Shown here one piece after another: positions 1-32,162 of a stretch of DNA of 32,162 bases; position 1 is the stretch's first letter, and each line of letters begins with the position of its first letter. The DNA comes from Rhodothermales bacterium (lineage in GTDB: Bacteria > Bacteroidota > Rhodothermia > Rhodothermales > UBA10348). The stretch lies in the NCBI GenBank assembly GCA_017859335.1, contig JAFMNH010000017.1:1-32162 (forward strand). Reading direction: 5' to 3'. Both the position numbers and the translations under genes were made by a program. The notes beneath the pieces are model-generated. The model was not told where the DNA came from. It made no database searches and saw only the letters and a list, made by a program, of their open reading frames with translations.

Positions 1-131
1 AGTCCGTTCGAGCCGGCCCTTCATGTCGAGGGCAGCACACCCTGCAGTACCACGGCGATCCGACAGATATCGTGAAAGCAAACCCGTACGGCCCGGCATG
101 CATGTCAGGCCCATTCATGAGGGAGACCGCC
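1..131. other. Left-edge flank upstream of the response regulator
   Basis: No gene can be assigned. One plus-strand frame is open from base 1 and ends at a TGA at 73-75 (24 codons). It could be the 3' end of an upstream gene cut by the window, but nothing in it is recognisable. The response-regulator frame is also open back to the edge. The purine-rich stretch just before base 126 looks like the ribosome binding site for the gene starting at 132. Confidence 0.2.
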
Positions 132-800
132 ATGCCGCTATCACATCCCAAACGCATTTTTTTGGTGGACGACCATCCGTTGATTCGCAGAGGCCTCCGA
201 TTGACCTTGGAGACAGAGACTGATTTGATGGTCTGTTGTGAGGCAAGCTCTACGGAAGAAGCTGTATCCTATCTCCCGGAACTGGATCCCGATATCGTCA
301 TGCTGGATGTTTCCTTGCCGGGTGCCAGTGGCTTGGAATTGCTTCACTACATGGTCCACAACGGATTTCACTGGCGTGTTCTGGTCGTTTCACGTCACGA
401 TGAGATGCTCTATGCCGAGCGCGCCATCCGCTCCGGTGCGCGTGGTTACGTTATGAAATCGGAAGCGCCGGCCACGATCATTGCTGCTGTTCGGACTGTC
501 CTGTCGGGGAAACTGTACGTCTCAGATGCGATGAACGAACGCTTGCTGACCGGATTTGCGGCAGCGGGGCTGCCTGCCATCCATCAGTCCCCATCCGACC
601 TCTTGTCCAAACGGGAGTTGGAAGTCCTTGAAATGACGGGGCGTGGCTTGGGCACGCGCCTTATCTCCGATCGCTTGGCCCTGTCCATCAAGACAGTTGA
701 ATCCTACCGGGCGCGGATAAAGTTCAAACTTAACCTCACAACCGCCTCCGAGTTGGTCCAGCATGCGGTGCAATGGACGGAGAGTCAAGCCGAGAGGTAA
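132..800 (+). CDS. Two-component response regulator, NarL/LuxR family
   Basis: Transcription factor with an N-terminal receiver domain (about residues 8-125) and a C-terminal LuxR-type helix-turn-helix (about 157-215). The receiver keeps the acidic pair D13/D14, the likely phosphoacceptor D59 in MLDVSLPG, and the conserved lysine K109 in VMKSEAP. The HTH shows the family pattern LSKRELEVLEM ... IKTVESYRARI. I chose the ATG at 132 (222 aa) because GAGGGAGA lies about seven bases upstream and the receiver fold begins right after it. The same frame offers a GTG at 72 that would add 20 residues. No sensor kinase is visible in the window, so the signal and target genes are unknown. It converges with the FKBP gene, with only 27 bases between the stop codons. 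Confidence 0.9.
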   Translation: MPLSHPKRIFLVDDHPLIRRGLRLTLETETDLMVCCEASSTEEAVSYLPELDPDIVMLDVSLPGASGLELLHYMVHNGFHWRVLVVSRHDEMLYAERAIRSGARGYVMKSEAPATIIAAVRTVLSGKLYVSDAMNERLLTGFAAAGLPAIHQSPSDLLSKRELEVLEMTGRGLGTRLISDRLALSIKTVESYRARIKFKLNLTTASELVQHAVQWTESQAER

Positions 801-827
801 GCCCCGTTCGCGGGATGCCAGGTACTG

Positions 828-1580
828 TTAGTCCGGCGCCTTGACCAGCTCTACAAGGCGGATATCAAAAATGAGGACGGCGAACGGTGGCACGGCTGAT
901 CCTGCTCCGTATGGGCCGTAAGCAAGAACCGGTGGAATGGTAAGGCGGCGTGTACCACCGACTTTCATACCAGGAATGCCTTGGTCCCAGCCCGGGATGA
1001 CGTTACCGCGGCCAAGGGTGAACTGGAAAAGGGTTCCTGTCAGGTTGGTCGAGTCGAACACATCCCCATTGCGCAACTGTCCCGTGTATTCGACGAAAAG
1101 GACGTCATTGGCCTCTGCCACTTCGCCGTCTCCCTCGATGGTGTCCTCGACAATTACCTCATCAAACACGTCAAGCACTGTCACATCGTAGATCACATCC
1201 GTGTTAGGAGGGACAGCACAGGTTCCGTCGGAAAAACACTGTCCTGACCGTCCAAACGCCAGATGCGAGGGTATTTCCAGTCGCCGGGTACCTCCAACGC
1301 GCATCCCGCCAAGCCCCTCGTCCCAGCCCTTGAGTACCTGACCGACGCCCAACGTGAAGATCCAATCTTCCCCTAGCTCCTCCGAGGAGTCGAAGGACGA
1401 CCCATCGGCAAACCGGCCCACGTAGGACGTGATGAGTGTCATGCCAGGCTCTACGACCACGCCGGTACCTTCCTCAAGATCGGTGACGACCAGGGAGCCA
1501 TTCGGGCCATCGTTGCTGTCGCATGCCGTCAGTGCGAGAGACAGAAGCAGGACGAAAGAGGCATTAAGGATGGACTTCAT
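828..1580 (-). CDS. Tandem FKBP-type peptidyl-prolyl isomerase lipoprotein
   Basis: Predicted lipid-anchored prolyl isomerase with two FKBP domains in one chain (about residues 35-138 and 148-246). The start at 1580 gives a 250-aa protein with a classic lipoprotein signal ending LTAC at C20; the frame extends 10 codons upstream. Both domains keep the FKBP core: an aromatic in SYVG/VEYTG, F-D in SSFDSS/DVFDS, GW-D in LKGWDEG/IPGWDQG, and G-RRL-IP. Domain 1 has a two-cysteine insertion, C115 and C121, in the loop before AVPPN, where domain 2 has GAGSAVPP; a disulfide is plausible in the oxidising periplasm. The role is probably folding assistance for exported proteins. It is transcribed away from mdh's stop and is separated from mdh by a hairpin. 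Confidence 0.9.
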   Translation of the reverse strand: MKSILNASFVLLLSLALTACDSNDGPNGSLVVTDLEEGTGVVVEPGMTLITSYVGRFADGSSFDSSEELGEDWIFTLGVGQVLKGWDEGLGGMRVGGTRRLEIPSHLAFGRSGQCFSDGTCAVPPNTDVIYDVTVLDVFDEVIVEDTIEGDGEVAEANDVLFVEYTGQLRNGDVFDSTNLTGTLFQFTLGRGNVIPGWDQGIPGMKVGGTRRLTIPPVLAYGPYGAGSAVPPFAVLIFDIRLVELVKAPD

Positions 1581-1671
1581 GGCGCAATCGAGAGTCGGGA
1601 GAAAGGTCACGTAGCGTGGCTAGGCCGGGATCGGGGTGCGGGTGCGTCCCACATGAGCATAAGGCGAAGAT

Positions 1672-1700
1672 ACGGGCGGGCGCTTTCAGCGCCCGCCCGT
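1672..1700 (-). terminator. Strong hairpin downstream of malate dehydrogenase
   Basis: A perfect 13-bp inverted repeat, 1672-1684 against 1688-1700, with a three-base loop. It is almost entirely G/C and sits 28 bases after the mdh stop and before the FKBP start. On the minus strand it is followed by a mixed pyrimidine-rich stretch (ATCTTCGCCTT) rather than a clean T run. It may be an intrinsic terminator or a 3'-end stabilising hairpin for mdh mRNA. Confidence 0.55.
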
Positions 1701-1728
1701 ACATGGCTGTAGCGGCGGAAAGGGACCG

Positions 1729-2706
<978 letters not shown>

Positions 2707-2935
2707 CTACGATTTGCCGCGGCGGGGACCTGCGACCGGGTTGCCAATATTTCGCAAAAATCCGGCCTGATGTTCTGATCTATACGGGGATGATTGTTGG
2801 AAAACCGTCAGGCGCATCAGGCGTTTGTAGTGGTAATCGTTGTTCGAAGCCATCGGCCCAAGGGTGTCGGCATCGCTTGATGCGATTATCCGAGCAAATG
2901 GATCACGTTACACCCAGCCTCCAACGCATCGGGTC

Positions 2936-4636
2936 ATGTCAGCTCTGCAGGCCATACTCTCCGACCATGACAGCGTCGTCATAACGGATACGGAGACGAC
3001 TGGCGTCAACGCGCATACCCATCGGATCATCGAAGTGGCCGGCATGCGCGTGCCCGGCGTAGGCGAGGCGTCCCAGTTTTCGGAGCTCGTGAATCCGTGC
3101 TCCAGCGTACCCCGACGCATTACCCGCATCACGGGTATCACGACAGCCATGGTCTTCGACAAGCCGACAGCGTCGGACATCATGCCCCGATTCCTGGCGT
3201 TTCTGGGTGATGGAGTTTTCGTTGCACATAACATTCGTTTTGACTGGTCGTTCGTGAATGCGGAGCTGGAGCGTGCCGGGCTGTCCCCGATGACCAATCG
3301 GGGTCTTTGCACCCTGAAGCTGGCGCGAAGGCTGCTCCCGGGTCTGCGCTCAAAAAGTCTCGGGAGTCTGGCCGCTTTCTACCGCATTCCAGCAGAGGGA
3401 CGTCATCGCGCGCAGAAAGATGTCGAGGTGACCGCTCAGGTTTTCGAGCGCTTCTGTGAGATGGTCATCGATGAGCACGGTATTTCCGACATCGACGAGC
3501 TGATTGCCCTGCAGGGCCGGACGTATGCCCGCGTCAATCCGCATTCTGCCCACGTAGTGGCCATCAAGCGGGATCGGCTGACAGCCTTGCCTCAGTGCCC
3601 GGGTGTCTACTACATGCTTGATGGACGAGGCAAGGTGCTCTACGTGGGCAAGGCGAAGGACCTGTCCAAGCGGGTTGCCTCCTATTTCAATGCCATTGAG
3701 GCACACCCCCCTCGTATTCGCCGGCTGATTGCCAAGGTGCGTGATGTCCGCTGGGAGGAGCAGCCTACGGAGCTTCATGCCCTCATTGAGGAGAGCCGGG
3801 AAATCAAACGGCTGGACCCTTCATTCAATCGTGCCCAGAAAAAATACGTCCCAAGACCCTACCTGCGACTCGATTCGCGGGAGCCGTTTCCACGGCTGAC
3901 GGTCCAGGTCATCATGAGGGATGATGGGGCCGAGTATTTTGGACCGCTTCGCAGCCGACGTCAGGCCCACTCGCTGCTGGAGCTGCTGGAAGCCTGCTTC
4001 CCCTTGCGCACCTGTTCGCCGGCAGAGTATGAGCGGGGGAGGCGCTGCATGCGTGCGGATATCGGCCGATGTGGTGCTCCCTGCGAGGGGGCCATGGATG
4101 GAAGTACCTATGCTGACATTCTTCAGGATGTGCGACGTTTCCTGGCAGGCGACGTCGAGGAGATTTCCCGGCAATTGGAGTCTGCCATGCTTGAGGCCGC
4201 TGAGGAGCACCGCTTCGAGCAGGCTGCTGCCTTCCGTGATTGGATGGAGCTTCTGGAAAGGCAACTCTCCAAGGGCGGAGCCATCGCGCAGGACGTTGCG
4301 GGACCGGAAGTCATCCACTTTCTGGGGGAAACAGCCCTCGAACGATCCACGCTCGTCATCGTTGCCCTCGGCCGCATCCATACGCTCGAGGCACCCGAGA
4401 GGGGTTCGGCAGGCGAAGCAATTATTCGCGATACCCTGCGTGAACTCGACATGTCCGCGACTGCTGGGTCCGGTATCAGTCCGTTCGAGGCCGACGCCAG
4501 AAGGGTCCTTGATCATTGGCTGACGATGCATCGCGATGCCATCGTGACGATCGAGCGACGAGAAGACGAACCACGCCCTCTGTTTGCCGAGCGGGCCGAA
4601 AGCATGATCAGCATGCACCTCGATGCCGGCGTCTGA
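2936..4636 (+). CDS. DEDDh exonuclease fused to a UvrC-like GIY-YIG nuclease
   Basis: Predicted DNA repair nuclease, 566 aa from the ATG at 2936. Residues about 14-170 form a DnaQ/PolIII-epsilon exonuclease: D18-E20 in TDTETTG, D103 in HNIRFDW, and H157/D162 in HRAQKDVEV. Residues about 217-300 form a UvrC-type GIY-YIG domain (GVYYML ... YVGKAKDLSKR). Next come four cysteines, C360, C371, C379 and C383, spaced like the UvrC iron-sulfur ligands, then a UVR-like helix pair (about 409-444). UvrC's C-terminal RNase H endonuclease and HhH domains are absent; the last 120 residues are unrecognised. DnaQ-GIY-YIG fusions are known in other phyla. A TTG at 2840 would add 32 residues, but the exonuclease fold does not need them. 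It likely acts in incision or end processing. Confidence 0.88.
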   Translation: MSALQAILSDHDSVVITDTETTGVNAHTHRIIEVAGMRVPGVGEASQFSELVNPCSSVPRRITRITGITTAMVFDKPTASDIMPRFLAFLGDGVFVAHNIRFDWSFVNAELERAGLSPMTNRGLCTLKLARRLLPGLRSKSLGSLAAFYRIPAEGRHRAQKDVEVTAQVFERFCEMVIDEHGISDIDELIALQGRTYARVNPHSAHVVAIKRDRLTALPQCPGVYYMLDGRGKVLYVGKAKDLSKRVASYFNAIEAHPPRIRRLIAKVRDVRWEEQPTELHALIEESREIKRLDPSFNRAQKKYVPRPYLRLDSREPFPRLTVQVIMRDDGAEYFGPLRSRRQAHSLLELLEACFPLRTCSPAEYERGRRCMRADIGRCGAPCEGAMDGSTYADILQDVRRFLAGDVEEISRQLESAMLEAAEEHRFEQAAAFRDWMELLERQLSKGGAIAQDVAGPEVIHFLGETALERSTLVIVALGRIHTLEAPERGSAGEAIIRDTLRELDMSATAGSGISPFEADARRVLDHWLTMHRDAIVTIERREDEPRPLFAERAESMISMHLDAGV

Positions 4637-4675
4637 CCCAGACCCGCGTTGGGTACAGGGCTCCGTTGCCGGGAA

Positions 4676-5218
4676 TCACCCGAACAGCCAGCGTACGACA
4701 AAAACAGCCGTGATCATGGCCACGATGTCGGCCAGCAATCCGGCCGGGACGGCATGGCGTGTTTTCTTGATGTTCACCGCACCGAAGTAGACTGCGATCA
4801 CGTAAAACGTGGTTTCGGTGGACCCGAACATGGTCGCAACCATCTTGACCAAGATGGAGTCCTCGCCGAACTGGTTGATCATGTCCAGCACGATGGCGGC
4901 GGAGCCGCTGCCCGTGAGCGGCCGCATGATCATCATGGGTAGCACCTCCGGGGGAATGCCGAACCACCCCAGGATGGGGCGTAGACCATCGACCATGAAG
5001 TCCATGGCCCCAGAGGCGCGGAACATGCCGATGGCAAACAGGATGGCCACCAGATAGGGGATGATGGTTACGGCCACCTTGAATCCACCCTTGGCACCTT
5101 CCACGAACTCCTCATAGACAGGCACTTTCTTGATGAGTCCGTAAAGCGGGAATCCTACGATCAAGAGCGGGAGGACGAAAACGGAGGCTATCTCGATGAT
5201 GGAGCGAATGGTATCCAT
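4676..5218 (-). CDS. SpmB-like nucleoside-recognition (Gate) membrane protein
   Basis: A 180-aa integral membrane protein of the nucleoside-recognition/Gate family, related to spore maturation protein B. Several hydrophobic helices alternate with the family signatures RPLTGSGSAA and GSTETTFYVIAVYFG. Its start lies 3 bases after the SpmA-like stop, and GGAGGGTTGATTC before the ATG is one of the clearest ribosome binding sites in the window. The two genes are therefore probably co-translated and likely form one complex. No sporulation gene is present and Gram-negative relatives do not sporulate, so the transported or sensed molecule is unknown; the name is homology only. Confidence 0.85.
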   Translation of the reverse strand: MDTIRSIIEIASVFVLPLLIVGFPLYGLIKKVPVYEEFVEGAKGGFKVAVTIIPYLVAILFAIGMFRASGAMDFMVDGLRPILGWFGIPPEVLPMMIMRPLTGSGSAAIVLDMINQFGEDSILVKMVATMFGSTETTFYVIAVYFGAVNIKKTRHAVPAGLLADIVAMITAVFVVRWLFG

Positions 5219-5221
5219 GAA

Positions 5222-6187
5222 TCAACCCTCCGTGGTGGCAGCCGGAGCCGAAGCCCGGAAGCGTTTGGTTTTGCTGAGCAGTTTAGCCGCTGCAACGGCT
5301 ACGATGAGCGAAATGCCGGTCACGATGATGATGGCAAAGATCAATTGGTTGATCTGAAGCCCCATGAGCGCGACGAGAAGAACAGGCGGAACGAGCTGGA
5401 CGGAAGCGGTATTCATGGCAAGCAACATGACCATGGAATCGGTGGCTGTCTCCTTGTCCTCGTTGAGGGTCTGGAGCTCTTCCATGGCCTTGATGCCAAG
5501 CGGTGTCGCGGCGTTCCCGAGACCGAGCATGTTGGCAGTCAGGTTGAGAACGATCATGCCCATGGCTGGATGGCCCTTGGGTATATCCGGAAAGAGGGGG
5601 CGCAGGATGGGTTGCGTGACGCGGACAACGGAGTGGATGATCCCCGCCTTTTCGGCAATTTGGAGAAGGCCCATCCACAGCGCGAGTACCCCGATCAAGC
5701 CGAGGGCCAGTTCGACAGCCAGTTCAGCCATACTCAGTGCTGCAGCTGCAATAGCCCGCATTTTCACGAATCGCACTTCCCGGAATGAAACGGCTGCTGG
5801 TCCGCCTGATGGGCTCCAGCCGGCAAGGGTGCCCCGCAGATCGTTGTCCCGTTCCGAGGTTTCTGCCCTGATGGTGGCCCAAGGCTCGGGAACGGAGGCA
5901 TCCTGTGCAAAGCGTAGCTGCATGCCTTCCTGGTTCCTGATGACGACTCCGTCATAGGTCGAGTCGGGGTTGGCCTCCACGCCGTAGAAAGCGTTGAAGG
6001 CAGCAGGATCCACGTGCACCCGGACGGGGATGCGCCGGCTGCTCGCGGAGGTCGCATCCAGGGGGTCCACCTGCACTTCGAAGGCCTGCCCGTTACGATA
6101 GGTGTCCGAAGCCAGGTCGTTTATGTCGTAGACCATTCCGAACACGAGGCTCAGAACAATCAAACCAGCCCAGATATAATTCAGCAT
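5222..6187 (-). CDS. SpmA-like Gate membrane protein with extracytoplasmic insert
   Basis: A 321-aa partner of the downstream SpmB-like protein. Residues about 3-20 form a first membrane helix. Then comes a soluble stretch (about 25-142) with alternating strands, and then the Gate membrane domain with the signature NLTANMLGLGNAATPLG (215-231) and further helices to about residue 303. Bacillus SpmA, as I recall it, is near 200 aa, so the roughly 120-residue segment after the first helix is extra and probably faces the periplasm. The start at 6187 places the first helix at the N-terminus; the open frame runs 58 codons further upstream but reads like non-coding sequence. It is divergent from the GH18 gene. 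Confidence 0.83.
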   Translation of the reverse strand: MLNYIWAGLIVLSLVFGMVYDINDLASDTYRNGQAFEVQVDPLDATSASSRRIPVRVHVDPAAFNAFYGVEANPDSTYDGVVIRNQEGMQLRFAQDASVPEPWATIRAETSERDNDLRGTLAGWSPSGGPAAVSFREVRFVKMRAIAAAALSMAELAVELALGLIGVLALWMGLLQIAEKAGIIHSVVRVTQPILRPLFPDIPKGHPAMGMIVLNLTANMLGLGNAATPLGIKAMEELQTLNEDKETATDSMVMLLAMNTASVQLVPPVLLVALMGLQINQLIFAIIIVTGISLIVAVAAAKLLSKTKRFRASAPAATTEG

Positions 6188-6483
6188 CTCGGATTGGTGG
6201 TCAGGGGAGATAGGGATACCGGATGATACAAAGAGGCGATGAGACCATGAACCGCATTCTCGGCTGGACCCTCCTGATTCAGTGGCGGCGTCTGGAAAAG
6301 AGGGGATCCCGCATTGAGGGGCAATTCTCTTGCGTCCCAAATACACTGCCCCGATTTTCAACTTTGCGCGCCCCGCTGCGTTCGCCTCTTACCGAAGCGC
6401 TGCAGCCTGTGAGATAGGGTGCCGACCCTGAGCCCGATTCCGTATCGTTTTCCATATTCCCCCTCAAGGTAGCCTCGACCCCC
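6188..6483. promoter_or_regulatory. Divergent intergenic region, SpmA-like / GH18-like
   Basis: About 296 bases between two divergent starts, so both promoters should lie here. I find no convincing -10/-35 pair or Bacteroidota-type TAnnTTTG element. A 64-codon open frame at 6223-6417 has no recognisable features and is probably not a gene. Confidence 0.35.
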
Positions 6484-7713
6484 GTGCCCCACTCCCTGCT
6501 TCATTTCGGTCTTGTAGCCGTGATGTCCCTGCTGTGGAACAGCTGTGCTCCCGTCAAGGTCTCTGTCGATACGGAAGGCTCGCCGGCGGCTGCAGTGGCA
6601 ACTCATTTCGTCAGTGATCCCCCTGCGGATTCCGCAGGGGGAGATCGAAGGGCTGATGAGTATCGAACCCGCTCGGGACAGAAGGTATACGGGTACTTCG
6701 CTTGGTGGACCCGGGATCTGTGGCAGGACCTGGATCTGAGCATCTACGACAAGATCTTCTTTTTTGACCTGACACCGGCAGCTGATGGCTTCATCAGGGA
6801 GCGTAATGGATATCCGACCGCATGGCAGCGTCTCGTTGCGCAGGCTGATCGCTATGCGGTCCCGGTCGTCCCCAGCATCGCGCTCCTCGATGCCGATACA
6901 TTGCAGGCAATTTTCCTCAATCCGGAGCATCGGAACAACCTGCTACGCTCGTCCCTTTCGCTCATAGAGGACAGCGGTGGCGCGGGGCTGCACCTGGACT
7001 ACGAGTGGTTTGCTCCAGCCTCGGAGGCGCTCCGTGAAGGTTTCCACGCCTACCTGGACGCCCTTGCCAACGAAGTCAGCGTCCGTTTCCCTCAGGCCAG
7101 GCTGTCACTTTTTGTGCCGGCATTCCAACCTGCCGGTATGGTCGATATCGGTCGTATCCCCTCAGCCTACGCAGACGTTATCGTGCAAGGATATGACATG
7201 CACTGGTTGACGAGCCCGGTGGCCGGTCCCTTGTCGCCCTTGACCGGGTGGAACGGTAGTAATTGGCAATCCATCCTTCGCGCCATGGATACGGGGCCCT
7301 TGGGACGGGAGCGAATGTTCTTGACCGTTCCATACTACGGCTACGAGTGGCCGACTGAATCGGAAGCTCTCGGGTCAGCTACCAGGGGAGTGGCGCGCGT
7401 TACCTCCTATGCTCCCATGGATGCCAGCCGCGTACCGGACATACAGCTCTCCTCCACGGAGCGGGCGCGCCAGTTCGGTCGGGGAAGGGATCCCATCTCA
7501 GGCAGTCCCTACTACGTGTACGCCGACTCGACCGGATGGCATCAGGGCTGGTATGAGGACCGCGAAAGCCTGGATGCGAAGTATCGCTTCGTCAAAGAGG
7601 AGGGCCTGGCGGGCATTGCCATCTTCCTCATTGGCTATGATGCCGGTCAGATGGACAGTCTCCTTCTTGAGCGATTCGGGACCCGGCAGGTGAGGGCGTC
7701 CCGTAACAGGTAG
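6484..7713 (+). CDS. GH18-like glycoside hydrolase, exported
   Basis: A 409-aa exported protein with a TIM-barrel fold of the GH18 family (chitinase / spore-germination hydrolase type). It starts with GTG at 6484. A short hydrophobic signal ends at C21 in WNSC, a non-canonical lipobox, so lipidation is uncertain. The barrel starts at KVYGYFAWW (about 67). The GH18 catalytic strand reads GAGLHLDYEW, with E174 as the presumed acid/base and D172 two residues before it. The conserved substrate strand reads IVQGYDMHW (Y237, D238). The substrate is not predictable; peptidoglycan or chitin-like beta-1,4-GlcNAc links are typical of the family. It stands alone between two genes on the other strand. 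A perfect hairpin lies in its linker-coding region. Confidence 0.8.
   Translation: MPHSLLHFGLVAVMSLLWNSCAPVKVSVDTEGSPAAAVATHFVSDPPADSAGGDRRADEYRTRSGQKVYGYFAWWTRDLWQDLDLSIYDKIFFFDLTPAADGFIRERNGYPTAWQRLVAQADRYAVPVVPSIALLDADTLQAIFLNPEHRNNLLRSSLSLIEDSGGAGLHLDYEWFAPASEALREGFHAYLDALANEVSVRFPQARLSLFVPAFQPAGMVDIGRIPSAYADVIVQGYDMHWLTSPVAGPLSPLTGWNGSNWQSILRAMDTGPLGRERMFLTVPYYGYEWPTESEALGSATRGVARVTSYAPMDASRVPDIQLSSTERARQFGRGRDPISGSPYYVYADSTGWHQGWYEDRESLDAKYRFVKEEGLAGIAIFLIGYDAGQMDSLLLERFGTRQVRASRNR
6618..6642 (+). repeat. Perfect 12-bp inverted repeat inside the GH18-like gene
   Basis: Bases 6618-6629 are the exact reverse complement of 6631-6642, with one base between. It lies in the low-constraint linker between signal peptide and catalytic domain (residues PPADSAGGD). 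It might be a protein binding site or an mRNA structure, or chance. Confidence 0.5.
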
Positions 7714-7764
7714 CTGTCTCTCAGGAGTTGCCGCATGCATCGGGCGTCCTGTCGGGGTAGCGTG

Positions 7765-8163
7765 TCAGCGTACGGCCATGCAGAACTCCGTCAGCACGCC
7801 TGCGGTGTCTGACGGGTGTACAAAAAAGATGTCTTTGCCATCGGCGCCCCGCTTCGGACCGTCGTTCAGGATCCGATAACCAGCATCCGTGAGCCGCTGG
7901 CAGTCCGCCTCCAGATTGTCCGAGCTGAAGGCAAGATGGTGCAACCCTGGTCCCCGCTTTTCCAGAAACCGGGCGATGGGAGACGACGGGTGGAGGGATT
8001 CCAGCAGTTCGATCTTGGTCCCGCCCGCATCGAAGAAATACGTGCGTACTCCCTCGGATGCGACCTCTTCCGTCTTGTAGGGTTCAGCGCCGAACAGGGT
8101 GCGGAAGTGCTTCAGGCTGGTTTCGATATCGCTTACGGCGATGCCTATGTGCTCCAGGATCAC
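7765..8163 (-). CDS. mce: Methylmalonyl-CoA epimerase
   Basis: A 132-aa VOC-fold enzyme that interconverts the R and S forms of methylmalonyl-CoA in propionate metabolism. It has the two beta-alpha-beta-beta-beta repeats of the family and the metal ligand set H5 (EHIGIAV), E52 (TKIELLE), H75 or H76 (GLHHLAF) and E126 (LTEFCMA). The segment TEEVASEGVRTYFF contains the glutamates near the active site, and the C-terminal half has the usual KRGADGKDIFFVHP. Size and motifs are typical. No mutase or propionyl-CoA carboxylase is in the window. Functionally it would receive propionyl-CoA derived from branched-chain amino acids, which fits the E1 dehydrogenase at 22.4 kb. Confidence 0.92.
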   Translation of the reverse strand: MILEHIGIAVSDIETSLKHFRTLFGAEPYKTEEVASEGVRTYFFDAGGTKIELLESLHPSSPIARFLEKRGPGLHHLAFSSDNLEADCQRLTDAGYRILNDGPKRGADGKDIFFVHPSDTAGVLTEFCMAVR

Positions 8164-8259
8164 GGGAAAGGGAGGTATGGTGCGAAGTCAGGCTCGTTCG
8201 AGATTAGGGATGAAACGCGGCGCGATCAACTGTACCTTACAGGATAGACGCACCCGACC

Positions 8260-9210
8260 ATGCATCAACACACCACCGAGACTGATTACCAGCGGCCCGT
8301 CATGATGGCCAGTCTGGCCGTCGCCTTCCTCATGTTGGGGGGCAAGACGTATGCGTGGCTGCTGACCGGATCAGCTGCCATTCTTTCCGATGCCCTGGAG
8401 TCTGTGGTTCATCTCTTCGCGACGGGGTTTGCAGCCTTTTCCCTGTGGTACTCCACGCAGCCCGCGGACGAGCAGCATCCCTATGGCCACGGCAAGGTGG
8501 CCTACTTCTCGTCAGGATTCGAGGGCGCGCTGATCACGATAGCTGCACTCAGCATCATGTACACGGCCATCGTGGACATCATGCGGGGTCCCGAAGTGGA
8601 GCAGATTGGGGCAGGGCTGCTGATTACGGGTGGTCTGGCTCTGGTCAATCTGGTACTTGGCTTGACGCTGGTATACACGGGGAAGAAGCACAACAGTATC
8701 GTGCTGCGTGCGAATGGCCATCATGTACTCACGGATATGTGGACATCCGCCGGTGTCATCGTGGGTTTGTTTCTGGTTCACCTGACTGGCATTGTGCTGC
8801 TCGATCCCATTGTGGCCATCTTCCTGGCACTCAATATCATGTGGACGGCCGGCAAGTTGATGAAAGACTCCTGGAACGGACTCATGGAAACAGCCGATCC
8901 GGAGGAGACCAGCAGGATTGTGACACTTCTCAATGAGGCGTTGGAGAAAGACATCATCCAAGGATATCACCAGCTACGCTACCGCCGGGTACTCGATCGC
9001 ATTTGGATCGAAGTGCATCTGCTATTCAGAGAAGGGTTGAGCATAACGGATGCCCATGATGAGTCCCATCGCGTTGAGGATGCCCTGCATCGGCTGTTTC
9101 CCGGGGACCGCGTCATTTTTACTGCCCATCTGGAGCCGGAACATCACGATGATGCTCATGCGGCGCGCTATCCGGAGCACGGTGAAGACAGTCTTCCAAG
9201 GAATTCCTGA
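8260..9210 (+). CDS. Cation diffusion facilitator (CDF) family metal efflux protein
   Basis: A 316-aa inner-membrane metal/proton antiporter of the CDF family. It has about six transmembrane helices followed by a cytoplasmic ferredoxin-like domain (about 213-300). The metal-site motifs are in TM2 (D44 in LSDALESVVH) and TM5 (H155 and D159 in NGHHVLTDMW). In TM2 the fourth position after D44 is a serine, where FieF-type proteins have a second aspartate. The HPYGHGK loop typical of the group is present. Exported metals probably include Zn(II) or Fe(II), but the sequence does not decide. Its TGA overlaps the ATG of the next gene by one base (TGATG), implying translational coupling to the flavin disulfide reductase. 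Confidence 0.9.
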   Translation: MHQHTTETDYQRPVMMASLAVAFLMLGGKTYAWLLTGSAAILSDALESVVHLFATGFAAFSLWYSTQPADEQHPYGHGKVAYFSSGFEGALITIAALSIMYTAIVDIMRGPEVEQIGAGLLITGGLALVNLVLGLTLVYTGKKHNSIVLRANGHHVLTDMWTSAGVIVGLFLVHLTGIVLLDPIVAIFLALNIMWTAGKLMKDSWNGLMETADPEETSRIVTLLNEALEKDIIQGYHQLRYRRVLDRIWIEVHLLFREGLSITDAHDESHRVEDALHRLFPGDRVIFTAHLEPEHHDDAHAARYPEHGEDSLPRNS

Positions 9211-10589
9211 TGCCTAGGAAACGAATCGTCATCGTAGGTGGCGTGGCCGCTGGTCCTGCTGCTGCCGCGGAGGCCCGACGAGCCGATCCGTCGTCGGAAA
9301 TCATCCTGGTGGAAAAAGGATCGGATATCTCGTACAGCGCATGCGAGATGCCCATCTACATTGCGGGTGATCTGAATGGGGTGGACCAGTTGGTCCGTTT
9401 TGATGCCGCGTCTTTCGCCGGGCGCTTCGATGTGATGGTTCGCCTGCAGACCGAGGTTGAACGGATTGATCCCGACACCCGGCATCTGGAGGTCAGGGAT
9501 GCATCCACCGGAACGAGAGAGCGCATCTGGTACGATGCCCTGGTTCTTGCCACCGGAATGCGGGCGCATGTGCCTGCTGCATTGCAAGCAGCGTCACACC
9601 ACGTCTTGACGCTGCGCAGCCTGGAGGATGCCCGTGTGTTTCGGGGTCGCTTGGATCGTGACCCGACAGGGCATGCTGTGGTCGTGGGGGCTGGTTACGT
9701 CGGTTTGGACGGTGTGGACGCCCTGTCGCGTGCAGGCTGGCGCGTTACCCTGCTGGCTTCCTCAGGACGCATCATGGCATCCGGCTTGGATCTGTCCATG
9801 AGCGATCATGTCGTGCAGTGGCTCACGGGTAGTGGCGTCGCCGTGCGTCCGGAGCGCGCAACAGGCCTTGATGTGTCTCCGGACGGGAGGATCAAAGCGG
9901 TACGTACGGATGCAGGAGAGCGGATCGGTTGCGATATGGTCCTGGTTGCTACCGGCACAAGACCTAATGATGAACTGGCACGTGATGCGGGCATTTCGTG
10001 TCGTGACGAGGGCGGCATCGTGGTCACTGACACGCTGCAGACCTCCGTACCGTCCATCTGGGCGTGTGGCGACGTGGCCGCTTTCACCGATGTGATCACA
10101 GGCACGGTATTCTCCGTACCGCTGGCATTGAATGCCTTCCGATCGGGCCGCGTTGCGGGGCGCAACGCGGCCCGCGGCGGGCGAGGTCGCCCTCGACGCA
10201 TGCCCCGGGTCGTACATGCTGCAGCGGTATCGGTCGGTAATCTGGAGATTGCGCACACCGGATGGTCGTTTGATGAGGCACGTAGGGCCGGGTTGGATGT
10301 AGTAGCGGCCGATGTGCGTCATCGGAGTGCGTCTTCGAATGCCCCAAATCGTCCGCTGCACGTTCGACTTGTCGTGGAAAAGAAGAGCAGGAAACTGGTC
10401 GGAGGGCAGCTTGTGGGGCAGGAGGGTGCGGCGCAGCGCATCAACACGTTGACAGCGCTCATTCGCACCGGTGCCACGATCGAGGACGTATATGCCCTCG
10501 ATTACGTCTACACGCCGCGCCTGGCGCCTGCACACGATCCACTCTTCGTAGCGGCACGTCAGATTCAGAAGATCCTCGATGGCTCATGA
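9210..10589 (+). CDS. CoA-disulfide reductase / NADH oxidase-like flavoprotein
   Basis: A 459-aa FAD- and NAD(P)H-dependent oxidoreductase. The N-terminal FAD motif is IVIVGGVAAGPAAAAEARR. The single redox cysteine C45 lies in SYSACEMPIY, matching the one-cysteine active site of CoA-disulfide reductases and related NADH oxidases. The NAD(P)-binding motif is VVVGAGYVGLDG (about 154), the second FAD motif is WACGDVAAF, and a C-terminal dimerisation domain starts near 330. No rhodanese domain is attached. It starts inside the stop codon of the CDF gene, with AAGGAA upstream, so it belongs to a two-gene operon. A role in thiol redox balance during metal stress is an inference from that pairing. 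Substrate (CoA disulfide, polysulfide or O2) cannot be told. Confidence 0.88.
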   Translation: MPRKRIVIVGGVAAGPAAAAEARRADPSSEIILVEKGSDISYSACEMPIYIAGDLNGVDQLVRFDAASFAGRFDVMVRLQTEVERIDPDTRHLEVRDASTGTRERIWYDALVLATGMRAHVPAALQAASHHVLTLRSLEDARVFRGRLDRDPTGHAVVVGAGYVGLDGVDALSRAGWRVTLLASSGRIMASGLDLSMSDHVVQWLTGSGVAVRPERATGLDVSPDGRIKAVRTDAGERIGCDMVLVATGTRPNDELARDAGISCRDEGGIVVTDTLQTSVPSIWACGDVAAFTDVITGTVFSVPLALNAFRSGRVAGRNAARGGRGRPRRMPRVVHAAAVSVGNLEIAHTGWSFDEARRAGLDVVAADVRHRSASSNAPNRPLHVRLVVEKKSRKLVGGQLVGQEGAAQRINTLTALIRTGATIEDVYALDYVYTPRLAPAHDPLFVAARQIQKILDGS

Positions 10590-10632
10590 CGTACGTCTTC
10601 TCCCGGTTCGTGAACATCCACCAAGCAGCCGG

Positions 10633-10649
10633 GTAGGGCCCTTCCCTAC
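10633..10649. terminator. Short hairpin after the flavoprotein gene
   Basis: A 6-bp stem (GTAGGG / CCCTAC) with a five-base loop in the 147-base gap before rsmB. No T run follows, so it is at best a weak terminator candidate. Confidence 0.2.
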
Positions 10650-10736
10650 GGGTGACCGCCGCGTCATCAAAGCCGCCGTACCCCTTCACCCGCATGCGCC
10701 CGTAATCCTAGCACCATCACGAAACCGTACAGCCCC

Positions 10737-12065
10737 GTGACCGCCCGAACCGATCGTCCTCCATCCATGCGCCTGCTGGCAGCCAGGGAACTGGATGCCA
10801 TGCTCGCTCAGGATGCCTACATCGGACTGCAGCGGGCCACACGCTCCGGCCATGCGGATATGGATCGAAGTATTCGGGATACCGTGGCGGGCGTCATCCG
10901 GTGGCAGCGTTATCTGGACTTCCTGATCAGCCGATTTTACCGTGGCGATGCATCCACGTTGGAGCAGCCGATGAGGACCATCCTGCGCATCGGGTTGCAC
11001 GGATTGCTTTTCTCCCGGCAGCCGGATCATGCCGTCCTGAACGAGACGGTGGAGGCTGCCAAGATTCACGTCAGGAAAGGAGCAGCCGGATTGACCAACG
11101 GGATCCTGCGTGCGGCTGCCCGCAAGCGAGATGCACTGCCAAAACCTGACGGAGACGCAGCCGACGTGCTTGGTACGCGCTACTCGCATCCCGACTGGAT
11201 GGTTCGGCGGTGGCTGGAACGGTATGGGCCCGAAGCCACCGAAAGCCTGCTGGCCTACAATAATCAGCGGCCCGTCTATGGATTGCATCTGGCCTCCAAT
11301 GCATCGGCGCTCAAGATGGCGCTTCGTGCCTCGGAGGTGGCGTTTGAGGAGTCTGCCTGGCTGGCGGACATGATACGGCTTCCCAGCCTGCAGCCCGTGA
11401 TCAAGGCGGGTTGGCTGTCTGAGGGCAAGGCGTGGGTGCAGGATGAGGCTGCTGCATTGGTGACCGCATTCGCTGGTGCAAAAGAGGGGAGTCAGGTGTT
11501 GGATCTGTGCGCGGCGCCCGGCGGGAAAACCATGCAGCTGGCTCGGGATGTCGGACCCGGTGGGCGCGTGGTGGCTTGCGATATCCAACAGAACAGACTG
11601 GGCCTGGTGCGACAGAATGCCGAGCGCCTGGCCCTGTCGAATATTGAGTTCGCGGTTCGGGACGCACGCTCGGTTCCTCAGGAGTGGATGGGAGCCTTTG
11701 ATCTCGTTCTCCTGGACGCTCCCTGTTCCGGTCTCGGTGTGCTGGCAAAGCGGGCGGATATGCGATGGCGACGGGAACTGTCCTCGGTCGATGAACTGAC
11801 CCGCCTTCAGAAGGAATTGTTCAGTGCAGCTGCCGCCTGTGTGCGCCCGGGTGGTGTACTCGTCTACAGCACATGCACCATAGAACCTGCCGAGAACGAG
11901 GAGCAGGTTGCGGCCTTCCTGGCCTCGCATCCTTCCTTTTCGCGGGAGGCTCCCGAGGCTGCCTTTCCGCATGAGTGGGTCACGGCCGATGGTGACTATC
12001 TGAGTCTGCCGTTCGAAAGTGGTATGGATGGTGCATATGCCGCTCGCTTGCGGCAGGTCGTGTGA
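10737..12065 (+). CDS. rsmB: 16S rRNA m5C967 methyltransferase RsmB
   Basis: A 442-aa SAM-dependent RNA cytosine-5 methyltransferase. An N-terminal NusB-like all-helical RNA-binding domain (about 10-135) precedes the Nol1/Nop2/Sun catalytic domain. SAM motif I is LDLCAAPGGKTMQLA (255-269). The two catalytic cysteines are C330 (DAPCSGLGV) and C380 (YSTCTIEPAENEE). The NusB fusion separates it from RsmF-type enzymes. I take the GTG at 10737; the ATG at 10767 is an alternative that would cost 10 residues and still keep the NusB domain. It is the first gene of a plus-strand run with the PorV-like, glycosyltransferase and TonB-like genes. Confidence 0.95.
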   Translation: MTARTDRPPSMRLLAARELDAMLAQDAYIGLQRATRSGHADMDRSIRDTVAGVIRWQRYLDFLISRFYRGDASTLEQPMRTILRIGLHGLLFSRQPDHAVLNETVEAAKIHVRKGAAGLTNGILRAAARKRDALPKPDGDAADVLGTRYSHPDWMVRRWLERYGPEATESLLAYNNQRPVYGLHLASNASALKMALRASEVAFEESAWLADMIRLPSLQPVIKAGWLSEGKAWVQDEAAALVTAFAGAKEGSQVLDLCAAPGGKTMQLARDVGPGGRVVACDIQQNRLGLVRQNAERLALSNIEFAVRDARSVPQEWMGAFDLVLLDAPCSGLGVLAKRADMRWRRELSSVDELTRLQKELFSAAAACVRPGGVLVYSTCTIEPAENEEQVAAFLASHPSFSREAPEAAFPHEWVTADGDYLSLPFESGMDGAYAARLRQVV

Positions 12066-12169
12066 TGCAGAGCGCAGTGCATCGGGCGGTCAAAAGGCGC
12101 CGAGCCCCGAAACCTGCTGCGCCATGTGGCATACCTCAGGCGGTATGGACCCCCAACCGGAAGGATTTC

Positions 12170-13240
12170 GTGACCCGCAGCGTACGTTTTTTCCTGATGA
12201 TGCTGGTGACCCTTGCGGGCACCGACGACGCCTTGGGACAACGCGTTGCCAAGTACGGGGCTGATTTCCTTGCCGGCGGCGTCGGCGCCCGCGCCCTGGG
12301 CATGGGAGGCGCTTTCATCTCGGTGGCGGATGACGTCTACGCCGGCTTCTGGAATCCTGCGGGCCTGCCTGAGGTGGACGCCCGGGAAGTTTCCTACATG
12401 CATGCCGAGCGCTTTTCCGGCATTGTCTCGTTCGACTACACGGGCTTCGCCGTTCCGTTTTCCGATCGTAGTGTGCTCGGCGTCAGTCTGATCCGCAGCG
12501 GGGTGAACGACATCAAGAACACGCTCGATGCGTGGGATGCAGAGCGCGATCAACCGATTCCGGATCCGGAGAGTGCCATCACCACCTTTTCTGCCGCCGA
12601 TTACGCGTTGCTCGTGGCCTATGGCAAACGAGTGACCCAAGCGTTTTCGTTCGGAGTGACCTCCAAGATCATTCGCCGCAACATTGGCGCTTTTGCCACG
12701 GCTTGGGGGTATTCCATGGACATCGGGGTCCGCTATCGTACGCCGTCCTGGCACCTCGGTGCAACGGTTCAGGACGTGACCACAATGCTGCAGTCCTGGT
12801 CTGTGGATACAGATCGGCTTGCTGCCATCCAGGATGTCTTCGGAGATGACCTTCCCGAGGGCGGCACAGAGTTGGTTCTTCCGGTGCTGCGCCTGGGTGC
12901 ATCGCGTTTGATGGATGTTCGCCCCGGATTGCTTCGCCTGGCCATGGATATGGACCTGTCCTTTGATGGTGCCACGTCATACACCCTTTCTCTTGGCTCC
13001 ATGGCCATGCATCCCCGGCTGGGAGCGGAGCTTGTCGTCGCCGACAGGGTGGCCTTCCGGGCCGGTTTCAATCGTATCCAGTTTGTGGACGGTGAGGGTA
13101 TTGACCTGACACCCTCCGTGGGCACGGGATTCAGATGGGGACGGGCTGCTCTGGATTATGGTTTCGGTGATTTTGCTGGTTTGGTATCGGATTTGGGATA
13201 TTCCCATCGCATTTCTGCCCAGTATCGTTTTGCTGACTGA
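12170..13240 (+). CDS. PorV/PorQ family outer-membrane beta-barrel protein
   Basis: A 356-aa exported beta-barrel related to PorV/PorQ, FadL-like proteins of Bacteroidota. The GTG at 12170 is preferred because GGAAGGA precedes it by about six bases and it opens directly on a signal peptide ending near ALG-Q24. The frame also extends to 12062, overlapping the end of rsmB, but that would add 36 residues before the signal. The mature start shows the family signature: GARALGMGGAFISVADD followed by FWNPAGL. The rest alternates amphipathic strands and ends with a strand at the C-terminus (AQYRFAD). PorV is a type IX secretion shuttle component in some Bacteroidota, but no other T9SS gene is visible here, so function is unassigned. 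It is 8 bases from the glycosyltransferase. Confidence 0.82.
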   Translation: MTRSVRFFLMMLVTLAGTDDALGQRVAKYGADFLAGGVGARALGMGGAFISVADDVYAGFWNPAGLPEVDAREVSYMHAERFSGIVSFDYTGFAVPFSDRSVLGVSLIRSGVNDIKNTLDAWDAERDQPIPDPESAITTFSAADYALLVAYGKRVTQAFSFGVTSKIIRRNIGAFATAWGYSMDIGVRYRTPSWHLGATVQDVTTMLQSWSVDTDRLAAIQDVFGDDLPEGGTELVLPVLRLGASRLMDVRPGLLRLAMDMDLSFDGATSYTLSLGSMAMHPRLGAELVVADRVAFRAGFNRIQFVDGEGIDLTPSVGTGFRWGRAALDYGFGDFAGLVSDLGYSHRISAQYRFAD

Positions 13241-13248
13241 GACGGCAC

Positions 13249-14223
13249 GTGTCTGATATCCCCTCCGATCGCCCCCACGTCTGCCTCGTCATCCCCGTGT
13301 ATAACGAGGAGGAAGTGCTTCCCGTACTGCTCGAGGCCCTTGCACGCTTCCAGGCCTCCCGAACGGAGCGCGTTTCGGTCCTGTTCGTGGATGACGGTTC
13401 CACCGACGGAACCGTTTCCTGCATTCAAACCGACACGAGCGGGATGACGGATATCCGTTTGATTTCGTTCTCCCGCAATTTTGGTCATCAGATTGCAGTT
13501 ACGGCGGGGCTGCATCTATGCGATGCGGACGCGGCCATCGTCATGGATGCCGATCTGCAGGATCCCCCCGAGGTGGCTGGCAGGATGATGGATGTCTGGA
13601 GGGACGGATACGATGTGGTCTACGGCAGGCGATTGGAACGGGAGGAAGTGGGCTGGCTGCAACGGGTTACCGCGGCGGTGTACTACCGCTTCTTCCGCTC
13701 TTTCACGGAGATGGATGCCCCGGTCGACACCGGTGACTTCCGTCTTGTTTCACGACCCGTTCTGGAGGCGTTTCGGGACCTGGGTGAGCAGCAGCCGTAC
13801 GTACGGGGTTTGATAGCATGGTTGGGTTTCCGCCAAACCGCGGTCGATTACGTGCGTCCCGGCAGGGCTGCCGGCAAGACGAAGTATCCGTGGCGCCGGC
13901 GCTTCGATCTGGCGCTCGATGGCCTGGCCTCGTTCTCAGGCAAGCCCCTCCGATTTGCCATGCGCCTTGGCCTTTTCATTTCGGCCGGTTCGTTCTTGGG
14001 TCTGGTATGGGTCCTGTTCACCAAATACGTATTCGAGACGGCGATAACCGGTTGGGCCTCATTGATATTTGCAGCCTTCTTCTTCGGGGGTGTGCAACTG
14101 TTCTTCCTTGGCGTTATCGGATCGTATCTGGCTCGCGTATACGATGAAGTCAAAGGCCGACCCAGGTATGTCATCCGGTCCTCCTGGCGGTCCGATACAG
14201 TAGACCTGGGTCATGGACCCTGA
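13249..14223 (+). CDS. GT2 glycosyltransferase, DPM1/GtrB type
   Basis: A 324-aa inner-membrane glycosyltransferase that probably moves a sugar from a nucleotide donor onto a polyprenyl phosphate. The GT-A domain has the donor motif FVDDGSTDGT (D48/D49) and metal-binding MDADLQDPPEV (D100, D102). YGRRLEREE and the acceptor-region motif DTGDFRLVSRPV are also present. Two C-terminal membrane helices (about 240-262 and 272-297) follow, as in GtrB/PglI-like enzymes. GTG start at 13249, 8 bases after the PorV-like stop; the TonB-like gene begins 9 bases after its end. The donor sugar is not predictable. Context suggests lipid-linked sugar supply for envelope glycans. Confidence 0.9.
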   Translation: MSDIPSDRPHVCLVIPVYNEEEVLPVLLEALARFQASRTERVSVLFVDDGSTDGTVSCIQTDTSGMTDIRLISFSRNFGHQIAVTAGLHLCDADAAIVMDADLQDPPEVAGRMMDVWRDGYDVVYGRRLEREEVGWLQRVTAAVYYRFFRSFTEMDAPVDTGDFRLVSRPVLEAFRDLGEQQPYVRGLIAWLGFRQTAVDYVRPGRAAGKTKYPWRRRFDLALDGLASFSGKPLRFAMRLGLFISAGSFLGLVWVLFTKYVFETAITGWASLIFAAFFFGGVQLFFLGVIGSYLARVYDEVKGRPRYVIRSSWRSDTVDLGHGP

Positions 14224-14232
14224 TGCCTTGAT

Positions 14233-15033
14233 ATGGGTTTCAACACCCGGTCTCTCGTACATGATCTCATGAAGTTGCGTAAAGAAGACAGAACAGGATT
14301 GCTTGTCAGCATCAGCCTGCACGTGATTGTGCTGGTGGTGCTTTCCTTGGTGACGGCCTCTGCCAGGGAGGAGCAGCCCATGGGATTTCTGGAAGTAGAA
14401 TTCGGTCCCCTCTCCGAGGGGCGACCGGTGCAGCAGGCGCCCATCCGGGAAGAGGCCGAGCCGGAAACCGAGCAAGAACCGCTCGAAGAGGTGGAGCGTC
14501 CTCCAGTTTCGCCACCAGAAGAGGCCAAGCCGGTGGACCTGCCCGACTCCGAGTTGGACATTCCGGATGAGGAAATCGTGGAAGCGCCTGAGGCCGAAGT
14601 GATTGCGCCGGAGGAACGTACCACCGAAGAAGAGGAGCAGCTGGAGGAGGACGAACAGCCCGAGCAAGAGGTCGTGCAGCCACTCGGAAGCGGTTCGCTT
14701 GACCCGGATGATGAAATGGACACGGGAGATGAGGGTACATCGAATCAGGAGAAGGCCTCGGCACCTTTCCGGATTGAGGGACTCAATCGGGACCCCATCA
14801 CGACTCCACTGCCTTCCTTCCTGTCCCAGAACAGCAATGTGCGTGTAACCGTCAGGATTACTGTCGATCCGCTCGGCAACGTGACGCAGGCGCTGCCTGT
14901 GCGTCGTGGAGACCCCACGCAGGACAGGGAGGTTCTGCGGGTTGTACGCGGGTGGCGGTTCAACCCGCTGCCGGCCAATGCCCCTCAGGAGCCGCAGCAG
15001 GGACTGATCACCTTCGTGTTCACTCGCCGCTGA
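14233..15033 (+). CDS. TonB-like energy transducer with acidic linker
   Basis: A 266-aa inner-membrane anchored protein. One helix (about 21-43) carries the SxxxH pattern (S26, H30) that E. coli TonB uses with ExbB/ExbD. Residues about 50-170 form an extended periplasmic linker rich in Glu and Pro with very little Lys, unlike the usual Lys-Pro/Glu-Pro linkers. The C-terminal domain (about 195-266) matches the TonB_C pattern: VTVRITVDPLGNV, then DREVLRVVRGWRFNPLP, ending in a beta strand. ExbB and ExbD are not in the window. It is the last gene of the operon and converges with the RsmF-like gene after 33 bases. The downstream minus-strand operon encodes a plug-barrel protein it could energise. 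M13 at 14269 is a possible later start. Confidence 0.85.
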   Translation: MGFNTRSLVHDLMKLRKEDRTGLLVSISLHVIVLVVLSLVTASAREEQPMGFLEVEFGPLSEGRPVQQAPIREEAEPETEQEPLEEVERPPVSPPEEAKPVDLPDSELDIPDEEIVEAPEAEVIAPEERTTEEEEQLEEDEQPEQEVVQPLGSGSLDPDDEMDTGDEGTSNQEKASAPFRIEGLNRDPITTPLPSFLSQNSNVRVTVRITVDPLGNVTQALPVRRGDPTQDREVLRVVRGWRFNPLPANAPQEPQQGLITFVFTRR

Positions 15034-15066
15034 TCGAGAGCGAGGCCGGCAAGCGCCGCGGCAGGT

Positions 15067-16494
15067 TCACCTTTCGAGTCCGTCAAGCCACTCGGAAACA
15101 CTCAGTCCTGCCTGGTTCACCGGAAAGAGGGAGTCGATCCGTCCGGTTGAGTCTACGTGGCCCATACCGAGCGCCAACGGACCACTGCGCACCAGGACGT
15201 ATCGGGTCCTGTCGCATGGTGGCACAAGCTCTAATGGGTCCACGGTTTGCCGGCACAGGAACGGCAGGATATCATCCTGTGACAGGTCAGCCGTCCCTGC
15301 TTGCGCATGGTGTGCGAGCAGAGGGGCCAAACCAGAGGAGGGACGGGAGTATCTGGAAGCCTGGCTCAGGCCACTCATTCCGGCCGATACCACGTTGAAG
15401 GGAAGCTCCGGGGTGGCTGCGCCCACCAGGCGGTTTCGCCTGCGATCCGTCGGCAGGATGCGAAAAGCATGATGGAAGGCCTCGTCAGGCGCGTAGGCGC
15501 TCCATGGCAGCACCCCGGAATCTGCAACCTTTGTATCGGGATGAGCAGGCCAGTCATCCCGCACCACGGTGCCTTCTTTGCGCAGCAGGGCAAGAAAGAA
15601 CCCTCCCGTGTCGTTGCGATGCGGCCAGATACGGCGCGTTCCAACAAGTGACGGATGCAGGGTCTGGCCATTCCAGTGGTCAATGCCCGGATCCAGCCTT
15701 GCGCCTTGAATCTCGAAGGGTTCGATGCTGACACTCCCTTCGCGGCCCGGACGGGAAACCACTCGATTGACCACCATCTCGTTCTCTTCCGGAGCGAACG
15801 TACACGTGGCATAGAGCACCCGTCCACCGGGCCGCGTAAGGCGTATGGCCCGTCGAAGCAGGGCCTCCTGCGTATCCGGCAGGGAGGCATCGCGATTCCG
15901 GGATCCGGGGCGCAACACCGAGGGGTTTTTGCGGCTTGTTCCCTCGCAGGAACACGGCACATCCACAAGTACGGCATCAAAACGCACGGGCACGTCCGAC
16001 GATTCGAGCGATCGGTCAGGAAAGGAGGTACCATCGTGGACTGTAAGAAGTACCTGCGGTAGTCGGAACCGGTCCACAAGGCCCCGCAGGACCTGCAGAC
16101 GGGCAGCGGACACATCGTTGCCAACCACACAGCCATGGATACCTACCGCTTCTGCCATGTGAACCGTCTTGTTTCCGGGTGCGGCGCAAAGATCCAGGAC
16201 CCGTTCTCCGGGCTGCAGCCCCATGGCCTGAACCGCCATCATGGCTGCCTCTTCCTGTATCAGAAACCCTCCAAGAAGAAAGTGCGCTCCGAATGGGCGG
16301 TCTTTGGCGCGTATCCTGAAGCCGTTGCGGGTCCATGATAGCGGCTCAAGGCCGGAGGGGGGGCATACCTCAAGGGCGGACCGATGGCCCTCAGGCATCC
16401 AGCAGGTTGATGGTAGCGGTCGATTGCATGCCGCACGAAAGGCAGCTACATCGCTGACCAGCTCATGATATCGTTCCAAGCGGTCATCTGACAT
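15067..16494 (-). CDS. RsmF-like RNA cytosine-5 methyltransferase
   Basis: A 475-aa SAM-dependent m5C methyltransferase of the Nol1/Nop2/Sun family. There is no NusB domain; a short N-terminal region leads to GGFLIQEEAAMM and SAM motif VLDLCAAPGNKT (99-110). The two cysteines are C181 (VDVPCSCEG) and C231 (YATCTFAPEENE). After the catalytic core (to about 320) there is a C-terminal extension like the RsmF/YebU tail, which in that family binds RNA. The usual RsmF target is C1407 of 16S rRNA; the target here is inferred, and a tRNA cannot be excluded. It starts 9 bases after the plug-barrel gene, so it is the last gene of the minus-strand surface operon. Confidence 0.88.
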   Translation of the reverse strand: MSDDRLERYHELVSDVAAFRAACNRPLPSTCWMPEGHRSALEVCPPSGLEPLSWTRNGFRIRAKDRPFGAHFLLGGFLIQEEAAMMAVQAMGLQPGERVLDLCAAPGNKTVHMAEAVGIHGCVVGNDVSAARLQVLRGLVDRFRLPQVLLTVHDGTSFPDRSLESSDVPVRFDAVLVDVPCSCEGTSRKNPSVLRPGSRNRDASLPDTQEALLRRAIRLTRPGGRVLYATCTFAPEENEMVVNRVVSRPGREGSVSIEPFEIQGARLDPGIDHWNGQTLHPSLVGTRRIWPHRNDTGGFFLALLRKEGTVVRDDWPAHPDTKVADSGVLPWSAYAPDEAFHHAFRILPTDRRRNRLVGAATPELPFNVVSAGMSGLSQASRYSRPSSGLAPLLAHHAQAGTADLSQDDILPFLCRQTVDPLELVPPCDRTRYVLVRSGPLALGMGHVDSTGRIDSLFPVNQAGLSVSEWLDGLER

Positions 16495-16503
16495 CGGATC
16501 AGC

Positions 16504-18546
16504 CTAATTGGTGCCATGTTGGTTTCTGACAAATCGATCAGAAGAGAAGGCCAGGGTCAATCGAATGGCCAGCTGCTCTTGCACACCCGCAGGATGGATG
16601 CCAAGCGGCCGGTCCGGCAGGTTGATGAGGGCCACCACGGCCTTTCCATATCCAGAGAACAGGGTCTTGCCCACGGAAGCGTCCACCACGATGTGCGGGG
16701 GCACTGTGGTCCGCGCGGGCTCCCGATATTCCGGCCACGTCCATCGGGAGCGGTAACCCAGGCGCACGAACCAGCTCACGCCACCAGCCCATTCATCGCT
16801 TGCGCTGACACCGAAGCGATGTCGAGGGAAGCCCGTCTGGTGACGAAAAAAAACATCATCTCCCTCGGAGGACACGTGGTAGAACTGCAGGAAGCTACGA
16901 AGCGCGATTCCGCTTTCAGCACGCCATTCCATTCCCACGCTGCGTGAAAACAACCAGCCCCCATGGGGAGCAGACCAGGACCAGGAGGGAAGCAGAGGAC
17001 CGATTCCAAAACGCTGGTCGATAATGCGATCCGGCATCAGATGCCCCCCCATCCACCGTATGCGTCCATCCACCCAACCGCTCCAGTGTCGGGTCAGCGA
17101 TCGGTTGGCCGTAGCGCCGAGATCGAGGGAGCGGGGAAGGGTACCCGACCCACCGAAGGGCGGCAAGGACATCCAGTCGCCGAGGTCCACCCCGGCTTCT
17201 GCCCATTCCGAGAGCTGGCCCGGCTCGGGAAACCGTCCGGCGGCATACTGAAGGGCCAGTTGCAGCCACCCATTGTCGTCCCGGTAACGGAGGCTCCCTT
17301 CGGAGAAGCTGCTAAGCGTTGCGCGCCGGGATGCCTCGGAGGGGATGCGCAGTATTTCGGCGGAGACGGTTGCCAGCCATGAACCGGATGAACGCGCCAT
17401 CTTTCCATGAATCGATGGCAGGAGCAGCGAACGGCCATGGCCGCCTTGCGAGATCCGGCTCGAGCGCAGGGCCATCCCGCCGCTCCAGTCGATGCCGCCC
17501 CAGCTCCTTTCCAGACGAAGCCGGACAGCCGATTGGGCAAGAGTAACCGGGGAGGGAAGGGTGATGTAGGACGGTCGATTGCCCGTCATTACCTCAGAGG
17601 CATCCACGTCCAGTCGAATCCGCACCGGATCCAGGTCAGCCCTAAGCTGTCCCACCATCCAGGATCGGGTCAGGCGGGAGGGCCACTCCCATCCGGCAGC
17701 CTCATGATAGGTGAAGCCCTTTCGGCGGGACTGTCCGGCCAGAAGATGACCGGTCCAATGATGTCCCTGGAACCGCAGTCGGGCAAAGGGAGAAAACTGG
17801 GTCACGATCGGCTGTGCGTCCTCCGCGTATGTTTGACGAACGCGACCGGAAATTCGATCGTCGGTCAGATGATGCAGATCGGTCTGAAGACCCGATTGCA
17901 CCATCCAACGACCGTTTCCCCAGCCGAGCCGTAACCACGTGGCAGGACCGCTGCGGTCCACATTGGTAAGCCGGGCATCAACGTGTTTAGCGGGACCTGG
18001 ATCTCCCGTCTCATTGATGAGCGCCATGGAGCCGGCCGCGTTCCAACCGGAGAGCATCGGAGTTTCCAATAACACGCGTCCTTCGGCCAAGCGCGCACCC
18101 GGCATGCTGTTGAGTCCGGGTATCCATGTCACGGAAAGCAGATCGCCCGGGGAGGCTGGAAGGCTCTCGGTAAGTACACGGTCCAAGACATGCGCAGGAA
18201 TTGCCACTCCGTCGAGGAAGATGGCGGGCGCCACTGGATGCATCCCTCCGAGGCCGGAACCCAAAAACCTCAGGGTGTAACGGTCCGGGCTCCAGGTTTC
18301 CACGGCAGGCATGGCGCGAAGGATCTCGGAGAGGCGAACGGCACCTGTGGCTTGGATTTCGGACTGCGTCAGGCTCCAGGGGGACCAGGCGGCGGCTTCT
18401 GCGTGGGCTACCTGGCCATGGGCAGGAGCGGAACGAAGGAATGCCACAAGGGCGAGCGTTACCAGTGCCCTGACCAGCGCAACCGTCATACCTGTGTTAA
18501 GGCGTCCTCGGGGAGACGCACCCGATATCCGGTAACACACCCTCAT
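16504..18546 (-). CDS. TonB-dependent-receptor-like outer-membrane plug/barrel protein
   Basis: A 680-aa exported outer-membrane protein. A signal peptide with a long N-region ends near AHGQ45. Residues about 60-163 resemble a receptor plug: LSEILRAMP, then LRFLGSGLGG, PAIFLDGVAIP and GARLAEGRVLLETP. The rest is a barrel of amphipathic strands rich in Trp and Arg, ending in a strand (QLAIRLTLAF) plus a 12-residue tail rather than a terminal aromatic. There is no N-terminal carboxypeptidase-like or secretin domain as in SusC proteins, and no clear TonB box. I prefer the ATG at 18546 because it overlaps the previous stop (ATGA); M20 at 18489 is a good alternative. The ligand is unknown. The TonB-like gene lies just beyond RsmF. 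Confidence 0.72.
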   Translation of the reverse strand: MRVCYRISGASPRGRLNTGMTVALVRALVTLALVAFLRSAPAHGQVAHAEAAAWSPWSLTQSEIQATGAVRLSEILRAMPAVETWSPDRYTLRFLGSGLGGMHPVAPAIFLDGVAIPAHVLDRVLTESLPASPGDLLSVTWIPGLNSMPGARLAEGRVLLETPMLSGWNAAGSMALINETGDPGPAKHVDARLTNVDRSGPATWLRLGWGNGRWMVQSGLQTDLHHLTDDRISGRVRQTYAEDAQPIVTQFSPFARLRFQGHHWTGHLLAGQSRRKGFTYHEAAGWEWPSRLTRSWMVGQLRADLDPVRIRLDVDASEVMTGNRPSYITLPSPVTLAQSAVRLRLERSWGGIDWSGGMALRSSRISQGGHGRSLLLPSIHGKMARSSGSWLATVSAEILRIPSEASRRATLSSFSEGSLRYRDDNGWLQLALQYAAGRFPEPGQLSEWAEAGVDLGDWMSLPPFGGSGTLPRSLDLGATANRSLTRHWSGWVDGRIRWMGGHLMPDRIIDQRFGIGPLLPSWSWSAPHGGWLFSRSVGMEWRAESGIALRSFLQFYHVSSEGDDVFFRHQTGFPRHRFGVSASDEWAGGVSWFVRLGYRSRWTWPEYREPARTTVPPHIVVDASVGKTLFSGYGKAVVALINLPDRPLGIHPAGVQEQLAIRLTLAFSSDRFVRNQHGTN

Positions 18547-19238
18547 TGGAGTATCCACCGTATCCATACTGGTGTCTGAATGGTCCAGGCGAGGCCTGCG
18601 CTGAGGCCTACGCTGTCCCACCGCGGGCGCGTGAGTACCCGCAGGACGCGGACCTCGGTGAACATGCCCAGACGACCGATGGCTCCACCCAGACGAAGCC
18701 AGGGGCCGACGATCATTTCGGATTCAAGGCGTCCGGGGGCTGTCGACGGGAGATCAAACAGCATGAACCGATTACCAAGCAACAGCCCTGCATGTACGGA
18801 GACGGGAGCCCGGGGGGCACTTGAAAAGCCAACCCCTGCGAGTATATCCGTGGTCTGTGCATCAGGCAGGTCCACCGTGGCCGGATTGCCTGACTGATCA
18901 ATCACATCAGGTACGTCATCCGCTCCTTGCCAGGCGCGATATGACACATCGAGGCGTATCCAGCCTCGGCCGTAGCGTGTATCCACGGACAGCCTCAGAT
19001 CAGAACCCGGCGACCAACCCGGCATGCCGCTCTGCTGCAGAAGGGTACCGCTCGAAACGGCAATGCGGAGCGAGGAGAATGACGCGTCGGAAGGGGCCTC
19101 CTGAGCGTGTACAGTTGTCACAGGAACAAGACATACGAGGGTAAGCGCCGTGAACAGCAACTGACGGACTTCGGCAAACAGCCGGGCAGGGGAATACCAA
19201 CGTTCACAACCGATCAGCCGAGTAGGCATGGGCATCAC
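18543..19238 (-). CDS. Exported protein of unknown function, likely small beta-barrel
   Basis: I do not recognise a family. The 231-aa protein (GTG at 19238, or ATG at 19235) has a signal peptide ending about VHAQ46 and no further membrane helix. The mature part alternates hydrophobic and polar residues with many Gly and aromatic positions, for example GRGWIRLDVSYRAW and VSVHAGLLLGNRFMLF, as in outer-membrane beta-barrels of 8-10 strands. It ends WTIQTPVWIRWILQ, a plausible terminal strand. It overlaps the Wzi-like stop (GTGA) and its own stop overlaps the plug-barrel start (ATGA), so the three genes are translationally coupled. A role as an accessory to one of its two barrel neighbours is inferred. 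Confidence 0.75.
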   Translation of the reverse strand: MMPMPTRLIGCERWYSPARLFAEVRQLLFTALTLVCLVPVTTVHAQEAPSDASFSSLRIAVSSGTLLQQSGMPGWSPGSDLRLSVDTRYGRGWIRLDVSYRAWQGADDVPDVIDQSGNPATVDLPDAQTTDILAGVGFSSAPRAPVSVHAGLLLGNRFMLFDLPSTAPGRLESEMIVGPWLRLGGAIGRLGMFTEVRVLRVLTRPRWDSVGLSAGLAWTIQTPVWIRWILQ

Positions 19239-20773
19239 AGCGCGCGTGATCCTGCCATGCGATAGGTCAAGGTCAGGGCGGCGGTCAGATGGCTGTTAGC
19301 CATTCCTGATGCCTGGCCTGCATCCACCATGCGGTTCCAGCCAGCTTCAACGGCAATGTCCATACCGCTCCTGAGCAGACCGTGAAGTTCTACGAACGGG
19401 CGCAGAGTAGTCCTGGAGGTGCCGGTAAAGAGGACCTTTTCGTCCAAGGAAGGAAGCTCTTCCCTGAAGTCAGCTTCGCCTTGCCGCAGCAGGTCAATTC
19501 CTGTGCGAACCAGCCAGCCCGGAAAACGCAACCAATCCATATGGCCTGTCAGGTGGGCAACATCCGAGTGCTGCATGGCGATGCCGCGGCCCAGATACAG
19601 CCATCGCCCCTCAGCCTGCTCCGAATTGTATGCGCGGGCGGTCACGACCGTGGCCGACAGGCCCAGGCTCACGCGACGCGGCATGATGCGATGGGAGAAA
19701 GCCAGATGGGCAGCCAGGGAAGCCGGTTCCTTCCCATTGAGAACATCTACATCGTCCAGAATCAGCTCCCCGTTGGCCATGTTGCGCTTACCCCGATAGG
19801 AGAAAAAAGCCCCGACCATGCCATTGTTCTCATCATTTTTGGGGCGATTGTCCACCTCCCAGAGAGCCACGTTGAACGGATTGGCAAACTTCAAGGAGAA
19901 ACCACTGCCGGGACCGGAATACAGGGTGGCGTGCGAAAGCCCGACCGTCCAGGCAGGCGACATCCTGACGACCAGACGGTGGGCGGCAAGCATGCGTCGG
20001 TTGCTCCCGGCGCGGACAGAGTCCGCGCCGGCTGTCCCCGTCATGCGTCCATCTCCGGTAAAACTGTCCAATTCTGCCAATACGCTCTCCACGTACACCC
20101 TGTCAGGCCCCATGCGCCACGCTATCTGATCCATGGGTCTCGGGTTTCGGCTCAGGAGGAGGCCCGGACCGTCGATGGAACCCCAGTGGCGGCCCATCCG
20201 CCCGAAAAAGACGTCAACGAATCGCCCGTCACGTGCCACATAGGCATCCTCGGCGCGTGACAACCAGCGGTGCGCCGTATCCATACCGTCCGGATCGATT
20301 TCGTACCACCGATCCACCCGCACACCGATGGAGGCGGTCCAGGCACCTTCCTGAATCCAAGAACGGGCAAGGAGCATGGGTTGCCAGGAAACGTCGTCCA
20401 TGGCCTGGTACCTGAGAAGGTCCCGACGATCCTGGGATGCCAGCCGGATGCCACTTCGAAGGTCCGCATGGAGGCGTCCAGGCCGGGATGTCTCCGGCAG
20501 CCTTGCCAGCATACGCTCGGCCGTCCCAGCAGCCCATATCGATTCCGGGGGCACGTCTCGCAGCCAAGCAGCCATCTCGGAGGCCGGCTTCGGCCAGGAC
20601 AGGGCAGGAACGTTTGGCGCCATGCCTTCCAGCAGCAGCGTACCCATGAAGGCCTGCAGTGGATCATCCACGGCCACGGGGGGCGCCTGGCGGGCCATAC
20701 CCACCTGGGCCATCCCGAAGAGAAGGGTCAGCAGAGACAGGATGTGGGAATATGGCGTGGGAAACGAGCGCAT
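19235..20773 (-). CDS. Wzi-like capsule assembly / outer-membrane barrel protein
   Basis: A 512-aa exported protein similar to the capsule assembly Wzi family, outer-membrane beta-barrels that anchor surface polysaccharide. The start at 20773 puts the signal peptide at the N-terminus (cleavage near MARQ); the open frame continues 16 codons upstream. A helical N-terminal part (about 35-100) precedes barrel strands. The best family marker is GRMGRHWGSIDGPGLLLS at 191-208, which matches the Wzi pattern of a G-R-W-G turn followed by a leucine-rich strand. FANPFNVALWEVDNRPKNDEN is another conserved-looking segment. It heads the minus-strand operon and is divergent (83-base gap) from a polyprenyl sugar-phosphate transferase, which supports a polysaccharide role. 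No Wza/Wzc genes are seen. Confidence 0.75.
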   Translation of the reverse strand: MRSFPTPYSHILSLLTLLFGMAQVGMARQAPPVAVDDPLQAFMGTLLLEGMAPNVPALSWPKPASEMAAWLRDVPPESIWAAGTAERMLARLPETSRPGRLHADLRSGIRLASQDRRDLLRYQAMDDVSWQPMLLARSWIQEGAWTASIGVRVDRWYEIDPDGMDTAHRWLSRAEDAYVARDGRFVDVFFGRMGRHWGSIDGPGLLLSRNPRPMDQIAWRMGPDRVYVESVLAELDSFTGDGRMTGTAGADSVRAGSNRRMLAAHRLVVRMSPAWTVGLSHATLYSGPGSGFSLKFANPFNVALWEVDNRPKNDENNGMVGAFFSYRGKRNMANGELILDDVDVLNGKEPASLAAHLAFSHRIMPRRVSLGLSATVVTARAYNSEQAEGRWLYLGRGIAMQHSDVAHLTGHMDWLRFPGWLVRTGIDLLRQGEADFREELPSLDEKVLFTGTSRTTLRPFVELHGLLRSGMDIAVEAGWNRMVDAGQASGMANSHLTAALTLTYRMAGSRAL

Positions 20774-20856
20774 GAAGCGAGCAAACGAACAGAACCTTAG
20801 CACAGTTTCATGGGTATGCACGCGCTGAATCCCCGGAGCCGAACCTACCGCCCTCC

Positions 20857-22260
20857 TTGACCCGCAACGTCGAGCTTACTGCCCTCATCCTGATGGATGC
20901 CCTGGCAACGCTGATTGCCAACCGGTTGTGGTATCTGGCCCGTTTCGAGTGGGAATGGTTGGCAGAGCCGGTATTGGTACCCGATCCGACCGTCACCAAT
21001 CTGATGATCGTTCTCCTGACGGGTTTCTGGTTGGTTGTGTTCATGTTCTTCGGGCTGTACCGGGAACGCTACGCATCGTCCCGGTTCGATGAGCTGGTGA
21101 CGGTTGTCAAGGTAGTTACCGTCGGGATTCTGGTGCTCTTCCTGCTTCTTTTCGTCGAGAACCTCGACCCTCATTCTGCTCGGTCGAACATCCTGGCCTA
21201 CTGGGCGGCCATCATCCTCTTTGTGGCCCTCGGGCGTGTTCTCGTTCGTTCCGTACAGAAACGATTGATTCTTAAGGGAAAGGGACTCCATCGAGCACTC
21301 ATCGTTGGATGGTCTGATGTCGTGGACTCCCTCTACGAGGAGGTGGCCCGCTATCCAGAGGCTGGATTGTCCATTGTAGGCGCCGTACGGCTTCAGCGGA
21401 ACGAGCTCGAAGGCGCATCCCCACCGGAGGCGCCCGTGGGTCATCGGGTCTCTGATCTGCCTCGTCTCATCGATGACCTCGATGTCCAGGATGTACTCAT
21501 TGCACTTGGTCCGGACGATGCCGACCAACTCATGGAGGTACTCAGGTTGACTGATGGCAAGCCCGTAACCCTCAAGCTGGTGCCCGATTTTTACTCCATC
21601 ATCGGCGGGATGGCTCGTACCGAGCACATGTATGGGCTGCCTCTCATCGAGGTCATGCCCGAGCCCATGCAGGCGTGGGAGCAGAGCCTGAAGCGCCTCA
21701 TGGATTTCGTCGTGTCCCTGGTCGTGCTTGTGGCTGGATTACCCGTCTGGATCCTGATCGGGTTGGTCATCAAACTGACAAGTCCGGGGCCCGTCATCTA
21801 CCGACAGCGCCGCATCGGTCAGAAAGGGAAAGAGTTCACCATGTACAAATTCCGTACGATGGATGAAGACGCCGAGGCGCACACGGGTCCTGTCTGGGCG
21901 ACCGAGGACGATCCGCGCTACACGTCTGTCGGACGCTGGCTGCGGAAAACCCGTCTGGATGAGGTCCCCCAGTTCGTGAATGTCCTCCTGGGCAGCATGT
22001 CCTTGGTTGGGCCCCGGCCTGAGCGCCCATACTTTGTGGAAAAGCTGGCAAAACAGATTCCCCTGTACTCACGCAGGCACCGGGTCAAGCCGGGTATTAC
22101 GGGTTGGGCACAGGTCAAGTGGAAGTACGACAGCAGTCTGGAAGATGTACAGCAAAAGGTCAAATATGACTTGTTCTACATCGAAAACATGAGTCTGCGG
22201 AGGGATTTGCAGATTCTGTTCCGCACTCTGCACACGGCTCTCAAGGGGAGTGGTCGTTGA
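20857..22260 (+). CDS. Polyprenyl glycosylphosphotransferase (WcaJ/WbaP family)
   Basis: A 467-aa membrane enzyme that starts a polysaccharide repeat unit by moving a sugar-1-phosphate onto undecaprenyl phosphate. Four N-terminal helices (to about 130) are followed by a nucleotide-binding-like domain (about 143-260). The C-terminal bacterial sugar transferase domain begins with KRLMD (279-283). It has PVIYRQRRIGQKGKEFTMYK, then KFRTMDED, the catalytic DE pair in RLDEVPQF (368-369), SLVGPRPER and KPGITGWAQVKWKYD. The sugar is not predictable (Glc, Gal or FucNAc types share these motifs). The TTG at 20857 is needed to keep the first helix; ATG at 20893 would start inside it. It is divergent from the Wzi-like gene. 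Confidence 0.93.
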   Translation: MTRNVELTALILMDALATLIANRLWYLARFEWEWLAEPVLVPDPTVTNLMIVLLTGFWLVVFMFFGLYRERYASSRFDELVTVVKVVTVGILVLFLLLFVENLDPHSARSNILAYWAAIILFVALGRVLVRSVQKRLILKGKGLHRALIVGWSDVVDSLYEEVARYPEAGLSIVGAVRLQRNELEGASPPEAPVGHRVSDLPRLIDDLDVQDVLIALGPDDADQLMEVLRLTDGKPVTLKLVPDFYSIIGGMARTEHMYGLPLIEVMPEPMQAWEQSLKRLMDFVVSLVVLVAGLPVWILIGLVIKLTSPGPVIYRQRRIGQKGKEFTMYKFRTMDEDAEAHTGPVWATEDDPRYTSVGRWLRKTRLDEVPQFVNVLLGSMSLVGPRPERPYFVEKLAKQIPLYSRRHRVKPGITGWAQVKWKYDSSLEDVQQKVKYDLFYIENMSLRRDLQILFRTLHTALKGSGR

Positions 22261-22308
22261 CGCACGGACCCGTATCTTCAGCCCCGTCCTGCTCCGCCCG
22301 CCTGCCGT

Positions 22309-22331
22309 GGTGAGTGGACCTCGAACTCACC
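22309..22331. terminator. Hairpin between the sugar transferase and E1 genes
   Basis: A 7-bp stem (GGTGAGT / ACTCACC) with a nine-base loop, about 50 bases after the sugar transferase stop. No T run follows on either strand. It may be a weak terminator or a 5'-UTR structure of the E1 gene. Confidence 0.25.
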
Positions 22332-22360
22332 GTTAACCGTACGTCACCACCGACGAACGC

Positions 22361-24331
22361 ATGGCTATCAAAACGAAGAAAGAAACGGAAGCGGTGTATC
22401 GCGCCCTGCTTCTCCCTCGTGTCATCGAGGAGAAAAAGCTCAGATTGATCCGGCAGGGGCGCCTTTCAAAATGGTTCAGTGGCTTTGGTCAAGAGGCTAT
22501 CGCTGTGGGTGTGACCTGGGCGCTTGAGGATGATGACTATGTGCTGCCGATGCACCGCAACCTGGGTGTGTGGACTACAAGAGGGGTCGACCTTGAGCGT
22601 TTGTTCTGTCAGCTCATGGGGCGCGAGGGAGGGTTCACGAAGGGGCGGGACCGGACCTTCCACTTTGGTCTCCCGGAGAAAAACATCGTCGGCATGATAT
22701 CCCATCTGGCGGCCATGCTGCCGGTGGCGAGTGGCCTGGCCCTCGCGGCCAAGCTGCGCGGTCAGCAGCGCGTAGCAGCGGCATTCGTGGGGGAGGGTGC
22801 GACAAGGGAGGGGGATTTCCATGAGGCCCTGAATCTTGCCTCCGTCTGGAAGCTACCGGTCCTGTTTGTGGTTGAGAACAACGGGTACGGATTATCCACG
22901 CCCACGTCCGATGTCATTGCGGTGGATGATATTGCCGAAGCCGGATCGGGCTACGGGATGGCTTCCGTCGTCGTGGACGGTAATAATGTGCTGGCGGTCA
23001 TGGAAGCCGTCCGGAATGCCCGCAAGCGGGCCTTGAAAGGCAACGGACCCACCTTGCTGGAGATGAAGACATTCCGGATGCGTGGCCACGAGGAAGCATC
23101 CGGTACCAAATATGTCCCCAAGGAATTGCAGGAGAAATGGGCCACGCTCGATCCCATCGAGCGCTTCCTTCCCATCGCGGTCGAGAAACTGGGTGCCAAA
23201 CGCTGCCAGTCCATTCGCGAGGAACTCATCTCGCAGATTGATGAGCTGGCCGAATGGGCGTTGACGCAACCAGAGGTTACCAGCAGCGCAGAGAAGGAGC
23301 ATGCCGACCTGTTCGCCGTATCTGCGGCGGTTGAAACCAACGGGGCCGCAGCACAATCTTCCGAGAAACGCTTCATCGATGCCATATCGGACGGATTGCG
23401 CTCCTGGATGCGGGATGAGCCGGAATCGGTCGTCATGGGACAGGACATTGCGGAATATGGCGGGGTATTCAAGGTTACGGAAGGCTTCCTGGAAGAGTTT
23501 GGCGCCGATCGCGTGCGCAATACGCCCATCATCGAGAGCGCTGCCGTGGGTGCTGCCATGGGCCTGGCCCTGGCCGGTATGAAGGCGATTCTGGAAATCC
23601 AGTACGCGGATTTCATCTCCTGCGGATTCAACCAGATCGTGAACAACCTGGCAACGACATTCTATCGCTGGGGAGCTCCGGTGGGTGTCACGATCCGTGC
23701 TCCCTTCGGAGGAGGGATCGGGGCAGGACCATTTCATTCCCAGTCCATGGAGGCCTGGTTCTGTCACGTCCCGGGACTGAAGGTGGTTATTCCATCGACT
23801 CCTGCTGATGCCAAGGGATTGCTCTTGTCCAGCCTGGATGATCCCAATCCGGTGCTCTTTTTCGAACACAAGAAGCTCTATCGATCTATTCGGGGGTCCG
23901 TACCGGATGCGCCCGTTCGGGTACCCATCGGCAAGGCTCGTTGCGCACGCGAGGGTACCGATATCACGATCGTAAGTTGGGGGGTTGGCGTGCATTGGGC
24001 ATTGGAGGCTGCCGAAGAGTGGAGTACGCGCGGCGTTGAGATCGAGGTCATCGATCTGCGTACACTCGTGCCGTGGGACAGGGAGGCGGTACTCGCATCC
24101 GTGCGCAAGACCAGTCGCTTGATCATCCTGCATGAGGCTTCGCGGACCGGAGGGTTTGGGGGCGAAATAGCTGCAGAAGTCACGGAAATGGCCTTCGAGC
24201 ACCTTGATGCTCCCCCCATGAGGATTGGAGGAGCCGACCTGCCCATCGCGTTTTCCAAAGCCATCGAAGAGGAGGTCTACTCGGCCAAGGCCCGGTTGGA
24301 CACCGCCATCGCCGAGGGCGTGGCCTATTGA
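22361..24331 (+). CDS. Fused alpha/beta 2-oxoacid dehydrogenase E1 (branched-chain type)
   Basis: A 656-aa thiamine-diphosphate enzyme with both E1 subunits in one chain. Residues about 1-320 are the alpha part. The TPP motif spans 144-174, starting GEGATREGDFHEALN and ending VVENN. The family consensus has GDG, so the metal-side aspartate is glutamate (E145) here. Residues about 337-656 are the beta part: DAISDGLRSWMRDEPE, GQDIAEYGGVFKVTEGF, NTPIIESAAVGAAMGLA with the catalytic glutamate, and IQYADFISCGFNQI. Fused E1s of this length are common in Bacteroidota and are usually assigned to branched-chain 2-oxoacid oxidation. Pyruvate is a possible substrate too. E2 and E3 genes are not in the window. 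ATG start; no strong Shine-Dalgarno. Confidence 0.92.
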   Translation: MAIKTKKETEAVYRALLLPRVIEEKKLRLIRQGRLSKWFSGFGQEAIAVGVTWALEDDDYVLPMHRNLGVWTTRGVDLERLFCQLMGREGGFTKGRDRTFHFGLPEKNIVGMISHLAAMLPVASGLALAAKLRGQQRVAAAFVGEGATREGDFHEALNLASVWKLPVLFVVENNGYGLSTPTSDVIAVDDIAEAGSGYGMASVVVDGNNVLAVMEAVRNARKRALKGNGPTLLEMKTFRMRGHEEASGTKYVPKELQEKWATLDPIERFLPIAVEKLGAKRCQSIREELISQIDELAEWALTQPEVTSSAEKEHADLFAVSAAVETNGAAAQSSEKRFIDAISDGLRSWMRDEPESVVMGQDIAEYGGVFKVTEGFLEEFGADRVRNTPIIESAAVGAAMGLALAGMKAILEIQYADFISCGFNQIVNNLATTFYRWGAPVGVTIRAPFGGGIGAGPFHSQSMEAWFCHVPGLKVVIPSTPADAKGLLLSSLDDPNPVLFFEHKKLYRSIRGSVPDAPVRVPIGKARCAREGTDITIVSWGVGVHWALEAAEEWSTRGVEIEVIDLRTLVPWDREAVLASVRKTSRLIILHEASRTGGFGGEIAAEVTEMAFEHLDAPPMRIGGADLPIAFSKAIEEEVYSAKARLDTAIAEGVAY

Positions 24332-24468
24332 ACACCCCGAGAGCACCCCGTGACGGTCGACAGGATCCGGGAGGACGCCTGTCGGTTTGTCCCCAGCCAT
24401 GGTATCACGCCAAAACGTCGCATCGCGTACCTACATCGCCTCTCATCGCATCATTCAGACTCACCATC

Positions 24469-25854
24469 ATGAACGTCAACCAATTGTTTGTCCGGACGCT
24501 GATGCCCGTCATGCTGCTCGTTTCAGCATGCAACGGATCCGGGAATTACCCCGTGCATTCGCATGTCGAAGGGACCTTTTCCGTTCGATCCGAGATTGAC
24601 TCCACGCGCAATTATGCCAACTTCCGGGTCTCCGTCCTGGGGCAGAAGGAGGGCAATGTGGATACACTCGGGACGGCACTTACGGGTGCGGATGGATCGT
24701 TTGTCATGGATGTTCATGCACCGGAGCCTGGCGTATACCCCATTTCAGTTGATCGAGGTGAAGGGGAACTGGCGATGGGAGAGTTTGTGGCGGTGGACGG
24801 GGACAGTGTCCGCGTGAGTGCAACCTTCCCATTGGGAGCTCGCCGGCTCCGTATCGTATCGCCGGAAAATGCAGCTTGGACTGCCTATCGCAATGCCAAG
24901 GTGCAGCATAACTACGCGATGGCGGAATTGATTGGCGCAGGAGACTACACGGCCGACATGATGGAGCGTGTCATTACGCAGACCAGTACGGTGTTGTGGA
25001 ACATCCAATCGACATACCCGGAGACCATAGGGGGCAACCTGGCCAAGGCCGAATCTGTGATCATGATGGAGGGATGGAATGATTCCCTTGTGGTGGCACG
25101 ACTGGGAGAGATTGCCCCCTCCAACGCAAGCATGGTGGAGGTAGCTCGCGCGGCGAGACGCTCCATCGCGCGCCTCGAGGGGGGAGCAGCCTCCCTGCGA
25201 TATTTGACGCAGCTTGTGGATGAGGTCCCCGAAGGCATGCGGGCCGGAATCCTTGCAGATGCTGTGGTGGCCTACGCGGATTCCAATGCGGCTACAGAGG
25301 CCGTCGAGGCTGCCACGGAATTGCGCAGGAACTACCCTGATTCGCCGTGGGCCCAATGGGCCATCAGAGCGACCTACGACCTCGAAAACCTGCAGCCAGG
25401 GATGGAGGCACCAGCCTTTGCCCTTGTCGATCGCGAGGGGCAGAGTCTGACGTCATCCAGTCTATCGGGACGGTTCGTGATTCTGGAGTTCTTCGATCCA
25501 CTTGAGCCCATCTTCCAGCGGGAGATGGCAGTACGCGACTATCTGGCGGGTACCATTCCCGAGGCGTTGTTCCAGTATGTGTCCGTCAGCGTTGAGGCGG
25601 ATGAGGCAGTGAATCAAGCGCTCTTCGAAGAGGGCGCCAGGCCCGGCCGATTTGTTTTCTCTGACGAAGGAATAGAGCAGCAGATCGTACAGGATTTCAA
25701 TGTGCATATCATGCCCACCCGTTTTTTGATCGACCCTGATGGACGCATCGTAGCCCGCTACACGGGCCCTGCCTTGGATGATCTCGAGAGTGATCTCATT
25801 ACGATCATCAACTCGGTCAATGAACTGGCCGATCGTCTGCCCCAACGCCCCTGA
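24469..25854 (+). CDS. Thioredoxin-fold lipoprotein lacking the CxxC motif
   Basis: A 461-aa lipoprotein: the start at 24469 gives a signal ending LVSAC with lipid cysteine C21. The N-terminal part (about 30-125) is a beta-sandwich-like region resembling the DUF4369-type domain that precedes thioredoxin domains in Bacteroidota. A helical middle follows. Residues about 308-461 look like a TlpA/AhpC-type thioredoxin fold (GMEAPAFALVDREG, then FVILEFFDP, IMPTRFLIDPDGRIV with cis-Pro P416). At the place of the usual W-C-x-x-C the sequence reads DPLEPI (343-348). C21 is the only cysteine in the protein, so it cannot do thiol-disulfide exchange and is more likely structural or binding. The frame is open back to 24328, overlapping the E1 stop. 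Confidence 0.8.
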   Translation: MNVNQLFVRTLMPVMLLVSACNGSGNYPVHSHVEGTFSVRSEIDSTRNYANFRVSVLGQKEGNVDTLGTALTGADGSFVMDVHAPEPGVYPISVDRGEGELAMGEFVAVDGDSVRVSATFPLGARRLRIVSPENAAWTAYRNAKVQHNYAMAELIGAGDYTADMMERVITQTSTVLWNIQSTYPETIGGNLAKAESVIMMEGWNDSLVVARLGEIAPSNASMVEVARAARRSIARLEGGAASLRYLTQLVDEVPEGMRAGILADAVVAYADSNAATEAVEAATELRRNYPDSPWAQWAIRATYDLENLQPGMEAPAFALVDREGQSLTSSSLSGRFVILEFFDPLEPIFQREMAVRDYLAGTIPEALFQYVSVSVEADEAVNQALFEEGARPGRFVFSDEGIEQQIVQDFNVHIMPTRFLIDPDGRIVARYTGPALDDLESDLITIINSVNELADRLPQRP

Positions 25855-25888
25855 TATGCCATCCCAACCTTAAGCTCGGACCATTGAC

Positions 25889-26638
25889 ATGCTCGTAGTT
25901 GGAAATTGGAAGATGAATCTAGATCTGGCGGCTGCCCGCCAGTTGTCCTCGGCCATAGCAGCCTCCATCGGACCCTTGGATACCGTGGATGTGGGCATGT
26001 GCCCCCCCTTTGTGGCGCTCGACGCGGTCTTCGCCGTTCTTCATGGCACGGGCATTCGCCTCGGTGCCCAGAACATGCATGAAGAGGAGGGTGGTGCCTA
26101 CACGGGGGAAGTATCGGCTTCCATGCTGCGGGCCGTGGGATGCCATTATGTCATCCTTGGACACTCCGAGCGCCGGCAGTATGCTGGAGAGACGGATCAG
26201 ACGGTCAGCAAAAAAGCCCGCAAGGCCCGTGAGCACAACCTCGTGCCCATCGTATGCGTCGGCGAATCGCTCCCTCAACGGGAGGCGGGTACGCATCAGG
26301 CAGTGGTCGAAAAACAGGTCATGGAAAGCCTGAGCGGAGTGGATTGCACCCATGCTTCAGAGCTTGTCGTGGCTTACGAACCCGTTTGGGCCATCGGAAC
26401 GGGTGAAACAGCCTCGCCCCAGCAGGTAGCCGACATGCATGGTCACATCCGCCGTCTCCTCGAGCATCTCTTCGGACGTGCCGTCGGGTCGGGTATACCT
26501 ATTCTTTACGGCGGGAGCGTCAAGCCTTCCAATGCACAGGAGCTTTTCAACCAGCCCAACGTCGACGGAGGCCTAATCGGAGGCGCCTCGCTACGGGCCG
26601 AGGATTTTCTGTCCATCGTGAATGCCGCACGGCGCTAG
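25889..26638 (+). CDS. tpiA: Triose-phosphate isomerase
   Basis: A 249-aa cytoplasmic TIM-barrel enzyme that interconverts dihydroxyacetone phosphate and glyceraldehyde 3-phosphate. The key residues are all present: N6 and K8 (GNWKMN), electrophile H92 (ILGHSERR), catalytic base E164 (VAYEPVWAIGTG) and the phosphate-binding loop LYGGSVKPSN. The flexible loop 6 is intact. Length is normal. The ATG at 25889 opens directly on the first strand. It follows the thioredoxin-fold lipoprotein by 34 bases and converges with the FmdB-like gene after 40 bases. No other glycolysis gene is adjacent. Confidence 0.97.
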   Translation: MLVVGNWKMNLDLAAARQLSSAIAASIGPLDTVDVGMCPPFVALDAVFAVLHGTGIRLGAQNMHEEEGGAYTGEVSASMLRAVGCHYVILGHSERRQYAGETDQTVSKKARKAREHNLVPIVCVGESLPQREAGTHQAVVEKQVMESLSGVDCTHASELVVAYEPVWAIGTGETASPQQVADMHGHIRRLLEHLFGRAVGSGIPILYGGSVKPSNAQELFNQPNVDGGLIGGASLRAEDFLSIVNAARR

Positions 26639-26678
26639 ACCGGAAATGGAGGGCCCCGGAATGAAGGCGGGCGCTCCC

Positions 26679-26957
26679 TCAGTCGTCAGAGGAAGGAGTG
26701 GCGGAGGGCTTTTTCGATTCGGGCGCGCCAGAGGCTGCCCCGCCTTCGCCTGAACTCGTGGATGATGGGCTCGTGGACTTGCGGGCATAGTCGGTCAGGT
26801 AGAAGCCACTACCTTTGAATACCAGCCCGGCCCCACCTGAAATGAGCCGCTTGACCTTCTGTCCTGTGGTCGGACATTCCGTGAGTGGGCTGTCCGTGAT
26901 ACGTTGCTCGATTTCGAAAACAGTTCCGTCCTCGCGCTTGTACTCATATGTAGGCAT
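26679..26957 (-). CDS. FmdB-family regulatory protein without zinc cysteines
   Basis: A 92-aa protein of the FmdB/zinc-ribbon regulatory family. It has the family start MPTYEYK, the mid-segment ITDSPLTECP and the tail VKRLISGGAGLVFKGSGFY. The family normally carries two CxxC pairs; here the first is replaced by REDG and the second keeps only one cysteine (C28), so zinc cannot be bound by the usual four thiols. The last 30 residues are a Ser/Pro/Gly-rich low-complexity tail ending in DD. FmdB function is poorly known. Its promoter must lie in the 68-base gap 26958-27025, with the GH3 gene upstream on the same strand. Confidence 0.85.
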   Translation of the reverse strand: MPTYEYKREDGTVFEIEQRITDSPLTECPTTGQKVKRLISGGAGLVFKGSGFYLTDYARKSTSPSSTSSGEGGAASGAPESKKPSATPSSDD

Positions 26958-27025
26958 GGTCCTTTCGGATTGGATGTCGGGCGGGCTTGAAGTCTCGATC
27001 GTTTTGCCGGTTCCTCGAAAAGCTC

Positions 27026-29971
27026 CTACTCAGTGGATTGCACGGCGTCATTGAGGCCTTTCTCAAGCGCGTTGAAGGCCGCATTCGCGACCGCTGGCCG
27101 CAGCGGAATGTGTTTACGATTCTGCCGTGTCGGATACACGCGATTGGTCAGCAGGATGACATAAAGGTGCGAATCCGGGTCATACCAGAAAGAGGTACCC
27201 GTAAAGCCCGTGTGCCCGAACGAACGGGGACCAAAACGCGAGCCGGCGGACGAGTAGCCCGTCATACTCTTGGTGTCCCACCCAAGAGCCCTCGTGTGGC
27301 GTCCTTCCGGATCCGTGCGCTCCGTGAAGCGACGGATGGTTTCGGGTTTCAGGAAGGGTCTATCACCCACAAGACCCTCTCTGGACAGCATGCCGGCGAA
27401 TCGGGTAAGATCCCTTATGGTGGAAAAAAGACCTGCGTGACCCGCGGTTCCGCCGAGCAACCAGGCCGTTTCGTCATGCACCTCGCCCTGCAGGGTTCGT
27501 CTCCGGAAGTAATCATCGACCTCGGTTGGCACCGCCCGATCAAGCCCCCTGTTCCGATTGCTCATGTAGCCTGTTGAAACCATCGAAAGGGGCTCAAAAA
27601 CTCGGCGTGCAACAAAGTCATCAAAAGGCTCGCCCGTGATGGCCTCCGTCATCCAGGCCAGTGTAATTGGACCGAAGTCCGAGTATCTGGATTGACTTCC
27701 CGGCTGGTAGGCCAAGGTATCCGAAAGGATACGCTGTCGAACCTCAGCGCCGGTGCGGACACCACGCATGTGGAAGGGTATGAACGGGATCAATCCACCT
27801 ACGTGGGACAACAGATCGCGTACCGTGACCATGCCTTTACCGTTTTGGCCGAAAGCTGGCAGGTAGTCGGCCACCGGGCGGTCCAGATCCACGAGGCCAT
27901 CCTCGACAAGAAGCATGATGGCCGTGGTTGTCGATATCACTTTCGTAAGCGATGCCAGATCGAACACATCCTGTTCCCTGATGGGACGCTTGCGCTCGAA
28001 CGTGTGATAGCCATGCACCTGCTGGTGGGCTACGGTCAGATCGCGCCCGACAGCCAGTGCCGCAGTTGGGAAGGCACTGTCCGAGACGGCCCGATCAAGC
28101 AGAGGGACGAGGTCGTTCAGGATGACTTCATCAAGGGAAACCGAGCCTGCGGGGCCAACAGAGGCGAAAGAAGGCTGTGTTTGCATCCCACTGCCGCGCG
28201 GCCAGGCGGGAGGAACGTTCACGGGTAGCCGACCGCTCGAACCCGAGAGGCCGAACAGGACATCGGCCGAAGCCGCGGCCATGGCATCCGAGGCATCGTA
28301 ACTCTGCACGACGAGGGCCGAAGCGGGAAGCACGCTCGGAAGGGCATAGGGCTTGCTGAAGCTCACGTACACGATGCGGGCCCCACCTGAGGACAACTCC
28401 TTCACGAACCGGGAGGGGTCCCAGCCGGCAACAGGCGTATTCCCCGTGTAGTCGGCAATGATGATCGTCCTGCTCGTCGAAGCGCTTCGCTGCAACACGG
28501 ACATCCTTGAAGCCCAGGAACGGGGAGAGACTTCAATATGGGCAATGGATTGCCCCTTTCGGTCCTCCAATTCCCTCCTGAATCGAGCTGCGGGTCCGTC
28601 CGGGCCCCGATTCCGATCCCGGTAGTCGATGGAGATCAACACTGTGCGTTCGCCGGTCGGAAGGGGGAGCACGTCATCATTCTTGAGTACCGTTACTGCA
28701 TCCCGAGCCATGGCTGTCATGGCCTGCTTGGTTTTAGTCTGCTCCTGCGCCGAAAAGAGGGCTTCCAGACTCCCTGCCTGGGGTTCTGAAGCCTGGTCGA
28801 ATCGTTCCTTCTGCTCGAGGATGCGATGCACCGAGCTGTCGATTCGTGCCACAGGAATCCGCCCCTGCCGAATGGCCTGGATAATGGCCTTTTTGGTGTT
28901 CTCCTCGTCTGGAGGCATGAGAAGTACGTCGGCACCGGCCAGGATAGCGCGAATACTGCGTTCTGCCGGCGAACCAGCCCGTGCAGCCCCTGCCATGTTC
29001 AAGGCGTCCGTAAAGACCAGTCCGTTAAAGGCAAGCGAATCTCGCAGCAGGCGGGTCACGATGTGGGGGCTGAAGGTAGCCGCGGTAGTGTCCTCATATT
29101 CATGACCCCTCGGGACGATATGCGCCGTCATGACGGCTGCTCCCGAGCTCTTCATGAGCCGGCGGAAAGGGGCCACGTGCACCGAATCAAACTCCGCTGG
29201 GGATGAGGTGGCAACAGGCAGGTCCGTGTGTGAATCCCGGGTAGTTCCGCCATGCCCCGGGAAGTGCTTCATGACAGGAAGAAGTCCCGCTTCAGTGACA
29301 CCTTCCATGAAAGCCCCTGCGTAGACAATCACCGAGTCGGGACTGTCTGACCACGAGCGTGTGCCAATCACCGGATTGGATGGATGGACGTTCACATCGA
29401 CCGTGGGAGCGAAGAGGACATTGACTCCGACTGATGAGGCCTCCTGTGCAGTAATACGACCACTCGTTCGTGCATGGGAAGGCCTGCCTGTGGCCGCGAT
29501 GGCCATGGCGTCCGGGAAGCGGCCCAAGCCCTCAAGGCGATACCCTGCACCCCACTCCGCATCGAGCCCGACCAACAGGGGTAGATCCGAGACGTGTTGC
29601 GCCCATGACGTGGCTACGGCAGATGTCAGGGCCTCACCCGCAAACAGGATGACACCTCCCGGTTGTAGGCGCTCCAGGCGTTCTTTCATGCGAAGTCGAT
29701 CGGATGGATCAGGCACCGCCCCAGGCGGCATCAGCTCAACCATCATCATCTGTCCGACCTTCTCTTCAAGCGTCAACGACTGAAGCACCGAGTCGGCCCA
29801 GGTCCCTTCCGGTGGGGGCGTTGTCCGGGCCGGAGACTGATGGCACGCAGGCAGCAGGAAAAGCCCAAGCACGCACAGCCAGATCAACCGGTGAGGCTCG
29901 GTTGGAAGGCTCTTGGGTGAATCAGAATTGTCGGTTAAGACGCTTCGGCACGATATCAGGATGCAACTCAC
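27026..29971 (-). CDS. Lipoprotein fusing GH3 N-acetylhexosaminidase to class C beta-lactamase fold
   Basis: A 981-aa envelope protein with a lipoprotein signal ending LLPAC at C43. Residues about 57-395 are a GH3 domain of NagZ type: KHFPGHGGTTRDSHTDLP supplies the Asp246-His248 acid/base dyad, and nucleophile D322 lies in FTDALNM. A GH3 C-terminal domain (about 420-595) follows. Residues about 613-970 are a serine hydrolase of the class C beta-lactamase/PBP group: S674-x-x-K677 (ASLTKV), Y763 in YSDFG and GHTGFTG. It probably trims cell-wall muropeptides: the GH3 part cuts beta-GlcNAc links, and the second domain may act on the peptide or on D-amino acid bonds. Such fusions are known in Bacteroidota. 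The GTG at 29971 is uncertain; a TTG nearer the signal is possible. Confidence 0.9.
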   Translation of the reverse strand: MSCILISCRSVLTDNSDSPKSLPTEPHRLIWLCVLGLFLLPACHQSPARTTPPPEGTWADSVLQSLTLEEKVGQMMMVELMPPGAVPDPSDRLRMKERLERLQPGGVILFAGEALTSAVATSWAQHVSDLPLLVGLDAEWGAGYRLEGLGRFPDAMAIAATGRPSHARTSGRITAQEASSVGVNVLFAPTVDVNVHPSNPVIGTRSWSDSPDSVIVYAGAFMEGVTEAGLLPVMKHFPGHGGTTRDSHTDLPVATSSPAEFDSVHVAPFRRLMKSSGAAVMTAHIVPRGHEYEDTTAATFSPHIVTRLLRDSLAFNGLVFTDALNMAGAARAGSPAERSIRAILAGADVLLMPPDEENTKKAIIQAIRQGRIPVARIDSSVHRILEQKERFDQASEPQAGSLEALFSAQEQTKTKQAMTAMARDAVTVLKNDDVLPLPTGERTVLISIDYRDRNRGPDGPAARFRRELEDRKGQSIAHIEVSPRSWASRMSVLQRSASTSRTIIIADYTGNTPVAGWDPSRFVKELSSGGARIVYVSFSKPYALPSVLPASALVVQSYDASDAMAAASADVLFGLSGSSGRLPVNVPPAWPRGSGMQTQPSFASVGPAGSVSLDEVILNDLVPLLDRAVSDSAFPTAALAVGRDLTVAHQQVHGYHTFERKRPIREQDVFDLASLTKVISTTTAIMLLVEDGLVDLDRPVADYLPAFGQNGKGMVTVRDLLSHVGGLIPFIPFHMRGVRTGAEVRQRILSDTLAYQPGSQSRYSDFGPITLAWMTEAITGEPFDDFVARRVFEPLSMVSTGYMSNRNRGLDRAVPTEVDDYFRRRTLQGEVHDETAWLLGGTAGHAGLFSTIRDLTRFAGMLSREGLVGDRPFLKPETIRRFTERTDPEGRHTRALGWDTKSMTGYSSAGSRFGPRSFGHTGFTGTSFWYDPDSHLYVILLTNRVYPTRQNRKHIPLRPAVANAAFNALEKGLNDAVQSTE

Positions 29972-30048
29972 AGGGTAGCTTTGTATAGAATTGTCAAGAT
30001 TTTACGAGCGGCAGGCGAAGAAGCGCGGCCGTCCTCAACCCCAATCTA
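29972..30048. promoter_or_regulatory. Divergent intergenic region, GH3 fusion / MFS exporter
   Basis: A 77-base AT-richer gap between divergent starts that must hold both promoters. TAGCTTTG at 29976-29983 on the plus strand fits the Bacteroidota -7 element TAnnTTTG, about 65 bases before the MFS start, but no TTG lies at the usual spacing upstream. On the minus strand a TTGACA (29997-29992) lacks a -10 at proper distance. Confidence 0.25.
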
Positions 30049-31458
30049 GTGAGGAGCCCATTGACAGGCGAAACGAATCCGCCCAGCCGTTCGGTATTGA
30101 CCGTCCTGTTTTTCGGCGTCTTGATGGCGGCTATGGATATTACCATCCTGGGACCGGCCATCCCCGCCATCCGGGAGGCATTCGGCTTGGACGACCGTCT
30201 GGTTTCCTGGGTGTTTTCCGCCTGGGTTCTTGCCAACCTGGTCAGCGTTCCGGTCATGACGAAGCTGGCGGACCGTTTCGGTCGCAAACGATTGTACCTG
30301 TTGGATGTGGCTCTTTTCGGATCAGGCAGCCTCATTGTTGCCCTTTCGCCATCGTTTGGAGTCCTGCTTGTCGGTCGGGTCATGCAGGGTATGGCGGCTT
30401 CTGGCATTTTCCCGGTAGCAGCTGCCGTGATCGGAGCGGTCATTCCAGTGGAGCGCAGGGGTAGGGCATTCGGCTTGATCGGCTCCGTTTTTGGCGTAGC
30501 GTTCATCATCGGTCCCATCCTGGCCGGCGTCATGCTCTCGTTCGGGTGGCGTTGGCTCTACCTGTTCAATGTCCCTGTGGCCGTGGGCATCCTGTTGATG
30601 GGGGCGCGAATCTTGCCTCGTTCCCGTGCAGAAAGCGCCGCTCCGCTTGACTGGAAGGGACTGGTGGCGTTGGCTGGCTTGTTGCTCAGTCTGGCCTATG
30701 CCTTGTCCGCGTTTGATACTTCAGACATCGCCGGCAGCCTTGGTTCTTGGCGCATCGGGCTGGCCTTGGCCACGGCCACCCTGCTCCTTCCGGTGTTCAT
30801 TTCAGTCGAGCGGAGGGCACAGGACCCCGTGCTCCGATTGGACCTCTTCAGGAACAGGCAGGTAGCCTTGGCATCGGTCAATGCCATTGGCGCAGGGATC
30901 AACGAGGCCGCATTCATCTTCTTTCCGACCATCGTCGTACTGGCTCACGGAGTGTCAACCTCGGAGGCAGCCTTCATGCTCCTTCCCATGATGACAGCTG
31001 TCGCTCTCGGATCGCCGCTCGCAGGCCGGCTGTTGGACCGTACCGGGTCAAAATTCATTGTGTTGCTCAGCAACGTGCTACTCGTTCTGGGCATGCTCGG
31101 TGTGGCCATCAGCCCTTCCTCGGCCAGTGTCTTCTACATGGGATCTGCCATGATCGGGCTCGGCATGGCAGGTCTCTTGGGTTCGTCGCTGAATTACATC
31201 CTTATCCACGAGGCCCGCAAGCAGGAAAAGGCCATTTCACAGGGCCTGATCTCCCTGAATATTTCGATCGGCCAGCTTGTGTCGGCTGCAGCGGTTGGCG
31301 CCGTGGCAGCCTCCGCTGCGGATCCCCTCGAGGGCTACAGCAACGCGTTCCTCATGATCGTGATGATCACTCTCTTCGTGGTGGCCGCTTCGTTCTTTCT
31401 ACGCAACAAGGACGAAGAGCAGACGGCCATCAAGGCATCGGAGACGTCCTCCATGTAG
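30049..31458 (+). CDS. MFS exporter, DHA2 (EmrB/QacA) family
   Basis: A 469-aa inner-membrane proton antiporter, probably with 14 helices. The family markers are present: D30 in helix 1 (MAAMDITILGPAIP), motif A (LADRFGRKRLYLL, about 73-85), motif C (GVAFIIGPILAGVM) and the GWRWLYLFNVPVAV element that follows it in DHA2 proteins. Length is typical. It likely exports drugs, dyes or a cell product; no regulator or membrane fusion partner is adjacent, so the substrate is open. Start is GTG at 30049, with a TTG 12 bases later as an alternative. It converges with rlmN across 106 bases, which hold only a 5-bp stem at 31550-31563 as a terminator candidate. Confidence 0.9.
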   Translation: MRSPLTGETNPPSRSVLTVLFFGVLMAAMDITILGPAIPAIREAFGLDDRLVSWVFSAWVLANLVSVPVMTKLADRFGRKRLYLLDVALFGSGSLIVALSPSFGVLLVGRVMQGMAASGIFPVAAAVIGAVIPVERRGRAFGLIGSVFGVAFIIGPILAGVMLSFGWRWLYLFNVPVAVGILLMGARILPRSRAESAAPLDWKGLVALAGLLLSLAYALSAFDTSDIAGSLGSWRIGLALATATLLLPVFISVERRAQDPVLRLDLFRNRQVALASVNAIGAGINEAAFIFFPTIVVLAHGVSTSEAAFMLLPMMTAVALGSPLAGRLLDRTGSKFIVLLSNVLLVLGMLGVAISPSSASVFYMGSAMIGLGMAGLLGSSLNYILIHEARKQEKAISQGLISLNISIGQLVSAAAVGAVAASAADPLEGYSNAFLMIVMITLFVVAASFFLRNKDEEQTAIKASETSSM

Positions 31459-31564
31459 TGCGGACGGAATAACGACGCCCGGATGACCGAGCCGAGTTCA
31501 CGGGGCTGATGTACCAAGTCCGGATGACGGGAGCACATGCATGCGCCGGCCGCTCCTGAGCGGG

Positions 31565-32162
31565 CTACTGGTTGATGGCCAGCTGCCCGCAGGCCGCATC
31601 AATATCCTGACCGCGGCTTCGCCGAACGGTAACCGTGACATCACCTCGGACCAGCTCCGCAATGAAGGCATTCAGGGCGTCCTCATCCGAACGGTGGAAG
31701 CCCAATCCCTCAACCGGGTTGTACATGATGAGGTTGACCTTGCTGGGAGCCTTTCGCACCAGGGTAGCCAACTCGCGGGCGTCCTCGACGGAATCATTGA
31801 AGCCGGAGAACATGCAGTACTCATAAGTGATTCTGCGTCCGGTTTTCTCCGTGAAATAGGATATCGCCTCCATTAGCGAGGTCAGATCCGTTTTCGCCTT
31901 GCGGTTGACGGGCATGATGGAACTGCGCTTCGAGTTGAAGGGCGCATGCAGGGACACCGCGAGGCCGAAGCGCACTTGCATATCGGCCAGTTCGCGGATA
32001 CGGGTCGCTAGCCCGACGGTCGATACCGTTATGCGCTTCGGGCTAAGGCCGAATCCATCCTCTGCCGTCAGTTTGTCGACGGCTCCGAGAACGCCATCTA
32101 GATTGAGCAGGGGTTCGCCCATCCCCATGAAAACCACATTGGTCACGCCCTTATCGTGGATG
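31565..32162 (-). CDS. rlmN: Radical SAM 23S rRNA/tRNA methyltransferase RlmN (C-terminal part)
   Basis: The 3' two-thirds of a radical SAM adenosine-C2 methyltransferase; the 5' end, with the CxxxCxxC iron-sulfur motif, lies beyond the right edge. Visible motifs are VTNVVFMGMGEPLLNL, ITVSTVGLA, LAVSLHAPFNSKRSSIMP and the C-terminal RSRGQDIDAACGQL. The last contains the cysteine that carries the methyl intermediate in E. coli RlmN (C355). The family modifies A2503 of 23S rRNA and A37 of some tRNAs. GMGEP and the full DAACGQL tail favour RlmN over resistance enzyme Cfr. The first in-frame codon after the edge reads IHDKGVTN, so the reading frame is intact here. Confidence 0.95.
   Translation of the reverse strand, partial: IHDKGVTNVVFMGMGEPLLNLDGVLGAVDKLTAEDGFGLSPKRITVSTVGLATRIRELADMQVRFGLAVSLHAPFNSKRSSIMPVNRKAKTDLTSLMEAISYFTEKTGRRITYEYCMFSGFNDSVEDARELATLVRKAPSKVNLIMYNPVEGLGFHRSDEDALNAFIAELVRGDVTVTVRRSRGQDIDAACGQLAINQ

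Follow-up and report, generated by a model that had tools for sequence, protein, structure and literature searches.

The question raised by this locus is why a bacterium should join a 3'-5' exonuclease to a shortened UvrC in one polypeptide, and whether such a protein could serve nucleotide excision repair (NER). The gene lies in the window, by which we mean the whole stretch of DNA that was analysed (32,162 nucleotides). The fusion is ordinary in kind, both its architecture and its proposed mechanism having been described already. Our new points are modest, namely a likeness of the C-terminal tail to UvrC and the repeated absence of a cysteine set beside intact active sites.

The plus-strand frame is open from 2840 to 4636 (598 codons). 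The ATG at 2936, residue 33 of this long frame, is the better start, since the frames of the relatives L008 and L009 are open only a few codons before the corresponding methionine and the alignment starts there. All residue numbers given here run from this ATG, and the features are collected in Table 1. The earlier note had placed a DEDDh exonuclease, a GIY-YIG nuclease and a UVR helix pair in the same protein, and Pfam detects each of them: RNase_T at residues 15-170 (E 3e-32), GIY-YIG at residues 222-288 (E 5e-5), and UVR at residues 412-442 (E 0.0012), the last at 18.9 bits and so below its cut-off of 21.5. Among solved structures in the PDB, the exonuclease domain matches chains of PolC and DnaQ, and the GIY-YIG part matches the UvrC N-terminal domain 1yd6; the match to the UvrC profile TIGR00194 begins at 3572. 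The four cysteines, which are residues 392, 403, 411 and 415 of the long frame, were also read correctly, their spacing of 11-8-4 being close to the 12-8-4 of E. coli K-12 UvrC (C154, C166, C174, C178), and the GIY-YIG domain, the cysteines and the UVR pair stand in the order known from UvrC. Neither PF08459, the catalytic RNase H domain, nor HhH was found in the fusion protein by Pfam at E<=1, or in the relatives L034, L022 and L094 at E<=5 (for L094 within the matched stretch of 424 residues only). PF08459 is matched strongly by E. coli UvrC and by the UvrC of the genome that carries the window. Structure prediction from the sequences of the window and L007-L009 gave a mean pLDDT of only 33.9, and no reading was drawn from it.

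Table 1. Features of the fusion gene, with positions counted in the window
Feature	Position	Strand	Remarks
DEDDh exonuclease / GIY-YIG / UVR fusion gene	2936..4636	+	566 aa; NF005906 / PRK07883 family
DEDDh 3'-5' exonuclease domain	2978..3445	+	residues 15-170; D18, E20, D103, H157, D162
UvrC-type GIY-YIG nuclease domain	3572..3829	+	residues 213-298; Y225, Y236, R246, E286, N298
Putative [4Fe-4S] cysteine set C360, C371, C379, C383	4013..4084	+	spacing 11-8-4
UVR helix pair, putative UvrB-binding element	4169..4261	+	residues 412-442
C-terminal ~119 residues, probable diverged PF22920 relative	4277..4633	+	E. coli UvrC ~265-367

The protein belongs to a curated family, NF005906 (PRK07883, "DEDD exonuclease domain-containing protein", an equivalog), which it matches at 543.8 bits against a cut-off of 495, with residues 13-557 aligned to positions 7-554 of the 563 in the profile. 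A score of this size to a nearly full-length family model argues that the architecture is not a product of chance. TIGR00194 (UvrC) reaches only 184 bits against its cut-off of 285.45, over positions 3-229 of 574, so that the protein is not a full-length UvrC; NF007833 (excinuclease Cho) was matched at E<=1e-50 by one of 84 homologs, the window protein not being that one. The UvrC half has its closest counterpart in UvrC, both in the curated families and in the solved structures. The same arrangement is listed as "Cho-like+Exo" in Table 1 of a 2006 survey of GIY-YIG nucleases (PMC1564403, here by excerpt), with an ExoIII domain in front and a C4 region and a UvrB-binding domain behind. The table has 11 bacterial members, and the excerpted text calls the variety specific to Actinobacteria. 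It also credits Van Houten, Eisen and Hanawalt (2002) with the proposal that, starting at the incision, the exonuclease degrades the damaged strand and passes through the lesion, so the mechanism suggested in the earlier note was already in print. Occurrence outside Actinobacteria is not new either, since a GIY-YIG domain-containing exonuclease in Bacteroidetes, with predicted LexA control, is mentioned in the accessible part of PMC8565304. We equate "Cho-like+Exo" here with NF005906 / PRK07883. No biochemical test of the activity of the family was found in the literature searched, which covered few of the subscription journals. The mycobacterial Rv2191 / Mb2214c, "dnaQ-uvrC", is presumably a member as well.

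The locus search gave seven relatives, three of which align along the entire protein at 71-73% identity (two carry the title Rhodothermales, the third that of an uncultured bacterium); the other four match the exonuclease part only and were left out. In the phylum of the window, 47 of 296 sampled genomes pass the NF005906 cut-off, and all 296 have a match at E<=0.001, a count that includes plain UvrC and DnaQ. Every one of the 31 sampled genomes of the order, its own included, matches at E 1.2e-121 or better. In the phylum of Streptomyces sp. CNH099, 44 of 149 genomes match the window protein at E<=1e-60; CNH099 itself has no match at that threshold. In the genome that carries the window, a full UvrC is encoded on a different contig; one UvrB and two UvrA are encoded as well, and all score over their family cut-offs. 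The two UvrA are full proteins on contigs C174 and C128 (1339 and 1131 bits), of which the second may, we presume, be a UvrA2-type paralog. UvrC was likewise found over its cut-off in all 60 genomes chosen for having a fusion-type protein, and in those 60 genomes the fusion is an addition to UvrC and no substitute for it.

On this basis we favor, with some reserve, a reading in which the fusion combines a paralogous, truncated UvrC with a DnaQ/PolC-type exonuclease and provides a second route of NER that is able to skip the 5' incision of UvrC. UvrA-UvrB would load at the lesion, and the UVR pair would bring the fusion to UvrB, a contact that is not assured given that UVR falls below the Pfam cut-off in the window protein. 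The GIY-YIG site would then nick the 3' side of the lesion, and the DEDDh domain would resect the lesion-bearing strand 3'-5' from the new 3'-OH and through the lesion, leaving a gap for polymerase and ligase to refill. Such resection would take the place of the 5' cut made by the catalytic RNase H domain of UvrC; because the chewing would proceed through the lesion, the missing 5' incision would be unnecessary. The cysteine set, if it bears a cluster, would modulate DNA binding, not catalysis. The sequence of 3' incision and 3'-5' digestion was put forward in the earlier note, and it fits the anatomy of the protein, the near-invariance of its active sites and the presence of UvrA, UvrB and UvrC in the genome; the iron-sulfur part of that proposal is the weaker one.

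The active sites were compared in an alignment of 123 homologs, comprising the window protein, its three full-length relatives, the best 30 from each of two phylum samples and 59 others; these 59 are what remained of 60 picked from the list for the window's phylum after one, the contig of L007, was dropped, and the set is not random. The DEDDh residues D18, E20, D103, H157 and D162 are invariant (123/123). For the GIY-YIG domain, all 123 have Y236 and N298, 122 have Y225, R246 and E286, and 120 have K239. These positions in both domains are taken by us to be the catalytic residues. One relative, L091, deviates at Y225, G238, K239, R246 and E286; L074 and L153 do so at K239 only. L091 (605-1891, minus strand) is a relative of 429 residues with an intact DEDDh site, a GIY-YIG site that looks decayed and no cysteine set, and is perhaps an exonuclease only. 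L041 (G272:C36) has an in-frame TGA and is possibly a broken copy or an assembly error.

The conservation of the exonuclease site also bears on a different role, that of a helper in the manner of Cho. The fusion would then offer an alternative 3' incision at lesions that UvrC handles badly, with UvrC making the 5' cut and the exonuclease trimming the end that is excised or nicked. The excerpt of PMC1564403 describes such a mode of action for E. coli Cho, and the UvrC found in each of the 60 chosen genomes would be at hand for the 5' cut, but an exonuclease site held in 123 of 123 homologs is more than a dispensable trimming step predicts, and we regard this explanation as rather unlikely.

The cysteine set is less well kept. 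All four cysteines stand at the columns of the window protein in 98 of the 123 homologs, and five more, all from the sample of the Streptomyces phylum, have the third cysteine shifted towards the fourth, so that 103 have four in total. Seven have three cysteines at the aligned columns (with a further cysteine close by in two of these, L088 and L179), and 13 lack the set. On a quick tree built from the sequence ahead of the cysteine region, which covers the exonuclease and GIY-YIG domains, and with 32 of 120 inner branches open, the distribution of kept and lacking sets needs at least five changes. This count does not separate loss from gain; we read absence as loss, because the set is present in UvrC, from which the UvrC half presumably derives. 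All seven members of the window's own clade have four cysteines. Elsewhere in the order the set is absent in all seven sampled genomes of one family (f7), and the first cysteine is missing in all five genomes of another (f2). The set is also missing from G135 and G183, two genomes that belong to the window's own family; their proteins fall outside the window's clade on the tree. Among seven shorter relatives from other families of the phylum (L084-L090, 437-489 aa), which keep the exonuclease and GIY-YIG domains and end sooner, four (L085, L086, L087 and L090) have a cysteine set spaced 13-8-4.

Is UvrC itself subject to the same change? A separate UvrC with four cysteines was present in all five genomes checked of the 13 without the set (G018, G135, G183, G167 and G073) and in all five checked of the seven with three cysteines (G003, G008, G050, G058 and G155). 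The change in these ten genomes is thus one of the fusion and not of UvrC too. Overall, 30 of 31 aligned UvrCs keep four cysteines, and the first spacing is longer in the separate UvrCs. Conservation of the cysteines in close homologs was the point on which the earlier note let its iron-sulfur reading depend. The nearest clade keeps all four, whereas further clades of the order lack some or all of them, and to that extent the finding counts against it.

Since the cysteine set has been shed while both active sites were held, any iron-sulfur cluster looks auxiliary rather than catalytic, with a part for example in DNA binding. The [4Fe4S] loop of UvrC is reported to take part in formation of the UvrC-DNA complex (PMC9426483, in an excerpt citing Silva et al. 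2020). It is conceivable, and we offer it tentatively, that the UvrC-type cysteine site is an optional regulatory part outside the incision machine, repeatedly lost or pared down in the fusion family while the active sites remained constrained and UvrC unchanged. If so, the enzymes with and without cysteines in a single order are a natural experiment on the role of the UvrC [4Fe-4S] cluster; variants of both kinds beside an unchanged UvrC allow one to ask what the iron-sulfur site of UvrC does.

The last 120 residues were unassigned in the earlier note, and a remote likeness can now be given for them. For 43 proteins of the window's phylum (the window protein, L007-L009, L014-L043 without L041, and L092-L101) the tails were made into a profile, which was compared with one of 31 UvrCs. 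With hhalign the tails are placed on E. coli UvrC ~265-367, which follows UVR, at a score of 34.0 (E 1.8e-4, probability 49%) when UvrC is taken from residue 236 on. The probability is 39% (E 3.1e-4) against full-length UvrC and 72% (E 3.5e-5) against UvrC 236-381 alone. The highest score in 199 scored of 200 column shuffles was 20.9, the reversed profile gave 19.9, and four other UvrC regions scored 9.1 to 21.6 against the tails. A search of the 31 UvrCs with the tail profile gave two hits, one at E 9e-10 and the other at 6.5e-4. In three fusion proteins the match to the UvrC family model continues into the tail as far as positions 338-360. Pfam calls the stretch after UVR in UvrC PF22920, a non-catalytic domain. 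PF22920 was detected in three of 84 homologs at E<=1, the best (E 0.012, in L034) being under the cut-off, and no match was obtained at E<=1 in the window protein itself; the assignment is therefore carried by the profile-profile test, Pfam PF22920 by itself being insufficient. The tails of 30 members from the actinobacterial side gave no significant match to UvrC (probability 0.5%). Most likely a PF22920-like domain has decayed into this tail; the homology is remote, and this is the weakest of our positive claims. The statement in the earlier note that the RNase H-like and HhH domains are missing accordingly needs a qualification: it holds for PF08459 and HhH, and the preceding RNase H-like PF22920 seems to persist in strongly diverged form. 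If the assignment is right, the UvrC half corresponds to a UvrC that ends immediately ahead of the catalytic domain for 5' incision.

The protein could also be a structure-specific nuclease with a role outside excision repair, for instance at stalled forks, at flaps or at intermediates of recombination; its GIY-YIG domain would nick there and its DEDDh domain would trim 3' ends. The weak UVR match in the window protein would suit such a role, as would the relatives of 429-489 aa, which are shorter behind the GIY-YIG domain, and the ten neighboring ORFs that were scanned, none of which was recognised as a repair gene. We consider it improbable all the same, given the closeness of the UvrC half to UvrC in both comparisons, with curated families and with solved structures, and the UVR match in 69 of the 84 homologs (Pfam, E<=1).

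The scanned genes around the fusion are ordinary, for example malate dehydrogenase, an FKBP isomerase and transporters, and the order of genes downstream of it is kept in L007 and L008. These neighbors, with the strong match throughout the sampled order, speak against a nuclease of anti-phage defence, which was suggested by matches to the PADLOC models DEDDh (E 4e-40) and PDC-S48 (E 2e-37). As both matches are confined to the exonuclease domain, the defence reading was rejected, and we give it very little credence.

Some other observations on the surroundings may be recorded. The malate dehydrogenase gene (mdh) lies directly before the fusion gene in the window and is ~2.6 kb away in L007. Just upstream of the fusion gene in L007 (~421-3001), L008 and L009 there is what we take, by eye, to be the end of a histidine-kinase ATPase domain. 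Further along the window, an ORF of 981 residues (27029-29971, minus strand) combines a glycoside hydrolase family 3 domain with a beta-lactamase-family domain (Pfam), and three ORFs of 705, 231 and 260 codons (16507-19238 and 20848-21627, minus strand), with no Pfam match at E<=0.001, adjoin a capsule-assembly Wzi-like protein. A scan with Rfam gave no match at the gathering score.

With LexA control predicted for such an exonuclease, the upstream regions of the window gene and of L007-L009 were searched for eight LexA-type patterns, including CTAA-N5-TTAG and GGA-N5-TTC, and for perfect 6-base dyads with gaps of 3-10 bases. Both named patterns appear in the accessible part of PMC8565304, GGA-N5-TTC for LexA control in Bacteroidetes. 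None of the motifs or dyads tried was present in the 299 upstream bases of the window gene or upstream of L008. The L007 region contains one GGA-N5-TCC and two dyads. The single GGA-N5-TTC of L009 lies about 35 bases ahead of its start codon, and that region also holds one dyad. We take these occurrences as chance, since motifs this short are found 24 and 16 times when one strand of the 32-kb window is scanned, and note the GGA-N5-TTC of L009 as a possible lead.

Among known systems the nearest is Cho-like+Exo, with which the window protein has in common the N-terminal ExoIII-type exonuclease, GIY-YIG, the four-cysteine region and UVR, both being without the EndoV/RNase H catalytic domain and HhH. 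The members in the excerpt of PMC1564403 are actinobacterial, whereas the window fusion comes from a genome nearest to named Rhodothermales, and for the latter we propose a diverged PF22920-like tail. With UvrC the fusion shares GIY-YIG, the C4 region, UVR and, weakly, PF22920, all in the same order. It differs in adding a DEDDh exonuclease in front and in being without HhH and PF08459, the site of 5' incision, whose D, D, D and H (E. coli UvrC 399, 438, 466 and 538) are kept in 31 of 31 UvrCs. E. coli Cho is likewise a truncated UvrC-like protein with GIY-YIG and four cysteines, for which a 3' incision is expected. Unlike the fusion, Cho has neither exonuclease nor UVR (Pfam), and its first cysteine spacing is longer; the excerpt of PMC1564403 describes its C-terminal domain as its own, whereas in the fusion UVR is in place and the tail resembles UvrC 265-367. 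Finally, DnaQ and PolC have the DEDDh domain and its residues in common with the window protein, in which the exonuclease is fused to a nicking domain and not set in a polymerase.
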